From contig NZ_JAERQN010000008.1 in the NCBI RefSeq assembly GCF_016805305.1, positions 124,001-188,000 on the forward strand: a DNA stretch of 64,000 nt. The letters are read 5' to 3'. Source of the DNA: Falsiroseomonas ponticola (GTDB lineage Bacteria > Pseudomonadota > Alphaproteobacteria > Acetobacterales > Acetobacteraceae). Positions 1 to 64,000 of this stretch are shown here, in pieces. The notes under the pieces are model-generated. The model made no database searches and was not told the origin of the DNA. It saw nothing but the letters and a program-made list of their open reading frames with translations. The position numbers and the translations under genes were made by a program. Numbering within the stretch: position 1 is the first letter of the stretch; each line of letters opens with the position of its first letter.

Positions 1-342
1 GGCGATGTCGCCGCCCTCCTCCCGCACCATCGCCATCGCCTCCGCCACCTCCTTCACGGCGGTCTGCCAGGGCGCGCCGCGGCGGGCATCGGCGGGCAGG
101 CGCAGCATGGCGCGCTCCACCTCGTTCAGCGCCTGGCGGAGGCGCGACGTCGCGCCGGTGGCGGGAATCGTGCCCTCCTCCAGCCGCTTCAGCACGTCGC
201 GCAGGCCTTCCTCCGCCTCGCGCAGCGTGCGCATCGCCTCCACCGTGGCGGCGGAGCTGCTGCCAGGGGCGGGCGGCGCCTGGGCCAGGGCGGGCGCGGC
301 GGCCAGCGTGACGGCCAGCGCAAGCGCAATCGATCGGTGCAT
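1..342 (-). CDS. Hypothetical secreted alpha-helical protein, 3' end outside window
   Basis: The first 114 codons are visible and the reading frame runs off the left edge. The ATG start at 342 is followed by a clear Sec signal peptide: a basic start (MHRS), a hydrophobic core rich in Ala and Leu, and an ALAQA cleavage site near residue 21. After a short Pro/Ser linker the rest is charged and probably helical (repeated EAxxxLR and EVxEAMxMV patterns), with no Cys and no recognisable domain. It is divergent from the molybdenum hydroxylase gene, with about 120 bp between the starts. The function is unknown; a periplasmic location is inferred from the signal peptide only. Confidence 0.6.
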   Translation of the reverse strand, partial: MHRSIALALAVTLAAAPALAQAPPAPGSSSAATVEAMRTLREAEEGLRDVLKRLEEGTIPATGATSRLRQALNEVERAMLRLPADARRGAPWQTAVKEVAEAMAMVREEGGDIA

Positions 343-461
343 GGGGCTTGCACTCCTTCCGGGCTGCGAACGCCGGGCACCCCGCCCGGTTGCCGCCCCC
401 CTTTTCGATCCCCCCAAAGATCGCAGATGATGGTGCGGAGAAGATCTGGGGAACGAAGGCC

Positions 462-2789
462 ATGGCGAAGTTCGGGTTGAGCCAATCGGTGCGGCGCGTG
501 GAGGATCCCCGCCTGCTGACGGGGCGTGGCCGCTACACCGACGACATCGCCATGCCTGGCGAGGCCGTGGGCGTCGTGCTCCGCAGTCCGCATGCCCATG
601 CGAAGATCACGAGCCTCGACACCAGCGCCGCCCTGGCCGTGCCGGGCGTGCTGGCGGTGATCACGGGCGCGGATCTGCAGGCCGCGGGCCTCGGCGAAGT
701 GCCCTGCGTGATCCCGCTGAAGAACCGGGATGGCAGCCCGCGCGCCAATACGCCGCGCCTGGCGCTGGCCACCGACACGGTCCGCCATGTCGGCGATCCC
801 GTCGCCTTCATCGTGGCGGAGACCGCCCAGGCCGCGCGGGACGGCGCGGAAGCGGTGATGGTGGAGTATGAGGTGCTGCCCGCGGCGACGGACCTCGCCA
901 CCGCCTGGGAAGCCGGCCAGCCGCAGGTCTGGGACGGGGCGGCGAGCAACATCGCCTTCGACTGGGAAGCCGGCGACAAGGCGAAGACGGAGGAAGCCTT
1001 CGCCCGCGCCGCGCATGTCACGCGCCTGACGGTCGTGAACAACCGCGTCGTCGTCGCCAGCATGGAAACCCGCGCCGCCGTCGCTGCCTGGGACGGCGAC
1101 AAGCTGACGCTGCACACCAACACCCAGGGCTCCTGGCTGGTGAAGAACCTGCTGGCCGGCAACGTCTTCAACATCCCGGCCGACAATGTCCGCGTCATCA
1201 CCCCCGATGTCGGCGGCGGCTTCGGCATGAAGCTCTACCTCTATGCCGAGCACGTGCTGGTCGCCTTCGCGGCGAAGCAGGTCGGCCGCCCGGTGAAGTG
1301 GACCAGCGAGAGGTCGGAAGCCTTCCAGTCCGACACCCATGGCCGCGACAACATCACCCTCGGTGAGCTGGCGACCGACGCCAACGGCAAGTTCCTGGCG
1401 CTGCGCACGCGCAACTACGCGAACATGGGCGCCTACCTCTCCACCTTCGCGCCCTTCATCCCGACCGGCGCCGGCACCAAGGTGCTGGCCAGCGTCTATG
1501 GGTTCGAGGCGATCTACGCCAACGTCATCGGCGTGCTGACCCACACCGTGCCGGTCGATGCCTATCGCGGCGCCGGCCGGCCGGAGAGCAACTACCTGGT
1601 GGAGCGGCTGATCGACGCCGCCGCCCGCGAGCTGAAGATCGACCGCATCGAGCTGCGCCGCCGCAACATGGTGACGCAGGCCGCGATGCCCTTCGTCTCC
1701 GCCATGGGCCAGCGCTACGACAGCGGCGATTTTCTCCAGCTGATGGACAGCGCCCTGTCGAAGATCGACTGGGCGGGCTTCCCGGCGCGGCGGGCGGAGG
1801 CCGAGCGCCGCGGCAAGCGCCGCGGCATCGGCCTCGCCTACTACCTGGAAGCGACCGGCGGTGGCCCCACGGAGAACGCCAAGGTCGTCTTCGCGGAGGA
1901 TGGCTTCGTCGATGTCTATGTCGGCACGCAATCCACCGGCCAGGGCCATGAGACGGCCTATGCCATGCTCACCCAGCACGAACTTGGCGTGCCGCTGGAG
2001 AAGATCCGGGTCCAGCAGGGGGATAGCGAGACGCTGCCCGCCGGCGGCGGCACCGGCGGCGCGCGCAGCCTCTATTCCGAGGGCCAGGCCATCCTCGTCA
2101 CCACCGCCAGCGTGATCGAGAAGGGCAAGCAGGCGGCGGCGGAGCACCTGGAAACCTCGGTCGCGGACATCGAATTCACCCCGGCGGCGGGGCGCTTCGA
2201 CGTGGCCGGCACCGACCGTGGCGTGGGCATCCTGGAACTCGCCGCCATCCAGCGGAAGCGCGTCGCGGCGGGGCAGTCCACGCTGCTGCTCGATGCCATG
2301 GAGACCGCGAAGATCGAGGCCCACACCTTCCCCAATGGCTGCCATGTGGCGGAGGTGGAGGTGGACCCCGAGACGGGCATCGTCTCCGTCCCCCGCTACA
2401 TCGTGGTGGACGATGTGGGCCATGCGCTGAACCCGCTGATCGTGCGCGGCCAGGTGCATGGCGGCGTGGCGCAGGGCCTCGGCCAGGCGCTGCATGAGCG
2501 CACGGCCTATGACAATGCCAGCGGCCAGCTGCTCTCGGCCTCCTTCATGGACTACACGCTGCCGCGGGCCGATGACCTGCCGGACATCGACGTGGATCTG
2601 ATCGAGGTGACCTGCGAGACCAATCCGCTCGGCGTGAAGGGCGCGGGCGAAGCCGGTGCGGTGGGCTCCCCGCCCGCCGCGATGAATGCGCTGGTCGATG
2701 CGCTGACGCCCGTCGGCATCACCCACATGGACATGCCCGCCACGCCCGAGACGGTGTGGAAGGCGATCCAGGCCGCAAAGGCCGCTTGA
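462..2789 (+). CDS. Xanthine dehydrogenase family molybdopterin-binding subunit (form II CoxL-like), orphan
   Basis: This is the large catalytic subunit of a molybdenum hydroxylase, 775 residues, which is normal for CoxL-like proteins. The N-terminal part has the RVEDPRLLTGRGRYTDD entry typical of the family. The Mo-cofactor domain shows GGGFGMK near residue 250, AYRGAGR at 367-373 and the catalytic Glu at 730 in a GAGEAG context. AYRGAGR is the form II signature; true CO dehydrogenases carry AYRCSFR, so CO oxidation is unlikely. The family normally works with FAD and 2Fe-2S subunits, but neither gene is adjacent here. I chose ATG 462 because the family-typical sequence begins there; an in-frame upstream start at 348 would add an atypical extension. 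The substrate is unknown. Confidence 0.9.
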   Translation: MAKFGLSQSVRRVEDPRLLTGRGRYTDDIAMPGEAVGVVLRSPHAHAKITSLDTSAALAVPGVLAVITGADLQAAGLGEVPCVIPLKNRDGSPRANTPRLALATDTVRHVGDPVAFIVAETAQAARDGAEAVMVEYEVLPAATDLATAWEAGQPQVWDGAASNIAFDWEAGDKAKTEEAFARAAHVTRLTVVNNRVVVASMETRAAVAAWDGDKLTLHTNTQGSWLVKNLLAGNVFNIPADNVRVITPDVGGGFGMKLYLYAEHVLVAFAAKQVGRPVKWTSERSEAFQSDTHGRDNITLGELATDANGKFLALRTRNYANMGAYLSTFAPFIPTGAGTKVLASVYGFEAIYANVIGVLTHTVPVDAYRGAGRPESNYLVERLIDAAARELKIDRIELRRRNMVTQAAMPFVSAMGQRYDSGDFLQLMDSALSKIDWAGFPARRAEAERRGKRRGIGLAYYLEATGGGPTENAKVVFAEDGFVDVYVGTQSTGQGHETAYAMLTQHELGVPLEKIRVQQGDSETLPAGGGTGGARSLYSEGQAILVTTASVIEKGKQAAAEHLETSVADIEFTPAAGRFDVAGTDRGVGILELAAIQRKRVAAGQSTLLLDAMETAKIEAHTFPNGCHVAEVEVDPETGIVSVPRYIVVDDVGHALNPLIVRGQVHGGVAQGLGQALHERTAYDNASGQLLSASFMDYTLPRADDLPDIDVDLIEVTCETNPLGVKGAGEAGAVGSPPAAMNALVDALTPVGITHMDMPATPETVWKAIQAAKAA

Positions 2790-2795
2790 GACGGT

Positions 2796-2851
2796 CCAGG
2801 CCCGTCTCGGGCCTGGCGGATAGGGTCCGGGAAAGGCAGCGCCTTTCCCGG
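2796..2851. terminator. Double hairpin between convergent genes
   Basis: Two perfect hairpins lie between the stop codons of the molybdenum hydroxylase and the sulfatase. The first has an 8-bp stem (2796-2803 with 2809-2816, loop GTCTC). The second has an 11-bp stem (2827-2837 with 2841-2851, loop AGC). Neither is followed by a long T run, so bidirectional termination is inferred from position and stem strength. Confidence 0.6.
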
Positions 2852-2852
2852 T

Positions 2853-4415
2853 TCACCACTCCCCGTAGAACACCCCCGCCGCCTTGTGCCGGTCGGTACG
2901 CAACTCCGCCTCCGCCCAGCTCAGCGTCGTCCGCCGCTTCAGCCGCGTGAACCAGGCGAGCAGCCTTTCCCGCGCCGCCGCCCGCACCCCTTCCAGCGCC
3001 GGATCGGCGCCGAGGTCGTGGAACTCCTCCGGGTCCGACTGAAGGTCGAACAGCTGCGGCCGGTGCCCGCTCGTCCAGTGCACATACTTCCACCGCGCAT
3101 CCCGCAGCATCCAGGCATGGTGCTGCCCCGTGGGATGGCCGAGCCGCCGCCGCGCGCCGCGGAAGGTCCAGTCCAGCTCGCTCACCACCGCATCCCGCCA
3201 GGGAGGCGCGGTGCCGCGCGTCAGCGGCAGCAGCGACCGCCCTTCCACCACATGCTCCGCGGCCGGCAGGCCGAGCGCGTCGAGGATGGTGGGCACCACG
3301 TCGATCGCCTCCACGAAGCGGTCATCGACGCGGCCGCGCGTGCCGTCCGCCGCCGCCGAGGGATCGAACAGCAGGAAGGGCACGCGCTGGACGCAGTCGT
3401 GGAACAACTCCTTCTCACCAAGGAAATGGTCGCCGAGGTAGTCGCCATGGTCGGAGCAGAAGACGACCATCGTGTCGCGCCAGCGCCCGAGCCGCTCCAT
3501 CGCCGCCCATAGCCGGCCGAGATGGTCGTCGAGCTGCGTGATCAGCCCCTGATAGGCGGGCCGCACCGTCGCGATGCAGTCATCGATCTGGAAGCTCTCG
3601 CTCACCTCCTCCTTCTGCCATTCGCGCAGCAGCGGATGCGCGCCCTCCCCCCGCTCCGCCGGGTGGCGGGAGACGGGCAGGCATTGGTTCGGCGAATACA
3701 TCGCGTGGTAGGGCGCGGGCGCGATGTAGGGCCAGTGCGGCTTCACATAGGAGAGGTGCAGGACCCAGGGATCATCGCCCTGGCGGTCCATGAAGCCGAT
3801 GGCCTGGTCGGTGGTGTAGGCGGTCTCGCTATGCTCCTCCCTCACGCGGGCGGGCAGGCGGGCATTGCGCATCTTCCAGCCGCTGCGGACCTGCCCCTGT
3901 TCGTCCTCCACGGCGATGACGTAGTCGGTCCAGGGATCGGCGCTGTCATAGCCCTTCGATCGCAGCCAATGGGCATAGGCGCTGTCGGGCTCCGCATGGT
4001 GGCCGTCATGGCGATCGACCAGCGTGAACCAGCCCTCCTTCAGCAGCGCGGCCAGGTCGTGCTGCCCGTCCAGCTGCAGGCGCCGCATCCCATGCGCATC
4101 CGGCAGCACATGCGTCTTGCCCGCCAGCGCCAGCGCCCGTCCCGCCTCCCGCAGGTGCCAGCCCAGCGTGACCTCCCCCACCGAAAGCGGCACGCGGTTA
4201 TGCGTGGCACCGTGGGAGGAGACGTAGCGGCCGGTGTAGTAGGACATGCGGGACGGCCCGCAGATGCCGGACTGCACATAGGCCTGGGAGAAGCGCACGC
4301 CCCGCGCCGCCAGCGCATCCAGGTTCGGCGTCCGCAGGAAGGGATGCCCCGCGCAGCCGAGATGATCCCAGCGCAGCTGGTCCACCATGATGAAGAGCAC
4401 GTTGCGGATGGCCAT
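2853..4415 (-). CDS. Sulfatase / phosphonate monoester hydrolase family enzyme
   Basis: This 520-residue alkaline-phosphatase-superfamily hydrolase opens with the metal-binding stretch NVLFIMVDQLRWDHLG (Asp12 region). It carries the formylglycine motif C52-G-P-S-R, in which the family Cys is oxidised to formylglycine, and a later CSDHGDYLGDH metal-binding block. Length and the start resemble rhizobial phosphonate monoester hydrolases and choline-sulfatase-like enzymes, so the substrate could be a sulfate ester or a phosphonate/phosphate ester. There is no signal peptide, so it is probably cytoplasmic. It is transcribed alone and convergent with the upstream hydroxylase gene. No sulfatase-modifying enzyme gene is in the window. 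Confidence 0.88.
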   Translation of the reverse strand: MAIRNVLFIMVDQLRWDHLGCAGHPFLRTPNLDALAARGVRFSQAYVQSGICGPSRMSYYTGRYVSSHGATHNRVPLSVGEVTLGWHLREAGRALALAGKTHVLPDAHGMRRLQLDGQHDLAALLKEGWFTLVDRHDGHHAEPDSAYAHWLRSKGYDSADPWTDYVIAVEDEQGQVRSGWKMRNARLPARVREEHSETAYTTDQAIGFMDRQGDDPWVLHLSYVKPHWPYIAPAPYHAMYSPNQCLPVSRHPAERGEGAHPLLREWQKEEVSESFQIDDCIATVRPAYQGLITQLDDHLGRLWAAMERLGRWRDTMVVFCSDHGDYLGDHFLGEKELFHDCVQRVPFLLFDPSAAADGTRGRVDDRFVEAIDVVPTILDALGLPAAEHVVEGRSLLPLTRGTAPPWRDAVVSELDWTFRGARRRLGHPTGQHHAWMLRDARWKYVHWTSGHRPQLFDLQSDPEEFHDLGADPALEGVRAAARERLLAWFTRLKRRTTLSWAEAELRTDRHKAAGVFYGEW

Positions 4416-4553
4416 CTGTCCTGCCCGGCATTTCGCGCCCCAGCCTAGCCCGTCACCGCTTGACCGATGAAGGCCGCCTCGCGGATCGTTGCCATGTCGT
4501 GCCAGCCACGACAGCGCGACGGCGATGGGACATCAGCAGGGAAGGAGAACGGG

Positions 4554-4886
4554 ATGGCGAAACCAACAGCGGATGGCGGCAAGGCCAAGGCGTCCAAGAC
4601 GAAAGCCGAAAAGCCCAAGGCGCCAAAGACGAAGGCTGCGAAGACGGAAGCGACGAGCGACCAGGCCAGCACCACGCCCATCACCCTGTCGCCCATCGCG
4701 GCACGCCTGGTGGGGGACCAGTTGCGCGGCCTCGCCTACCTCTCGAAGAAGCTGGCGCTGGCGATCCGGGAGAAGGAGCTGGCGACGCCGTTCCATCCCG
4801 ACGAGATTAAGGCGATGAGCGACCGCTTCTACGAACTCGCCGACCAGCTGCGCCTGTCCGGCGATGACGGCAGCAACGGCGGCTGA
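4554..4886 (+). CDS. Small Lys/Ala-rich protein, function unknown
   Basis: This 110-residue protein starts at ATG 4554 behind a good AAGGAGAAC ribosome site; longer upstream starts lack one. Residues 1-40 are a low-complexity basic tail built from KPK, KAPKTKA and similar repeats, like AlgP or H1-type histone tails. The rest is a predicted helical domain containing LVGDQLRGLAYLSKKLALAIREKE broken into short amphipathic helices. Its stop codon abuts the stop of the convergent regulator gene with no gap. A nucleic-acid or polyphosphate-binding role would fit the tail, but this is a guess; I do not recognise the folded part. Confidence 0.6.
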   Translation: MAKPTADGGKAKASKTKAEKPKAPKTKAAKTEATSDQASTTPITLSPIAARLVGDQLRGLAYLSKKLALAIREKELATPFHPDEIKAMSDRFYELADQLRLSGDDGSNGG

Positions 4887-6263
4887 CTATTCCGCCAGCC
4901 CGGCTTCCCGCATCGCGACCAGGATCGGCTCCTGCCGCGCCAGGAAGCCGGGGTGGTCGGATAGCGGTTGGGCGCGGAACCAGCCGATGGTGACCTCGGC
5001 ATTCTGCGCCATGGCCTGGGTGGCGGCGATCCGCGCCGCCTCCCACTCCCCCAGGCGGGCCAGCAGGCCGGACAGCAACGCCAGGCGGACCGGGACCGGC
5101 ATGAAGGCCTGGCCATCGAGGGAGGCGCGCATCGCCTCCACCGCCTCCGCCCAGCGTTGCTGGTGCGCCAGCGCCAGCGAGAGGTAGGTGAGCCAGGTGA
5201 GGCGAAAGCCATGTCCCGGCGGAGCCAGTGCCATGGTGGTACGGATCTGCGCCTCCGCCGCTTCGGGCTGGCCGAGGAACAGCAGCATGAGCCCGCCATT
5301 GGCGCGGGACGAATGCTGCGTCGGGTCCAGTTCCACGCCGCGGCGGTAGGAAGCCAGCGCTTCCTCCCACCGGCGCTGCTGGCGCATGACCGCGGCGCGG
5401 GCGGCGTGGGTGGCCGGCAGGTTCGGGCCGAGCGCGATGGCACGCTCGGCATGATCCTCCGCGATGCGCAGGTCGGCGGCGGGGTTCAGGCTGAAGCCGT
5501 TCAGGACCGTGTTGCTGTAGGTGAAGACGATCTCCGCATGGGCACGGGGGTTCTCAGGGTCCAGCGCCAGCGCCTGCTGCAGAAGGCCACGCGCCGCGAC
5601 CCAGTTCGCGCGGCGGTCGCCGGGGGCGATGTTCCGGCGGCGCGCGGCCTCGATCAGTTCGATCGCCTGTTCGCGGGCCGAGGGCGCGGGCACGGCCACC
5701 GGCGGTGCCGGCACCGTGGCCACCGGCGGCGCGGGCTGGGGCGGCGGAGCGGCGGCGGCCACCACCGGCGGTGCTGGCGGCGTCCCCGGTGCCAGTCCCA
5801 GCCAGGCCAGCGCCAGAACGGCCGGGATCGCGGCCAGAAAGGCGATGCGCGACAGGGCGGGGCGGGGCGCGACCGCCGGCAAACCCTCGGCTGCGAAAAC
5901 GGGGCGTGGCGGTGGCGCGCCATCCGGCGCGGCGACGGGGACGGGTATCACCGCCGCCGCTTCCAGGATGTAGCCCCGCCGCGGCACCGTCTTTAGCAGC
6001 GCCATGCCCTCCGCGCCCATCGCGCGGCGCAGTTCGACGATACATTGCGTGATGCTGTCATCGGTGACGGTGACGTCGGCCCAGACGGTGTCGAGGATCT
6101 CCGCCCGCGTCACCAGCCGCCCGCGGCTGCGCAGCAGCAGCAGCAGCAGGTCGAGCGTCTTGGGGCGGAGCGTTGTCTCCTCGCCATCGGCGCGCCGCAG
6201 CACGCCCCGCTCGGGGTCGAGCGACGCGCTTCCGACAGGCACCGTGTCGGCAGCCGGGTCCAT
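4887..6263 (-). CDS. Membrane-anchored winged-helix (OmpR/CadC-type) regulator with TPR domain
   Basis: Residues 10-105 form a Trans_reg_C winged helix (TLRPKTLDLLLLLL, then RGRLVTRAEILDTVW, ending in KTVPRRGYIL). A Pro/Ala-rich linker and one transmembrane segment (about 138-157) follow, then tetratricopeptide repeats reaching the C terminus. This CadC/ToxR-like layout, with a cytoplasmic DNA-binding head and a probable periplasmic TPR sensor, suggests signal detection across the membrane, but the ligand is unknown. I prefer ATG 6263, 13 nt after an AGGAGGGG; an in-frame TTG at 6299 is the alternative. It is divergent from the hydrolase-MFS-LysE operon, a possible target. Confidence 0.8.
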   Translation of the reverse strand: MDPAADTVPVGSASLDPERGVLRRADGEETTLRPKTLDLLLLLLRSRGRLVTRAEILDTVWADVTVTDDSITQCIVELRRAMGAEGMALLKTVPRRGYILEAAAVIPVPVAAPDGAPPPRPVFAAEGLPAVAPRPALSRIAFLAAIPAVLALAWLGLAPGTPPAPPVVAAAAPPPQPAPPVATVPAPPVAVPAPSAREQAIELIEAARRRNIAPGDRRANWVAARGLLQQALALDPENPRAHAEIVFTYSNTVLNGFSLNPAADLRIAEDHAERAIALGPNLPATHAARAAVMRQQRRWEEALASYRRGVELDPTQHSSRANGGLMLLFLGQPEAAEAQIRTTMALAPPGHGFRLTWLTYLSLALAHQQRWAEAVEAMRASLDGQAFMPVPVRLALLSGLLARLGEWEAARIAATQAMAQNAEVTIGWFRAQPLSDHPGFLARQEPILVAMREAGLAE

Positions 6264-6471
6264 CCGCCTGTACAGCCCCTCCTGGCCCTGGTCCCGCAAC
6301 CACCATAGCGAGCGTGCCGCGCAGCGCCGAGTCCGTTCCCGCGCCGCAGCATTGCGCGTGTTTCGCCAAAGCTTCGCCCCCCCCTTCGGCCCGGCTTCGG
6401 GACCGAAAGCCCCCGCCCCTGCTGCCCTGCCGCCGCCCGGATCGGCCGGGCCTCACCAGGGAGCAACCCCG

Positions 6472-7227
6472 ATGCGCACCACCCGCGCCTGCCTCCTCGC
6501 CGCCGCGCTGGCCCTGCCGGCCGGCGGCCACGCCCAACCGCGTCCCATCGACCACAGCCTGCCCGCCCCCGCCGGCACCACGCGGCTGACCCTGCCGGCG
6601 CAGGATGGCGCGCCGATCCCGCTGGTCATCCTGCTGCCCGATGCGCTGGGCGACCAGGGCCGGTCCGACCCCTATGTGGAGGCGCTGGCCGCGCGCGGCA
6701 TCGCGAGCCTCGTCGTCGGCCTCGATGCCGCGGGGCCCGGCGGCGACGTGGCGCGGACGAAGCTTGCCGCCGCCGTGGCGCGGAACTGGGCGGCGGGGCA
6801 CCTGCCGGCGGTGAACCCGGACCTCGTCGGGCTGGTCGGCTTCGGCACCGGCGCGCGCGCCGCGCTGGCCGCCGCGGATGGCGCGCCGGTCGTGGCGCTG
6901 GATCCGGGCTGCGAGGGGCTTGCCCTGCCCTCCTACAGCCCGGTGCTGCTGGTGCATGGGGGCGCGGCGTCGGACGCCGCCGCCTGCAGCGCGCTGCCGG
7001 AACCTGCCGGGACCGCGATGCTCGCCCTGCCCGGCGCCAGCCATGCCTGGGACCTGCCCCCCGCCCTCGCCCCCGGCGGCGCGCTGGTGCCCTCCCCCAG
7101 CGGCGAGGGGCGGCAGCGCGCCCGGCCGGACCTGGCGGCGACGGCGCTGGCCGCCCAGGCCACGGCGTCCTGGCTGTTCCAGCAGCTGACGCCGCCGCGG
7201 GATGCGGGGCGGAGCGCCGCGCGATGA
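6472..7227 (+). CDS. Secreted dienelactone-hydrolase-like alpha/beta protein lacking a Ser/Cys nucleophile
   Basis: This 251-residue protein has a signal peptide (MRTTRACLLAAALALPAGGHA) and an alpha/beta hydrolase-like core. The strand-elbow region reads VGLVGFGTGARAAL, where active relatives have G-x-C/S-x-G, so the nucleophile position is Gly. A His in ASHAWD sits where the family's catalytic His is expected. It may be a binding protein or an inactive relative rather than an esterase. It begins an operon: its TGA overlaps the ATG of the MFS gene (ATGA). The start at 6472 is supported by the signal peptide and a nearby AGGGAG. Confidence 0.65.
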   Translation: MRTTRACLLAAALALPAGGHAQPRPIDHSLPAPAGTTRLTLPAQDGAPIPLVILLPDALGDQGRSDPYVEALAARGIASLVVGLDAAGPGGDVARTKLAAAVARNWAAGHLPAVNPDLVGLVGFGTGARAALAAADGAPVVALDPGCEGLALPSYSPVLLVHGGAASDAAACSALPEPAGTAMLALPGASHAWDLPPALAPGGALVPSPSGEGRQRARPDLAATALAAQATASWLFQQLTPPRDAGRSAAR

Positions 7228-8474
7228 CGGCGGCCGCGCCCCACGCCCCGCCGGGCCGGCACCAGGACGTGCCTCGGCGCGGCGCGGCGCCGCCGGCGGA
7301 AACCGATGGCTTCCCCGGCTGGCTGGTGGTGGCCGGGGCCTTCCTGGTGCTGCTGGTGGGCTTCGGCGCCATCTACTCCTACGCCGCCTTCGCGGAGCAG
7401 ATCGCCGCCAGCTTCGGCGCCCCGCGCGATTCCGTCGCGCTGGTCTATGCGCTGAGCGGCAGCACCTGCTTCTTCGTCAGCGCGCTGTCGGGCCGGATCG
7501 CCGACCGCATCGGCCCGCGCGTGCCGGCGATGGTGGGCATGGGGCTGGTCGGGCTCGGCCTGATGGTGGCCGCCACGGCGCGCAGCCTGGCGGAGGTGAT
7601 GGCCGGCTACGGGCTGCTGATCGGGCTCGGCACCGGCTTCGCCTATGTGCCCGCCATGGCGGCGGTGCAGGGCTGGTTCAGCGCCCATCGCGGCCTCGCC
7701 TCCGGCATCGCGGCCAGCGGCATCGGCGTCGGCACCGCGCTGGTGCCGGCGGGGGCGGATGCGATGCTCGCGGCCGGCGACTGGCGCGGCGCCTTCCTGG
7801 CCTTCGGCGCGGCCTCCCTGCTGGTGGGCGGCGCGGGGGCGCTGCTGCTGCGGCGCCCCGCCGCGCGTGGGCCGGGCCCGGCGGCGGAAGCGCCGGCCCC
7901 CGCGCGCGCGCCTGCCTTCCCCTGGGCCACGCGGCGCTTCGCCGCGGCCTATCTCGGCACGCTGCTGGTCTCCATCCCCGCGACGCTGCCGCAGGCGCTG
8001 CTGGTCGGCACGGCGCGGGACCTCGGCCATGCCTGGCATGATGCCGTCTCCCTGCTGGGGCTGATCGGGCTTGGCACCATCGCCGGGCGCTTCCTGCTGG
8101 CGGCGCTGGCGGATGGGCTGGGGCGGCGGGCCACCTTCCTCGGCTGCTGCGCGGGCATGGCGGGCAGCATGGCGGTCTGGGCCTTCGCGGAGGGCATGGT
8201 CGCGCTCCAGGCCTTCGCCCTGGCCTTCGGCGCGCTGCAGGGCGGCTTCGTGGCGCTGCTGCCGGCCTTCACGGCGGACAGCTTCGGCGGCCGCTCGCTC
8301 GGCGCCGCCATCGGGCTGCTCTACACCGGCCGCGGCCTGGCGCTGCTCCTCGCCCCGCCGCTGATGGCGGCGGCGCAGGCGGTGGTGGCGGGGCCGCTGC
8401 CCATCGCCCTGGTCGCGCTGGCGGGGCTGGCCGGCGTGGCCCTGCTGGCCGCCGTGCGGGATGCGCCGCGATGA
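7224..8474 (+). CDS. MFS transporter, OFA (oxalate/formate antiporter)-like
   Basis: This 416-residue protein has about 12 hydrophobic segments after a 30-residue polar N terminus. The A-loop GRIADRIGPRVPAM after the second helix is the MFS signature, and GWFSAHRGLASGIAASGIG is typical of the OFA/monocarboxylate branch, which moves small organic anions. It overlaps the hydrolase-like gene upstream and the LysE-type gene downstream by 4 bp each, so all three are probably co-translated. The joint function may be secretion or exchange of a small acid; the substrate cannot be read from sequence. Confidence 0.85.
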   Translation: MTAAAPHAPPGRHQDVPRRGAAPPAETDGFPGWLVVAGAFLVLLVGFGAIYSYAAFAEQIAASFGAPRDSVALVYALSGSTCFFVSALSGRIADRIGPRVPAMVGMGLVGLGLMVAATARSLAEVMAGYGLLIGLGTGFAYVPAMAAVQGWFSAHRGLASGIAASGIGVGTALVPAGADAMLAAGDWRGAFLAFGAASLLVGGAGALLLRRPAARGPGPAAEAPAPARAPAFPWATRRFAAAYLGTLLVSIPATLPQALLVGTARDLGHAWHDAVSLLGLIGLGTIAGRFLLAALADGLGRRATFLGCCAGMAGSMAVWAFAEGMVALQAFALAFGALQGGFVALLPAFTADSFGGRSLGAAIGLLYTGRGLALLLAPPLMAAAQAVVAGPLPIALVALAGLAGVALLAAVRDAPR

Positions 8475-9127
8475 GCGGCCAGGCGGGCCTGGGCTGGCTG
8501 CTGCTGCATTTCGCGCTGGGCTACCTGGCGGTGAATGCGGTGCCGGGGCCCAACATGCTTGCCACCGCGACGCTGGCCGCGCTGCGCGGCTTGCGGGGCG
8601 TGCTGCCCTTCTGCCTCGGCCTCGCGGTGGGGGCGGGGCTGCTGGCGGCCACGCTGCGGCTGGCCTTCGCCCTGGCGCAGGAGATGGCGTCCCGCCTGCC
8701 GGCCGCGCTGCCGCTGGAGGTGGCGGGGCGTTCCGCGGGCGCCGTGCTGCTGCTGCTGCTCGCCCTGCAGGCCATGACGGCGGCGCCACCGCCGGTCGGG
8801 CCCGCCCGCCCGGCGCGCCAGCCCCTGTCGCGCCGCGCCGCGGGCATGGCCTTCCTGGCCGGCGCGCTGACCGCGGCCACCAACCCGATCACCGCCGCCT
8901 ACATGGCGGCGCAGTTCCTGGGCCCGCTGGCGGATGGCATCGCGTCCTGGATCGCGGTGCTGATCGTGCCGGCGCAGGCCATGGCCTGGGGCGTGCTGGT
9001 CGCCGCCCTCTTCTCCCGCCCCGCCATCCAGCGCGCGGCGCTGGCGCGGCACCGGATGGTCTGCGCGGCGTCCGGCCTCGCGCTCGCGGCGATGGCGGTC
9101 GCGATGCTGCGGCCGCTGTTCGGATAA
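8471..9127 (+). CDS. LysE/RhtB family translocator
   Basis: This 218-residue inner-membrane protein has five to six hydrophobic helices. The family signature appears near the N terminus as NAVPGPNMLATATLAALRG. LysE/RhtB proteins export amino acids or their derivatives by proton antiport. The gene is last in a three-gene operon with a 4-bp overlap to the MFS gene. A 13-bp hairpin follows immediately (9135-9166). The exported compound is unknown. Confidence 0.85.
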   Translation: MSGQAGLGWLLLHFALGYLAVNAVPGPNMLATATLAALRGLRGVLPFCLGLAVGAGLLAATLRLAFALAQEMASRLPAALPLEVAGRSAGAVLLLLLALQAMTAAPPPVGPARPARQPLSRRAAGMAFLAGALTAATNPITAAYMAAQFLGPLADGIASWIAVLIVPAQAMAWGVLVAALFSRPAIQRAALARHRMVCAASGLALAAMAVAMLRPLFG

Positions 9128-9134
9128 GGGTCGC

Positions 9135-9166
9135 GCGGGGCCGCGGGACATGCCCCGCGGCCCCGC
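9135..9166. terminator. GC-rich terminator hairpin between convergent genes
   Basis: A perfect 13-bp stem (9135-9147 with 9154-9166, loop ACATGC) lies 8 nt after the LysE-type stop and 14 nt before the convergent receptor gene's stop. There is no T tract. Bidirectional termination is inferred from position. Confidence 0.6.
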
Positions 9167-9179
9167 CCGGCCCCGCGGG

Positions 9180-10298
9180 TCACATCTCCGCGTAGCTGCC
9201 GTTGCGCCAGACGTAGAAGACGTAGTCCGGCACCGTCACGTCGCCCTTGTCGGTGAAGCCGATATCGCCCAGCACCGTCTGCCAGGGGCCGCCGGACTTC
9301 AGCAGCGCCGCGATGCGGCGGGGATCCGTGCCGTTGCTGCGCGTGGCGGCCGCGGCCCAGATCTGGATGGCGGCGTAGGTGTAGAGGACATAGCCCTCCG
9401 GATCGATGTTCCGGGCGCGGAAGGCCTGCACGACGGAAGCCGCCGTCGGGCGCTTGCGCGGGTCGCTGCTGAAGGTCATCAGCGTGCCCTCCCCCGCCGC
9501 GCCGGTGATCTGCCAGAACTCGTTGGTCACCAGCGCATCGCCGCCGATCAGCGTGATGTTCAGCCCCCGCTCCTTCGCCTGGCGCAGGATCAGGCCGGAT
9601 TCGGTGTGGTAGCCGCCGACATAGACGACCTGGATGTTCGCCTGCTGGAGGCGGGAGACGATGGCGGAGTAGTCACGCTCCCCGGGCGTATAGGCGCTGA
9701 ACAGCGCTTCCGTGACGCCGGCGCCGTTCAGCGCCTTCTTCGTCTCCTCCGCCAGGCCGCGGCCATAGGCGGAATTGTCGTGCAGGATCGCGATGCGCTG
9801 GCCGCGCATGTTCTGCGCGATGTAGCGCCCGGCGACCTGGCCCTGCTGGTCGTCGCGGCCGCAGACGCGGAAGGTGTTCCAGCTGCCCTCATCCGTGTAG
9901 CGCGGGTTGGTGGAGGCGGGGCTGATCTGCAGCACGCCTTCCTCCGCATAGACCTTGCTGGCGGGGATGGAGCTGCCGGAGCAGAAATGCCCGGCCACCA
10001 GCGCCACGCGGCGCGACGCCAGCTGGTTGGCGACGGAGACGGCCTGGCGCGGGTCGCAGGCATCGTCGCCGACCTCGAGCGCCAGCTGCCGGCCGAGCAC
10101 GCCGCCCCGGCCGTTGATGTCCGCCACCGCCTGTTCCGCGCCGGCGCGCATCTGCCCGCCGAAGGCCGCGTACTGGCCCGTCATCGGCCCCGCCGTCGCG
10201 ATGCGGATCGGCCCGCTCTGCGCGAAGGCACCGCCCGTCCCGGCGAAGACCGCCGGCGCGGCCAGCGCGCCACCCAGCATCGTCCTGCGCTTCAGCAT
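9180..10298 (-). CDS. Branched-chain amino acid-type (LivJ-like) ABC substrate-binding protein, orphan
   Basis: This 372-residue periplasmic receptor starts MLKRRTMLGGALAAPAVFAG, a Tat- or Sec-type signal with an AFAQ cleavage site. The mature part follows the type I periplasmic-binding fold: IRIATAGPMTGQYAAFGGQM at the N terminus, LALEVGDDACDPRQAV, and the hinge strand VYVGGYHTESGLILRQAKE. These proteins deliver amino acids, amides or aromatic acids to LivHMGF importers, but no permease or ATPase gene is next to it. I chose ATG 10298, which follows GGGAGAG, over a start seven codons upstream. The ligand is unknown. Confidence 0.88.
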   Translation of the reverse strand: MLKRRTMLGGALAAPAVFAGTGGAFAQSGPIRIATAGPMTGQYAAFGGQMRAGAEQAVADINGRGGVLGRQLALEVGDDACDPRQAVSVANQLASRRVALVAGHFCSGSSIPASKVYAEEGVLQISPASTNPRYTDEGSWNTFRVCGRDDQQGQVAGRYIAQNMRGQRIAILHDNSAYGRGLAEETKKALNGAGVTEALFSAYTPGERDYSAIVSRLQQANIQVVYVGGYHTESGLILRQAKERGLNITLIGGDALVTNEFWQITGAAGEGTLMTFSSDPRKRPTAASVVQAFRARNIDPEGYVLYTYAAIQIWAAAATRSNGTDPRRIAALLKSGGPWQTVLGDIGFTDKGDVTVPDYVFYVWRNGSYAEM

Positions 10299-10426
10299 CC
10301 CCGTCTCTCCCTTCCTCACCCGGCGCCCGCGGCGCGCGGATACAACCTAGGCGAGCCGGGCGGGGGAAGACCAGCATCCTTCGCGGGGGCGGGCGCGCCC
10401 GATCACGCGACCGATCACGCAACGGG

Positions 10427-10744
10427 TCACGGGGCGGCCGCGCCGGCGGGCGGCAGCAGCGCGTCGATCGCCCGCGCCAGCGCGACATCGCGGTCGGACA
10501 GCCCGCCGGCATCATGCGTCGTCAGCAGGATCTCCACCCGGTTCCACACATTGCTCCATTCGGGGTGGTGGTCCTGGCGTTCGGCCAGCAGCGCGACGCG
10601 CGCCATGAAGCCCCAGGCCTCGTTGAAGTCGCGGAAGCGGAAGCGCCGCGTGATGGCGTCGCGGCCCTCCGCCGGCTGCCAGTGCGGCAGCTCCGCGGCC
10701 AGGGCGGCGCGCGCCGCGGGGGACAGGGGGGTGGGATCGGCCAT
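10427..10744 (-). CDS. phhB: 4a-hydroxytetrahydrobiopterin dehydratase (PhhB/PCD)
   Basis: This 105-residue protein has the standard PCD length and carries the active-site block [15 protein letters not shown], followed by [17 protein letters not shown]. The enzyme dehydrates 4a-carbinolamine pterins to regenerate the pterin cofactor of aromatic amino acid hydroxylases, and it can act as a Moco-related or transcriptional accessory protein. It starts at ATG 10744 and is divergent from the metallopeptidase gene, only 55 bp away. No phenylalanine hydroxylase gene is in the window. Confidence 0.92.
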
Positions 10745-10799
10745 GGGGGTGACTCCTGGTTTGGCTTGACGGGGAAGGCGGGGCGGGCTGCAAGGCGGC

Positions 10800-11195
10800 A
10801 TGACCCGATTCAGCCACCCGCCGACCATCGAAGACATCGTGGAGATGGCCGAACAGGCATTTTCCGCCATCCCCAAGGAACTGCGCGACCTCGTGCGCGG
10901 CGCCGCCATCGTGGTGGAGGAAGTGGCGGATGAGGAGACGGCGCAGGAGCTGGGCTTCGAAAGCCCCTGGGCGCTGACCGGCCTCTACCGCGGCACGCCG
11001 ATGACGCAGAAGAGCGTCTTCGACACCCCGGCCGAGCCCGACAGCATCACGCTGTACCGGGAGCCGATCCTGCTGGAATGGGTGGAGACCGGGGAGGACC
11101 TGTTCCGCCTGGTCCGCAACGTGCTGATCCATGAGATCGCGCACCATTTCGGCTTCTCCGACGAGGATATCGACCGGCTGGAAAGCGGCGACTGA
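10800..11195 (+). CDS. Small zincin-like metallopeptidase family protein
   Basis: This 131-residue cytoplasmic protein ends with a zinc-binding helix, [20 protein letters not shown], containing the HExxH motif with the third ligand expected downstream. It belongs to the short minimal-zincin family common next to core genes in Alphaproteobacteria. The middle section has the family's GLYRGTPM and ITLYREPIL strands. Proteolytic activity has been questioned for the family because the fold is so small. It is transcribed towards the flagellar operon but separated from it by 243 bp. Confidence 0.85.
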
Positions 11196-11438
11196 GCATC
11201 CCGCAGGCGGGCGTTAACGGGCTGTCCCGCCGCGATTTTCCGCGTTTGGCGCGATCGGCGCCCCGGCATTAACCGCGCCGTTACCCGGGACCCGGCAGAA
11301 CCTGCCCAGCCGACATGGTCGGCATGGAGCCGACCGACTGCATCGGCATGGGGATGGCAGGATGTCTCGCTGGGGTTCGGGTGCAGGATGCGCCGGGCCG
11401 GGCCGATGGGCCCGGCATGATGCGCCGCAGGGTGGCGC
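11196..11438 (+). promoter_or_regulatory. Probable control region of the flagellar operon
   Basis: The 243 bp before fliF contain several dyads but no coding frame. TTAA half-sites lie at 11214 and 11269. A GG-N10-GC spacing (GG 11248, GC 11260), the minimal sigma-54 pattern, is present, but its -12 region is poor. A perfect 8-bp hairpin (11397-11404 with 11409-11416, loop GATG) ends 22 bp before the fliF ATG and could shape the leader. The assignment as promoter rests mainly on its position ahead of an eight-gene operon. Confidence 0.4.
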
Positions 11439-13127
11439 ATGGGCGGGGTGATCGACCAGCTTCGTGCGCTGGGCGCCATGCGCCTCGCCGCCATGGCGGG
11501 GGTGGGGCTGGCGGTGCTGGGCCTGGTCGCCTGGCTCGCGCTCCGCGCGGCGGAACCGCCCATGGCGCTGCTCTATGGCGACCTCGACCCGCGCGATGCC
11601 GGCCAGGTGGTGCAGGCGCTGGACCGCGCGCGCATCCCCTATCGCCTGGCGGCCGGCGGCGCGCAGGTGCTGGTGCCGGAGGCGGAGGTGCCGCGCGTGC
11701 GGCTGATGCTGGCGCGGGATGGCCTGCCGGCCGGCGGCTCCGTCGGCTATGAGATCTTCGACCGTGGCGAGAGCCTGACCACCACCCCCTTCCAGCAGGA
11801 CATCAACCGCGTCCGCGCGCTGGAAGGCGAATTGTCCCGCACCATCCGCGGCCTGGCCGGCGTGCGCACCGCGCGCGTCCACCTGGTGCTGCCGCGGCGG
11901 GAGCCCTTCTCGCGCGAGAGGGGGGAGGCGCAGGCGAGCGTCGTCATCGCCATGCAGGGCGCGCAGCGGCTGGACCGCGAAGGCGTGCAGGCGGTGCTGC
12001 ACCTCGTCGCCGCCGCCGTGCCGGGGCTGCGGCCGCAGAACATCTCCATCGTGGACAGCCGGGGGGAGCTGATGGCCCGCGGCGGCCAGGCACTGACCGG
12101 CCCGGCCGCGGCCCAGACCGGGGAGGAACTGCGCCGCACCGCCGAGCTCCGCCTGGCGCGGGCGGTGGAGGACCTGCTGGAGCGCACGCTCGGCCCCGGG
12201 CGGGTGCGGGCGGAGGCCTCGGTCGAGATGGATTTCGACCGCGTGCAGACCACCGAGGAACGCTTCGACCCCGAGAACCAGGTGCCGCGCAGCACGCAAT
12301 CCACCAGCGAGAACAGCCGCAGCGGCGAATCCGGCAACGTCTCCGTCGCCAACCAGCTGCCGGGCGCCGAAGCGCAGGCCGGCGGCAGCCAGACCCAGTC
12401 CTCCCGGTCGGAGGAGACGACGAATTTTGAGATCGGGCGGACCACGCGCAACACGCTGCGCGAACAGCCGGCGGTGCGCCGCCTGTCCGTCGCCGTGCTG
12501 GTGGACGGGGTGTGGGAGCCGCAGGCGAATAGCCCGCCGCAGTTCCGCGAACGCTCGGCCGAGGAGCTGCAGCGCATCGCCTCCCTCGTCCGCTCCGCCG
12601 TCGGCTTCAGCGAACAGCGCGGCGACCGCGTGGATGTGGTGAACCTGCGCTTCGCCGAGCCGCCGCCGCTGGACGCGCTGCCGGAGGGCTTCAGCATCCT
12701 CGGCCAGACCATCCCGCCCGCGCTGCTCGGGCGGCTGGCGGAGACGGCGATCCTGGCGCTGGTGGCGCTGGCGGCGATCCTGCTGGTGGGCCGCCCGATG
12801 GCCAACCGCCTGACGCTCGCGCTGATGCCCCAGCCCGCGCTGGCCGGCGCCGGGGCCGGGGAGGGTGCCGTCGCGATCGGCCCCGATGGCGCGCCCATCC
12901 CGCTGCCCGCGGGCGCCGGCGGCACCGCGCCTGACGGCACGCCCCTGCTGCCCGGCCAGGCGGCCGGGACCGGGGAGCCCGATGCGGACGGCATGGTGGA
13001 TGTCGCGCGCATCGAAGGGCAGATGAAGGCCTCCGCCCTCGCCGCGCTCGCGCAGCTGATCGACCAGAACACCGATGCCAGCGTGCAGGTGATCCGCCGC
13101 TGGCTGGCGCCGGAGGATGCATCATGA
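11439..13127 (+). CDS. fliF: Flagellar MS-ring protein FliF
   Basis: This 562-residue protein forms the inner-membrane base of the flagellar basal body. It has an N-terminal transmembrane helix (about 18-38), the ring-building domains with [16 protein letters not shown] and [16 protein letters not shown], a Ser/Gln-rich periplasmic stretch around 280-340, a second transmembrane helix near 430-450, and a C-terminal FliG-binding tail ([20 protein letters not shown]). The tail is followed directly by fliG, which overlaps by 4 bp. It is the first gene of the eight-gene flagellar operon. Confidence 0.97.
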
Positions 13128-14122
13128 CGGGCGGAATGACCGGGCCCCAGAAGGCCGCGACGCTGATGCTGGCGCTGGGGGAGGAGCAGGCGGCCAAGAT
13201 CTTCGGCCGGCTGCACGAGGATGAGATCCGCGACCTGTCGCTGGCCATGGCCGCGCTCGGCAATGTGGAGGCCGAGACGGTGGAGGAGGTGGTGCGGCAG
13301 TTCCGCACCCAGCTCGGCCAGGCCGGGCACCTCGTCGGTTCCTACGAGAGCACCGAGCGCCTGCTGCTGAAGACGCTGCCGAAGGAGCGCGTCATGCAGA
13401 TCATGGAGGAGATCCGCGGCCCCGCGGGCCGCACCATGTGGGACAAGCTCGGCAACGTGAACGAGGCGGTGCTCGCGAACTACCTGAAGAACGAATACCC
13501 GCAGACCGTCTCCGTCGTGCTCTCCAAGGTCCGGCCCGACCATGCCGCGCGCGTGCTGGCGCTGCTGCCGGAAGGCTTCGCCATGGAAGTGGTGATGCGC
13601 ATGCTGCGCATGGAGACGGTGCAGAAGGAGGCGCTGGAGGGCGTGGAGCGCACGCTGCGCATGGAGTTCATGTCGAACCTGGCGCGCGGGTCGCGGCGGG
13701 ATGCGCATGAGGTCATGGCGGAGATCTTCAACAACCTCGACCGCGCCGCGGAAGGGCGCATCCTGTCGGCGCTGGAGGAACGGTCGCGCGAAAGCGCGGA
13801 GAAGATCCGCGCGCTGATGTTCACCTTCGACGACCTCCAGCGCCTGGACCAGCAGGGCATCCAGGCGCTGCTGCGCGCCGTGCCGAAGGACAAGCTGACG
13901 CTGGCGCTGAAGGGCGCGTCGGAGACGCTGCGCGACCTGTTCTTCCGCAACCTCTCCGAACGCGCCTCCAAGCTGCTGAAGGACGACCTGGCCGCGCTCG
14001 GCCCCGTCAAGCTGCGCGACGTGGACGAGGCACAGGCCGCGATCGTCGCCATGGCGAAGGACCTGGCGGCGCAGGGCCAGATCCAGATCGCCGACGGGCG
14101 CGATGACGAGATGGTGGCCTGA
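13124..14122 (+). CDS. fliG: Flagellar motor switch protein FliG
   Basis: This 332-residue protein is a full-length FliG. It starts with [21 protein letters not shown], the FliF-binding domain, continues through the middle domain ([22 protein letters not shown]) and ends with the torque-generating C-terminal domain ([20 protein letters not shown]). That domain keeps the charged residues that contact the stator. The gene overlaps fliF by 4 bp, with a GGAGG site inside the end of fliF, and its stop shares one base with the fliH start. It acts in the cytoplasmic C-ring. Confidence 0.97.
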
Positions 14123-14745
14123 TGCTCGCGCTGCGCCTGCCGGACCTGTCCAAGCCGCCGCCGCCACCGGCGCCCCCGCCCCCGCCGCCGCCGCCCGACC
14201 CGGCGCTGCTGGAGGCGATCCGCGCGGAGGCGGAGGAGGCGGGCCGCGCCATCGGCCATGCGGAGGGGCTGGCGGAGGGGCGCGCGATGCAGGCCGCCGC
14301 GCAGGAGGCCGCGATGCAGCGGGCGCTGGAGGCGATGGCGCGCGCGATGGATGGCGCGGCGGAGGCCGGGCGCCGCGTGGCGGAGGAATCCGCGGCGGCG
14401 CTGGCCTCGCTGCTGGCCCGCATGCTCGACCACCTGCTGCCGGGGGCCTGCGAACGCGCGGGCGCCGACATCGTGGCGCGGCTGGTGGTGCCGCTGCTGC
14501 CCGCGATCGCGGACCGGCCGGAGGCGGTGCTGCATGTGGCGCCGCCGCTGGTGGAGCAGCTTGCCGCCCGCATGCCGCCGGGCGGGCCGGCCGTGGTGGC
14601 GGATGCGGCGCTGGCGCCCGGGGATGCGCGCCTGGCGTGGCGGGATGGCGAACAGCTGGCCGACCTCGCGATGCGCCGCGCCGCGGTGGTGGAGGCGCTG
14701 CGCGCGGCGGGCGTCTGGGACGATGAGCAGGGAGAGAGCGCATGA
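14122..14745 (+). CDS. fliH: FliH-like flagellar export ATPase regulator
   Basis: This 207-residue protein sits between fliG and fliN, the usual place for fliH. It opens with a long polyproline run (nearly all Pro in residues 12-25), continues with an Ala/Glu-rich coiled coil containing GxxxG-type spacing (AGRAIGHAEGLAEGRAMQAA), and ends in a compact domain resembling the FliH/V-ATPase E stator. It would hold and inhibit the export ATPase FliI. No fliI gene lies in this window. Sequence similarity within this family is low, so position carries much of the call. Confidence 0.82.
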   Translation: MLALRLPDLSKPPPPPAPPPPPPPPDPALLEAIRAEAEEAGRAIGHAEGLAEGRAMQAAAQEAAMQRALEAMARAMDGAAEAGRRVAEESAAALASLLARMLDHLLPGACERAGADIVARLVVPLLPAIADRPEAVLHVAPPLVEQLAARMPPGGPAVVADAALAPGDARLAWRDGEQLADLAMRRAAVVEALRAAGVWDDEQGESA

Positions 14746-15065
14746 GCGCCGATGATGGGTTCGAGGCCGTACCCGCGACCGAGGCGCAGCAGGGGGCCGG
14801 CAATGTCGGCGGGCCGCGTGACCTGGACGCGGTCTATGACATCCCGGTGCAGGTCAGCGCCGTGCTCGGCCGCGCGACCATGCAGGTCTCGCAATTGCTG
14901 AAGCTCGGCCGCGGCGCCGTGGTGGAGCTGGACCGCAAGCTGGGGGAGGCCGTGGACATCTACGTCAACAACCGCCTCGTCGCGCGCGGGGAGGTCGTGA
15001 TGGTGGACGACAACCGGCTGGGCGTGACCATGACCGAGATCGTCAAGTCGGACCGGGGCGGCTGA
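14742..15065 (+). CDS. fliN: Flagellar motor switch protein FliN
   Basis: This 107-residue protein has a variable acidic N terminus of about 30 residues and then the SpoA/CheC-like C-ring fold: YDIPVQVSAVLGRATMQVSQ, LLKLGRGAVVELDRKLGEAV and VNNRLVARGEVVMVDDNRLG. FliN forms the base of the C-ring and helps dock the export ATPase. The ATG overlaps the fliH stop by 4 bp, behind a GGGAGAG site. FliM is not encoded next to it, so the switch is split between loci. Confidence 0.96.
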   Translation: MSADDGFEAVPATEAQQGAGNVGGPRDLDAVYDIPVQVSAVLGRATMQVSQLLKLGRGAVVELDRKLGEAVDIYVNNRLVARGEVVMVDDNRLGVTMTEIVKSDRGG

Positions 15066-15069
15066 GGCC

Positions 15070-16473
15070 ATGGCCCGCCTCCTGATCATCGGTTCGCTGG
15101 AAGGGGAGCTTGGCGCCGCCGCCCGCGTGGCCATCGCGCGGGGCGCCAAGCTCGGCCATGCCGAGGGCGTCGCGGCGGGGCTGGAGCGGCTGCGCGCGGA
15201 AGGCGCCGACCTGGCGCTGGTGGACCTGCGGCACGACGTGGCCTGGCTGGTGCAGGCCATGGCGGCGGAACGCATCGCCTGCCCCGTGGTGGCCTGCGGC
15301 CGCGCCGAGGATGGCGACGCCGCGGTGCGCGCGATCGAGGCGGGCGCGCGGGACTTCCTGCCGCTGCCGCCGGATGCGGACCTCATCATCGCCATGCTGC
15401 AGGCCGCCGGCGCGGCGCCGTCGCGGGACGGGCCCATCGCGCGCGACCCGGCGATGACCACGCTGCTGGCGCGCGTCGCGCAGGTGGCCCGCGCGGAGGC
15501 TTCCGTGCTGCTGACGGGCGAATCCGGCACGGGGAAGGAGGTGCTGGCGCGCCACCTGCACGCGACGTCGCGCCGCGCGCGCGGCCCCTTCGTGGCGCTG
15601 AACTGCGCCGCGCTGCCGGAGGCGCTGCTGGAGAGCGAGCTGTTCGGCCATGAGAAGGGCGCCTTCAGCGGCGCCGTCGCCATGCGCAAGGGCAAGTTCG
15701 AACAGGCCGAAGGCGGCACACTGCTGCTGGACGAGATCGGGGAGATGGACCCGCGCCTGCAGGCCAAGATCCTGCGCGTGATCCAGGAGCGGGAGGTGGA
15801 TCGCCTCGGCGGCGGCGCGCCCATCAAGGTGGATGTGCGGCTGCTGGCGGCGACGCATCGCGACCTGGCGCAGGAAGTGGCGAAGGGGCGGTTCCGGGAG
15901 GACCTCTATTTCCGCCTCAACGTCATCGCGCTGCGCATCCCGCCGCTGCGCGAGCGCCCCGCGGACATCCTGCCGCTGGCCGAGCATTTCGCCCTGCACT
16001 ACGCCCGCGCCAACGGGCTGCCGGAACGCGCGCTGTCGCCGGTGGCGAGGGAGGCGCTGCTGTCCCATGCCTGGCACGGCAATGTGCGGGAGCTGGAGAA
16101 CACGATCCACCGCGCCGTGCTGCTGGCGGAGGGGCATGAGATCGGGCCGGAGGCGATCGAGCTGACGCGCCGCGCCGTGGTGGCGGAAGCCCCGCCGGCC
16201 ATGCCGGCCGCCACCCCCGCCGCCGCCGCCCCGGCCAACCGCATCGCGCCCCTGGTCGGGCGGCGGATGGAGGATGTGGAGCGCGACCTGATCCTGGAGA
16301 CGCTGTCCCACTGCCTCGGCAACCGCACGCGGGCGGCGGAGATCCTCGGCATCTCCATCCGCACGCTGCGCAACAAGCTGCAGGACTACCGCGCGGCGGG
16401 GCTGCCGGTGCCGCCGGCGCCGGGCCAGATGCTGCCGGGCCAGCCGGCGCCCCCCCTGCCGGTCGCGGTCTGA
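15070..16473 (+). CDS. flbD: Sigma-54-dependent flagellar activator FlbD
   Basis: This 467-residue enhancer-binding protein has three parts. Residues 1-110 form an atypical receiver: Asp52 (ALVDL) is in the acceptor position, but the acidic pocket and the conserved Lys are absent. The AAA+ domain has Walker A GESGTGKE at 150-157, the sigma-54 contact loop as GAFSGA (197-202, Thr changed to Ser) and Walker B LLLDEIGE. A Fis-type helix-turn-helix ends the protein (NRTRAAEILGISIRTLRNKL). In Caulobacter FlbD activates late flagellar genes and represses early ones, under FliX control. The gene lies 4 nt after fliN. Confidence 0.93.
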   Translation: MARLLIIGSLEGELGAAARVAIARGAKLGHAEGVAAGLERLRAEGADLALVDLRHDVAWLVQAMAAERIACPVVACGRAEDGDAAVRAIEAGARDFLPLPPDADLIIAMLQAAGAAPSRDGPIARDPAMTTLLARVAQVARAEASVLLTGESGTGKEVLARHLHATSRRARGPFVALNCAALPEALLESELFGHEKGAFSGAVAMRKGKFEQAEGGTLLLDEIGEMDPRLQAKILRVIQEREVDRLGGGAPIKVDVRLLAATHRDLAQEVAKGRFREDLYFRLNVIALRIPPLRERPADILPLAEHFALHYARANGLPERALSPVAREALLSHAWHGNVRELENTIHRAVLLAEGHEIGPEAIELTRRAVVAEAPPAMPAATPAAAAPANRIAPLVGRRMEDVERDLILETLSHCLGNRTRAAEILGISIRTLRNKLQDYRAAGLPVPPAPGQMLPGQPAPPLPVAV

Positions 16474-16476
16474 CCC

Positions 16477-18555
16477 TTGGCCGGAATCACGCTGCCTTCC
16501 TGGATGGGGCGCGCGCGGCCTTCGGGCGACGTGGCGCTGGGCCTTGGCGTCGTCATGCTGGTGGCGGTGCTGGTGGTGCCGCTGCCCACCTGGCTGCTGG
16601 ATGCGGGGCTCGCCATCTCCATCACCGCCTCGGTCCTGGTGCTGATGGTGTCGCTGTTCATGCAGCGGCCGCTGGACTTCACCAGCTTCCCGACCGTGCT
16701 GCTGCTGACGACGCTGCTGCGCCTGTCGCTGAACGTCGCGACGACGCGCGCGATCCTGACCCATGGGCATGAGGGTCCGCAGGCCGCGGGGCATGTCGTC
16801 TCCGCCTTCGGCGGCTTCCTGATGGGCGGCGACGTGCTGGTGGGCCTGATCGTCTTCGCCATCCTGCTGGTGGTGAACTTCGTCGTCGTCACCAAGGGTT
16901 CCGGCCGCATCGCGGAAGTGGCGGCGCGCTTCAGCCTGGACGCCATGCCGGGCAAGCAGATGGCGATCGATGCCGATCTCTCGGCCGGCGTGATCACGGA
17001 GGAACAGGCCCGCATCCGCCGCAAGGAGCTGGAGGAGGAGAGCGGCTTCTACGGCGCCATGGATGGCGCGGCGAAGTTCGTCCGCGGCGATGCCATCGCG
17101 GGCCTCATCACCACGCTCATCAACCTGCTGGCCGGCATCGCCATCGGCACGCTGCGCCAGGGCCTGCCCTTCGGGGAGGCGGTCTCCACCTTCTCCATCC
17201 TGACGGTCGGCGACGGGCTGGTGGGGCAGATCCCGTCCCTGCTGGTCTCCATCGCCGCCGGCATCGTCGTCACCAAGGGCGGCGTCGAGGGGCGCGCGGA
17301 CCAGGCGCTGGCGCTGCAGCTGGGCGGCGCCAAGCCGCTCGCGCTCGCGGCCGGGGCGGCGGTGCTGATGGCGCTGATGCCGGGCATGCCGATGATCCCC
17401 TTCCTGGCGCTGGCCGGCGCCGCGGCCTGGGGCGCGAAGGCGCAATGGGACGCGGAGCGCGCCGCCGCCGCGCGCGCCAATGCGCCGCCGCCGCCGCCCG
17501 GGGAACCGCCGGCGAGCGACGCGCTGAAGATGGACCTGCTGCGCCTCGAACTCGGCTACGGGCTGCTGTCGCTCGCCGCCGGCGATGCGCCGCGGCTGTC
17601 GGAGCAGATCCGCACGCTGCGCAAGACCACGGCGCAGGAACTGGGCTTCGTGCTGCCCAGCGTGCGCATCCAGGACAACCTGCAACTGCCGCCCGATACC
17701 TATGTGATCCGGGTGAAGGAGATCGAGGCCGGGCGCGGCGCGCTGAAGCCGCCGCTGCACCTGGCGATCGACCCTTCCGGCAACCCGCCCGCGCTGCCCG
17801 GCGAACGCGTGCAGGAACCCACCTTCGGCCTGCCCGCCGCCTGGATCGAGGAAGTGCGGCGGGAGGAAGCGCTGGCGATGGGCTGCACGGTGGTGGATGC
17901 CGCCGGCGTGCTGGCGACGCACCTGACCGAGGTGACGCGCGAGAACATGGCGGAGATGCTGTCCTTCGCGGAGACGCAGAAGCTGATCGACGAGCTGGCG
18001 GTGGAGCACAAGCGCCTGGTCTCCGACCTCATCCCCGGCCAGGCGAGCCTCGGCACCGTGCAGCGCGTGCTGCAGGCGCTGCTGGCGGAACGCGTTTCCA
18101 TCCGCGACCTGCCGACGATCCTGGAAGGGATGCAGGAAGCGGTGGCGGGCGGCGCGCGCAGCCTGGGCCCCATGCTGGCGATGGTGCGCACGCGCCTCGC
18201 GCGGCAGATCAGCGACGCGGCGCGCGGGCCCAATGGCTACATCCCGATCATCGCGCTGGCGAATGAATGGGAACAGGCCTTCCAGGAAGCGCTGATCGGG
18301 CCCGGGGAGGAGAAGCAGCTCGCCATGGCGCCGTCGAAGCTCTCGGCCTTCATGGGCGCGCTGCGCGCGGCCTTCGACGCGGCCAGCAATGCGGGCGAAC
18401 CGGCGGTGCTGGTGTGTTCCGGCACCATCCGCGCGCATGTCCGCGCCGTGGTGGAACGCTTCCGGCCCTCGACCAGCGTGCTGGCGCATACGGAAATCCA
18501 CGCCCGCGCGCGCATCCGCACCATCGGCACGGTGCAGGCGGCGGTGACGGCATGA
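16477..18555 (+). CDS. flhA: Flagellar export gate protein FlhA
   Basis: This 692-residue FlhA has eight predicted transmembrane helices in its first 330 residues. The conserved FHIPEP-type blocks are visible: PTVLLLTTLLRLSLNVATTR, the cytoplasmic loop AMPGKQMAIDADLSAGVI and SILTVGDGLVGQIPSLLVSI. The soluble domain then binds export substrates and chaperones. Translation apparently starts at TTG 16477, 4 nt after flbD; an ATG at 16504 is the alternative and neither has a strong ribosome site. The stop overlaps the flhF start by 4 bp. Confidence 0.96.
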   Translation: MAGITLPSWMGRARPSGDVALGLGVVMLVAVLVVPLPTWLLDAGLAISITASVLVLMVSLFMQRPLDFTSFPTVLLLTTLLRLSLNVATTRAILTHGHEGPQAAGHVVSAFGGFLMGGDVLVGLIVFAILLVVNFVVVTKGSGRIAEVAARFSLDAMPGKQMAIDADLSAGVITEEQARIRRKELEEESGFYGAMDGAAKFVRGDAIAGLITTLINLLAGIAIGTLRQGLPFGEAVSTFSILTVGDGLVGQIPSLLVSIAAGIVVTKGGVEGRADQALALQLGGAKPLALAAGAAVLMALMPGMPMIPFLALAGAAAWGAKAQWDAERAAAARANAPPPPPGEPPASDALKMDLLRLELGYGLLSLAAGDAPRLSEQIRTLRKTTAQELGFVLPSVRIQDNLQLPPDTYVIRVKEIEAGRGALKPPLHLAIDPSGNPPALPGERVQEPTFGLPAAWIEEVRREEALAMGCTVVDAAGVLATHLTEVTRENMAEMLSFAETQKLIDELAVEHKRLVSDLIPGQASLGTVQRVLQALLAERVSIRDLPTILEGMQEAVAGGARSLGPMLAMVRTRLARQISDAARGPNGYIPIIALANEWEQAFQEALIGPGEEKQLAMAPSKLSAFMGALRAAFDAASNAGEPAVLVCSGTIRAHVRAVVERFRPSTSVLAHTEIHARARIRTIGTVQAAVTA

Positions 18556-19451
18556 GGCTGCGCGTGATCCGCGCCGCGCGGATGTCGGATGCCATGGCGC
18601 AGCTGCGCGCGGAGATGGGGGAGGATGCCGTGCTGCTCTCCACCCGCCGCGTCAATGGCGGGGTGGAGATCACCGCGGCGCAGGAACAGGATGACGAACC
18701 GCTGGTCATCGCGCCGGAAGCCGCGGCCCCGTCCCGCGCCATCCCGGCGGAACTCGCGCGGCACAACCTGCCGGCGGAGCTCGCGGCGCGGCTGGCGGAG
18801 GGGCGGCTGGCCGGCGCGCTGGCGCAGGTGCTGTCCTTCCTGCCGCTGCCGGCCCATGGGGGGCCGCTGCTCTTCGTCGGGCCGCCGGGCGCGGGCAAGA
18901 CGCTGAGCGTCGCCAAGCTGGCGACGCGGCTGGTGATGGCGGGCACGCCGCCGCTGCTGGTGACGGCGGATGGGCGGCGCGCCGGCGCCACGGAACAGAT
19001 CGCCGCCTTCGCCCGGGTGCTCGGCCTGCCGCTGGCGGTGGCCAGCGGGCCGGCGGCGCTGGGCAAGGCGGTGGGGCGGCGGGCGGAGGGCCAGGCGGCG
19101 CTGGTGGACATGCCGGGCTGCGATCCCTTCAGCCCGGCCGCCGCACGCGGCCTGGCGGCGCTGCTGGCGGCGGCGCAGGGCACGCCGGTGCTGGTGCTGC
19201 CGGCGGGGATGGATGCGGAGGAAGCGGCGGAAACCGCCCATGCCTTCCGGCTGTTGGGCTGCCGGCATCTGCTGCCGACGCGCCTCGATGCCGCGCGGCG
19301 GCTGGGGGGCGTGCTGGCCGCGGCGGCGGCCGGGCTGGCGCTGACCGAGGCCGGGATCGGCCCGGATGCGGTGGGGGGGCTGGAGACGCTGACGCCCGAA
19401 CGACTTGCCGCGCGCCTCGCCGCGCCGGCCGACAGGGAGACTGCGCCATGA
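18552..19451 (+). CDS. flhF: FlhF-like SRP-type GTPase, short form with divergent GTPase motifs
   Basis: This protein of 299 residues is shorter than most FlhF proteins. It starts MRLRVIRAARMSDAMAQLRA, the classic FlhF N terminus, and has a P-loop GPPGAGKT at 110-117. Other nucleotide motifs have drifted: the SRP DTYR box is DGRR at 140-143, the DTAG box is DMPG at 186-189, and TKxD is TRLD at 243-246. FlhF normally sets polar flagellum placement with FlhG, the next gene. GTP hydrolysis here is uncertain. It overlaps flhA and flhG by 4 bp each. Confidence 0.87.
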   Translation: MRLRVIRAARMSDAMAQLRAEMGEDAVLLSTRRVNGGVEITAAQEQDDEPLVIAPEAAAPSRAIPAELARHNLPAELAARLAEGRLAGALAQVLSFLPLPAHGGPLLFVGPPGAGKTLSVAKLATRLVMAGTPPLLVTADGRRAGATEQIAAFARVLGLPLAVASGPAALGKAVGRRAEGQAALVDMPGCDPFSPAAARGLAALLAAAQGTPVLVLPAGMDAEEAAETAHAFRLLGCRHLLPTRLDAARRLGGVLAAAAAGLALTEAGIGPDAVGGLETLTPERLAARLAAPADRETAP

Positions 19452-20200
19452 GTGCGGCGCCGATGACGAAGCCCGGCCGCGTGATCGCCATCGCCTCCGG
19501 CAAGGGGGGCGTGGGCAAGACCTGGCTGGCCATCACGCTCGCCCAGGCGCTGGCGCAGGCGGGGCGGCGGGTGGTGCTGATGGATGCGGATCTGGGCCTG
19601 GCCAATGTCGATGTGCAGCTTGGCCTGAAGGCGGGGATGGACCTCGGCAGCGTGGTGGCGGGTGCGCCGCCGGAGCAGGCGGCCATCCCCCTGCCCGCCG
19701 GCTTCCACCTGTTGCCGGGGCGGTCCGGCACCGGCGCCCTGGCCGGCCTCTCGGGCGCGGCGCTGGAGGCGGCGACCAGCCTGCCGCGGCGGCTCGCAGC
19801 CGGGTGGCAGGAGGTGGTGGTGGATATCGGCGCGGGGGTGGAGGCGCCGCAGCGCCGCCTGGCCGCGCAGGCGGACCTGCTGCTGGTGGTGGCGACCGAG
19901 GAGCCGACCAGCCTGACCGACGCCTATGCCGTGCTGAAGCTGCACGCGCAGGATGCGCCGCGGGCGGAGGCGCGGCTGGTGGTGAACCTCGCCGCCGGCG
20001 CGGCATCCGGCCAGGCGACGCATGCGACGCTGGATGCCGCCGCACGGCGCTTCCTGGGCCGCGCCGTGCCGCTGGCGGGCGTCATCCGGCGGGATGCCAA
20101 GGTGCCGGATGCCATCCGCCACCAGACGCCCCTGCTGACGCGCCATCCCGGCAGCGCGGCGGCGAAGGACGTGGCGGCGCTGGCGCGGGGGCTGGGCTGA
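19448..20200 (+). CDS. flhG: FlhG/FleN-type MinD-like ATPase
   Basis: This 250-residue protein shows the deviant Walker A ASGKGGVGKTWLAI near residues 16-29, the DADLGLANVDVQLGL block and a Walker B-like VVVDIGAG. MinD/ParA ATPases of this kind restrain flagellar number by antagonising FlhF. It lacks an obvious C-terminal amphipathic helix, although the last residues are hydrophobic and basic. It is the last gene of the flagellar operon, 16 bp from the convergent haem receptor gene, with a small GGGGC/GCCCC hairpin at 20201-20214 between the two stop codons. Confidence 0.93.
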   Translation: MSAAPMTKPGRVIAIASGKGGVGKTWLAITLAQALAQAGRRVVLMDADLGLANVDVQLGLKAGMDLGSVVAGAPPEQAAIPLPAGFHLLPGRSGTGALAGLSGAALEAATSLPRRLAAGWQEVVVDIGAGVEAPQRRLAAQADLLLVVATEEPTSLTDAYAVLKLHAQDAPRAEARLVVNLAAGAASGQATHATLDAAARRFLGRAVPLAGVIRRDAKVPDAIRHQTPLLTRHPGSAAAKDVAALARGLG

Positions 20201-20216
20201 GGGGCGGGCGCCCCGG

Positions 20217-22208
20217 TCAGAACCGGATCTGCGTCCCCACATAGACGGTGCGGCCCTGGCCGTTGCCGTTGGTGCTGAGGAAGGGCGTATAGGCCTCGTC
20301 CAGCAGGTTGGTGACGCGGGCATTGACCTCGACCGCCGGGGTCACCTGGTAGGTCGCGAACAGGCCGAGCAGGTTGTAGGACTTGCCCCCCTCCCGCGCC
20401 TGCGCGGCGGTGAAGCTGGCGTTGGAGCCGGCGACGAGGCCCGCGGAGACATGGTCCCAGCGCGCGCCGAGCGTCAGCTTCTCATCCAGGAAGCGCGCGC
20501 CGCCGCGCAGCGAGACCACGTCATCCGGCGTGTACTGGCTGGCGCCGAGCCCCGGGAGCTGGCTCGGCAGGCGGGAATTGGTGTGGGTGTAGCTCAGGCT
20601 GGCGAAGACGATGCGCGGATCGTAGCTGATCTCGGCCTCGAACCCATCGACCTTGGCGGTGCCGGCGACGTTCTGGAACTGGTAGACGCGGCTGGCGCTG
20701 ACATAGGCGGCGGCGATGTAGTCCTCGACATCCATCATGAAGTAGTTGAGCCGCGCGCTGAACAGGTCGTTCGGCCGCAGCAGCCCGCGCTGGCGGATGT
20801 TCACGCCGAATTCCCAGCCCTGCTGCGTTTCCGGCCGCAGGTTCGGATTGGGGATGTAGGAGCTGGAGACGGTGCCGGGATGGTCGCCGCCCAGCATCGT
20901 CTCCTGCAGCGTCGGCGCGCGCATGGACCGCGACCAGGTGACGTAGGGCTGCAGCCAGTCCGTGACATTGACCGCGAGCGTCAGCTTCGGATCGACGGAA
21001 CCCTGGGAGATGTCCACGTCATAGGCGCCGTAGCGGGTGCTGAGCACGCCGGAGCCGCTGAGCGCATAGTGGTTGTAGCGCAGCGCCGGCGTCAGATCGA
21101 CGATGCCGTAGCTGAAGGTGTTCTCGGTGAAGAGGCCGAGGAGCGAGCTGCTGCCCTCCCCCGGATTGACGCCGCCATTGCGGGAGGTGACGTCGTCGTG
21201 GAAGTACTCGATGCCGGTCGTGCTGCGCACGCGCACGGGGCCGAGGTTGAAGCGCGCGACGTTGCTGGCATCGAAGCCCGTGCCGGCATCCTCGATGACG
21301 CGGCCGATCGCGGTGCCGCTGCCGCCGGTGTACTTCATGGACAGGTCGTTGCGGTAGGCGTTGATGCGCAGGTCGACCAGCGGGTTGCCGGGGTTGTAGC
21401 GGTAGTTCGCGGTCAGCGTGCGGTTCTCCACCGTCTGGCGGTAGGAGTTGGCGAAGAAGTCGTTGTCGTAGAAGACACCGCCGAGCGAGAGGGTGTGGCC
21501 GCCACCGAAATCGATGGTGGTGCGCAGCAGGCCGGAGAGCAGGTCCTGCCCCGAGCCGGCGACGCTGCGGCCATCGCCGTCATGATAGTTGTCGGAGTTG
21601 CGGCGGCTGATGGCGCCGACGATGCCGATATTCTCCGCCCGCGCGCCGGCGGCCAGCATCTCCTGGAAGCCGACGCCGTTGCTGCCCCAGGACAGGCGCG
21701 CCAGGGCGCCACGGGCATGGCCGGCGGCCACGACATCGTCCACATCGAGGGTGCGGAAATTCACCCGCCCCGCCAGGGCGCCGCCGCCGATGCCGGGGAC
21801 GGCGCCGCGCGAGACGTCCACATCGGCCAGCAGGTTCGGATCCACATAGGTGAAGCCGGCGGCCTCATGGCTCGTGAAGCGGAAGCTCTGCCGCACGCCG
21901 TCGATCGACATGTTGACGGGGCCGGAACCCTCGAAGCCGCGGATGTTCATCGCGAAGCCGGGCTGCTGCGCGGAGTCGCGGGTGAAGACGCCGGGCAGCG
22001 TGCGCAGCAGGTCATCGAGGTTGGCCGCGCCTTCGAGGTTGAGGCGATCCCGGCCCACGCTGCTGGTATTGGCGGCGGGGTCCGGTTCCGTGACGACGAC
22101 GGGGCTGAGCTGGAAGGCCCCGGCCTCCTGCGCCCTGGCGCCCGGCACGAGGGCAAGCACGAGGCCCATGGCGGTGCCCGCCATGAGCGACTGGGTGAAG
22201 GATGGCAT
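20217..22208 (-). CDS. TonB-dependent haem/haemoglobin receptor
   Basis: This 663-residue outer-membrane receptor has a signal peptide ending GARAQ, a TonB-box-like LSPVVVTEPD and a plug domain (LDDLLRTLPGVFTRDSAQQP, MNIRGFEGSGPVNMSIDGVR). The barrel carries the markers of haem receptors: a FRAP-like SMRAPTLQE and an NPNL box as IPNPNLRPE around residue 445. It ends in GRTVYVGTQIRF with the terminal Phe needed for outer-membrane assembly. A Fur-like palindrome lies about 120 bp upstream, so iron control is likely. No haem ABC importer is adjacent. Confidence 0.9.
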   Translation of the reverse strand: MPSFTQSLMAGTAMGLVLALVPGARAQEAGAFQLSPVVVTEPDPAANTSSVGRDRLNLEGAANLDDLLRTLPGVFTRDSAQQPGFAMNIRGFEGSGPVNMSIDGVRQSFRFTSHEAAGFTYVDPNLLADVDVSRGAVPGIGGGALAGRVNFRTLDVDDVVAAGHARGALARLSWGSNGVGFQEMLAAGARAENIGIVGAISRRNSDNYHDGDGRSVAGSGQDLLSGLLRTTIDFGGGHTLSLGGVFYDNDFFANSYRQTVENRTLTANYRYNPGNPLVDLRINAYRNDLSMKYTGGSGTAIGRVIEDAGTGFDASNVARFNLGPVRVRSTTGIEYFHDDVTSRNGGVNPGEGSSSLLGLFTENTFSYGIVDLTPALRYNHYALSGSGVLSTRYGAYDVDISQGSVDPKLTLAVNVTDWLQPYVTWSRSMRAPTLQETMLGGDHPGTVSSSYIPNPNLRPETQQGWEFGVNIRQRGLLRPNDLFSARLNYFMMDVEDYIAAAYVSASRVYQFQNVAGTAKVDGFEAEISYDPRIVFASLSYTHTNSRLPSQLPGLGASQYTPDDVVSLRGGARFLDEKLTLGARWDHVSAGLVAGSNASFTAAQAREGGKSYNLLGLFATYQVTPAVEVNARVTNLLDEAYTPFLSTNGNGQGRTVYVGTQIRF

Positions 22209-22326
22209 GTCGCGATCTCCGTCCTGCCCTGGGCGGGGCCCAGCGGCTGATCCATCAGGGGCGTCCCTGGCTGGTCGCGGCCAAGGGCCACGGCGCGGGC
22301 TGGGTAGCGCCGGCGGCTCTAATGCA

Positions 22327-22351
22327 AATGCGAATGACTCGCAATCGCATT
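22327..22351 (-). promoter_or_regulatory. Fur-like iron box upstream of the haem receptor
   Basis: An AT-richer palindrome interrupts GC-rich DNA about 120 bp before the receptor start. AATGCGA (22327-22333) is matched by TCGCATT (22345-22351) across 11 nt, and a nested TGCGA/TCGCA pair lies at 22329-22343. The shape fits overlapping Fur 6-1-6 sites. The methyltransferase gene on the other side ends at 22424, so the receptor gene is the only plausible target. Confidence 0.6.
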
Positions 22352-22423
22352 ACTTGACGGGCGCATGGCAATCCGTGACGAACTGCAACCGCCGGCGCGG
22401 GCGGCCTCGGCCGCCGGGCAGCG

Positions 22424-23620
22424 TCACGGCCGGCGGAACAGGAACAGCACGCCCGCCACCGGCGCGCCCTTCTCCTCCCGCAGCACCGTCTCCTCCCGCG
22501 CCAGCGGCACCAGGCCGGCGTCGCGGGCCAGGGCCTCCACATGCGCGGGGTCGTGGCGGTAGCGGAGGCCCTGGCCCAGCGCATAGGCCGCGCCCTCCCC
22601 CTTCTCGATGCTGAAGGCGGCCAGGCCCCGCGGGCGGAGCGCTGCGGCGATGCCGGCGAGCGCGGGGCCGAGGTCGCCCAGGTAGTTCAGCACATCCGCC
22701 GCCGCCACCAGGTCGAAGGCCCCGCGATGGCCGGGCAGCCAGGCCAGCAGGTCGGCCTCGTGCAGCGCGTCGTAGAGGCCCCGCTGCCTGGCCTCCGCCA
22801 GCATGCGCGGGGACAGGTCCAGCCCCTCCAGCCGCGTCGCCATGGGCTTGAGGGGGATGCCCGAGAGGCCCGTGCCGCAGCCGAGGTCGAGCACCCGGCC
22901 GGGGCCGGAGCCCGCCCGCGCCACCAGCGCCGCCAGCAGCCCCGGGGTGCGGTAGCCGAGCCGCCCTTCCAGGTCCTGGTCGAAGCGGGGGGCGTAGAGG
23001 TCGAAGAGGTCCCGCACATAGGCGGCCGGGGCGCGGTCGGGCACCGCCTCCGCCCCCAGCGCCGCCAGCAGGAAGCGCGCCTGGGCGGCAAGGGCGGGGT
23101 CGAGGCCGGGGATGGCCAGCGCCCGCCGCGCGGCTTCCGCCGCGCCATCCTGCCCGGCCTCCCGCAGCGCATGGGCCAGCGCGATCCAGGGCTCCGGCGT
23201 GGCGGGGGCCAGCTCCGCGGCGCGGCGCAGCGGCGCGATGGCGCCGGCGGCATCGCCCATGGCGCAGAGCACCTGGCCGAGGTTGCGCAACGCCACCGGG
23301 TCCGCCGGCCGCAGGGCGAGGGCGGCGCGCAGCGTCTCCGCCGCCTCCGCCAGGCGCCCGGCCTCCGCCAGCGCGCCGCCGCGGCTGGCCAGGAAGACGG
23401 GGCTGCGGGGCTGGCGGGCCAGGGCCTGGGCGGACAGGGCCAGGGCGGCCGGCAGGTCGCCCCGCTGCCGCGCGGCCACGCCCAGCAGATTCAGCGCATT
23501 GGCGTCATCCGGGCGGAGCTTGAGGACGCGGCGATACAGCCGCTCCGCCATCGCGATCTCCCCCTTCGCATGGCGGGCGGCGCCTTCGCGCAGCAGGTCA
23601 TCGGGCGATGCTTGCGCCAA
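22424..23620 (-). CDS. TPR-repeat protein fused to a class I SAM methyltransferase
   Basis: This 398-residue protein is a two-part fusion. Residues 1-190 are tetratricopeptide repeats (AERLYRRVLKLRPDDANALN, then repeats with LALRPADPVALRNLG). Residues 200-398 are a Rossmann methyltransferase with motif I VLDLGCGTGLSGIPL and the acidic post-motif GLDLSPRMLAEARQRGLYDA, followed by a VAAADVLNYL strand. The target is unknown; TPRs suggest a protein or glycan-linked substrate. Translation seems to start with TTG 23620, preceded by GGGGGACGGGG. It is divergent from the OpgC-like gene. Confidence 0.82.
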   Translation of the reverse strand: MAQASPDDLLREGAARHAKGEIAMAERLYRRVLKLRPDDANALNLLGVAARQRGDLPAALALSAQALARQPRSPVFLASRGGALAEAGRLAEAAETLRAALALRPADPVALRNLGQVLCAMGDAAGAIAPLRRAAELAPATPEPWIALAHALREAGQDGAAEAARRALAIPGLDPALAAQARFLLAALGAEAVPDRAPAAYVRDLFDLYAPRFDQDLEGRLGYRTPGLLAALVARAGSGPGRVLDLGCGTGLSGIPLKPMATRLEGLDLSPRMLAEARQRGLYDALHEADLLAWLPGHRGAFDLVAAADVLNYLGDLGPALAGIAAALRPRGLAAFSIEKGEGAAYALGQGLRYRHDPAHVEALARDAGLVPLAREETVLREEKGAPVAGVLFLFRRP

Positions 23621-23649
23621 GGCCCCGTCCCCCGCGATGCTGTGGGCAC

Positions 23650-24819
23650 ATGTTCACATCCATCCATTCGCTCGTGCGGCCGGGACGGGACCTTCGGGTG
23701 GATTTCATCCGCGGCCTCGCCCTGTGGTTCATCTTCATTGACCACACCCCTGGCAATCTGCTGGGCCAGATGACATTGCGCAACGTGGCCTTCTGCGACG
23801 CGACCGAGGGATTCGTCCTGCTGGCGGGCTACGCCGCCGGCATCGCCTATGGCCGGCTGCTGGAGCGGGAGGGCTGGGCGCATGCCGCGGCGCGGGTCGC
23901 GGGGCGGGTCGGCACGCTCTATGTCGCGCATATCTTCCTGTTCGTGGTGTTCACGGCGCAGGTCGGCTTTTCCGCCGCGGCGCTGGACCAGGCCGCCTAT
24001 CTCGACGAACTGCAGCTCGACCCCTTCGGGGCCGAGCCCTACCGCGCGATGCTGGAGGCGCTGCTGCTGCGCTACCAGCCCGCCTTCCTCGACATCCTGC
24101 CGCTCTACATCGTCGTGCTGGCGATGTTCGCGGTGGCGCTGCCGCTGATCAACCGCCCCGCCTGGCTGCTGGCGGCCTCCGTCGCGCTCTACGCCGCCGC
24201 GCGGCTGCTGGAATGGGCGCCGCCGTCCTGGACCGGGTCGGGCTGGTTCTTCAACCCGCTGGCCTGGCAGCTGCTGTTCGCCATCGGCGTGGTGCTGGGG
24301 CGGGCGGACCCGCAGGCGCTCGCCCGGCGCTTCCCCTGGAACCGCTGGCTGGCGGTGCTGGCGGTGCTGCTGCTGCTGGCGGCGGCGGTGCTGCTGAACC
24401 TGACCTGGCATGGCCCGGCGCGGGGGTGGGAGCCGCCGGAATGGCTCGCCGCCTGGCTCGCGGGCGTGGACAAGACCGGGTTGCACCCGGTGCGCGTCGC
24501 CTCCGTGCTGCTGATGGCCTGGCTGGTGGCGCATTGGTTGCCGGCCGGCGCGCGCTGGCTGAACGGGCCGCCGGCCGCGCCCTTCGTGCTGATGGGGCAG
24601 CAGGGGCTGGCGGTGTTCTGCGCCGGCATCTTCCTGTCCTTCCTCGGCCGGCTGGCGCTGGAACTCGCCTCCGGCGGCTGGGTGCAGGCGGCGGTGAACC
24701 TGGCCGGGCTGGCGGCGCTGGTCGTCGTCGCCGTCGTCTCCGCCTGGTATGGCGGGGAGGGCAAGCGCCGGAAGCCCGCCGCCGCCTTGCCGGCCACGGC
24801 GCAGGCGGCTACGCCTTGA
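23650..24819 (+). CDS. OpgC-domain integral membrane acyl/succinyltransferase
   Basis: This protein of 389 residues has about ten transmembrane helices. The OpgC family entry is clear: RDLRVDFIRGLALWFIFIDH, followed by RNVAFCDATEGFVLLAGYAAG. OpgC proteins transfer succinyl or similar groups to osmoregulated periplasmic glucans or related glycans. The ATG at 23650 starts just before the conserved block. A gene for an SGNH hydrolase follows after 5 nt, a pairing often seen in polysaccharide acylation. No glucan synthase (OpgGH or NdvB) is in the window. Confidence 0.85.
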   Translation: MFTSIHSLVRPGRDLRVDFIRGLALWFIFIDHTPGNLLGQMTLRNVAFCDATEGFVLLAGYAAGIAYGRLLEREGWAHAAARVAGRVGTLYVAHIFLFVVFTAQVGFSAAALDQAAYLDELQLDPFGAEPYRAMLEALLLRYQPAFLDILPLYIVVLAMFAVALPLINRPAWLLAASVALYAAARLLEWAPPSWTGSGWFFNPLAWQLLFAIGVVLGRADPQALARRFPWNRWLAVLAVLLLLAAAVLLNLTWHGPARGWEPPEWLAAWLAGVDKTGLHPVRVASVLLMAWLVAHWLPAGARWLNGPPAAPFVLMGQQGLAVFCAGIFLSFLGRLALELASGGWVQAAVNLAGLAALVVVAVVSAWYGGEGKRRKPAAALPATAQAATP

Positions 24820-24824
24820 GCCCC

Positions 24825-25625
24825 ATGGCCCGCATGCGCACCCTGCTGCGGCCGGCGCTGGTCCTGGCCGCGATCCTGCTTCCGCCCGGCATGGCCGGGG
24901 CGGAACCCGCCGGCTGTTCCGCGCCGCCGGAGGCGATGGAGGCCGCGCCCCTGCCCGGTTCCGTCGCCGCCCTGTCCCGCGGCACGCTGCGGGTGATGGT
25001 GGTGGGCAGCGCCTCCACCCAGGGGGGCGGCACCTCCGGCCCCGCCGCCACTTGGCCGGAGAGGCTGGACAAGGTGCTGGGCGCCCGGGTCGCGCCGGCC
25101 ACGGTGCAGGTTTCCGTCTATGGCGGCCGCGGCACCACGGCGGCGGACCACGCCCGCATCATCGCCGACCAGGCGCCGCGGCTGCGGCCGCACCTCATCA
25201 TCTGGCAGCTCGGCACGGTGGAGGCCGCGCGCGGCCTGCCGCCGGACGAGATGGTGGAGGCGGTGCAGGACAGCGTGGCGCGGCTGCGCGCCAGCCGGGG
25301 CGAACGCACCGACGTGGTGCTGGTGGACCCGCAATTCAGCCGCTTCTTCCGCGCCAATGCGGATGTCGAGACCTATCGCGACCGCATGCGCCTGGCGGCC
25401 GCGGCCTCCGGCGCCCAGCTGTTCAGCCGCTGGACCATCATGAAGCACTGGGCGGAGACGGACCGGCTGGACCTGGAACGCGCCGCGCGCGCCGACCGCG
25501 TGGCGACGGCGGACCAGCTGCATGACTGCCTGGCGCGGGCGCTGACGCAGTTCATCCTGCAGGGCACGCTGCGCGGGCCGCGGGACCGGCCGCCGGGAGA
25601 GAGGCCGGCCGGCGAAAGGCCGTGA
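24825..25625 (+). CDS. Secreted SGNH/GDSL-like hydrolase
   Basis: This 266-residue protein has a signal peptide (RTLLRPALVLAAILLPPGMAGA) and an SGNH-type core: LRVMVVGSASTQGGG holds the block I Ser, YGGRGTT resembles block II, and LIIWQLGTVEAARG is the block III region (Gly-x-Asn is not strict here). A late DQLHDC supplies the Asp-x-x-His pair of block V. Such enzymes remove or transfer acyl groups on glycans in the periplasm, consistent with the OpgC-like partner 5 nt upstream. Its stop overlaps a possible GTG start of the PhyR-like frame. Confidence 0.75.
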   Translation: MARMRTLLRPALVLAAILLPPGMAGAEPAGCSAPPEAMEAAPLPGSVAALSRGTLRVMVVGSASTQGGGTSGPAATWPERLDKVLGARVAPATVQVSVYGGRGTTAADHARIIADQAPRLRPHLIIWQLGTVEAARGLPPDEMVEAVQDSVARLRASRGERTDVVLVDPQFSRFFRANADVETYRDRMRLAAAASGAQLFSRWTIMKHWAETDRLDLERAARADRVATADQLHDCLARALTQFILQGTLRGPRDRPPGERPAGERP

Positions 25626-25660
25626 CGCCACCGCGCCGGCTGCCCTATCCTGCCGGCGCC

Positions 25661-26371
25661 ATGGCGATCGAACCGCACCTGCCTGCGCTGCGCCGCTATG
25701 CCAGGGCTGCCATGGGCAGCAGCCGCCTCGGCGATGCCGTGCTGGCGGGCTGCCTGCCCCGCCTGGCGCGGGAAGCGCGGGACCGGGATGGCCTGCTGCG
25801 GGGCCTGATCGCCGCGCTGGATGGCGGCAGCCTGGCGCGCATGGCCGCCCCGGGCGACCTGCCCGGCGCCATCGCCCGCCTGCCGCCCCTGCCCCGCCAC
25901 GCGCTGCTGCTGACGCTGCTGGAACAGCTGCCGGCCGACCATGCCGCCCTGCTGCTGGGCGTGACGCCCGGTGAGGTGGCGGAGGCGCTGGCCCAGGCGC
26001 GCGGCGCGCTGGCGCCGCTGCGGCCGGCGCGGATCCTCATCATCGGGGATGGGCGCGGCACGCTGGCGCAACTCGTCCAGGGCCTGGGCCATGCGGTCTG
26101 CGCCCAGGTGGCGAATGAGGATGCGGCCTGGCAGGCCGCCGCCCGCACCCGGCCCGACCTGGTGCTGGCGGAAGCCGCCCTGCCGGATGGCGGCTGCGGG
26201 CTGGCGGCCGTGCAGCGCATCGCCGCGAATGACGCCGTGCCGGTGGTGCTGGTGGGGGAGGATGCGCTGGCGGCGCATGGCTTCCCGCTGCTGCGCCGGC
26301 CCTGGCGGGCGGAGGCGCTGCGCCACGCGATCGGACGGGCATTGAGGGGACGACATGGGCGGGCGGGGTAA
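25661..26371 (+). CDS. phyR: PhyR-like general stress regulator with degenerate receiver
   Basis: The N-terminal 115 residues form the sigma-factor-like domain of PhyR (HLPALRRYARAAMGSSRLGD, then LPPLPRHALLLTLLEQLPAD). Residues 123-228 are a receiver fold in which nearly every catalytic residue is changed. The acidic pocket is IIGDG instead of IIEDE, the phospho-acceptor position is Glu171 (LVLAEAALPDG), the Thr/Ser is Gly199 and the conserved Lys is Arg213 (RRPW). Phosphorylation therefore seems impossible; the Glu might mimic the phosphorylated state. I chose ATG 25661, where PhyR proteins begin, over GTG 25622. nepR follows with a 17-bp overlap. Confidence 0.82.
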   Translation: MAIEPHLPALRRYARAAMGSSRLGDAVLAGCLPRLAREARDRDGLLRGLIAALDGGSLARMAAPGDLPGAIARLPPLPRHALLLTLLEQLPADHAALLLGVTPGEVAEALAQARGALAPLRPARILIIGDGRGTLAQLVQGLGHAVCAQVANEDAAWQAAARTRPDLVLAEAALPDGGCGLAAVQRIAANDAVPVVLVGEDALAAHGFPLLRRPWRAEALRHAIGRALRGRHGRAG

Positions 26372-26612
26372 GGGCGGCGTCGCCGGGCCGGGGGCGGAAC
26401 CCGAACGCCCCCCGGACGCTTGCAGCGACATGAGCGCCCATCTTCACAGCCCCGCCGCGTCCGCGCCGCCGGCGCCCGCCATGGCGGGCCCGGATGCCGC
26501 GTTCGACCGCTGGCTGCGGCAGGAGCTCTCCCGCCTCTATGATTCCGCGCTGTCGGAGCCGGTGCCGCCGGAATTGCTGCGGCTGCTGGAGGAGGGCGAG
26601 AAGCCCCGGTAG
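26355..26612 (+). CDS. nepR: NepR-type anti-sigma factor
   Basis: This 85-residue protein has the NepR core in its second half: FDRWLRQELSRLYDSALSEP followed by VPPELLRLLEE. NepR sequesters the EcfG sigma factor until the sigma-like domain of PhyR displaces it. The start at 26355 lies inside the end of the PhyR-like gene behind GAGGGG; ATG 26430 would give a 60-residue protein of more usual length but has no ribosome site. Coupling to the PhyR-like gene suggests the two are made together. The stop lies 3 nt from the stop of the convergent sigma gene. Confidence 0.88.
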   Translation: MGGRGKGGVAGPGAEPERPPDACSDMSAHLHSPAASAPPAPAMAGPDAAFDRWLRQELSRLYDSALSEPVPPELLRLLEEGEKPR

Positions 26613-26615
26613 GCG

Positions 26616-27116
26616 TCAGTCCAGCGCCGCGCGCAGCGCATCCCGCGCGCGGGAGAGGCGGGACCGCACGGTGCCGACCGGAATGCCCAGCACCTGCGCC
26701 GCCGCCGCATAGTCCATCCCCTCCACCACCACGAGCCACAGCGCCTCCCGCTGCATCGGCGGCAGGCGGAGGAAGGCGGCGGCGACATCGGTCATGGCGT
26801 GCCGCTCCTCCTGCCCGCCGGAGACGGGGATGGCCTGCCCGGCCTCGTCATCCAGCGGCGAGAAGCGGCGCAGGCGCCGCAGCTCCGCGTTCCGCGCATT
26901 GCGGAGGATGACGAAGAGCCAGGCGCGCAGATTCGTCCCCGGCGAGAACTGGGCCCTGGCGCCGATGGCGCGCAGCACCGTTTCCTGCACCAGGTCGTCG
27001 GCCGCGTCCGCGGGACGGATCAGGACGCGCGCGAAACGCCGCAGCCGCGGTATCTCGGCGGCCACGGCCGCGGCGAAGGCATCGGCCGCCGTTCCACACC
27101 CCTGTTGCTCAGCCAC
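26616..27116 (-). CDS. ecfG: EcfG-type ECF sigma factor
   Basis: This 166-residue sigma factor has region 2 (RFARVLIRPADAADDLVQET, then NLRAWLFVILRN with the core-binding helix) and region 4 (LPPMQREALWLVVVEGMDYA, then LGIPVGTVRSRLSRARDALR). The NARNAELRRLRR link between them and the neighbouring nepR and phyR-like genes identify the EcfG group. A GTG start at 27116 is inferred. In most Alphaproteobacteria nepR and ecfG form one operon divergent from phyR; here ecfG faces nepR head-on. I found no GGAAC-N16/17-CGTT promoter in front of it. Confidence 0.88.
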   Translation of the reverse strand: MAEQQGCGTAADAFAAAVAAEIPRLRRFARVLIRPADAADDLVQETVLRAIGARAQFSPGTNLRAWLFVILRNARNAELRRLRRFSPLDDEAGQAIPVSGGQEERHAMTDVAAAFLRLPPMQREALWLVVVEGMDYAAAAQVLGIPVGTVRSRLSRARDALRAALD

Positions 27117-27137
27117 GCGGCGTTCCCGTCTCCTCGG

Positions 27138-27158
27138 TTCCCGCGATGAACGCGGGAA
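27138..27158 (-). other. Perfect hairpin between fhs and ecfG
   Basis: An 8-bp stem (TTCCCGCG 27138-27145 with CGCGGGAA 27151-27158, loop ATGAA) lies in the 118-bp gap between the fhs stop and the ecfG start. It could end fhs transcription or sit in the ecfG leader. There is no T tract in the minus-strand direction. Confidence 0.4.
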
Positions 27159-27234
27159 GCGGGCCGGCGGGCGATCAACGGATGCGTGCGCTTGAACAAC
27201 GTTTTGTCACCGCAAACCGAATCAACGCGTAACG

Positions 27235-28905
27235 TCAGAAAAGACCTTCGATCCTGCCGTCGGGATCGAGGCCGATGGTCTCCGCCGCAGGGCGGCGCGG
27301 CAGGCCGGGCATGGTCATGATCTCCCCGCACACCGCGACGACGAAGCCGGCGCCGGCGGAAAGCCGCACGTCGCGCACCGGCAGCACATGGCCCGTGGGC
27401 GCGCCGAGCGCGGTCGGATCCGCGCTGAAGGAATACTGCGTCTTCGCCACGCAGACCGGCAGGTTGCCGAAACCCTCCTGTTCCCAGCGCGCGAGCTTCT
27501 GCAGCACCGGCGCGGGGAAGGAGACATCGGCGGCGCGATAGACCTCCTTCGCAATCGTCCGGAGCTTGTCGGCCAGTGGCATGGCATCGGGGTAGAGCGG
27601 CTGGAAGCGCGCAGCGCCGGAGGCGATGCGCGCCTGCACCGCCCGCGCCAGCTCCTGCGCGCCCGCCGCGCCATCGCCCCAATGCGTGCAGAGGATGGCC
27701 TGGGTGTCGAGCCGCGCCATGGCGGCGCGGATGGCCTCGATCTCCGCCGGCGTGTCGCTGGTGAAGCGGTTCAGCGCGACGACGACGGGCACGCCGAATT
27801 TGTGGACGTTCTCGACATGGCGGGCGAGGTTCACCACGCCGCGCTCCACCGCCGCCACATCCTCCCGCCCCAGGTCGGACTTGGCCACGCCGCCATGCAT
27901 CTTCAGCGCGCGCACGGTGGCGACGATGACGCAGCAGGCGGGGCTGAGGCCGGCCATGCGGGCCTTGATGTCGAAGAACTTCTCCGCGCCGAGGTCGGCG
28001 CCGAAGCCCGCTTCCGTGACGACGACGTCCGAGAGGCCGAGGCCGAGCCGCGTCGCGACCAGGCTGTTGCAGCCATGCGCGATGTTCGCGAAGGGCCCGC
28101 CATGCACCAGGGCGGGCGAGCCCTCGATGGTCTGCACCAGGTTGGGGGAGAGCGCATCGCGCAGCAGCGCGGCCATGGCGCCATCCGCCTTCACGTCCCG
28201 CGCCGTCACCGCCGTGCCGTCGCGGCGCCGGCCGACGATCATGCGGCCCAGGCGTTCCTGCAGATCCTGCAGGTCCCGCGCCAGGCAGAAGACGGCCATG
28301 ACCTCGCTGGCCACGGTGATGTCGAAGCCATCCTCCCGCAACACGCCCTGGCTCGCGCCGCCCATGCCGACGACGCAATCGCGCAGGTTGCGGTCGTTCA
28401 TGTCCATGGCGCGGCGCCAGGTGACGCGGCGCGGGTCGAGGCCGAGTTCGTTCCCCCAATAGAGGTGGTTGTCCACCATGGCGGAGAGCAGGTTGTTGGC
28501 GCTGGTGATGGCGTGGAAGTCGCCGGTGAAATGGAGGTTGATGTCCTCCATCGGCAGCACCTGGGCATAGCCGCCGCCCGTCGCGCCGCCCTTGACCCCG
28601 AAGCAGGGGCCGAGCGAGGGCTCCCGCAGGCAGATCATCGTCTTGGTGCCGAGGCTGTTCAGCGCATCGCCGAGGCCGACCGTCGTGGTCGTCTTGCCCT
28701 CCCCCGCCGGCGTCGGGCTGATGCCGGTGACGAGGACGAGGGCGCCGGGTGGGCGTGCGGAGGCTTCGGCAACGAAGGCCGTGCCGATCTTCGCCTTGTA
28801 CTTGCCATAGGGTTCCAGCGCCTCATCCGGGATGCCGGCGCGGGCCGCGATCTCCTGGATCGGGCGGAGCGTCGCCTTGCGGGCGATCTCGAGGTCGGTG
28901 GCCAT
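27235..28905 (-). CDS. fhs: Formate--tetrahydrofolate ligase
   Basis: This 556-residue protein has the standard length. It shows the ATP-binding loop [18 protein letters not shown] near residues 65-82, [20 protein letters not shown], the [16 protein letters not shown] strand and the C-terminal [20 protein letters not shown]. The enzyme makes 10-formyl-THF from formate, THF and ATP in one-carbon metabolism. ATG 28905 matches the family start ([16 protein letters not shown]); longer frames upstream do not. It is monocistronic and divergent from the DUF1289 gene. Confidence 0.97.
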
Positions 28906-28996
28906 GGCCTGGCGATTCCCCCTGGCGGTGACGGTCCGCGCCTCATGACGCGAAGGTTGATTGCCTGCAAGACGGCGGCCGCCCATCTCCGCGGGC

Positions 28997-29206
28997 ATGT
29001 CCAGCCCCTGCATCGATGCCTGCCGCCATGACGAGGAAACCGGCTTCTGCCTGGGCTGCGGGATGACCCGCAAGGACCGCAAGCATTGGAAGCGGGAGAA
29101 GGAGCGGCGCGCAGAGATCCGCGCCGCCCTGCCCGGCCGCCTGTCCCTGCTGGCGGCTTCGGGCAACCCCGTGGGGGAAGCGGCGCGGAAGAAGAAGAAG
29201 CGCTAG
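28997..29206 (+). CDS. DUF1289 Cys-rich small protein
   Basis: This 69-residue protein carries the DUF1289 signature: [20 protein letters not shown] then [10 protein letters not shown]. The four Cys residues probably bind a metal, perhaps an Fe-S cluster or zinc. The C terminus is a basic tail ending KKKKR. The ATG at 28997 places the motif at the usual distance from the start. It converges on the M24 peptidase gene, with only one base between the stop codons. The function of the family is not established. Confidence 0.82.
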
Positions 29207-29207
29207 G

Positions 29208-30359
29208 CTAGCGGTCCACCACCAGCAGGTCCTGGAAGCCGGCGGTCAGGCGTTCGCCGCCGCCGGGGCGGGCCACCACCACATCCTCCGTCCGGGCGCT
29301 GAAGCTGGTGGGCTGCAGGATGCTGGGCTCCACCGTGAACATCATGCCCTCCCGCAGCACGGTCGTGTCGCCCTTGGTCAGGAAGGGCGGCTCATGCACG
29401 TCCCAGCCGATGCCATGGCCCAGGCGGTGGCGGAAATTGGGGCCGTAGCCCGCATCCTCGATCACCTTCCGCGCGATGGCGTCCACCTGTTCGCAGGTGG
29501 CCTCCCCCACCTTCAGCGCGGCGATGCCGGCGCGCTGCGCCTCGATCACCAGCGCATGCACCTTGACCTGCTCGGCGGAGGGCTCGCCGAAATGCACGGT
29601 GCGGCCGTAATCGTAGCAGAGCCCGCCATGGGAGGCGCCGAAATCGAACAGGACGGAGACCGGGCTCTCGATCCGGCGCTTCCAGGAATCGAGCCGCCGG
29701 CCGAGCATCAGCGGGTGGTTCGGCCCGCTGTTGTAGAGCGTCGTCGTGAAGGTGGGGCCGAGGCTGTCCTGCCGCTTCATCTGGTAGTCGATCTCGGCGA
29801 CCACATCGAGTTCGGTCATGCCGAAGCGCAGTTTAGGCAGCATTTCCGCGAAGGCCGCCTCGGTGCGCCGACCGGCCTCCCGCATCAGCGCGATCTCCTC
29901 ATCCGACTTGATGAGGCGGAGTTCGCGGATGATGGCGGTGGCGGAGCAGAAGACGGCGTCGGGCAGCAGCTGCTGGATGTGCACGACGCTGTCGGCATGG
30001 GCGCGGTCGCTGACCGCGATGCGCGGGCGCGCGGGCAGCTTGAAGCGGTCGATCAGTTCCCGCACCAGGGCGGCCGGATCGTCCCAATCGCCCAGCACGC
30101 GAAGCTCCGTGCCGGGGGGCGCGCCGCGGCCGCCGAACTCCGCCGTCATGCGCGGCAGGGCCAGCACCGGCGGATGGCCCGGCGCCACCCAGGCGCCTTC
30201 CAGCCAGTCGCCGGGATGCAGCGTGACGCCATACTTCGGGATGTCGCGGGCGATGCCGAAGAGATAGTGGAGGTCGGTGCTCAGCGGGATGAAGGCGAGG
30301 TCCGCGCGGCCCCCCAGCAAATCCTGGAAGGCCGGCACGCGGTCTGCGGCAACGGGCAT
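29208..30359 (-). CDS. M24 family metallopeptidase (Xaa-Pro aminopeptidase-like)
   Basis: This 383-residue protein has a creatinase-like N domain and a pita-bread C domain with all five metal ligands in place: Asp in VLFDFGASH, Asp in CYDYGRTVHF, His in RLGHGIGWDVHEPPF, Glu in MMFTVEPSI and Glu in ARTEDVVVA. It is cytoplasmic. It starts 4 nt after the stop of a TctC receptor gene, so the two are co-transcribed. This suggests that the receptor's ligand, or a derivative of it, is the hydrolase substrate, perhaps a proline-like or creatine-like amide rather than a peptide. Confidence 0.88.
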   Translation of the reverse strand: MPVAADRVPAFQDLLGGRADLAFIPLSTDLHYLFGIARDIPKYGVTLHPGDWLEGAWVAPGHPPVLALPRMTAEFGGRGAPPGTELRVLGDWDDPAALVRELIDRFKLPARPRIAVSDRAHADSVVHIQQLLPDAVFCSATAIIRELRLIKSDEEIALMREAGRRTEAAFAEMLPKLRFGMTELDVVAEIDYQMKRQDSLGPTFTTTLYNSGPNHPLMLGRRLDSWKRRIESPVSVLFDFGASHGGLCYDYGRTVHFGEPSAEQVKVHALVIEAQRAGIAALKVGEATCEQVDAIARKVIEDAGYGPNFRHRLGHGIGWDVHEPPFLTKGDTTVLREGMMFTVEPSILQPTSFSARTEDVVVARPGGGERLTAGFQDLLVVDR

Positions 30360-30363
30360 CGTG

Positions 30364-31353
30364 TCAGTCCACCGTCGCGCCGGAAGCGATGACGAGGGGC
30401 CGCCAGGTCTCGACCTCCTGCGCCACGAAGGCCTGCGCCTCCGCCCCGAAGCGCGTGCCGGGATCGATGGCGAGCTGGCGGTAGCGCTCGATGATCTGCG
30501 GCAGTTCCAGCACCTCCTTCAGCACGGCGGCGAAGCGGTCCTGGATGGGCTTGGGCGTCGCGGCGGGCATGGCCATGCCGGCCCAGCCTTCGGCCACCAG
30601 GCCAGGGAAGCCATGCTCCACGAAGGTCGGCATGTCCGGGAACAGGGGCTGGCGCGTCGGGCCGGTGATGCCGATGCCCTTGATCTGGCCGTTGCGCATC
30701 AGCCCGACGGAGGCCGCGATGCCATCCAGCGTCACGGGCACCACGCCCGCCACCACGTCGTTCACCGCCTGGGCGCCGCCGCGATAGGGGATGTGCTGCA
30801 ATTCGATGTTCGCGACCTGCGCGAAGCGCAGCATGAAGAGATGCGGCAGGGAGCCGACGCCCGACGTCGCATAGGCGATGCCCGGCCGCGCGCGGGCGGC
30901 GGCGGCCAAATCCCCGGGATTGGCGAAGGGCGCGTTGTTGTTCGCCATCAGCGCGTAGTAGCCGGACTGGATCATGCCGACATGCGCGAAGCTGCGCACG
31001 GGGTCCCAGGTGATGCGGCCGCGATAGAGCGTGCTGCCGACCGAGAAGGCGCTGATGGCCGACAGCAGCACGGTGTAGCCATCCGGCGCCGCATCCGCGA
31101 CGACGCCGGTGCCGAGCGTGGCGCCGGCGCCGGGCCGGTTCTCCAGCACGAAGGGCTGGCCGAGGCGGGGCGCCATCTGCTCCGTCAGCAGCCGCGCCAG
31201 CACGTCCGTGGAGCCGCCCGGGCCGAAGGGGACGATCAGGCGGATCGGCCGGTTCGGCCAGGGCGCCTGGGCCAGCGCGGGCGCCGCCAGAAGCGCGCCG
31301 GCGGTGCCGAGCAGCGCGCGGCGGGGAAGGAGGGTGCGGTCGGTGTCGGTCAT
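30364..31353 (-). CDS. TctC/Bug family tripartite tricarboxylate transporter receptor (orphan 1)
   Basis: This 329-residue periplasmic receptor has a signal sequence (RRALLGTAGALLAAPALAQA) and the Bug hallmarks: RLIVPFGPGGSTDVLARLL, VLENRPGAGATLGTG and HIPYRGGAQAVNDVVAG. Bug proteins bind carboxylates or related small acids for TctAB uptake; no tctA or tctB is nearby, so any membrane partner is elsewhere. It heads an operon with the M24 peptidase and is divergent from a second TctC gene. AGGGAC precedes the ATG. Confidence 0.93.
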   Translation of the reverse strand: MTDTDRTLLPRRALLGTAGALLAAPALAQAPWPNRPIRLIVPFGPGGSTDVLARLLTEQMAPRLGQPFVLENRPGAGATLGTGVVADAAPDGYTVLLSAISAFSVGSTLYRGRITWDPVRSFAHVGMIQSGYYALMANNNAPFANPGDLAAAARARPGIAYATSGVGSLPHLFMLRFAQVANIELQHIPYRGGAQAVNDVVAGVVPVTLDGIAASVGLMRNGQIKGIGITGPTRQPLFPDMPTFVEHGFPGLVAEGWAGMAMPAATPKPIQDRFAAVLKEVLELPQIIERYRQLAIDPGTRFGAEAQAFVAQEVETWRPLVIASGATVD

Positions 31354-31394
31354 GGCAGGTCCCTGTCGGATGGCGGTTCTGCCGCGCGGTCCTG

Positions 31395-31441
31395 GTGTTT
31401 CCGGATCGTGAACACTGCACCATGATGCGAACATCTTCGCA
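31395..31441. promoter_or_regulatory. Two dyads in the divergent TctC-TctC intergenic region
   Basis: GTGTT (31395-31399) and AACAC (31411-31415) form a perfect dyad around an 11-nt centre, giving the T-N11-A shape of LysR-type operators. A second perfect dyad, TGCGAA-CATC-TTCGCA, follows at 31426-31441. Both lie between the two starts (31353 and 31527), so one regulator could control both receptors. A LysR gene lies 2.2 kb away at 33768. Confidence 0.45.
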
Positions 31442-31526
31442 AGCGGACCCCGCGATGCCACGGCGGCCTTTGCGCGGCGCCCCGGGCACGCCAAGCTGCG
31501 GCCAAGACCAACCGGGAGAGACATCC

Positions 31527-32504
31527 ATGCGCCGTCGTTCGCTGCTGGCCGGCCTGGCCGCCACGCCCCTGCTGCCGGCCCCCGCCCGCGCCCAGGGCGC
31601 GGAATGGCCGACCCGGCCCGTGACCGTGGTCGTCCCCTTCGTGGCCGGCGGGCCTTCCGACATCGTCGCGCGATCCATCGCCAACCGCATGGCCCAGTCG
31701 CTCGGCCAGCCCGTGGTGGCGGAGAACCGGCCGGGCGCGAATGGCGAGGTCGCGGCGCGCCAGGTGGTGCGCGCGGCGCCGGACGGGCACACGCTGTTCG
31801 TGGGCTCGATCGGCGTCTTCGCCATCAACACGGCGCTGCGCCCCAACCTCGGCTACGACCCGATCCGCGAACTGGCGCCGGTGACGCTGGCCGTCACCAC
31901 GCCGAACGTGCTGGTGGTGAATGCCGAGCGCGTGCCGGTGCGGACGCTGCCGGAGCTGGTGGCCTGGCTGCGCGCCAATGTGGGCCGCACCAGCTACTCC
32001 ACCTCCGGCGTCGGATCGTCGGACCATCTGACGATGGAATTGTTCAAGCAGCGCACGGGCACGGATCCCGTGCACGTCCCCTACCAGGGCGGCGCCGCGG
32101 CGGCGACGGACCTGATCGCGGGCAATGTCCAGCTTTCCTTCCAGAACCTCGGCACCGTCGCCGCGCATATCCAGGGCGGGCGGCTGCGCGCGATCTGCGT
32201 GACCAGCGAGGCGCGCAACCGCATCCTGCCCGATGTGCCGACGGCGGCGGAGGCGGGGCTCGCCGACTTCGTCGTCACCTCCTGGCAGGCGGTGATGGCG
32301 CCGGCGGCCATGCCGGAGGCGCTGCTGGCGCGCGTGCATGGCGCGGTGGTGGAGGCGCTGAAGCATCCCGAGAACGTGCAGCGGCTGAACGCCATCGGCT
32401 TCGACGTGGTCGGCAACTCCCCCGCTGAATACAGGAGCTTCCAACAGGCGGAGATCGAGCGCTGGCGCCAGGTGGTGCGCACCGCGAATATCCGCGCGGA
32501 GTGA
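31527..32504 (+). CDS. TctC/Bug family receptor (orphan 2)
   Basis: This 325-residue receptor starts MRRRSLLAGLAATPLLPAPA, an Arg-rich export signal, behind GGGAGAGA. Family blocks include TVVVPFVAGGPSDIVARSIA, VVAENRPGANGEVAAR, LGYDPIRELAPVTLAV and HVPYQGGAAAATDLIAG. It is transcribed away from the first TctC gene. The next gene, ompW, starts 105 bp downstream behind its own regulatory box. No membrane component is encoded nearby. The ligand is unknown. Confidence 0.93.
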   Translation: MRRRSLLAGLAATPLLPAPARAQGAEWPTRPVTVVVPFVAGGPSDIVARSIANRMAQSLGQPVVAENRPGANGEVAARQVVRAAPDGHTLFVGSIGVFAINTALRPNLGYDPIRELAPVTLAVTTPNVLVVNAERVPVRTLPELVAWLRANVGRTSYSTSGVGSSDHLTMELFKQRTGTDPVHVPYQGGAAAATDLIAGNVQLSFQNLGTVAAHIQGGRLRAICVTSEARNRILPDVPTAAEAGLADFVVTSWQAVMAPAAMPEALLARVHGAVVEALKHPENVQRLNAIGFDVVGNSPAEYRSFQQAEIERWRQVVRTANIRAE

Positions 32505-32517
32505 ACGACACATCCGC

Positions 32518-32531
32518 ATGATCTGAATCAA
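32518..32531 (+). promoter_or_regulatory. FNR/FixK-type box upstream of ompW
   Basis: The sequence ATGAT-CTGA-ATCAA matches the FNR/FixK consensus TTGAT-N4-ATCAA at nine of ten positions. It lies 77 bp before the ompW ATG, within range of a class II site. OmpW is under FNR-type control in enterobacteria, so oxygen control here is plausible. Confidence 0.55.
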
Positions 32532-32608
32532 GGATGGCATGGCGTGCCGCGCCGATAACTGCCGCGGCGGCCGCGCTTGGGGCGCGCCGCGGATGATGAG
32601 GCAAGGCT

Positions 32609-33250
32609 ATGACCATGAAGATGATCGCGGCCGCGATGGCATGCGCGATCGCCGCCGCCCCTGCCATGGCGCAGGATGTGCGCGGCAAGCAGGCGGGCGA
32701 CATCGTGCTGGGCGCCGGGCTGATCGGCGTGCTGCCGAGCAATGGCGGCAGCACCTCCATCGGCGGCACCCCGCATGCGAGCGACACGGTGACGCCGCAG
32801 CTGGACCTGACCTATTTCCTGACCCCGAACTTCGCGGTGAACGTCATCGCCGCGACGTCGCGCCATGACGTCACGGTGCGCAACGTGCCGGGCGCCGGCA
32901 CGATCGACCTCGGCCGCGTCTGGGCGCTGCCGCCGACCGTGACCTTCCAGTACCACCCGCTGCCGGCCAGCCGCATCAGCCCCTATCTCGGCGTCGGGCT
33001 GAACTACACGGTGTTCTATGGCGAAGGCGGCAGCCGTTCCGCCGGCATCACCCGCGTGGATGTCGAGAATGCCTGGGGCTACGCCGTCAATGCCGGCGTG
33101 GACTACGAAGTCGCGCCGAATTGGATGGCGAATATCGACGTGAAGCGCCTCTGGCTCAGCCCCGATGTGCGCGTCAATGGCGGCGCCGTGCGCGGCCAGG
33201 CGGACCTCGATCCCTGGATCGTCGGCGCCAGCGTCCGCTACCGCTTCTGA
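32609..33250 (+). CDS. ompW: OmpW family outer-membrane protein
   Basis: This 213-residue protein has a signal peptide ending APAMAQ and an eight-stranded barrel. The family pattern is visible in PQLDLTYFLTPNFAVNVIAA, PPTVTFQYHPLPASRISPYL and GVGLNYTVFYGEGG. It ends in DPWIVGASVRYRF with the terminal Phe. OmpW forms a narrow hydrophobic channel linked to stress and low oxygen. ATG 32609 is behind AAGG; ATG 32615 is possible. A strong hairpin follows the stop. Confidence 0.92.
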   Translation: MTMKMIAAAMACAIAAAPAMAQDVRGKQAGDIVLGAGLIGVLPSNGGSTSIGGTPHASDTVTPQLDLTYFLTPNFAVNVIAATSRHDVTVRNVPGAGTIDLGRVWALPPTVTFQYHPLPASRISPYLGVGLNYTVFYGEGGSRSAGITRVDVENAWGYAVNAGVDYEVAPNWMANIDVKRLWLSPDVRVNGGAVRGQADLDPWIVGASVRYRF

Positions 33251-33260
33251 GCATCGCGTG

Positions 33261-33288
33261 GCGCCCGGGGCAGCGATGCCCCGGGCGC
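33261..33288. terminator. Terminator hairpin between ompW and the convergent gene
   Basis: A perfect 10-bp stem (GCGCCCGGGG 33261-33270 with CCCCGGGCGC 33279-33288) has an 8-nt loop. It fills the short gap between the ompW stop and the stop of the convergent small gene. It has no T tract. Confidence 0.6.
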
Positions 33289-33295
33289 AGCCGCG

Positions 33296-33643
33296 TCAGC
33301 GCGCCGGCATGCTCTGCCGCGCCTGGCGCAGCGCCGAGGCCATCATCGCCGGCACCCACACCGTCTCCGCGCTCTCCCCCGTGCCGATGGTCAGCGGCAC
33401 CAGGCCCGGCCGCGCCTGCTGGGAGAACAGGCCATCCAGGTGCAGCACGTCCATGTTGCCCATCGCATCGGTGCGCGTGACCATGACGCGGCCACCACCC
33501 ACGACGTTGCCGGGCATCGGGCCGTAATCGACCATGAAATTCTCGCCCGCACCGGTCACGCGCGGATAGCTCTGCGCGGAAGCGGCGGAGACCGTGAGGG
33601 TCATCGCCGCGGCGGCGAGCAGGGTTGGCAGCACAGCCTTCAT
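33296..33643 (-). CDS. Small secreted protein of unknown function
   Basis: This 115-residue protein has a clear signal peptide (MKAVLPTLLAAAAMTLTVSA, cleavage after ASA) and starts at ATG 33643 behind GGAGAAG. The mature part is about 93 residues, mostly beta strands (ENFMVDYGPMPGNVVGGGRV, then MVTRTDAMGNMDVLHLDG), without Cys. It ends with a Met/Ala/Arg-rich helix. I do not recognise a family. It is probably periplasmic. It lies between ompW and a LysR gene and could be transcribed alone. Confidence 0.72.
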   Translation of the reverse strand: MKAVLPTLLAAAAMTLTVSAASAQSYPRVTGAGENFMVDYGPMPGNVVGGGRVMVTRTDAMGNMDVLHLDGLFSQQARPGLVPLTIGTGESAETVWVPAMMASALRQARQSMPAR

Positions 33644-33767
33644 CGTTCTTCTCCGTTGATGGCGGCACATCCCGTTGCGACGTGCCGTCCGGTGGACTAT
33701 CCGGCAGCGCCGCATCGCGCCGCCAATGCGTTGCACGGATCGATTCCATGCACCGCGCGTATCGCCG

Positions 33768-34646
33768 TCACGCCACCAGGTCGCTGCGGCGAAGCGCCTC
33801 CATGAAAGGGACGAGGGAAGGCGACCAGCGCCGCCCCGCGACGGTCACCAGCGCGACGTGGCGGGCGATGGGCGCATCCGCCACCGGCCGCAGCACCAGG
33901 CCGGGCTGCACCGCGCTGTATTCGGGCAGGAAGCAGACACCCATGCCGGCCGCGACCAGGCTCTGGATCCAGTCCTCCCGCTCGCTGCACGCGGCGCGCA
34001 CCAGCGTGGCGCCCGCCTCCACCAGCCGCTCCGCCAGCACCTCCCGGTGCTCGCAATTGAGGCGGGAGAGATAGGCCTGGCCATCCATGTCGCGCATGCG
34101 GATCGCGTCGCGCGCCGCGAAGGGGTGGCAGGGCGCGCAGGCGACGACGTAGCGTTCGGCGTAGAGCGGCTCGATCTTCAGCCGCTCCGCATACTCCTCG
34201 GGCTGCGGCATCAGCGCGGCATCGAGGTCGCCATCCAGCAGCATCTCCGACAGGCGCTGCGGCGTGGCATCCACCAGGGAAAGGTCGATGCCGGGCCGGT
34301 CCGCGCGGAAGGATTGCAGGAATCGGCTGAAGCGCGCGGGGCCGATGGAGCACATGACGCCGAGCCGCAACTCCGCCCCCTGCAGCCGCAGATGCAGGCT
34401 GGCCTGCTTCCGCACATGCGCGCTGCGCGCGACGATATCCGCGATCCGCGGCTGGACCAGGCGGCCGAGCGAGGTCAGGTGCGTATGCCCGCGTTCGCGC
34501 GCGAAGAGCGGCGCGCCGAGTTCCGCTTCCAGCTTCTGGATGCCGCGCGTCAGCGTCGGCTGCGTCACGCCGCATTGCTCCGCCGCGCGGGTGAAGTTCA
34601 GCGTTTCGCAGACGGCGACGAAATACCGCATCTCGCGGAGGTCCAT
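33768..34646 (-). CDS. LysR family transcriptional regulator
   Basis: This 292-residue protein has a typical N-terminal winged helix (MDLREMRYFVAVCETLNFTR, AAEQCGVTQPTLTRGIQKLE) and a two-lobed effector domain with AELRLGVMCSIGPARFSRFL and YVVACAPCHPFAARDAI. Two Cys residues in the effector domain could be redox-sensitive, but no OxyR-type pair is evident. It is divergent from the DUF3830 gene across 128 bp that contain a perfect dyad, the usual LysR arrangement, so DUF3830 is the likely target. Confidence 0.93.
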   Translation of the reverse strand: MDLREMRYFVAVCETLNFTRAAEQCGVTQPTLTRGIQKLEAELGAPLFARERGHTHLTSLGRLVQPRIADIVARSAHVRKQASLHLRLQGAELRLGVMCSIGPARFSRFLQSFRADRPGIDLSLVDATPQRLSEMLLDGDLDAALMPQPEEYAERLKIEPLYAERYVVACAPCHPFAARDAIRMRDMDGQAYLSRLNCEHREVLAERLVEAGATLVRAACSEREDWIQSLVAAGMGVCFLPEYSAVQPGLVLRPVADAPIARHVALVTVAGRRWSPSLVPFMEALRRSDLVA

Positions 34647-34711
34647 GGTCCTGCCTCGGTGGGGGGCCTGGACCACGCTTCGCCGGCCGCCGCCGGATGG
34701 TTTCGCCGCCC

Positions 34712-34739
34712 CCGCGATTGACCGCGGGGCGGATCGCGG
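34712..34739. promoter_or_regulatory. Dyad between LysR and DUF3830 genes
   Basis: CCGCGAT (34712-34718) and ATCGCGG (34733-34739) form a perfect 7-bp inverted repeat with 14 nt between. It lies 66 bp from the LysR start and 35 bp from the DUF3830 start, where an autoregulated divergent operator is expected. The spacing is longer than the textbook T-N11-A. Confidence 0.4.
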
Positions 34740-34774
34740 CCGATCCTGACGCCCTTCGAGGTCAGGAGAGAACA

Positions 34775-35251
34775 ATGCCCCGCCAGCTGCGCTTCACCTT
34801 CGTCGATGCCGGGATCTCCGGCCGGGTCGAGCTGCATGAGACGCTCGCCGCCCGCACCGTCGATGCCATCTGGGGCGCGCTCGCCACGCCGGTCCGGCAG
34901 CTGAGCTTCCACGCCATGTTCGCGGGGCCGGAGATCATGATCGGCCTGCCGCCGGAGAACCAGAATTTCGACCCGCGCAGCCTGCCGCCCGAGAACCAGA
35001 CGGTGATCCCGACGCCGGGCGACGTGCTGTGGTTCTACCAGGCGCCGAACATGATGAAGGGCCTGGCCGACGAGTTCTGGGAGATCGGCATGTTCTACGG
35101 CGATGGCGGCCGCGTCTTCGGCCCGCTGGGCTGGACCCCGGTGACGATGTTCGGCCGCATGGTGGCGGAGGATCTTCCTCAGTTTGCCAAGGAATGCGCC
35201 GATATCCGCCTGCGCGGCGCGAAGATGCTGGAGATCAAGCGGGAGGGCTGA
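34775..35251 (+). CDS. DUF3830 (cyclophilin-like fold) protein
   Basis: This 158-residue protein starts at ATG 34775 behind AGGAGAGAA. It has the DUF3830 pattern of an N-terminal strand pair (LRFTFVDAGISGRVELHETL), TVDAIWGALATPVRQLSFHA and GDVLWFYQAPNMMKGLADEF, with PLGWTPVTMFGRM near the end. The fold resembles TM1367-type cyclophilin-like proteins, and the biochemical role is unknown. Such genes often accompany TctC receptors and amidohydrolases in catabolic clusters; here a TctC gene follows, facing it. Confidence 0.85.
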   Translation: MPRQLRFTFVDAGISGRVELHETLAARTVDAIWGALATPVRQLSFHAMFAGPEIMIGLPPENQNFDPRSLPPENQTVIPTPGDVLWFYQAPNMMKGLADEFWEIGMFYGDGGRVFGPLGWTPVTMFGRMVAEDLPQFAKECADIRLRGAKMLEIKREG

Positions 35252-35322
35252 TGCGCCCGCCGCGCTGACGCCCCTGGCGGCGGCGCGGGGGCATGGCACG
35301 CCCGGGCATGCCTCCGCGCCGC

Positions 35323-36300
35323 CTACCCTTCCAGCACCACATTCGCGATCCGCGCCACCTCGCGCCAGCGCAGGATCTCGGCGCGGAGGAAGGCGGCGAA
35401 CTGCTCCGGCGTCTGCGGATCGGCGATCATCCCCGCCTCCTCGATGCGCCGCGTGATGGCCGGGTCGCGCAGCACGGCGACGACATCGGCGTTGATCCGC
35501 CGCAGGATCTCGGCCGGCGTGCCGGCCGGCGCGGCAAGGCCGTTCCAGCCCACCGCCTCATGCCCCGGCGCCACCGTCTCGGCGAAGGTCGGCACCTCCG
35601 GCGCCCAGGAGACGCGCTGCGCGGTGCTGACGCCGATCAGCTTCAGCCGCCCCGCGCGCACCTGCGGCAGGGCGGAGGCGAGGCTGTCCGTCATCAGCCG
35701 GACATTGCCCGCCACCAGGTCGGTCACCGCCGGGCCGCTGCCGCGGTAATGCACCATGTTGAGCCGCACGCCGAGGCGATGCGCCAGCAATTCGGCCGCC
35801 ATATGCGCGCCGGAAGCCGGGCCCGCCGTCGCGACATCCAGCGGCTGCGCCGCGGCGCGCGCGGCGGCGAGGAAGGCGGCCGGGTCGCTCGCCGGGAAGG
35901 AGGGATGCGCCACGATGCAGAGCGGCACCATGGAAAGGTTGGTGACCGGCGCGAAGTCGCGTTCCGGATCATAGGGCAGGCGCGGCATCACCGCGGCGTT
36001 CACCGCCATCGGCCCGATCGAGCCCGCGACCAGCGTGGTGCCATCCGCCGCCGCGCGTGCCACGGATTCCATGCCCGGCACGCCCGCACCCCCGCCGCGA
36101 TTCTCCACCACCACGCGCTGCGGCCAGCGCGCGGAAAGCGCATCGGCGACGAGGCGGGCGACGATGTCGGTGGACTGCCCCGGCGGGAAGGGCACGACGA
36201 TCCGCACCGGCCGGTCCGGCCAGCCCCCCTGCGCGCGCGCCACCATGGGCAAGGCGAGCGAGGCCCCGGCGAGGGCGAGCAACCGACGACGTCCCGGCAT
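35323..36300 (-). CDS. TctC/Bug family receptor (orphan 3)
   Basis: This 325-residue receptor has the signal MPGRRRLLALAGASLALPMV, then VRIVVPFPPGQSTDIVARLV, VVVENRGGGAGVPGME and LPYDPERDFAPVTNLSMVPL. A near-perfect GGGGAGGA ribosome site precedes ATG 36300. It lies downstream of the PhnW/ABC/deacylase genes on the same strand, but 144 bp of AT-richer DNA separates it, so it may have its own promoter. No tctAB genes are nearby. Confidence 0.93.
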   Translation of the reverse strand: MPGRRRLLALAGASLALPMVARAQGGWPDRPVRIVVPFPPGQSTDIVARLVADALSARWPQRVVVENRGGGAGVPGMESVARAAADGTTLVAGSIGPMAVNAAVMPRLPYDPERDFAPVTNLSMVPLCIVAHPSFPASDPAAFLAAARAAAQPLDVATAGPASGAHMAAELLAHRLGVRLNMVHYRGSGPAVTDLVAGNVRLMTDSLASALPQVRAGRLKLIGVSTAQRVSWAPEVPTFAETVAPGHEAVGWNGLAAPAGTPAEILRRINADVVAVLRDPAITRRIEEAGMIADPQTPEQFAAFLRAEILRWREVARIANVVLEG

Positions 36301-36444
36301 GAAGTCCTCCCCATTTCGTATGCAACGTTACTTTTCGTTTATTCGTTGGGGATGGGCAATGCAAGCCTTGTCCGCGGCCGGGCCATCCCCGGCAGCCAGT
36401 GGCGCCGGGCGCGGATGGGGAAGGGTTGTTCCGTGGCCGGGCGG

Positions 36445-37413
36445 CTACAGCCGCTCCACCACCTCCACCACCTGGTCGCCGCTGTAGAGCGGCATCCAGG
36501 GGCGGCGGATGGAGCCGACCCAGGCCTGGCCGGTGGGGCAGCGGATCTCCTCCACCACCTGGCCGTAGAGGTCCACCATCCGCCCCATGACCTGGCCGGC
36601 CACCATGTCCTGGCCGGGCTCCACCAGGCAGTCCCAGTAGCCGCCCCGGGTGCATTTCACATGCACGGCGTTGCCGCCGCGGCGCACATCGGTGGCGACG
36701 GGCGGATCGCCCGGGATCATGCCCAGCGCGCGGGCGGCGCCGTTCAGCGCGGTGGAGAAATTGGCGAGGTCTTCCTCCCGCACCCGCGCGCCACCGCCGC
36801 TTTCGATGATCAGCGCGGTCTTGCCATGGGTGCGGCTGACATGGGCGAGGTAGGTGCCATCCATCCAGCCTTCCGAGGCACCCCACTGGTAGCGGCTGCC
36901 CACCTGCGCCGCGAGCGCCCTGGAGGCGCGCTGCTGCGGCCCGTCGAACTTGGCGTCGTGGATGACGTAGAAGGCGGTGATGGTCAGCTCCCCGCCGCTG
37001 TGCAGGTCGAGGATCGCATCGCCCCCCTGCTCGCCCGCGATGGCCAGCAGCCGGTCCACCAACTGCTCGCCGACGCTGCCCGTGGGGCTGCCCGGGAAGA
37101 TGCGGTTGAGGTTGGTGCCGTCCTGCGGCGTCAGGCGGCTATGCGCGCGCTGGCCGAGCGGATTCGCCACCAGCAGCGCGGCGATGCTGCCCTTGAAGGT
37201 CTTGAGGTCGAGCGAGCGGATGAAGCGCGCCGCCGCGATGGGCCCGACATTCTCGCCGCCATGGATCAGGCACTGGATGAAAAGCCGCGGCCCCGGCAGC
37301 GCGCCGCGCGCCAGCATGACGGGGGAGACGAGCGGCAGGATGTTGTCGTGGCCAAGCTCGATCACGCCGGTGGCGAGTTCGCCGGGCGCGGCCTCCGCGG
37401 TGCCGAAGCGCAT
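36445..37413 (-). CDS. Succinylglutamate desuccinylase/aspartoacylase family deacylase
   Basis: This 322-residue M14-related zinc hydrolase keeps its active site: the metal pair in LIHGGENVGPIAA (His and Glu), the third ligand in AILDLHSGGEL, the substrate-binding NLNRIFPG and the catalytic Glu in TALIIESGGG. The family removes acyl groups from N-acyl amino acids. ATG 37413 overlaps the ABC ATPase stop by one base (TGATG), so it is the last gene of the importer operon. This suggests that the imported compound is N-acylated. There is no signal peptide. Confidence 0.85.
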   Translation of the reverse strand: MRFGTAEAAPGELATGVIELGHDNILPLVSPVMLARGALPGPRLFIQCLIHGGENVGPIAAARFIRSLDLKTFKGSIAALLVANPLGQRAHSRLTPQDGTNLNRIFPGSPTGSVGEQLVDRLLAIAGEQGGDAILDLHSGGELTITAFYVIHDAKFDGPQQRASRALAAQVGSRYQWGASEGWMDGTYLAHVSRTHGKTALIIESGGGARVREEDLANFSTALNGAARALGMIPGDPPVATDVRRGGNAVHVKCTRGGYWDCLVEPGQDMVAGQVMGRMVDLYGQVVEEIRCPTGQAWVGSIRRPWMPLYSGDQVVEVVERL

Positions 37414-38450
37414 CAATTCTCTCCCGGGATCAGGGTCAGGTCAGGGCGGGTCCAGCGCGCGGTGGCGTGCGCGCCGGGGCGGAGATCGGCGAGCGATGCG
37501 GGGCCTTCGACCAGCAGCGCGCGGCCGCCGGGCAGGCGCAGCACGGCCTGGGCGCCGGTGCCGAGGAAACTCACCACCTCCACCGTGCCGGTCACGCTGT
37601 TGGGGCCGGTGGCGGGCGCCTGGTCCAGCGTGACCTTTTCCGGCCGCAGCAGCCAGGTGCCGGGGTTCGGCACATCCAGCGCGATCCCATCCTCGCTGTG
37701 CCGGCCATCGGCACTGACGAAAAGATTGGCGCGGCCGATGAAGCTGGCGACGAAGCGGGTGGCGGGCCGGTCATAGACCTCCCGCGGCGTGCCGAGCTGT
37801 TCGAGGCGGCCCTTGTTCATCACGGCGATGCGGTCGGAGATGGCCATCGCCTCCGCCTGGTCATGCGTGACGAACAGGGTCGTCAGGCCGAGTTCGGTCT
37901 GCAGCCGCCGCAGCTCGATTCGCGTGCCTTCCCGCAGCAGCGCGTCGAGATTGCTGAACGGTTCATCTAGCAGGACGACTGCGGGATTGATGACCAGCGC
38001 GCGGCCGACCGCGACGCGCTGCTGCTGGCCGCCGGAGAGCTGCTTCGGCAGGCGCTTCTCCAACCCCTGGAGCTGCAGCAGCGCCACCATGCGCGCCACG
38101 CGCTCCGCCGCCTCGGGCTTCGGCACGCCACGGCGCTGCAGCCCGAAGGCGATGTTCTCCGCGACCGTCAGGTGCGGGAAGAGGGCATAGGACTGGAACA
38201 CCATGCCGGTGTCGCGCCTGTGCGGCGGCATCGTCGTGATGTCGCGGCCCCGCAGCAGGATGCGGCCCTCGCTGGGTTCGACGAAGCCCGCCACCATGCG
38301 CAAGGTCGTCGTCTTCCCGCAGCCGGAGGGGCCGAGCAGCGCGACCAGCTCGCCCGGCTTCACCGCCAGGTCCATGCGCGCCACGGCGGTCGTATTGCCG
38401 TAGCGGCGGGCAAGCCCCTCCAGGACCAGCTCGGGCGAGGCTGTTGTCAC
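37413..38450 (-). CDS. ABC importer ATPase, PotA/PhnT-like
   Basis: This 345-residue ATPase has Walker A LLGPSGCGKTTTLRMVAGF, the Q-loop MVFQSYALFPHLTV, signature LSGGQQQRVAVGRAL and Walker B VVLLDEPFSNLD, followed by a TOBE-type regulatory domain. These features match spermidine/putrescine and 2-aminoethylphosphonate importers. I prefer GTG 38450. A longer frame from 38510 would read through a cluster of hairpins. The gene follows the two permeases and precedes the deacylase. Confidence 0.92.
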   Translation of the reverse strand: MTTASPELVLEGLARRYGNTTAVARMDLAVKPGELVALLGPSGCGKTTTLRMVAGFVEPSEGRILLRGRDITTMPPHRRDTGMVFQSYALFPHLTVAENIAFGLQRRGVPKPEAAERVARMVALLQLQGLEKRLPKQLSGGQQQRVAVGRALVINPAVVLLDEPFSNLDALLREGTRIELRRLQTELGLTTLFVTHDQAEAMAISDRIAVMNKGRLEQLGTPREVYDRPATRFVASFIGRANLFVSADGRHSEDGIALDVPNPGTWLLRPEKVTLDQAPATGPNSVTGTVEVVSFLGTGAQAVLRLPGGRALLVEGPASLADLRPGAHATARWTRPDLTLIPGEN

Positions 38451-38464
38451 GCTGATGCATCCTG

Positions 38465-38577
38465 CGGCCGGCGTAGCCGGCCGAGGCCGCGAAGGCGGCC
38501 CGCGGCGCATGCCGCGAAGCCAAGGCCGCGGATGCGGCCGCCCGGCGTCTGAGGGGTGCCGTGCGCGAGCACGGCAC
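38465..38577. repeat. Cluster of five consecutive short hairpins
   Basis: Five perfect inverted repeats occupy 113 bp of the permease-ATPase gap. Stems and loops are: 38465-38472/38476-38483 (8 bp, GTA); 38485-38490/38495-38500 (6 bp, GAAG); 38501-38506/38511-38516 (6 bp, GCAT); 38524-38529/38534-38539 (6 bp, GGAT); 38556-38564/38569-38577 (9 bp, GCGA). The first four share GGCCG/CGGCC-type arms. It resembles a compound REP-like element and could adjust the ratio of ATPase to permease message. Confidence 0.7.
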
Positions 38578-38595
38578 TTGGCAAGACTCTCTCAC

Positions 38596-39381
38596 TCATC
38601 GGTTTGCATAGGCCTGTTGTGCCACCATCAGGATCAGGGCGAGCAGGATCAGCATGGCGGAGACGGCGGCGACGGTCGGGTCCATCTGCATCTGCGCGGC
38701 GCCGTAGAGCACGACGGTCAGCGGCGCATCGCGGGCGGAGCCGAGGAAGAGCGCCATCTCCACCTCGTCGAAGGAGAAGATGAAGGCCAGCGCCGCGGCG
38801 GCGAACAACCCCGGCTTCAGCGCCGGCAGCGTCACCAGGAAGAAGGCGTGCAGCGGGGATGCACCGAGATTCTGCGCCGCTTCCTCCAGCGCGGGATCGA
38901 CGCGCTTCAGCACCGGCAGCATGACGCGCAGCACCAGCGGCACGCCGACCAGGAGGTGGGAGATGACGAGGCGCGGCAGGCCAGGCGGCGCCACGGGATG
39001 GGCCGCGTAGAACAGCGTCAGCGCCACTGCCAGCACCAGGCCGGGCAGCACCAGGGGCGAGAGGAAGATCGCCTCCAGCAGCGCGCGGCCGGGGAAGCGG
39101 AAGCGCGTCAGCGCCACCGCCGCCGCCGTGCCGATCAGCAGCGACAGCACCGCGACGGTGCCCGCCAGGCGCAGGCTGACGAAGAAGCCGTTGAGGTAGC
39201 GAACATCGCCCAGCGCCTGCCGGTACCAGCGCAGCGACAAGCCCTGCGGCGGGAAGGCCAGGTAGCCCGTATCGCTGAAGGACGCCGCCACGATGACGAA
39301 AAGCGGCCCCAGCAGATAGATGAAGGTCAGCACCGCCATCAGGCGGAGCACCCAGCCGAAGGGGCTGCGGAGCGAGATCAT
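38596..39381 (-). CDS. ABC importer permease, PotC-like
   Basis: This 261-residue protein has six transmembrane helices and the EAA motif VDPALEEAAQNLGASPLHAF, where the ATPase docks. The start SLRSPFGWVLRLMAVLTFIY and QGLSLRWYRQALGD are typical of PotC-like type I importer permeases. Its ATG overlaps the stop of the partner permease by 4 bp. A 145-bp gap containing five hairpins separates it from the ATPase gene. Confidence 0.92.
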   Translation of the reverse strand: MISLRSPFGWVLRLMAVLTFIYLLGPLFVIVAASFSDTGYLAFPPQGLSLRWYRQALGDVRYLNGFFVSLRLAGTVAVLSLLIGTAAAVALTRFRFPGRALLEAIFLSPLVLPGLVLAVALTLFYAAHPVAPPGLPRLVISHLLVGVPLVLRVMLPVLKRVDPALEEAAQNLGASPLHAFFLVTLPALKPGLFAAAALAFIFSFDEVEMALFLGSARDAPLTVVLYGAAQMQMDPTVAAVSAMLILLALILMVAQQAYANR

Positions 39382-40214
39382 CGCGCCTGCTCCTTCGCGT
39401 CACCCAGCAGCCTGCCATAGGTCAGCGCGACGCTGATGGAGATCGCCAGCAGGATGGCCGCGATGGCGGCGGCGAAGGGCCAGTCCAGCAGTTCCAGCGT
39501 CTGTTCGTAGATGGTCACCGCCATGAAATGCGCCCGCGCGCCGCCCACCAGCGACGGCGTCGCGAAGGCGCTGACGGAGAGCGAGAAGACCAGCAGCGAT
39601 CCCGCCAGGATGCCGCCGCGCGCCAGCCTGATCGTCACCAGCCACAGCGCCACGATGGGCGAGGCGCCGAGGCTCATCGCCGCATGTTCCAAATCCCGGT
39701 CGATGCCGCGGATCACGGCGTAGAGCGTCACGATCATGATGGGCAGCAGCACCTGCGCCAGCGCGATGACGACGCCGGCGAAGGTGCCGATGAGCTGGAA
39801 GTTGGACTCGACCAGCCCCGTCGATTGCAGCAGCCGGCTGGCGACGCCGTTGCGGAAGAACAGCACCATCCAGGCGAAGCTGCGCACCACCGCCGAAACC
39901 CAGAGCGGAAAGCTGGTCAGCAGCAGCAGCAGCCCCGCCCAGCGCGTCTCCGCCCGCGCCAGCAGGAAGGCCAGCGGGAAGCCCAGCACCAGCGTCACCA
40001 GCGTGACGCAGAGGCCGAGCAGCAGGCTGTTGCCCAGCACGCCGAGATAGTAGCTGTCGCCGAGGAAGCGTTCGTACTGCGCCAGCGGCGCGCCCGGCGG
40101 CATGGATTGCAGGAACAGGCCGAGCTGCGGCCAGATGAAGAGCAGCGCGAAGACCAGCGCCGCCGGGGCCAGCAGCCCGGCGGCGATCAGGCCCCGCCGG
40201 GCGGAAGCGTGCAT
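39378..40214 (-). CDS. ABC importer permease, PotB-like
   Basis: This 278-residue permease has six helices and the EAA-type loop IDRDLEHAAMSLGASPIVAL. It pairs with the following PotC-like gene. A periplasmic loop (LVESNFQLIGTFAG) precedes the third core helix. It starts 5 nt after the stop of the binding protein gene, so the three are one message. In 2-aminoethylphosphonate systems the equivalents are PhnU and PhnV, but sequence alone cannot separate them from polyamine permeases. Confidence 0.92.
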   Translation of the reverse strand: MHASARRGLIAAGLLAPAALVFALLFIWPQLGLFLQSMPPGAPLAQYERFLGDSYYLGVLGNSLLLGLCVTLVTLVLGFPLAFLLARAETRWAGLLLLLTSFPLWVSAVVRSFAWMVLFFRNGVASRLLQSTGLVESNFQLIGTFAGVVIALAQVLLPIMIVTLYAVIRGIDRDLEHAAMSLGASPIVALWLVTIRLARGGILAGSLLVFSLSVSAFATPSLVGGARAHFMAVTIYEQTLELLDWPFAAAIAAILLAISISVALTYGRLLGDAKEQAR

Positions 40215-40219
40215 GCCTG

Positions 40220-41242
40220 CTACCGGCTGATCTCCCGGTTGAAGCGGTCCGTCCAGGCGGGGCGATTGGCGTTGATCACATCGCGGTCGAGATGCGCCAG
40301 CTTATCCGTCGGCGCCATGAAGGGCGCGACATCGGCCGGCAGTTGCGTCGCGGTGTTCACCGGCGCCCAGCCCACATCCTTGGCGATGGCGGCCTGCACC
40401 TCGGGTTCCAGATGCCCATTCAGGATGGCGGCGGCGATATCGGCGTTGCGGCTACGCCGCGCGACGCAGCCCACCAGCAGGACGTAGGGCGCCCCTTCCT
40501 CCGGCACCGCATAGGCGACGGGGATGCCCATGTTCGTGCTGCGCATGGCCGAGGCGCCGTCATAGGGCATGATCCAGATGTCGCCGGAGGCGAAGAGCGT
40601 CTGCACCTCCGCCGCGGAGCGGAAGATGTTGGCGCGCGGGGCGATGCGGCGCAGCGCGTCGAAGCCGGGGCCGATATTCGTCTCGCCGCCGCCATGCGCG
40701 CGGGCCAGCATCACCAGGAAATCGGTGCCGTAGCCGTTGGTGATGTGCGGGAAGGCGATGTGGCCGGCGAATTCCGGGCGGAAGAAGTCGCGGTAGCTCT
40801 TCGGCGGGTTCGGCACCTTGTCGGGGCGGTAGAGTATGCCCTCCGTCACCAGGCCCCAGGCGATCCAGTGGCCCTCGGGATCCTTCAGATTCGCCGGCAC
40901 ATTGGCGAAATGCGGCTGCGCCGGGATGGGCTGCGTCAGCCCATCGGCCTTGGCCTGCACATGCTGGCCGCCGCTGAACATGAAGAGGTCGATCTGAGGC
41001 GCCTGCGCCTCCGCCCGCATGCGGGCGAAGGCATTGGCGGAAAGCAGCGGCGTCTGCGTGCCGCGCGCGCCGGTCTCCCGCTGCACGCGGTCGAAGACCA
41101 TGCGCTGGAGCATGTCCTGGCTCGGCCCGCCAAAGGCCGTGGCCACGACCTCCCGCCCCGCGAAACGCTGCTGGGCGGAAGCGCCGGCCAGCGGCAGCGC
41201 CGCAAGCCCAAGACCCGCACCGAGTACCGAACGTCGCCGCAT
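40220..41242 (-). CDS. ABC importer periplasmic binding protein, PotD-like
   Basis: This 340-residue receptor has an Arg-rich signal (MRRRSVLGAGLGLAALPLAG, ending ASAQ). The mature protein has a type II binding fold: VVATAFGGPSQDMLQRMVFD, then VTEGILYRPDKVPNPPKSY and SGDIWIMPYDGASAMRS. ATG 41242 lies 10 nt after GAGGG; an ATG at 41251 is too close to it. The gene begins the importer part of the locus, 141 bp after a PhnW-like aminotransferase gene, with 26-bp tandem repeats between them. Confidence 0.9.
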   Translation of the reverse strand: MRRRSVLGAGLGLAALPLAGASAQQRFAGREVVATAFGGPSQDMLQRMVFDRVQRETGARGTQTPLLSANAFARMRAEAQAPQIDLFMFSGGQHVQAKADGLTQPIPAQPHFANVPANLKDPEGHWIAWGLVTEGILYRPDKVPNPPKSYRDFFRPEFAGHIAFPHITNGYGTDFLVMLARAHGGGETNIGPGFDALRRIAPRANIFRSAAEVQTLFASGDIWIMPYDGASAMRSTNMGIPVAYAVPEEGAPYVLLVGCVARRSRNADIAAAILNGHLEPEVQAAIAKDVGWAPVNTATQLPADVAPFMAPTDKLAHLDRDVINANRPAWTDRFNREISR

Positions 41243-41302
41243 GGACCGCATCCCTCGATCGTCTAGCGGGGACTATGCGGCAGTGAAACGCGGGGCGGCA
41301 AT

Positions 41303-41380
41303 ACTCGGTCCGCGGCGCAAGCGCCGACACTCGGTCCGCGGCGCAGGCGGCAACCCTCAGCCCGCGGCGCAGGCGCCGAC
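41303..41380. repeat. Three tandem 26-bp imperfect repeats
   Basis: Units lie at 41303-41328, 41329-41354 and 41355-41380. Each has the pattern (A/C)CTC(G/A)G(T/C)CCGCGGCGCA followed by (A/G)GCG(C/G)C(G/A)AC, and a partial fourth copy begins ACTC. Units 1 and 2 differ at three of 26 positions and unit 3 at about five. They fill the gap just after the aminotransferase stop and before the binding protein start. They have no spacers and so are not a CRISPR array. Confidence 0.75.
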
Positions 41381-41382
41381 AC

Positions 41383-42498
41383 TCACGCGGCGGCGCGCTT
41401 GCCGACGCCCATCTCGTCGAGCACCTCCGCCACTTTCGACAGCGCAAAGCGGATATCCGATTCCGCGATCGCTCCGATGCAGCCGAAGCGCATCGTCGGC
41501 ACCTTGGTCGTGTAGAAGTCGGACAGGATGACGCCCTTGTTCTTCATCGCCACGCGAAACTTCGTAAAATTCCAGTTCGGATCGACGGGCTGGAAGACGT
41601 TGACGATGATCGGCCCCTGGTGTTCGGGCGCGACATAGGGCGTGAAGCCCAGCGCCTGCAGGCCTTCGCGCATCACGTCGCGGTTGCGCATGTAGCGCGC
41701 CAGCCGCCCCGCCTGGCCGCCCTCGGCCTCGTAGATCTCCATCGCCTTGCCAAAGGCGCGCAGCGCCTGCACGGCGGGGGTGAAGCGGAAGCTGCCCCAG
41801 CCGTTGCGCAGCGCATGGTCATGCACATCGACCAGGTCCATCACCCAGGACCCGGCATTGCCGCGGCAGGCCTCCAGCTGCGCCACCGGCGCCACGGCGA
41901 AGCCGAAGCCCGGCATGCCCTCCAGGCACTTGTTGGAGGTGAAGACCACCACATCGCATTCCGGGTGGTCCGCGATGCGGAAGGGCAGAGCGCCGAAGCC
42001 GGAGACGGCATCGCAGATCATCCGCCGCCCGGCCGCCGCGATGACGGGGCCGAGCACGTTCGGATCGTTCACGATGCCCGTGCCCGTCTCGCTCACCACC
42101 AGCGCGACATGGCTGCATTCCGGATGCTCGCGCAGCGCCTCGGCCAGGCGCTCGGGCTCCATCGGGCGGTTGTCGGGGCCGGGCAGGGAGACGACGTTGC
42201 GCCCCGCCTCCTTCGCCAGCCGCGCCAGGCGGTCGGCATAGCCGCCATTCTGCACCACCAGCACCGTGCCGCCCGGCGGCACGAAGGTGCGCAGCGCGGA
42301 TTCAATGATCATGTGCCCGCAGCCCGGCAGGGGCAGGGAGACATGCTCCCCCCAGTTCCCGCCCGCGACCGCCACGATGCGCGGGCGCATGGCAGCGTAT
42401 TCGTCGCGGAAATCCTCGTCCCAGGGGGCGATGTCCTCCGCCATGCAGGCGCGGACCTCGGGGCGGGTCTGGACGGGGCCGGGGATGAGCAGAAGCAT
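41383..42498 (-). CDS. phnW: 2-aminoethylphosphonate--pyruvate transaminase family (PhnW-like)
   Basis: This 371-residue PLP enzyme of the class V fold matches the PhnW branch: LLIPGPVQTRPEVRACMAED with the following APWDEDFRDEY, VVSETGTGIVND, CDAVSGFGALPF and the PLP lysine in VVFTSNKCLEGMPGFGFAV. The reaction would move the amino group of 2-aminoethylphosphonate to pyruvate. Related enzymes in this branch use serine, alanine or other amines, so the substrate remains open. No PhnX or PhnA/PhnY gene is adjacent. The gene is first in a same-strand cluster with an ABC importer. Confidence 0.78.
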   Translation of the reverse strand: MLLLIPGPVQTRPEVRACMAEDIAPWDEDFRDEYAAMRPRIVAVAGGNWGEHVSLPLPGCGHMIIESALRTFVPPGGTVLVVQNGGYADRLARLAKEAGRNVVSLPGPDNRPMEPERLAEALREHPECSHVALVVSETGTGIVNDPNVLGPVIAAAGRRMICDAVSGFGALPFRIADHPECDVVVFTSNKCLEGMPGFGFAVAPVAQLEACRGNAGSWVMDLVDVHDHALRNGWGSFRFTPAVQALRAFGKAMEIYEAEGGQAGRLARYMRNRDVMREGLQALGFTPYVAPEHQGPIIVNVFQPVDPNWNFTKFRVAMKNKGVILSDFYTTKVPTMRFGCIGAIAESDIRFALSKVAEVLDEMGVGKRAAA

Positions 42499-42552
42499 GG
42501 CAAAGGGTCCGTGGGGCGTTCTTCGTGCGGCTGGGCTTAGGCCCGGCTGGGG

Positions 42553-43176
42553 TCAGACCACAAGGCTTCCCCCGCCGAGTTCCCGTCGCAGCTTGCGCAG
42601 GATGGCATCGGCGAAGTCGATGTAGTCGGCGCATTCCATGGCGAAGGCCCCGGGGCCGCCGATGACCTCGGCCTCGTAATGGTCCAGCAGGTCCGGCTCC
42701 TCGTTCAGGATGGCCAGGCCGTTGATGGTGATGCCGGCCGCCACCGCCAGGTCCCGCACCGGCCCCGGGTCCCGCCCCTGGTTGTGGCGACCATCGCCGG
42801 AGACATCCATGACGTAGCGCGTGGCATCGGCGGGGCAGCGCGCCAGGGTGGCGAGGCCAGCCGCCATCCCCTCCCCCAGCGCCGTCGCGCCGGGGCGGGG
42901 CAGGCGGGGCGCGTTCTCGATCGCCGCCGCCAGGGCCTCCGCCCCCGCCGCATCGGCCACCCGCGTCCAGCCGATCGCCAGGTCCTGCTGCCCGGGGCCG
43001 GACCAGAGCAGCAGCGCCACCGCCGCCGCGCGCCGCGGCCCGCCGGTCGCCGCCGCCAGCACGGAGGCGTCGCGGAAGGCCGCCGCGGTGCCGCCGGCCA
43101 TCAGGCCGAACTCCTCGAAGCTGACGCTGGCGGAGACGTCCATGGCCAGGCAGAGGGCGATATCCACGCTATCCAT
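42553..43176 (-). CDS. DUF1194 von Willebrand A-like protein
   Basis: This 207-residue protein is a stand-alone VWA domain with the metal-ion adhesion site DVSASVS near residues 13-19, a Thr site in PRPGATALGEGMAAGL, and YVMDVSGDGRHNQG for the final Asp. DUF1194 proteins usually carry a signal peptide; here the coding start ATG 43176 has none, and upstream starts do not supply a convincing one. It is divergent from the fourth TctC gene. A metal-dependent protein contact role is likely, but its partner is unknown. Confidence 0.82.
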   Translation of the reverse strand: MDSVDIALCLAMDVSASVSFEEFGLMAGGTAAAFRDASVLAAATGGPRRAAAVALLLWSGPGQQDLAIGWTRVADAAGAEALAAAIENAPRLPRPGATALGEGMAAGLATLARCPADATRYVMDVSGDGRHNQGRDPGPVRDLAVAAGITINGLAILNEEPDLLDHYEAEVIGGPGAFAMECADYIDFADAILRKLRRELGGGSLVV

Positions 43177-43265
43177 GGGTGATATTGCCCTGATCCACGA
43201 CCGGATTTGCACGCCCGCGCCACCGGTGCCAGATTGCGCCCGCACCGGGAACAGGGGACAGGGCA

Positions 43266-44246
43266 ATGATCGGCAGGCGTGGCATCCTGATGGCAACCAG
43301 CGGCCTGTTGGCCGTGCCCCTGGCCGCCCCCGCGGTGCACGCCCAGGGCGCCTGGCCCAACCGCAACATCCGCATGATCGTCCCCTACCCCCCCGGCGGC
43401 GCGACGGACGCCATGTCCCGCCTCGCCGCGCAGAAGATCGGGGAGAAGCTGGGCGTTTCCGTGGTGGTGGAGAACCGCTCCGGCGCCAATGGCCAGGTCG
43501 GCAGCCAGGCCATGCTGCAGGCCCCGGCGGATGGCTACACCATCCTGGGCTCGGCCTCGATCCACGTCATGGCGCGGCACGTCATGCGCAACGTGCCCTA
43601 CGACCCCGTCGCGGATTTCGTCCCGGTGGCGCGCACCGCCCGCGGGCCGCTGGTGCTGGTCATGTCGCCCTCCCGCCCGCAGCGGACGATCCCGGAGATC
43701 GTGGAGGCCGCGAAGCGCAACCCCGCGCAATGGTCCTTCGCGACCTCCTCCCTCGGCTCCGCCGGCCATCTCGGCACCATCGAGTTCAACCGCGTGACCG
43801 GCGCCAATATCGAGATCGTGGGCTATCGCGGCACCGCGCCGGCGCTGACCGACGTGGCGGCGGGCAACGCCCACCTGATGTTCGACCCCGTGCTGGCCAC
43901 CCTGCCGATGATCCGCGGCGGGCAGCTCCGCGGCCTCGGCATCGCCACCGCCGCCCGCACGCCGCTGGCGCCGGAATTGCCCACCCTGGCGGAGGCCGGG
44001 CTGCCGGGCTTCGAATTCTATTCCTGGTACGGCGTCTGGGCATCCCGCGCCGTGCCGGCGGAGCTGGTGGCGCGGATGAACGCCGCGCTGGTGGAGGGGA
44101 TGCGGGAGACCGCGGTGGTGGAGCGGCTGACGGGCCTCGGCTTCGAACCGCTGGCGGAGACGGTGGCGGAGGCCGAGCGCTTCATCGTGGCCGACGTCGC
44201 CCGCAACGCGGAGCTGCTGCGGATCGCCAATTTCCAGCCTGAGTAA
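43266..44246 (+). CDS. TctC/Bug family receptor (orphan 4)
   Basis: This 326-residue receptor starts MIGRRGILMATSGLLAVPLA and has the cleavage site VHAQ. Family blocks are IRMIVPYPPGGATDAMSRLA, VVVENRSGANGQVGSQ, VPYDPVADFVPVARTARGPL and IVGYRGTAPALTDVAAG. It lies 78 bp before a crotonase gene on the same strand, which would fit uptake and CoA-linked breakdown of a carboxylate. No tctAB genes are nearby. Confidence 0.93.
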   Translation: MIGRRGILMATSGLLAVPLAAPAVHAQGAWPNRNIRMIVPYPPGGATDAMSRLAAQKIGEKLGVSVVVENRSGANGQVGSQAMLQAPADGYTILGSASIHVMARHVMRNVPYDPVADFVPVARTARGPLVLVMSPSRPQRTIPEIVEAAKRNPAQWSFATSSLGSAGHLGTIEFNRVTGANIEIVGYRGTAPALTDVAAGNAHLMFDPVLATLPMIRGGQLRGLGIATAARTPLAPELPTLAEAGLPGFEFYSWYGVWASRAVPAELVARMNAALVEGMRETAVVERLTGLGFEPLAETVAEAERFIVADVARNAELLRIANFQPE

Positions 44247-44324
44247 CGTTTCCGTTGCCACCCCGACGACAAATTGTCCCTCCAGGATCATCTGACGGCG
44301 CATGATCCGCGGAGGAGGGGTGGC

Positions 44325-45140
44325 ATGGACGACGCTCGGACGACCCTTGAACTCGCGGGGTCCCGGATCCTGGCCGACAGCGCCCAGGGGGTCGGCCGGG
44401 TGGTGTTCAACCAGCCGGAAAAGCGCAACGCCATGTCGGTGGCGATGTGGGAGGGGCTGGGCCAGGCGCTGGACCATTTCGCCGCGGACCCGGCGGTGCA
44501 GGTGGTCGTGCTGGAAGGCGCCGGCGACAAGGCCTTCGTCTCCGGCGCCGATATCAGCCAGTTCGAGGCCCAGCGCGCCGATGCGGATGCCCAGCGCGCC
44601 TACGAGAAGCTGACGGCGGCGGGGCGGGCGACCCTGGCCGCCTTCCCCAAGCCCGTCATCGCCAAGATCCGCGGCTTCTGCCTGGGCGGCGGGCTCGGCC
44701 TCGCCATGCAGGCGGACCTCCGCATCGCGGCGGAGGATGCGCAATTCGGCATCCCGGCGGCGCGGCTCGGCCTCGCCTACGGCTTCGGGACGGTGCAGCT
44801 GCTGACCAGCCTGGTCGGCCCGGCCCATGCGCGCATGCTGCTCTATACCGGGGACCGCATCGATGCGTGGGAGGCCGAGCGCATCGGCCTGGTGAATGAT
44901 GTCGTGCCCGTGGAACTGCTGGACGGCACGGTGGCGAAGCTGGCCGCGACCATCGCGGCGAATGCCCCGCTGACGCTGCGCGCCGCCAAGCTGTCCATCG
45001 CCGCGGCGGCGCAGGACCCGGCGCTGCGGGACATGCAGGGCGTGCAGGCCGCCTTCGCCGCCTGCTTCGACAGCGCCGACTACCGGGAGGGCCGGCGGGC
45101 CTTCATGGAGAAGCGCAAGCCCCGCTTCACCGGCCGCTGA
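44325..45140 (+). CDS. Enoyl-CoA hydratase/isomerase family protein without catalytic glutamates
   Basis: This 271-residue crotonase starts at ATG 44325 behind GGAGGAGG. It keeps the CoA pocket and oxyanion hole (FVSGADISQFEAQ, then GFCLGGGLGLAMQADLRIAA). Compared with rat mitochondrial hydratase, the block GGGCELAM reads GGGLGLAM and QPEILLG reads IPAARLG, so both catalytic glutamates (Glu144 and Glu164) are replaced by Gly and Ala. It is therefore unlikely to be a normal hydratase. The C terminus FMEKRKPRF is typical of the family. Confidence 0.88.
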   Translation: MDDARTTLELAGSRILADSAQGVGRVVFNQPEKRNAMSVAMWEGLGQALDHFAADPAVQVVVLEGAGDKAFVSGADISQFEAQRADADAQRAYEKLTAAGRATLAAFPKPVIAKIRGFCLGGGLGLAMQADLRIAAEDAQFGIPAARLGLAYGFGTVQLLTSLVGPAHARMLLYTGDRIDAWEAERIGLVNDVVPVELLDGTVAKLAATIAANAPLTLRAAKLSIAAAAQDPALRDMQGVQAAFAACFDSADYREGRRAFMEKRKPRFTGR

Positions 45141-45313
45141 GGATCGTTGCCCTTTCGCGCCCGAAGGCCCGTCTTCGGTGCTGTCGGCGCCCCGCGCGGC
45201 GTGCTAATCGCCGCGCCACAGGGAAGGCCGCAAGAGCCTGAGGCCGGGTCCGGGATAGGAGTTGCCGCGTCATCGACCACCACCAGGGCATATCGCCAGC
45301 GGTTGCGCATGGC

Positions 45314-45922
45314 GTGCCCGTCTCCGCGCTGCTGGACTCCCTCGCCAGGGACTGGCCGACGGAGACCCTGACGCTCGGCGACCTCGCCGCGGCGCTGGGG
45401 CAGCGCGGCTTCGGCGTGCTGATCGTGATCTTCGCCCTTCCCAACCTGCTGCCCTTCTACCTGCCGGGGCTCAGCACCGTGGCGGGCCTGCCGATGATGC
45501 TGGTGGCAGCCCAGCTGGCCGCCGGGCGCCCGCGCCCCGCCCTGCCCGGCTTCGTGGCGCGGCGGCGCCTCAGCCGCGATGCGCTGCGCCAGGTCACGGC
45601 GCGCGCCATGCCCTGGATGCTGCGCGTGGAGCGCATGGTCCGCCCCCGCCCCTCCGCCCTCACCAGCCGGAACGGGGAAAGGCTGGTCGGGCTCTGGGTG
45701 CTGCTGCTGGGCCTGGTCGTCATCCTGCCCACCCCCCTCACCAACGGCCCGCCGGCACTGGCCTGCCTCATCATGGCCATGGGCGTGATGGAGAACGACA
45801 CGGTCACCATCACCGCCGGCGCGGTGCTCGGCCTGCTGGCCGCGGCACTCAGCCTCACCCTCCTCGTCACGCTCGGCTGGGCCCTCCTCGCCGGCGTCAA
45901 CCACCTGATCGGATCGCCATGA
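45314..45922 (+). CDS. exoD: ExoD family membrane protein, copy 1
   Basis: This 202-residue protein has an amphipathic N terminus (VSALLDSLARDWPTETLTLG), hydrophobic helices (FGVLIVIFALPNLLPFYLPG), and the conserved loop RVERMVRPRPSALTSRNGER followed by a C-terminal pair of helices. ExoD is linked to exopolysaccharide production and alkaline stress in rhizobia, with unknown biochemistry. GTG 45314 is the best start; the frame remains open upstream without an ATG. A second, diverged copy follows 82 bp downstream. Confidence 0.85.
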   Translation: MPVSALLDSLARDWPTETLTLGDLAAALGQRGFGVLIVIFALPNLLPFYLPGLSTVAGLPMMLVAAQLAAGRPRPALPGFVARRRLSRDALRQVTARAMPWMLRVERMVRPRPSALTSRNGERLVGLWVLLLGLVVILPTPLTNGPPALACLIMAMGVMENDTVTITAGAVLGLLAAALSLTLLVTLGWALLAGVNHLIGSP

Positions 45923-46004
45923 CCCATGCCGCGACCGGCGGGCCGCCCGGTACCGCCACCCCCGCCCGCCCCCCTGCCCGGCATGCCGGCCGGGACCGTG
46001 CGCG

Positions 46005-46628
46005 ATGACGGCGGAGGACCTGCCGCAGGCCGCCGACAGCGCGCCGATCTCCCGCATCGTCGCGGAAGTCGCGGCCGCCTTCCCGGGTGAGCGCATCAGC
46101 CTCGGCGAGATGGCGACGGCCTTCGGCGACCGTGCCTTCGGCATGCTGCTGCTGCTGCTGCTGCTGCCCGGCCTGCTGCCCGGCATGGCCAGCGTCTTCG
46201 GCACGCCGCTGCTGATCCTGGGCGTGCAGATGGGCCTCGGCCTGCGGGTGCCGAAGCTGCCGGGGATCCTGGCGCGGCAGACCATCAAGCGGTCGGACCT
46301 GCTGCGCCTCGCCTCCGCCTCCTCCAAGGGGCTCGGGCGGATCGAACGCTATGTCAGGCCGCGGCCCGGCTTCTTCACCAGCGCGATCGGCGAACGGATC
46401 ATCGGCTGGCTGACCGCCTATGTCGCCATCATGCTGATCCTGCCGGGCCCGGGCACCAACGGCCCGCCGGCCTTCGGCAACATCGTCATGGCGCTCGGCC
46501 TGATCGAGCATGACAGCAAGGTCACGGGCTGGGGCGTGGCGCTGACCATCGCGGGCTGCGCCTTCGCCACCGTGGTGCTGGGCGCCATGGTCTGGTTCGC
46601 CATCAAGGCGGCCGGCTGGATCTTCTGA
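46005..46628 (+). CDS. exoD: ExoD family membrane protein, copy 2
   Basis: This 207-residue paralogue of the preceding gene shares the layout: ISRIVAEVAAAFPGERISLG, a Leu-rich helix near residue 50 (AFGMLLLLLLLPGLLPGMAS), RIERYVRPRPGFFTSAIGER and LPGPGTNGPPAFGNIVMALG. The two copies look only distantly alike outside these blocks, so the duplication is old. They are probably co-transcribed. No exopolysaccharide synthesis genes are next to them. Confidence 0.86.
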   Translation: MTAEDLPQAADSAPISRIVAEVAAAFPGERISLGEMATAFGDRAFGMLLLLLLLPGLLPGMASVFGTPLLILGVQMGLGLRVPKLPGILARQTIKRSDLLRLASASSKGLGRIERYVRPRPGFFTSAIGERIIGWLTAYVAIMLILPGPGTNGPPAFGNIVMALGLIEHDSKVTGWGVALTIAGCAFATVVLGAMVWFAIKAAGWIF

Positions 46629-46692
46629 CCGGGATCGCCCACCGGGCCCGGCGGATTGTCGCGGCGCGGCGGGGGGTGCTAGCGTCCCGTCA

Positions 46693-46905
46693 TGCGCCGG
46701 TGGCCCGCAAGGGCTGAAACGGGAACGCGCGAAGGCCAGCCCCCGCGAAGGCGGGGCGCCGGCCCAGTCCGCGGCTGCCCCCGCAACTGTAGGCGGAGCG
46801 CCCCTGCCACATGCCATTGGGTCCACGGGGCCTGAGAAGGCGGCGGGGGCACCGGGGATGTTCTTCCCCCGGCACTCCGTGAGCCAGGAGACCGGCCGGC
46901 GCAGA
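46693..46905 (+). ncRNA. Cobalamin (AdoCbl) riboswitch
   Basis: The leader of the btuB-like gene contains the ordered cobalamin riboswitch core. A GAAACGGGAACGCG block lies at 46715-46728, the near-invariant CTGCCCCCGCAACTGT at 46775-46790, a TGCCACATGCCATTGGG region at 46805-46821 with CTGAGAAGGCG at 46831-46841, and the B12 box GCCAGGAGACCGGCC at 46883-46897. The boundaries are estimates. It should reduce btuB expression when adenosylcobalamin is plentiful. The 160 nt after the B12 box hold the expression platform and the GGAGGG ribosome site at about 47061. Confidence 0.9.
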
Positions 46906-47071
46906 GACGTCACGCGCGTGCCGGGCGGGGTGCACCGGCGCAACGGAACGACAGGCAACGGGCCCCGACCGGCCCGCGGCCGCTCGTCTCCGCCTGCGGC
47001 GACGACGCCAACCGCCCCGGCATGCCTCGCGGCGTGACGGGGCATGTCGTCCAGTCGCTCGGAGGGACCCG

Positions 47072-49057
47072 ATGCGAAGCTATATCAACCACCTGGCCGC
47101 ACCGCTGGTGCTGGGCCTGACCCTGCCCGCGCTCGCGCAGACAACGCCGCCAGCCGCCGCCCCGGCCACCGGCCCGGCCACCGTCGTGATGCCGGAGACG
47201 ATCGTCACCGCGACCCGCATCCCCACCCCCGCCACCCGCGTGCCCGCCGCCATCACCGTCATCACGCGGCAGGACATCGAGGAACGCGGCTACCAGTCGC
47301 TGGCGGAAGCGCTGGCCACCGTGCCGGGGCTGCGCCTGGTGCAGACCGGCGGCATCGGCCAGCAGGCCAGCGCCTTCATCCGCGGCGGTGCCTCCCGCCA
47401 CGTGCTGGTGCTGCTGGATGGCGTGCCGGTGAACGACCCGTCGGAGCCCAACGGCGCCTTCAACTTCGGCAATGAGCTGCTGGGCGACATCGAGCGGATC
47501 GAGGTCGTGCGCGGCCCCGGCTCCTCCCTCTACGGATCGGGCGCCATCAGCGGCGTCATCAACCTGATCTCCCGCCGCGCGCCGGCCAATACGCCGATCC
47601 AGGGCTTCGGCGAGATCGCGGGCGGCACGCAGGGCACGGCGCGCGGCACGCTCGGCGTCGCGGGCAGCCTGCGCGACTGGGACTACATGGTGGCGGGCCA
47701 GGGCCTGACCACGCAGGGCACCGACGCCACCGCCCGCCGCTTCACCCGCGACACGCGGGAGACGGAGGATTTCCGCGCCGCCGCCGGCACCGCCCGCTTC
47801 GGCTGGAACCCGGCCGCCGGCACGCGGGTGGAAGGCCTGCTGCGCTGGCGCGAGAACCGCACCGAACTCGACAACATCCCGAACGACGACCCGAACTACA
47901 CGGGCAATGACCGGCGCTGGTACGGCCAGCTGCGGGGGGAGACGGCGCTGCTGGACGGCGCCTGGACCACCGGGCTGCGCCTGGCGCTGACCGAGGATCG
48001 CCGCCGCTACCTCAACCTGCCCGATGCCCGCAGCACCGCCAGCACGGACGACCTGTTCCGCGGCGAACGCCAGGTGCTGGACTGGGGCAACCGCATCCGC
48101 CTGGGCGATGTCGGCCCCTTCGCGCAATCGGCGCTGGCCTTCGGCGTGACGCATGAGCGGGAGGATGTGGACCAGCGTTCAGGCTCGCCGAGCTTCCGCA
48201 CCACCACCAACGCTACCGCGCGCTCCACCGCGCTGCATGCGGGCATCCAGGGCCAGGTCGGCGGGCGGCTCGACCTCTCGGCCGGGCTGCGCCAGGACCT
48301 GGCGGATGACTATGACGGCTTCCTCTCCTGGCGCACCGGCGCGGTGCTGGCGGTGCCGGAGGTGAATTCGCGCCTGGTCCTGGCGGCGGGCACGGCCTTC
48401 AAGGCGCCCTCCCTCTACCAGCGCTTCGGCCGCATCGGCACGACCTTCCAGGGCAATCCGGACCTGCGGCCGGAGACCTCCTTCTCCTGGGAAGCGGGGG
48501 TGGAGACGGATCTCGGCCTGTTCGGGCGGGAGGACGGGGCGACGGTCAACGTCACCTATTTCGACACGCAGTACCGCAACCTCATCAACTTCAACGCCAC
48601 CTTCACCAGCCTCGCGAATGTGGAACGCGCCATGTCGCGCGGCGTCGAAATCGGCGTGACGATGCGGCCCGCCCCCTGGATCGACGGCCGCGTGGCCTGG
48701 ACGGCGACGGAGACGCGGGACGAGGTGACGGGCGCGCCGCTCGCCCGGCGCCCGAAGAACGTCGTGGCCGTCAGCGCCCGCGTCTCGCCGACCGATCGCC
48801 TGACCATCGCGCCGGAGGTGCTGTTCACCGGCCCCTCGCCGGAAACCGCGGCCTACAGCAACAGCGGCGCCTTCATCGGCGGGCTGACCTACAACAAGTC
48901 CGGCACGGTCGCGAACCTGACGGGCAGCTACCGGGTGACGGACAGCATCACCGCCTTCGCGGAGGGCCGCAACCTGACCAACAGCCGGTACGAGCCCGCC
49001 AACGGCTTCACCACCTATGGCCGCAGCCTGCTGGTGGGGACGCGCTTCACCTTCTGA
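47072..49057 (+). CDS. btuB: TonB-dependent cobalamin receptor BtuB
   Basis: This 661-residue outer-membrane receptor has a signal peptide (ending PALAQ), an ETIVTATR TonB box at about 41-48, a plug with AEALATVPGLRLVQTGGIGQ and HVLVLLDGVPVNDPSEPNGA, and a barrel ending LLVGTRFTF. BtuB receptors have this length and the VVRGPGSSLYGSGAISGVIN plug motif. The cobalamin riboswitch upstream strongly supports B12 or a related corrinoid as ligand. No btuFCD genes follow; the next gene converges. Confidence 0.93.
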   Translation: MRSYINHLAAPLVLGLTLPALAQTTPPAAAPATGPATVVMPETIVTATRIPTPATRVPAAITVITRQDIEERGYQSLAEALATVPGLRLVQTGGIGQQASAFIRGGASRHVLVLLDGVPVNDPSEPNGAFNFGNELLGDIERIEVVRGPGSSLYGSGAISGVINLISRRAPANTPIQGFGEIAGGTQGTARGTLGVAGSLRDWDYMVAGQGLTTQGTDATARRFTRDTRETEDFRAAAGTARFGWNPAAGTRVEGLLRWRENRTELDNIPNDDPNYTGNDRRWYGQLRGETALLDGAWTTGLRLALTEDRRRYLNLPDARSTASTDDLFRGERQVLDWGNRIRLGDVGPFAQSALAFGVTHEREDVDQRSGSPSFRTTTNATARSTALHAGIQGQVGGRLDLSAGLRQDLADDYDGFLSWRTGAVLAVPEVNSRLVLAAGTAFKAPSLYQRFGRIGTTFQGNPDLRPETSFSWEAGVETDLGLFGREDGATVNVTYFDTQYRNLINFNATFTSLANVERAMSRGVEIGVTMRPAPWIDGRVAWTATETRDEVTGAPLARRPKNVVAVSARVSPTDRLTIAPEVLFTGPSPETAAYSNSGAFIGGLTYNKSGTVANLTGSYRVTDSITAFAEGRNLTNSRYEPANGFTTYGRSLLVGTRFTF

Positions 49058-49078
49058 CGGCGCGCCGGCGGGGGGCCT

Positions 49079-50308
49079 TCACGCGGCCTCCCGCCACCGC
49101 GCGAAGCGGATGAAGCCGATGGCGCCGACGGCGAAGGCCACGACGCCGCAGCCCAGCACGGCGGGGCCCAGCCGGTCCCCCTGCATCAGCGACGGCATGG
49201 CGAGCATCGCCACCAGCGTGCCGCCATTGTTCGCCACCATCTGCGCGCGGGTGGCGGCGGGGATGTCGGGCGCCGGGATGCGGCTCTGCCGCAGCACCGC
49301 CACGGGGATGTCCTTCAGCGGCCCCGCCAGCCCGCTGGCGAAGGCGGCGGCCAGCCAGGCGGGCCATTGCCAGGCCGGCGGCAGCGCGCCGATGCCGGCG
49401 AAGCAGGCCATGCCCGCGCCCACCAGCATGCTGCTGGCGAACATGCGGAATTGCGGCCGCGCCGGCATGGCCAGGCTGCCGCAGACGATGTTGGATAGCA
49501 GGTTGGCCGCGCCATAGGTGGCGATCAGCACGCCATAGCTGCCGATCCCCTGCCCGTCCCGCTGCAGCAGCAGGGGCAGGCCCAGGAAGAACACCGCATA
49601 CCAGGCGCCGTTCAGCGGCCCGGCGCCGGCCAGCACATAGCCGAGCAGCGGATGCCGCCGCATCGCCCGGATGCCGCGCAGGATGCCGATGCCGCGCGGC
49701 GCTTCGCGCGGCGGCACGGGGTCCGGCCGGTGGCGGCGCATGATGACCAGCAGCGCCGCCGCGGAAAGCAGGAAGCTGGCGGCATTGATGGTCAGGAAGT
49801 GGATCATCGGCAGCAGCCCGGCCAGCAGGGCCAGCAGCCCGGGCCCCACCAGCCGGGCGCTGCGTTCCGTGCCGTCGAACAGCGCATTGGCCGCCGGCAG
49901 CAGCGCCTTGTCCCGCGCCAGCCGCGGCAGCATGGCCTGCAGCGCCGGCTGGAACAGCGCCTGCCCCACCGCCAGCAGCACCACCGCCAGGCCGAGCCCG
50001 ATGGCCGTCGGCGATCCCGTCGCCAGGCCGAGCGCGATGGGCACCAGCAGCGCCGCGGCGCGCAGCAGGTCCGCGCCCAGCATGCAGCGCAGCGCGTCCC
50101 ACCGGTCCGCCATGCCCCCGGCCAGGATCGCCACCAGCAGCACCGTCAGCGCCTGCAGCGCGCCCAGGTAGCCGGCCGCGGGGCCGAAGACATCCGTCGC
50201 GATCCAGCTCAGCGCCACGGCATAGAGCTGGTCGCCGATGGCGGAGAGGCTCAGCCCGCCCCAGAGCAGGGCCAGCGCCGGAACGCGAAGGGGTTGCAGC
50301 AGCCGCAT
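49079..50308 (-). CDS. MFS transporter, enterobactin-exporter-like (MFS_3)
   Basis: This 409-residue, 12-helix carrier starts RVPALALLWGGLSLSAIGDQ and has the MFS loop LAGGMADRWDALRCMLGADL, typical of the EntS/MFS_3 branch. A NALFDGTERSARLVGPGLLA block follows the fifth helix. Members export siderophores or drugs; the substrate here is unknown. It is separated from btuB by 21 bp in convergent orientation and lies 51 bp after otsA on the same strand, so it may be read through from the trehalose genes. Confidence 0.85.
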   Translation of the reverse strand: MRLLQPLRVPALALLWGGLSLSAIGDQLYAVALSWIATDVFGPAAGYLGALQALTVLLVAILAGGMADRWDALRCMLGADLLRAAALLVPIALGLATGSPTAIGLGLAVVLLAVGQALFQPALQAMLPRLARDKALLPAANALFDGTERSARLVGPGLLALLAGLLPMIHFLTINAASFLLSAAALLVIMRRHRPDPVPPREAPRGIGILRGIRAMRRHPLLGYVLAGAGPLNGAWYAVFFLGLPLLLQRDGQGIGSYGVLIATYGAANLLSNIVCGSLAMPARPQFRMFASSMLVGAGMACFAGIGALPPAWQWPAWLAAAFASGLAGPLKDIPVAVLRQSRIPAPDIPAATRAQMVANNGGTLVAMLAMPSLMQGDRLGPAVLGCGVVAFAVGAIGFIRFARWREAA

Positions 50309-50359
50309 CGGTCACCCCGTTCCGTCCCCCGGAGTGTGGGGGCCGGAGGCGGCCGGCGG

Positions 50360-51769
50360 TCAACTCCCGCGGCGCGCCTTCGCGGGGCGCTTCAGCCGCG
50401 TGCCGCCGGCGCGCCCGGCCTCCGCCACCGCTTCCTCCCCCTCCAGCGCCGCCAGGAAGCGCCGGCACCAGACGGCGGCGGTATTGGCGCGCACCGTCGC
50501 GGCCATGCGGGTCCAGCGGTCCAGCCGTTCATCCGCCGGCATGTCCATCGCGACGTCCAGCGCCTCCGCGATGTCATCGGGATCGAGCGGATTGACCAGC
50601 AGCGCGCCATCCAGTTCCAGCGCCGCGCCGGCGAAGCGGGACAGCACCAGCACGCCGGGGTCGGCCGGGTCCTGCGCCGCGACGAATTCCTTGGCCACCA
50701 GGTTCATGCCATCCCGCAGCGGCGTGACGATGCCGATCCGCGCCATGCGCATGAAGCCCGCCAGCGTCGGCCGCGCCACCGCGCGCGTGATGTAGCGGAT
50801 CGGCGCCCAGTCGGGCTCCGCCATCTGGCCGTTGATGCGACCCACGCTTTCATCCAGTTCCCGCCGCAGCGCGCGGTACTGCGCCACGTCGCCGCGGCTG
50901 ACGGGCGCCACCTGCAGGAAGGTGATCTTGCCGCGATGCTTCGGAAAGCGCGTCAGCAGCGCGCCGAAGCCCGCGATTCGCTGCGGCAGGCCCTTGGTGT
51001 AGTCCAGCCGGTCGACGCCGATCGCCAGCGACCGCCCCGCCAGCGAATCGCGCAGGCGCGTGACTTCCTTCTGCGTGGCCAGCCGCGCCGCCAGGTTGGC
51101 GAAGCCGGTGGCATCGATGCCGATCGGGAAGGCGCCGACGCGCAGCGCGGCCCCCGCATGGCCGTGGGAGATCAGCGCGCCGCGCAGGTTCTCCGCATCG
51201 TCTTCCGTCTGCATGCCGATGGCGTCGATGGCGTCCATGGCCGCCAGCACGTCATGCGCATGCGGCAGGCCGGTGAAGACGGCGCGCGGCGGGAAGGGCA
51301 CGTGCAGGAAGAAGCCGATGCGCTGCCTGCAGCCCAGCGCGCGCAATTCCTTCGCGATCAGGAACAGGTGGAAGTCGTGGATCCAGATCGTGTCGTCCGG
51401 CCGCAGCAGCGGCGCGAGCGCGGCGGCGAAGGCGGCGTTGACACGCTGGTAGCCGATCCAGTCCAGCCGGTCGAAGCGCGCCACGCCCAGCCGGTAATGC
51501 AGCACCGGCCACAGCGCGGCGTTCGAGAAGCCCTGGTAGTAGTGGCGGTAGTCGTCATGGCCGAGGTCGATGCGCGCATAGGCGGTCTGGCCGACCGTCG
51601 CCTCCTGCGGCGTGGTGGCGGTATCCGCCGCCGTCCTGCCGGACCAGCCGAACCACAGCGCATCCCGCTTCGCCAGCGCATCCTTCAGCGCCACGGCCAG
51701 GCCGCCGGCGACGGCGCCCGTCTCCTTCGGGTCCGGGACCCGGTTCGCCACGATGACAAGCCTGCTCAT
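50360..51769 (-). CDS. otsA: Trehalose-6-phosphate synthase OtsA
   Basis: This 469-residue GT20 enzyme has SRLVIVANRVPDPKETGAVA, GGLAVALKDAL, WIHDFHLFLIAKELRALG, IGFFLHVPFPP, the donor-binding AIGVDRLDYTKGLPQRI and TPLRDGMNLVAKEFVAAQ. It makes trehalose-6-phosphate from UDP-glucose and glucose-6-phosphate. The protein has a basic C-terminal tail of about 25 residues. Its ATG overlaps the otsB stop by 4 bp, so otsB-otsA form one operon. Trehalose genes are common members of the EcfG regulon, but I saw no EcfG promoter here. Confidence 0.96.
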   Translation of the reverse strand: MSRLVIVANRVPDPKETGAVAGGLAVALKDALAKRDALWFGWSGRTAADTATTPQEATVGQTAYARIDLGHDDYRHYYQGFSNAALWPVLHYRLGVARFDRLDWIGYQRVNAAFAAALAPLLRPDDTIWIHDFHLFLIAKELRALGCRQRIGFFLHVPFPPRAVFTGLPHAHDVLAAMDAIDAIGMQTEDDAENLRGALISHGHAGAALRVGAFPIGIDATGFANLAARLATQKEVTRLRDSLAGRSLAIGVDRLDYTKGLPQRIAGFGALLTRFPKHRGKITFLQVAPVSRGDVAQYRALRRELDESVGRINGQMAEPDWAPIRYITRAVARPTLAGFMRMARIGIVTPLRDGMNLVAKEFVAAQDPADPGVLVLSRFAGAALELDGALLVNPLDPDDIAEALDVAMDMPADERLDRWTRMAATVRANTAAVWCRRFLAALEGEEAVAEAGRAGGTRLKRPAKARRGS

Positions 51770-52485
51770 GGGGCGTCACCCGGCTCCGCCATGCGGGCCA
51801 GCCAGCCGCGCAGCACGGAGGGCGTGCCGAAGCTGTCCTGCAGCCGAAGGCCGAGCCCGCCCGCGGCGCGCGCGGCGGCCATGCCGGCCTCATCCGTCAC
51901 GTCATCGCCGATGAAGACCGGCAGCCGCCCCGCGAAGGGCGCGCGCGCCAGCAGCGCCGCGACGGCGGTGCCCTTGGAGACGGCGCGGGGCTTCACCTCC
52001 CACGCCATGCGGGCGGGCATCAGCGTGAAGCGGTCGGGGTCCTCCGCCACCAGCGCCTCCAGCAGCCCCTGCGCCATGCCCGCGGCCTCCGGCGCCTGGC
52101 GGTAATGCAGCACGAAGCCGTGGTCCTTCGGCTCGATGAAGGCGCCGGGGAAGGTTGCCGCCAGCAGCCGCGCGCGGCCGATCCAGGAAGCCGGCGGCGC
52201 CGCCAGGGGCGGGCCCTCCACCGGCCCGGCGGGGTCGAGGCGCAGCGCGCCGCCATGGTCGCCGACCTTGGCGATCGGCACCGGCAGATGCGCATCGAGC
52301 TGCGGGATCGGCCGGCCGGAGACCACGGCCAGCGCGCCGTCGAGCCGCGCCGACAGGCGCAGCAGCAGCCCCGGCAGGCCCGGCGGCACGTCGATCGCTT
52401 CCGGCCGCTCGGCGATGTCCACCAGCGTGCCGTCGAAATCGAGGAAGAGCGCCATCCTGTCTGGCGCGATCGGGGGGAGGTCCAT
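51766..52485 (-). CDS. otsB: Trehalose-6-phosphate phosphatase OtsB
   Basis: This 239-residue HAD phosphatase has motif I ALFLDFDGTLVDIAERPEAI with the nucleophile Asp, motif II AVVSGRPIPQLD, the Lys-containing MAWEVKPRAVSKGTAVAALL and motif IV PVFIGDDVTDEAGM. It completes trehalose synthesis from the OtsA product. ATG 52485 gives the normal length; a TTG at 52509 would add eight residues. No strong ribosome site is seen. The hydrophilic C terminus runs into the otsA start. Confidence 0.95.
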   Translation of the reverse strand: MDLPPIAPDRMALFLDFDGTLVDIAERPEAIDVPPGLPGLLLRLSARLDGALAVVSGRPIPQLDAHLPVPIAKVGDHGGALRLDPAGPVEGPPLAAPPASWIGRARLLAATFPGAFIEPKDHGFVLHYRQAPEAAGMAQGLLEALVAEDPDRFTLMPARMAWEVKPRAVSKGTAVAALLARAPFAGRLPVFIGDDVTDEAGMAAARAAGGLGLRLQDSFGTPSVLRGWLARMAEPGDAP

Positions 52486-52560
52486 GGCGGGGGGCCAACC
52501 CCGCAACACCGATCCGGTTTGCCACCCCCCACGCGCTTGTGAGGGGCGGCCTGGCGGGGT

Positions 52561-52782
52561 TCAGGCGCCCTCGGGCAGCCTCGTCTGCCACATCGCCAGC
52601 GCCGGCGGCAGCACGCCCACCACCAGCCAGTGCAGCAGCGCCGCCTTGCGGGTCAGGAACCCGGCATCCCAGGCCAGGACAGCCACGAATTGCACGACGA
52701 GCAGCCAGATGATGGCGATGGCGAGCGCCGCGCTGCCGGCACGCAGGCCCAGGCGAAGGCGGCTGACGAAGGCGTTCTTCAT
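52561..52782 (-). CDS. Small membrane protein, function unknown
   Basis: This 73-residue protein has a basic N terminus (KNAFVSRLRLGLRAG) and two predicted transmembrane helices, SAALAIAIIWLLVVQFVAVL and LLHWLVVGVLPPALAM. It has no Cys. It starts at ATG 52782, downstream of an unusually AT-rich stretch with an 8-bp direct repeat that may be its promoter. It lies 75 bp before otsB on the same strand and might be co-transcribed. I do not recognise the family. Confidence 0.6.
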   Translation of the reverse strand: MKNAFVSRLRLGLRAGSAALAIAIIWLLVVQFVAVLAWDAGFLTRKAALLHWLVVGVLPPALAMWQTRLPEGA

Positions 52783-52855
52783 GGGACGAGGGCCCGTTCT
52801 CGAAGCCGGTTTCGGGGTCGCGGGGCGGCCTCCATGGCCGCACTTCATATACAAT

Positions 52856-52885
52856 ACACGAAAGATTGACCGCGTCCACACGAAA
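52856..52885 (-). promoter_or_regulatory. Direct repeat in an AT-rich pocket, possible operator
   Basis: ACACGAAA occurs at 52856-52863 and again at 52878-52885, 22 bp apart, about two helical turns. The flanking DNA (CATATACAATACACG) is among the most AT-rich in the window. The site lies between the tRNA gene and the small membrane protein gene, 74 bp upstream of the latter. Confidence 0.35.
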
Positions 52886-52956
52886 CCGCGAGCATGGTGG
52901 GGCGGGCCCCGGCGCTGTCGCCTGGCATCGATGATGGGAGAATGGGGGTCCGGGGT

Positions 52957-53042
52957 TGGTGCGGGCGGTCGGGCTCGAACCGACACTCTGTCGCCAGAAA
53001 CGGATTTTGAGTCCGTCGCGTCTACCATTTCGCCACGCCCGC
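52957..53042 (-). tRNA. tRNA-Leu (anticodon CAA)
   Basis: The 86-nt gene reads GCGGGCG at its 5' end (53042) and pairs with CGCCCGC, followed by the discriminator A and an encoded CCA at 52957-52959. The anticodon stem-loop is ACGGA-CTCAAAA-TCCGT, giving CAA at 53007-53009 (Leu, UUG codons). A long variable arm (TTTCTGGCGACAGAG region) marks a class II tRNA. The T-arm GGTTCGAGCC is normal. It lies between mbfA and the small membrane protein gene. Confidence 0.96.
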
Positions 53043-53103
53043 AAGGCCCGTCGCGGCAGGTGTTCGAGTTAGCAGAGGCCCCGCAAGGCGCCAAGCATCC
53101 CGC

Positions 53104-54093
53104 TCAGGCGCCGCCGATCAGGATGCCCGCCGCCAGCACCAGCCCGCCGCCCAGCAGGATCTGGAACATCGCCCGCCCGATCGGCGTCTCCATGTAGCGG
53201 TGCTGGATCCAGACGATCGCCCAGAGTTCCAGGAACACCACCGCCAGCGCGATCGCCGTCGCGGTCCAGAAATGCGGGATCAGGTAGGGCAGCGCATGGC
53301 CCAGCCCGCCCAGCGCCGTCATGACGCCGGAGGCGATGCCCCGCTTCCACGGCGCCCCGCGGCCGGACAGCTTGCCATCGTCATGCGCCGCTTCCGTGAA
53401 GCCCATGGAGATGCCGGCGCCGAGGGAGGCGGAGAGCCCGACCAGGAAGGTGGTCCAGGGGTTCTGCGTGGCGAAGGCGGTGGCGAAGATGGGGGCGAGG
53501 GTGGAGACGGAGCCATCCATCAGCCCCGCCAGGCCGGGCTGCACCCAGGTCAGCACGAATTGCCGCTTGGCGGTCGCTTCCTCCTTCTCCGCCTCGTCGC
53601 GGCCGAGCAGGTCGGCCGACAGTTTCGCGGCGTCGTCGTCATGCTGCGCCTCCGCCGCCGCCAGGTCGCCCAGCAGCTTGCGGACCTCCGCATCCGTCGT
53701 GCGCGCGGCGGCGGCGCGGTAGAAGGCCAGCGCCTGCTGCTCCATGGCGCGCACCTCCTCCCGGATCCGGTCCAGGCCGAGATTCTCCACCAGCCAGACC
53801 GGCTTGCGCACGTAGAAATCGGCGATGTGTTCCCGCCGGATCGGCAGGATCAGGTCGCCGAAGCGCGCGCGGTAGAGGTCGATCAGCTTGCGGCGATGCT
53901 CGTTCTCCTCCGCGGCCATCGCCTCGAACACCGCGGCGGAGGCCGGGTATTCGTCCCGCAGCCGGCTGGCATAAAGGGCGTAGATCGCGCTGTCCTCCTC
54001 CTCCGCCCCGATGGCGAGGGAGAGGATCTCCCGCGACGACAGGCTGTCGAAGCGGCGGGAACCGCTGGAGAAGAACGGCAGGATCGATCGCAT
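53104..54093 (-). CDS. mbfA: Membrane-bound ferritin MbfA (rubrerythrin-VIT1 fusion)
   Basis: This 329-residue fusion has an N-terminal ferritin-like four-helix domain with di-iron ligands (LAIGAEEEDSAIYALYASRL, AAEENEHRRKLIDLYRARFG) and a C-terminal VIT1/CCC1 transporter (PGLAGLMDGSVSTLAPIFAT, then five hydrophobic helices). MbfA exports iron and protects against peroxide in Bradyrhizobium and Agrobacterium, where Irr controls it. I saw no clear Irr box in the 125 bp upstream. It is divergent from the YghU-type gene, which would also fit peroxide stress. Confidence 0.93.
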   Translation of the reverse strand: MRSILPFFSSGSRRFDSLSSREILSLAIGAEEEDSAIYALYASRLRDEYPASAAVFEAMAAEENEHRRKLIDLYRARFGDLILPIRREHIADFYVRKPVWLVENLGLDRIREEVRAMEQQALAFYRAAAARTTDAEVRKLLGDLAAAEAQHDDDAAKLSADLLGRDEAEKEEATAKRQFVLTWVQPGLAGLMDGSVSTLAPIFATAFATQNPWTTFLVGLSASLGAGISMGFTEAAHDDGKLSGRGAPWKRGIASGVMTALGGLGHALPYLIPHFWTATAIALAVVFLELWAIVWIQHRYMETPIGRAMFQILLGGGLVLAAGILIGGA

Positions 54094-54218
54094 GCGGCGA
54101 AAGCCTCGGGCTGGTGCGTAGCCTGGACGCGGATGGAAGGGGCGCGCTTGGCGGTGCGGGCCCCTGGCGCAAGACTACACGCGGCCTCACATGCAGCGCG
54201 AGGACGGGAGTGCGATTC

Positions 54219-55094
54219 ATGACTGATCAGGCTGACTACACGCCGCCCCGGGTCTGGACCTGGGACAAGGCCAATGGCGGGCGCTTCGCCAACATCAACC
54301 GCCCCATCGCGGGGCCGACCCATGACAAGGAATTGCCCGTCGGGCGGCATCCGCTGCAGCTCTATTCGCTCGGCACGCCGAATGGCGTGAAGGTGACGAT
54401 CATGCTGGAGGAGCTGCTGGCCGCCGGCCATGGCGGCGCCGAATACGATGCCTGGCTGATCCGGATCGGGGAAGGCGACCAGTTCGGCAGCGGCTTCGTG
54501 GCCGTGAACCCGAATTCGAAGATCCCCGCGCTGGTGGACCGCAGCGGGCCCACGCCGGTGCGCGTCTTCGAATCGGGGGCGATCCTGACCTACCTGGCGG
54601 AGAAGTTCGGCGCCTTCCTGCCGCAGGACGGCACCGCGCGGGCGGAAGCCTTCTCCTGGCTGTTCTGGCAGATGGGCAGCGCGCCCTATCTCGGCGGCGG
54701 CTTCGGCCATTTCTATGCCTATGCGCCGACGAAGATGCAGTACCCGATCGACCGCTTCTCGATGGAGACCAAGCGGCAGCTCGATGTGCTGGATCGCCGC
54801 CTGGCGGAATCCGAATACATCGCGGGCCCCGACTACACCATCGCCGACATGGCCATCTTCCCCTGGTATGGCGGGCTGGCGAAGGGGTGGCTCTATGGCG
54901 CGGCGGAATTCCTCGACGTGGCCAGCTACAAGCATGTGCAGCGCTGGGCCGACCAGCTGCTGGAACGCCCGGCGGTGCGGCGCGGCCGCATGGTGAACCG
55001 CGTGCAGGGCGAACCTTCCAGCCAGCTGCATGAACGCCACGACGCCAGCGACTTCGAGACGAAGACGCAGGACAAGCTGGCCGCGAAGGGCTGA
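54219..55094 (+). CDS. yghU: Glutathione-dependent disulfide-bond oxidoreductase (YghU-type GST)
   Basis: This 291-residue GST starts at ATG 54219 and contains YTPPRVWTWDKANGGRFANI and NRPIAGPTHDKELPVGRHPL, the extended N terminus of YghU/YfcG-type enzymes. The thioredoxin-like half has LYSLGTPNGVKVTIMLEELL, where Thr and Asn contact glutathione, and VNPNSKIPALVD. The helical half follows (YTIADMAIFPWYGGL). The enzyme reduces disulfides and organic peroxides with glutathione. It is divergent from mbfA. Confidence 0.93.
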   Translation: MTDQADYTPPRVWTWDKANGGRFANINRPIAGPTHDKELPVGRHPLQLYSLGTPNGVKVTIMLEELLAAGHGGAEYDAWLIRIGEGDQFGSGFVAVNPNSKIPALVDRSGPTPVRVFESGAILTYLAEKFGAFLPQDGTARAEAFSWLFWQMGSAPYLGGGFGHFYAYAPTKMQYPIDRFSMETKRQLDVLDRRLAESEYIAGPDYTIADMAIFPWYGGLAKGWLYGAAEFLDVASYKHVQRWADQLLERPAVRRGRMVNRVQGEPSSQLHERHDASDFETKTQDKLAAKG

Positions 55095-55115
55095 ATGCCG
55101 GCGCGCGGTGGGCGC

Positions 55116-56965
55116 TCAGCCCGCCGCGCGTCGCGGCCGCAGCGGCACCGGGGCATCGCCCCCGGCGGGCAGGCGTTCCGCCAGCCAATCGGACAGCGCC
55201 TGCCGGTCCATCGGCCGCGCATAGAGGAAACCCTGCGCCCGGTCGCAGCCCAGGGCGGTCGCCATGGCCGCCTGCTGCGCCGTCTCCACGCCCTCCGCCA
55301 CCACCGTCATGCCGAGCCCATGGGCGAGGGAGACGGTGGCGCGGATGATCTCCTCCGCGCGCCGGTCGGTGCCAAGCCGCTGCACGAAGCGCTTGTCCAG
55401 CTTCACGGCATCCAGCGGCAGCCGCAGCAGCTGCGCCAGGCCCGAATGGCCGGTGCCGAAATCATCCAGCGCCAGCTTCGCGCCGCGTCCGCGCAGCGCC
55501 GCCAGCTGGTCCAGCGTCCGGTTGCTGACGCGGTCGAGCAGCACCTCCTCCGTGATCTCCACCTCCACGGCATCGAGCCCAAGGCCCGCGCGCTCCACTT
55601 GGTCCGCGATATGCTCCACGATATCGGCGCGCGCGACCTCCGCCGCCGAGAGGTTGAGCGCGATCCGCGCGGTGGTCAGCCCGCTGCCGCGCAGCACGGC
55701 GAGTGCCGCCAGCGCCTGGTCGCGCACCGCCTCGCCGAGGCGGGAGGCGCGCAGCGGGCCGATGGCGCCGAACAGTTCCGCCGGCGGCACGGCGCCCAGC
55801 TGCGGGTGGCTCCAGCGGGCCAGCGCCTCGATCGCCACCGCGCCCGGCGCGCCATGCAGCGCGACGATGGGCTGCAGATGCACCGTGGCCCGGGCAGCAC
55901 GGTGGCGCCGCCGAGATCGGCATCGAAGGCCCGCACGATGGCGGCCACCCGCTGCACCCGTTCCGCATCCGCCCGGCAGGCCCAGCCGATGCTGCCGCGG
56001 CCGGCCCGCTTAGCCTGCACCATCGCCTCATCCGCCATGCGCAGCCCGGCTTCCGCGCCATCCGCATCGGCCGGCACCATCGCGGCGCCCAATGTCGCGC
56101 CCAGCCGCAGCGTCATGCCGGCATAGGCCACGGGCTTGTGCAGGATGGCGCTGATGCGCCGCACCGCCTCCGCCGCCGCCGCGCGATCCGCCAGGCCCAG
56201 CATCAGCACGGCGAATTCGTCGCCGCCGATCCGGCCCACGACATCGCTGCCCCGCACGCTGCCGCGCAGCCGCTGCGCCACTTCCCGCAGCACCGCATCG
56301 CCGGCGGCATGGCCGGCGGAATCATTCGCTTCCTTGAAGTGGTCGAGGTCGATCGCGATCACCGTCGCCGGGCGCCGGTCCTCCAGCGCCGCATGCAGCG
56401 CGGCGGTGACGCCGCGGCGGTTCGGCAGCCCCGTCACCTCATCCGTCAGGGCCGCCGCTTCCGACCGGCGCAGCGCGCGATGCAGTTCGAGATTCGCGAC
56501 CACGGCCTGCGCCAGCGTGCGGATCAGCATCACCGCCCGGTCATCCGGCGTCTTCGGCACCTGGTCGAGGACGCAGAGCGTGCCGAGGGCGAAGCCCTCC
56601 GCATCGACGAGTGGCACGCCGAGATAGGAACGCAGCCCGGGCGGGCCCGTGACCAGCGGGTTGTCCTGCAGGCGCGGATCCTGCGTGGCATCCGCGACCA
56701 CCATCGCCTCCGCCGGCGCCAGGATGGCATGGGCGCAGAAGGCGTGGTCGCGATGCGTCTGCCGCACCGGCAGGCCGACCCCCGCCTTGAACCATTGCCG
56801 CGCCTCATCGACCAGGGAGACGAGCGCGATCGGATTGCCCGTCAGGTCCGCCGCCAGCGTGACGATCTGGTCGAGTGCCCTGTCGGCATCCGTGTCGAGC
56901 ACGTCGTAGGAGCGCAGCGCGGCAAGGCGCGCCGCCTCATCGGCGGGGAGGGGGGCAGGCGGCAT
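55116..56965 (-). pseudogene. GAF-GGDEF-EAL cyclic-di-GMP enzyme with a single frameshift
   Basis: Two reading frames together make a full-length protein of about 616 residues. The first (ATG 56965) has a GAF domain (WFKAGVGLPVRQTHRDHAFC) and an intact cyclase with GRIGGDEFAVLM and an RGSD I-site. Its frame breaks near 55888-55896, in the run GGCCCGGGCAGC, and continues to 55676 as nonsense. The EAL half resumes in another frame: AIEALARW, LALDDFGTGHSGLAQL and VVAEGVET, all active-type motifs, ending at 55116. One missing G would explain it. It may be a real mutation, a phase-variable site or an assembly error. Confidence 0.8.
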
Positions 56966-57088
56966 CGGGACTCCGGAATGCTCGGCGGGCGAAGGGCAAA
57001 GCCGGAAGGGACCGGGGTAGTCCGTCCCATCCTACGCGCGCCACATTGCGGAACTGTTATCGCGCCCCGTCTTCGGCGGGGCGCCCCG

Positions 57089-57991
57089 TCACGCCAGGTA
57101 TCGCCTGAACCAGGCCAGGGTGCGGTCCCAGGCCAGCTTCGCCGCCGCTTCCTGGTAGCGGGGGGTGGAGTTGTTGTGGAAGCCGTGCTGCGTGCCCGGG
57201 TAGACATGCGCCTCATGCGGCACGGCATTCGCCTTCAGCGCGACCTCGAAGGCGGGCCAGAGGTTGTTGATGTTGGCGTCGTTCTCCGCGTAGTGGATCA
57301 GCAGCGGCGCCTTGATGCGCGCCACCGCCTCCGCCGGCTGCGCGGCGCCGTAGAAGGGCGCGCCGGCCTGCATCTCCGCCCCCATGGTCGCGGCCAGCCA
57401 GTTCGTCGTGCTGCCGCCCCAGCAGAAGCCGGTGACGCCGAGCTTGCCGGCTGACAGGGCGTGCGCCTTCAGGAAGCGCGCGCTGTTCAGCATGTCCTGC
57501 CGCAGCTTCGCCTGGTCCAGCCCCGCCTGCAGCGCGCGGCCGTCATCGTCATTGCCGGGATAGCCGCCGGCGGGGAACAACCCGTCCGGGGCAAGGGCGA
57601 GAAAGCCCTCCGCCGCCGCGCGCCGCGCCACATCCTCGATATAGGGGTTGAGCCCGCGATTCTCGTGGATGACCAGCACGGCCGGGAAGGGCCCCGTGCC
57701 GGTGGGCTGCACCAGGTAGCCGCGCATCGTGCCCGAATTGCCGCCGGGCGAGGGATAGGTGACGTAGGTCGCCTTGATGCGCGGATCGGTGAAGGAGATG
57801 GTCTGCGCCTGCGCGTAGCGCGGCAGCAGCGACTGCGCCATCAGCAGCCCGCCCGCGGTGACGGCGGCGGAGGCCGCGAGGAAGGACCGGCGATCCATCC
57901 GGCCATGGCAGTATTCGTCATAGAGGTCGAAGACGCGCTGGTCGATCTGGTCCTGGGTCAGCGGCACGAAGCCGTCCTGTCCGTCGGGCAT
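57089..57991 (-). CDS. Dienelactone hydrolase family protein, Tat-exported
   Basis: This 300-residue protein has a twin-Arg-like signal after a 30-residue hydrophilic start (DRRSFLAASAAVTAGGLLMA). The hydrolase domain has an intact triad: Cys in GVTGFCWGGSTTN, Asp in IHYAENDANINN and His in PGTQHGFHNN. PAVLVIHENRGLNPYIEDVA is the usual oxyanion region. ATG 57991 follows CAGGAGGG. Members act on dienelactones or other small esters. It is divergent from a carboxymuconolactone-decarboxylase-like gene, which fits aromatic-compound metabolism. Confidence 0.9.
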   Translation of the reverse strand: MPDGQDGFVPLTQDQIDQRVFDLYDEYCHGRMDRRSFLAASAAVTAGGLLMAQSLLPRYAQAQTISFTDPRIKATYVTYPSPGGNSGTMRGYLVQPTGTGPFPAVLVIHENRGLNPYIEDVARRAAAEGFLALAPDGLFPAGGYPGNDDDGRALQAGLDQAKLRQDMLNSARFLKAHALSAGKLGVTGFCWGGSTTNWLAATMGAEMQAGAPFYGAAQPAEAVARIKAPLLIHYAENDANINNLWPAFEVALKANAVPHEAHVYPGTQHGFHNNSTPRYQEAAAKLAWDRTLAWFRRYLA

Positions 57992-58112
57992 GTCCGTTTC
58001 CCTCCTGCTCGCGGCGCGCAGGATAACGGGCCGCGCGCGGGCTGTCCGCAGGGATTTCCGGCGGCGCCGATCCGGTGTTGGATCGCCGCAACACGAAGGA
58101 GGAACCGACGCC

Positions 58113-58700
58113 ATGACCCCGCGCATCACGCTGCCCGAGCCCGAGGCGATGGACGAGGTGCAGCGCGCGCTCCGCGACCGGATCATGGCGAGCGGCACCG
58201 GCAGCATGGTCGGCCCGCAGCGCGCCAACATCCACAGCCCCGAACTGGCGGAGGCCTGGTGGAAGCTGGGCGACATGCTGCGGCTGCGCACCGTGGTCCC
58301 GAAGCCGCTGCTGGAACTCGCCATCATCGTCGCGGGACGGCGCTGGAACAGCCAGCTGGAATTCGCCTTCCACGGCGCCGCCGCGATCCGCGCCGGCATC
58401 GATCCCGCCGTCGTGGAGGCGATCCGCATCGGCGCGCCGCCCGCCTTCCGGGATGAGGCGGCGCGGGAGGTCTACGAATACGCCCGCCAGATCCAGGTGA
58501 ATGGCGCGCCGGATGATGCAAGCCACGCCGCCATCACCGCGCGCTGGGGCGAAAGGGGCGTGGTGGAGCTGACCGCGATGATCGGCTTCTACACCATGGT
58601 CTGCATCGCGCTGAATGCGCATCGCATCCCGCTGCCCGCGGGTGTCGAAGCCCCCTTCCCCGCCGATCCCGGCTTCAGCGACATGCCGCCGGCGGCCTGA
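58113..58700 (+). CDS. Carboxymuconolactone decarboxylase family protein
   Basis: This 195-residue, all-helical protein starts at ATG 58113 behind AAGGAGGA. It has the CMD/AhpD-like core, ELAIIVAGRRWNSQLEFAFH and AAAIRAGIDPAVVEAIRIGA, with a conserved His but no CxxC redox pair, so it is closer to the decarboxylase than to the peroxiredoxin-reductase type. Its substrate may be a lactone linked to the neighbouring dienelactone hydrolase. It converges on the M20 peptidase gene with 3 nt between the stops. Confidence 0.87.
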   Translation: MTPRITLPEPEAMDEVQRALRDRIMASGTGSMVGPQRANIHSPELAEAWWKLGDMLRLRTVVPKPLLELAIIVAGRRWNSQLEFAFHGAAAIRAGIDPAVVEAIRIGAPPAFRDEAAREVYEYARQIQVNGAPDDASHAAITARWGERGVVELTAMIGFYTMVCIALNAHRIPLPAGVEAPFPADPGFSDMPPAA

Positions 58701-58703
58701 GCA

Positions 58704-60095
58704 TCACGCCGGCCAGGGCTGTTCGCCGAGGTCCCAGAACAGCCCGGCCATGATCTCCATCCCCTCCCGCATCAGCGGCCGCAGCGCGTGTTCGTTCGGC
58801 GCGTGCTGCGAACAGCCGGTGTAGGAATGCGGCAGGTAGACCGTCGGCAGCCCCAGCGTGACCGCGAAGGTGTCGTTCGGCAGCGACCCGCCGGCATTCG
58901 GCACGATCATCGGCACCTTGCCCGTGGTCTGGCGCACGGAAGCCGCGACCATCTGCGGCCAGGGCCCGTCCGGATCCATCCGCGTCGCCGCCCATTCCGC
59001 GCCCTGCTTCACCGCCTCCACCGTCACGTCGTCGAAGCCCGCTTCCGTCAGGTGCTTTCGGATGGCGGGGATGAAGGTGGAGGGGTGGCGATCCACGGTG
59101 TAGCGGATCTGGCAGCGGGCGAAGGCCTCCGGCGGCACGGCATTCACCGGCGCCCGAGGATGGCCGCATTCGAAGGCCAGCACCTCGAAGGTATTCCAGC
59201 CGAAGACCTTCTCCGCCGCGGTCAGCCCGGGCTCGCCCCACCAGTGATTGATCTCCGGCCCATCCTCCCCGCCATCGACGCGGCAGGAAGCGAGCGCGGC
59301 GCGCACGCTGTTCGGGATGCGCTCCGGCACCAGATCCCGCACCAGCACCTTGCCATCGCGATCGATGATGCTGGCGATGGCATGGGCCAGGCGGATACCG
59401 GGATTCGCGAGCAGCCCACCCCAGTTCCCGGAATGGTGCCCGCCCTCCCGGTACTTCACGCGCAAATCGAGCGCCAGCGCGCCCCGCGTGCCCAGCACCA
59501 GCGCCGGCACATCCGGCACCAGCCGCGGCCCGTCCGAGGCGATCAGCACATCGGCCTGGAGGTCATCGCGATGCGCGCGGGCGAATTCGTCGATGCCCGG
59601 CGATCCCACCTCCTCGCTCATCTCCAGCAGCAAGGTCACGTTGAAGCCGAGTTTTCCCCGGGTCTTCAGCACGGCCTCCAGCGCCGCCAGGTTCGCGCTG
59701 TGCTGGCCCTTGTTGTCCACGATGCCGCGGCCATAGAGCCGGTCGCCGCGCGGCGTGATGGTCCAGGGCGAGAGCCCCTCATGCCATTCCTTGTCGAGCC
59801 CCTGAACCGTGTCGCCATGGCCGTAGGTCAGCAAGGTCGGCAGCCCGGCATCCTCCACGCGGCGCGCGATCATGAAGGGGCCGCCCTTGCCCGCGGGGTT
59901 CGGATGCACCGTGCAGGTGAAGCCGATGCGCGTGAGGTCCGGCGCCATCTCCTGCTCGAGGTAGCGCAGCAGATGCGGGCCGGCGCCGGGCTCCTGGCTC
60001 GCGGTCGGGCAGGCGATGCGGCGCTCCAGCATCGCGAGGAAGCTGCCATCCTCGAACATCGCCCGCGCGGCGGCGATGGCGGCGTCGCGGCTCAT
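58704..60095 (-). CDS. M20 family metallopeptidase (ArgE/DapE-like)
   Basis: This 463-residue di-zinc peptidase has all expected ligands: His in LLTYGHGDTVQG, the bridging Asp in YGRGIVDNKGQHS, the catalytic Glu pair in LEMSEEVGSPG, Asp in IASDGPRLVPD and a late His in GCSQHAPNEHALRPL. The dimerisation lid contains REGGHHSGNWGG. It has no export signal. It overlaps the preceding M28 peptidase gene by 4 bp, and both are divergent from a peptide-type ABC importer. Peptides or N-acyl amino acids are likely substrates. Confidence 0.92.
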   Translation of the reverse strand: MSRDAAIAAARAMFEDGSFLAMLERRIACPTASQEPGAGPHLLRYLEQEMAPDLTRIGFTCTVHPNPAGKGGPFMIARRVEDAGLPTLLTYGHGDTVQGLDKEWHEGLSPWTITPRGDRLYGRGIVDNKGQHSANLAALEAVLKTRGKLGFNVTLLLEMSEEVGSPGIDEFARAHRDDLQADVLIASDGPRLVPDVPALVLGTRGALALDLRVKYREGGHHSGNWGGLLANPGIRLAHAIASIIDRDGKVLVRDLVPERIPNSVRAALASCRVDGGEDGPEINHWWGEPGLTAAEKVFGWNTFEVLAFECGHPRAPVNAVPPEAFARCQIRYTVDRHPSTFIPAIRKHLTEAGFDDVTVEAVKQGAEWAATRMDPDGPWPQMVAASVRQTTGKVPMIVPNAGGSLPNDTFAVTLGLPTVYLPHSYTGCSQHAPNEHALRPLMREGMEIMAGLFWDLGEQPWPA

Positions 60096-61831
60096 GCGCC
60101 CGTCGCCTGGCGCACGCGGCGCGTGGCGGCCCGCAGCGCGGCCACGAAGCGGTTCTGGCCGCGCATCAGCTCCACCATGGCGGGCTTCGCCAGCGCCGCG
60201 TCCAGCGCCGGCAGCTCCGCCGCCACGGCCAGCGTCGGCAGGGGCGGCACCGTATAGGCGGGATCATGCGCGAAGCGCGCCTCCCGCGTATAGTTGATGG
60301 GCACGAGGATGCGCGACAGGTCCTGCAGCGCCGCGTTGCGCACCGGGACGGGCGCGCCGCCCAGCCCGGCCAGCGCCTCCCGCAGCCCCGCGACCGCCGC
60401 CTTGGCCGGCGAGAGGTCCGCCATGCCCCTGGAGGCACCCTCATACTGCGCGATGGTCGCGTCGAACTCGTCGCAGGTCGCGGACCAGTCGAAGGGCAGC
60501 ACCTCGGCATTCGCGATGCGCAGCACCGACAGCAGGTAGATCTTCATGTCCACCAGCAGGATGTCGCGATCCGCGATCTCCAGCGTGTCGTTCTCCGTAT
60601 GCCAGGCGATGTTCGCCCCGCAGCCGGAGACCTCGTAGTAGTTCTTCTCCCGCCGCAGCGCCTCCGGCATCGTGCTGGACAGCATGAAGAAGCTCGGCAG
60701 GCCGATATTGTTGAAGGAGTAGTCGCCGGCCTGGGGCGGGCGGATGCATCTGATGTCGGCATCCGGCACCACGTCCCGGATCGCGCCCGCGGCCAGCGCG
60801 GCGCTTTCCGTGAAGGCGCGGGTCTGGTGGTAGGAGGTCGCCCATCGGCAGCCCGGGCTGTCGCAATTGATCTGCGCCAGGCAGTTCTCATCGAGATCCT
60901 GCGCGAAGGCATCGGTGAACCAGGTGGAGCCCGCATAGCGGCCGGTCGAATGCCCCGGCCACCAGGCGATCCTCACGCTGCGCTTCAGCGATCCGCGCTT
61001 CGCCCAGAGCACGCGCGCGATCTCCAGCATCGTCGCATCGCCCGTGGCGTTGTCGCCGACACCCACTTCCCAGCTGTCATAGTGGCCGTGCAGCAGGACG
61101 AACTTCTCCGGCTCCTCGGTGCCGGGGATGGTGACGACGGGGATGGATTGCGGGAACCAGCCTTCCTCCATCACCGTGCGGATCGTCGCCTCCCCGCCCG
61201 CCTCCGCCAGCGCCATCAGCGCCTGGCCATCGGGGTTGTTCACCGCCACCACGGGGATCTTCGGCTTGCGCGGCAGGTCGTGCAGGTCCGGGCTGCCCCA
61301 GATGGTGGTGCAGGTGCCCCAATGGATGTCGATGCCGGGATTGACGGCGATCAGGCCGACGCCGCCCCATTCCTCGATCAGGCTGGTCAGCGCGGGATTG
61401 CCGAAGCCCTCCATCACCACGATGCAGCCGCCGATCTTCCGGCGCACCTCCTCCACCGATCCGATCGATCCGCCGAAGAGCAGCCCGATGTCGCGGCTGT
61501 AGGACCGCAACGCCTTCGGGTTGGCCTTCAGCTTGACCAGCTTCGCCGTCCGCCCCTCCGGCACATGCAGCGCGGAGGAAGGCGGCTTGGCGCGGTAGCG
61601 CACGCCATTGGCCGTGACGGAGGCATCATGCGGAATCGAGAGGCAGATCTCCGGCTGGTGCACCTCCACCGGGATGCCGTGGCGGCGCAGCCGGTCCACG
61701 ATGACCGCGGCCGCCTTGTTCACGTCATCGGGCTTCCAGCGATGCATGCCCGCGAAGGTCGTGACCAGGTCCCAGGGCGCGTCGAGCGTGACGGCATCGA
61801 GGAAACCCTGTTCGTCGGCGGTGATCGGCAT
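60092..61831 (-). CDS. M28 family peptidase with PA domain and altered active site
   Basis: This 579-residue protein has an inserted protease-associated domain (about 100-230) and an M28 core. Metal ligands are visible in VLLHGHYDSWEVGVGDNATG, QINCDSPGC and NIAWHTENDTLEI. Where the family has the catalytic Glu pair (AEExGLxGS), this protein reads WWPGHSTGRYAGST, so both glutamates are missing. Activity may rely on another residue or be lost. No signal peptide is present. ATG 61831 follows AGGAGG. It heads the operon with the M20 gene. Confidence 0.85.
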   Translation of the reverse strand: MPITADEQGFLDAVTLDAPWDLVTTFAGMHRWKPDDVNKAAAVIVDRLRRHGIPVEVHQPEICLSIPHDASVTANGVRYRAKPPSSALHVPEGRTAKLVKLKANPKALRSYSRDIGLLFGGSIGSVEEVRRKIGGCIVVMEGFGNPALTSLIEEWGGVGLIAVNPGIDIHWGTCTTIWGSPDLHDLPRKPKIPVVAVNNPDGQALMALAEAGGEATIRTVMEEGWFPQSIPVVTIPGTEEPEKFVLLHGHYDSWEVGVGDNATGDATMLEIARVLWAKRGSLKRSVRIAWWPGHSTGRYAGSTWFTDAFAQDLDENCLAQINCDSPGCRWATSYHQTRAFTESAALAAGAIRDVVPDADIRCIRPPQAGDYSFNNIGLPSFFMLSSTMPEALRREKNYYEVSGCGANIAWHTENDTLEIADRDILLVDMKIYLLSVLRIANAEVLPFDWSATCDEFDATIAQYEGASRGMADLSPAKAAVAGLREALAGLGGAPVPVRNAALQDLSRILVPINYTREARFAHDPAYTVPPLPTLAVAAELPALDAALAKPAMVELMRGQNRFVAALRAATRRVRQATGA

Positions 61832-62015
61832 GGTGCGGCCTCCTGCTCCGCCGATGGCAGCACCGCGCCGCGGGTCGCGCAAGCCGTGCCCGCGCGTGAT
61901 GACGGCGCGGCAAGGCAGTGATCGGCGCGACCGATGTGCGAATCACCGCGCATACCCCATGGCCGAGGCGGCACGGAATGTGCTGCACTCCCCGCGACGT
62001 CAGAGGATGCCGCCC

Positions 62016-63695
62016 ATGAACCGCCGCTCCGTCCTGCTCGCCGCCACCGCGCTGACCGCCCTGCCGCGCCTGCCCGCCCTGGCCCAGGGCGCGCCCGGCG
62101 ACCCGATCCGGCCCCTCGTCCTCATCACCCGCCCGCAGGCCGCGGCGCCGGCGGCCTACCAGGCGGCGGAGCTGATCGCCCAGGAATGGCGCAAGCTCGG
62201 CCTGCAGGTGGAACTGCGCCCCCTGCCCAACCAGCAGATGAGCCAGGTGGTCTGGTACGAACGCCAGCGCTGGGACTTCACCATGTGGCAGATGGTCGGC
62301 CGGCCGGAGCGCGGCGACCCCGATGAGATGGTCTACAACCTCCTGCACTCCGCCAACATCGCCACCGGCTACAATTTCGTCGGCTACAGCAATCCCGACT
62401 ATGACCGCCTGGCGGAAGCGCAGCGGAGCGAGATGGACCAGACCCGCCGCGCTGCCATCGTGCGGGAGGTGCAGGAGGTCGTGAACCGCGACCAGCCCTA
62501 TGCCTTCCTCGTGCACCCCGTGAACCTTCAGGCCTTCAACAAGCAGGTCTTCGCGGAAGGCAGCGCGGTGAACCAGGCGGGGCTCGGCATCCGCAACTTC
62601 TGGAACTGGATCAGCCTGCAGCCTACCGGCCGCCAGCGCGACATCATCGTCAACTCCACGGAACCGGTGAAGGCGACCAACCCCTTCTATGTCAGCGGCG
62701 CGCCGGACAGTTGGGTAACGGACCTGGTCTGGGATCGCCTGATGCGCGTCGGCCCCGATGGCCTGCCGCAGCCCTGGGCGGCGGAGCGCGTGACGCAGGT
62801 GGATCCGCTCACCATCGACTGCGTCATCCGCCAGGGCATGACGCATCACGACGGCACGCCGGTGACGACGGAGGATGTCGTCTTCTCCTACGAGGTACCG
62901 GGCATGGGCGACGAATCGCCGATGTACAAGCCCTTCGTGCAGAACATCGCCTCCGTCACCGCCACCGATGCCCGCACCGTGCGCTTCGTGCTGAAGCGCC
63001 CGGACGCTGCCTTCCGCATCGCCGTGCTGGCCAAGCTCAACATCGTCTCCAAGCGCATCTGGGCGCCGGTGGTGCAGTACTACCTGAACCGTCCGCAGAA
63101 CCTCGAATCCTATGTTGAGGAACGGCCCGTGGGCTCCGGCCCCTACCGCTTCGTCCGCTCCCGCGTGAATGAGGAAGTGGTGCTGGAGGCGAACCCGAAC
63201 CATTGGGCGCGCCCCAAGGCCGATCGCTGGATCATGCGCATCATCCTCAACACGGAAGCAACGCTCGGCGCGCTCCGCCGTGGCGAGATCAACGTGCTGG
63301 CCGACTATTTCGGCGACCCCGACCTGGTGAAGACCATGGCGCGGCAGCTGCCCAACATGATCGCGGTGCGGGAGGAGGTCGATATCGGCTTCCAGTTCGT
63401 CGGCATGAATCTCCGCCGCCCGCCCTTCAGCGATGCCGCCTTCCGCCGCGCGCTGTCGGCTGCGGTGAACCGGGAGATGATGGCCGGCGCCGCCTGGAAC
63501 GGCCAGGCGGTTCCCTCCAACTCCATGGTCTCCCCGGCGCTCGCCGCCTGGCACGACCGCGGGATCGAGGGCCGCGTGCCCGGCGGCAATCTGGAGGGCG
63601 CGCGGCGGCTGCTGCAGGAAGCGGGCTACCGCATGGTCGGCAACCGCCTGCACTATCCCAGCGGCGTGCGCGAAACGACGACGCCCTACCAGTGA
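62016..63695 (+). CDS. Peptide/oligopeptide ABC substrate-binding protein (DppA-like)
   Basis: This 559-residue receptor has the signal MNRRSVLLAATALTALPRLP and cleavage at ALAQ. The SBP_bac_5 fold shows DPLTIDCVIRQGMTHHDGTP, TTEDVVFSYE, VGSGPYRFVRSRVNEEVVLE and FQFVGMNLRRPPFSDAAFRR. The order is unusual: residues 30-195 resemble the C-terminal lobe (VNRDQPYAFLVHPVNLQAFN) before a normal N-terminal start, suggesting an extra or permuted lobe. ATG 62016 has AGAGG upstream; ATG 62007 is possible. It is divergent from the peptidase operon. Confidence 0.85.
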   Translation: MNRRSVLLAATALTALPRLPALAQGAPGDPIRPLVLITRPQAAAPAAYQAAELIAQEWRKLGLQVELRPLPNQQMSQVVWYERQRWDFTMWQMVGRPERGDPDEMVYNLLHSANIATGYNFVGYSNPDYDRLAEAQRSEMDQTRRAAIVREVQEVVNRDQPYAFLVHPVNLQAFNKQVFAEGSAVNQAGLGIRNFWNWISLQPTGRQRDIIVNSTEPVKATNPFYVSGAPDSWVTDLVWDRLMRVGPDGLPQPWAAERVTQVDPLTIDCVIRQGMTHHDGTPVTTEDVVFSYEVPGMGDESPMYKPFVQNIASVTATDARTVRFVLKRPDAAFRIAVLAKLNIVSKRIWAPVVQYYLNRPQNLESYVEERPVGSGPYRFVRSRVNEEVVLEANPNHWARPKADRWIMRIILNTEATLGALRRGEINVLADYFGDPDLVKTMARQLPNMIAVREEVDIGFQFVGMNLRRPPFSDAAFRRALSAAVNREMMAGAAWNGQAVPSNSMVSPALAAWHDRGIEGRVPGGNLEGARRLLQEAGYRMVGNRLHYPSGVRETTTPYQ

Positions 63696-63702
63696 TCCTG
63701 CA

Positions 63703-64000
63703 TTGAAGCGCGTCCTCGGGCGGCTGGGGCACGCCATCTTCGTCCTCTGGGCGGTGGCGTCCCTGACCTTCGTCATGTTCCGGCTGATGCCGGGCGATCC
63801 CACGCTGAACTTCCTCTCGGAATCATTCAGCGAGGAGATGCGCGCGGCCCTGCTGACCTCCTTCGGGCTCGATCGCCCGCTGCCGGAGCAATACGTCCTC
63901 TACCTCGGCAGCCTGCTGCGGGGCGACCTCGGCGTCTCCTTCCTGCAGAAGAAGCCGGTGCTGGACATCCTGCTGGATGCGCTGCCGAACACGGTGGCGC
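63703..64000 (+). CDS. Peptide ABC importer permease (DppB-like), 3' end outside window
   Basis: The first 99 codons are present. The frame starts at TTG 63703, 7 nt after the receptor stop. It shows a first transmembrane helix (AIFVLWAVASLTFVMFRLMP) and the DppB signature GDPTLNFLSES, then LLTSFGLDRPLPEQYVLYLG and LLRGDLGVSFLQKKPVLDIL. This is a type I importer permease of the Dpp/Opp class, the likely partner of the receptor gene just upstream. A DppC-like gene probably follows beyond 64000. Confidence 0.88.
   Translation, partial: MKRVLGRLGHAIFVLWAVASLTFVMFRLMPGDPTLNFLSESFSEEMRAALLTSFGLDRPLPEQYVLYLGSLLRGDLGVSFLQKKPVLDILLDALPNTVA

Follow-up and report, generated by a model that had tools for sequence, protein, structure and literature searches.

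PhyR is an alphaproteobacterial anti-anti-sigma response regulator (PF22029, PF22233, NF006623). Like the members of this family, the protein described here, PhyR2, comprises a sigma-like half and a receiver half and is encoded beside nepR-like and ecf genes; unlike them, it lacks the acceptor Asp, the Thr and the Lys, and it scores 122.5 bits against NF006623, the cut-off of which is 240 bits. It is encoded in the window, i.e., the whole 64 kb stretch of DNA that was analysed (genome G000). RT-PhyR' of Rubellimicrobium thermophilum is reported to bind NepR in the unphosphorylated state, uncoupled from activation by BeF3 (PMC12148442). RT-PhyR' is likewise one of two PhyR proteins in its genome, and a phosphorylation-independent function has been proposed for it; however, it still has D191 as its acceptor Asp and shows a response to BeF3 alone, whereas the site of PhyR2 is lost (PMC12148442). 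Asp-less or pseudo-receivers such as ChxR, HP1043, and RitR resemble PhyR2 in having a receiver fold without the phosphorylation residues, as set out in PMC12632262 and PMC4395418, but the output of PhyR2 would be a sigma-like trap for NepR, and PhyR is not mentioned in the main text of either source. In Methylobacterium extorquens, extra NepR-type proteins able to bind PhyR are present in one genome; there it is the anti-sigma factor that is duplicated, and the part of the paper available reports no dead PhyR (PMC4814048).

Each component has been described before: pseudo-receivers, PhyR proteins, and a phosphate-independent action proposed for one PhyR. In a search of open-licence papers (CC0, CC BY, and CC BY-SA), no PhyR with a missing acceptor or a destroyed site was found, nor was anything on PhyR in Acetobacteraceae. 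A 2025 review names the on/off control of pseudo-receivers a major unknown (PMC12632262). The locus described here allows live receivers, a dead receiver, and the lack of a receiver to be compared at one conserved position with NepR-like genes alongside, making both PhyR function without phosphate and the death of a receiver before gene loss testable.

The phyR2 locus and its receiver

The features of the locus, in window coordinates, are as follows:

25661..26371, + strand: phyR2, predicted to encode a PhyR-derived protein with a pseudo-receiver (236 aa; ORF, translation, Pfam, NCBIfam, alignment)
25661..26020, + strand: sigma-like half of phyR2, residues 1–120 (Pfam domains above cut-off; signature residues)
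26021..26368, + strand: pseudo-receiver half of phyR2, residues 121–236
26045..26053, + strand: Gly129-Asp130-Gly131 replacing E-D-E (translation, alignment)
26171..26173, + strand: Glu171 (GAA) at the position of the phospho-acceptor Asp (identical codon in G009)
26255..26257, + strand: Gly199, adjoining a nine-residue deletion that takes the conserved Thr and the following residues (alignments)
26297..26299, + strand: Arg213 at the position of the conserved Lys (alignment; Gln in G009)
26430..26612, + strand: nepR2, NepR-like anti-sigma gene (60 aa; a NepR-like gene is at the locus in 14 of 15 genus genomes)
26616..27116, − strand: ecf2, ECF sigma factor gene convergent with nepR2 (Sigma70_r2 and Sigma70_r4_2 above cut-offs)

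Translation of phyR2 from the ATG at 25661 revealed no internal stops. The sigma-like half, which the first-pass annotation had described as looking intact, is recognisable: it retained 15 of the 17 residues at positions at least 90% conserved in other PhyR proteins, and scored above the Pfam cut-offs for PhyR_sigma2 (residues 3–40; 37.2 bits, cut-off 27) and PhyR_sigma-like (residues 72–113; 31.5 bits, cut-off 27), the latter being no strict mark of PhyR, as the canonical PhyR1 of the same genome and the PhyR2 of G073 (Roseomonas acroporae NAR14, locus L066) do not match it. The receiver scored 24.1 bits with Response_reg (cut-off 30.2), and the PhyR of G052 (locus L177), with its phosphorylation site intact, likewise fell under the cut-off (28.3 bits). 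With NF006623, the copy in G009 scored 113.8 bits, the intact proteins of G064 (Acetobacteraceae MAG SJ55, locus L065, 82% complete), G073, and G052 scored 253, 168.5, and 173.3 bits, respectively, and the own PhyR1 249.9 bits. In place of the acceptor Asp, Thr/Ser, and Lys that characterize PhyR, PhyR2 has Glu, a deletion, and Arg. It falls among the pseudo-receivers (PsR), its receiver being recognisable and the key phosphotransfer residues missing, while its linkage to nepR and ecf genes is that of PhyR. Among solved structures, its best relatives (4g97, 3n0r, 9by5, and 9cb6) belong to PhyR or response-regulator proteins; these, the Pfam domains, and the orthologue in G009 led us to reject a chance ORF or a mis-assigned gene. 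The predicted structural model of PhyR2 showed a confident receiver fold with α4 nearly gone and β5 weak in comparison with the intact G064 protein. On PhyR crystal structures essentially only its receiver superposed, and the model of the intact G064 protein superposed over the full length only at an rmsd of ∼18.

The loss of the phosphorylation site was evaluated in an alignment of 56 PhyR rows, including several near-identical species and forming part of those found (rows from the loci compared, 19 PhyR rows from 76 loci, and G052); seven rows were removed before counting, namely, L028, L119, L120, and L108 (not PhyR), L092 (partial), and L034 and L035 (duplicates of L066 and L065). The acceptor is Asp in 54 of the 56 and Glu in the window and G009, in agreement with the earlier claim that this Asp had been replaced by Glu171. 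The first acidic position is Glu in 54 and Gly in the remaining two, and the Lys column holds Lys in 54, Arg in the window, and Gln in G009. Over the receiver, PhyR2 kept 21 of 42 residues conserved at 90% or more, the median for the other 54 proteins being 100% and the lowest value 65% (G052). The finer claims of the first-pass annotation held in part. The outer acidic residues are gone (GDG), but the middle one, Asp130, is retained; the Thr is absent through the nine-residue deletion and not by substitution, Gly199 being the next residue; and Lys has become Arg213 in the window protein, a change not shared with G009. It thus looks impossible, judging by these residues, for PhyR2 to be phosphorylated in the canonical manner.

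The copy in G009 is 69% identical and has the GDG, the GAA codon at 171, and the nine-residue deletion in common with that of the window. The two genes differ at 182 of 708 sites, and both frames are full-length without indels. Changes common to two genomes whose copies have diverged to this extent are more than chance, and a base-call error at 26171-26173, which the first-pass annotation had named as grounds for abandoning its reading, was ruled out by the recurrence of GAA. It had given the same weight to close homologues with an intact acceptor, and here the outcome was divided: the nearest orthologue has Glu, and three more distant ones have Asp. The estimated contamination of the assembly is 6.83%, yet the phyR2 locus is syntenic in the genus.

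The first-pass annotation had also raised permanent activation through Glu mimicry, i.e., Glu171 imitating phospho-Asp and locking PhyR2 in an active, NepR-binding state. Glu171 and its codon are indeed common to both species, and two papers describe Glu as the commonest substitute in Asp-less receivers (26%; PMC4395418) and as activating some regulators (PMC12632262). However, a Glu in this position may work through contacts with the conserved Thr and Lys (PMC12632262), both of which are missing from PhyR2, as are the outer acidic residues. The same sources note that substitution alone is often insufficient (PMC4395418) and that testing has disproved some models of this kind (PMC12632262). 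Two species of the genus, moreover, keep only remnants of the gene. Mimicry by Glu171 is hence disfavoured and appears very unlikely.

A nepR-like gene follows phyR2, as the first-pass annotation had stated, and has the same orientation. The best start of nepR2 is at 26430, the initial MSAHL being common to G001, G009, and G013; starting at an alternative in-frame ATG (26355) would create an overlap with phyR2. The product scored 20.6 bits with Pfam NepR (cut-off 25.7), as compared with 26.9 bits for the own NepR1, 22.4 bits for the NepR2 of G052, and no match at E 0.01 for that of G064. It is named NepR-like owing to this missed cut-off and to the conserved core WLxxELxRLYD...EPVP. The ecf2 product contains, by Pfam, the sigma-70 regions 2 and 4 that a putative EcfG factor should have, and shares 41 and 43% identity with the pair of ECF factors encoded at the canonical locus. 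The order phyR2, co-oriented nepR2, convergent ecf2 is identical in G009.

Distribution and origin of phyR2

The search proposed in the first-pass annotation for a second, canonical phyR was successful, as contig C24 of the same genome carries a phyR1 whose site is intact, together with nepR1, two ECF genes, and a gene that we take, from its sequence, to be kinase-like. The two ECF sigma genes lie in tandem between phyR1 and nepR1 (L010 8300-8869 and 8923-9519). Among the 15 genus genomes searched, phyR1 was present in 14 and was not found in G003. That phyR2 is a recent copy of phyR1 was rejected, as it falls in a separate clade and its locus is syntenic across genera; for this tree, the software warned of long branches and unusual composition, making the deeper placement unsure.

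All 15 genus genomes were inspected at the fhs locus, up to 1,500 bases past the match (953 in G006). The NepR-like gene is missing there from G004 alone, and ecf2 was present in G000, G001, G009, and G013 (orthologues 89% or more). Full-length phyR2 was confined to G000 and G009, with dead receivers in both. An in-frame vestige of 67 codons with a weak profile match (E 0.0046) remains in G001, and in G013 the gene is reduced to its last codons, identified by eye; nepR2 and ecf2 are intact in both. In the remaining 11 genomes phyR2 was not found, and 10 of the 15 (L205, L206, and L208-L215) carry the NepR-like gene without phyR2 or ecf2 in the stretch beside fhs. Of the 14 genomes that have nepR2, 12 lack a full PhyR2, which suggests another use for NepR2, plausibly with PhyR1, in the manner of the Methylobacterium NepR paralogues that bind PhyR (PMC4814048).

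Of 397 genomes sampled from the family, 25 contained a relative of ecf2 (E 1e-36 or better); phyR2 adjoins it in three (G000, G052, and G064), with a remnant in G001. The other 21 showed no PhyR match beside ecf2, save ecf2 itself, within flanks of ∼1.5 kb, beyond which a phyR2 would be missed. A NepR-like ORF is present in 20 of these 21 (not in the short stretch of G035), some matches being weak (E up to 6e-4). The NepR profile was built from six sequences (window, G009, own NepR1, G073, G064, and G052) and matches their loci by construction, which does not apply to its matches in the remaining genus genomes or at the 20 family loci. The NepR-like ORFs beside ecf2 in L181, L182, and L188 have a strongly altered core, suggesting from sequence either decay of NepR or a new partner.

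PhyR proteins whose receivers are intact occur in three other genera, at this locus or at one that matches it in part. G064 and G052 share the gene order of the window (phyR2, nepR-like gene, convergent ecf2, fhs), with one extra gene in G052. In G073, phyR2 and nepR2 lie beside the same TPR-methyltransferase gene, and ecf2 and fhs are not alongside (we assigned the names TPR-methyltransferase, OpgC, SGNH, and fhs by reading the sequences). The window, G009, G064, and G073 formed a clade with a support of 100/99 in a tree of 49 proteins that did not include G052. The window PhyR2 matches the G052 protein at 37 bits versus 54 bits for phyR1; G052 is thus no closer in sequence than phyR1, and its orthology rests on gene order. 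Owing to these intact relatives, PhyR2 most likely descended from a phosphorylatable PhyR, the site being lost in the lineage of the window, which also has phyR1. No PhyR other than the locus copy was found in G064 (at its 82% completeness) or G052, where the locus, as that of the sole PhyR found, may be the main stress-response locus; G073 holds phyR1 as well as the intact phyR2. When the two dead copies were compared with 395 genomes of the order (a sample without G009), the window itself and the intact G073 protein were the only matches at E 1e-30 or better.

The branching of the four species with ecf2 varied with the data. G000 was outermost with fhs and the phyR1 locus (96/91, 92/88), fhs alone did not resolve the order, G009 was outermost in the phyR1 protein tree (92/87), and G000 joined G009 at 62% in a protein tree of five genes that included distant outgroups. 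A sister relationship of G000 and G009 would allow the death of the receiver to postdate the split from G001 and G013.

Selection on phyR2 and its possible function

Nei-Gojobori counts with codon bootstrap, comparing G000 with G009, gave a dN/dS of 0.44 for phyR2 (0.31-0.61; 0 of 2000 replicates at or above 1), four times that of phyR1 (0.11); nepR2 and ecf2 gave 0.20 and 0.15, respectively. By region, and with the noise of a single species pair and unequal dS, the ratio was 0.60 (0.35-0.96) for the sigma-like half, versus 0.15 in canonical PhyR, 0.31 (0.18-0.49) for the receiver, 0.22 for its core (residues 121-200), and 0.66 (0.26-1.65) for residues 201-236. These ratios suggest retention of phyR2, with a constraint far weaker than that on PhyR1 and weak also in the half expected to bind NepR. 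The intact reading frame was rejected as a sign of function, as 26-41% of neutral simulations were also stop-free. The strongest constraint lies on the core of the receiver; this, together with the confident receiver fold of the model, would suit a docking or ligand-sensing module through which PhyR2 is switched by a small molecule or by a further protein; with no partner gene identified and the estimate being noisy, this appears very unlikely.

The close rival to our preferred reading is that PhyR2 is a decaying relic: PhyR1 would have taken over NepR2, the receiver would have lost its function, and the gene would be disappearing, with little or no function left in the species of the window. 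The fourfold higher dN/dS and the remnants in G001 and G013 point this way, and the NepR-like gene without phyR2 and ecf2 in 10 of 15 genus genomes indicates that NepR2 does not need PhyR2. Redundancy also favours decay, since the genus of the window has phyR1 (14 of 15 genomes) and the intact copy is the only PhyR found in G064 and G052. In addition, the NepR paralogues of Methylobacterium extorquens bind PhyR, with no binding to sigma detected (PMC4814048). On the other hand, dN/dS is below 1 across the whole gene and in the receiver; the dead receiver would have been carried since the common ancestor if G000 is the deepest of the four species; and G073, with phyR1 and an intact phyR2, shows that redundancy alone does not force decay. 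Decay is therefore a serious possibility, though somewhat more doubtful than probable.

We tentatively prefer, at a little under even chances, the reading in which PhyR2 derives from a phosphorylatable PhyR, has a pseudo-receiver, binds NepR in the absence of phosphate, and is controlled by its amount. By sequence, the metal and phosphate site was dismantled in the lineage of the window, and the full-length protein was retained in two species. With the acceptor, Thr, and Lys gone and α4-β5 eroded, a histidine kinase would no longer be able to switch the receiver, and NepR-type proteins may have access to the sigma-like half. PhyR2 would then titrate part of the NepR2 made beside it, so that a larger share of Ecf2 is free at the basal level, or a larger share of the canonical PhyR1, should NepR2 bind PhyR1 too. 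Its use may be conditional, for which reason other species could lose it.

Phosphate-independent binding of NepR by PhyR2 is favoured by the retention of the sigma-like signature alongside the loss of that of the receiver, by a dN/dS of 0.44 after site loss with a full-length, indel-free frame in both species, by nepR2 and ecf2 kept in order, and by the intact receivers of the PhyR proteins found at this locus in G064 and G052 and, with a partial match, in G073. It is in agreement with the model, in which the receiver fold persists with α4 and β5 degraded, and with the precedent of an unphosphorylated PhyR paralogue binding NepR, uncoupled from activation (PMC12148442). It is weakened by the poor constraint on the sigma-like half, the supposed effector (0.60 vs 0.15), and by the mere remnants of phyR2 in G001 and G013, where nepR2 and ecf2 are intact, and its apparent lack in 11 genus genomes. 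The phosphorylation-independent PhyR envisaged in the first-pass annotation is consistent with the lost site, the full frame with dN/dS below 1, the nepR-like gene, and the canonical phyR1, its permanent activation by Glu being the part that the data did not support. The wider picture, that of a partner switch with its input cut, in which a PhyR lost phosphorylation through receiver decay, is still selected as a dose-controlled NepR trap, and stands midway from the intact ancestral form to full loss of the gene in one family, is put forward with less than even confidence.

Upstream of phyR2 lie OpgC-like (23608-24819, + strand) and SGNH-like (24825-25625, + strand) genes, named from their sequences, with which it may be co-transcribed, the gaps being short. 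The EcfG-type promoter GGAAC-N16/17-CGTT had no match within the window (0.33 expected by chance), giving no sign of EcfG control over the phyR2 locus, and relaxed forms gave no convincing match; the strict form was found in 15 of the 64 loci compared, some of which overlap. Between the fhs stop and ecf2, a stretch of 66 bases that adjoins the stop (27172-27237, − strand) is identical to the window at 66/66 positions in G009, 64/66 in G001, and 62/66 in G013, and is possibly the promoter of ecf2.
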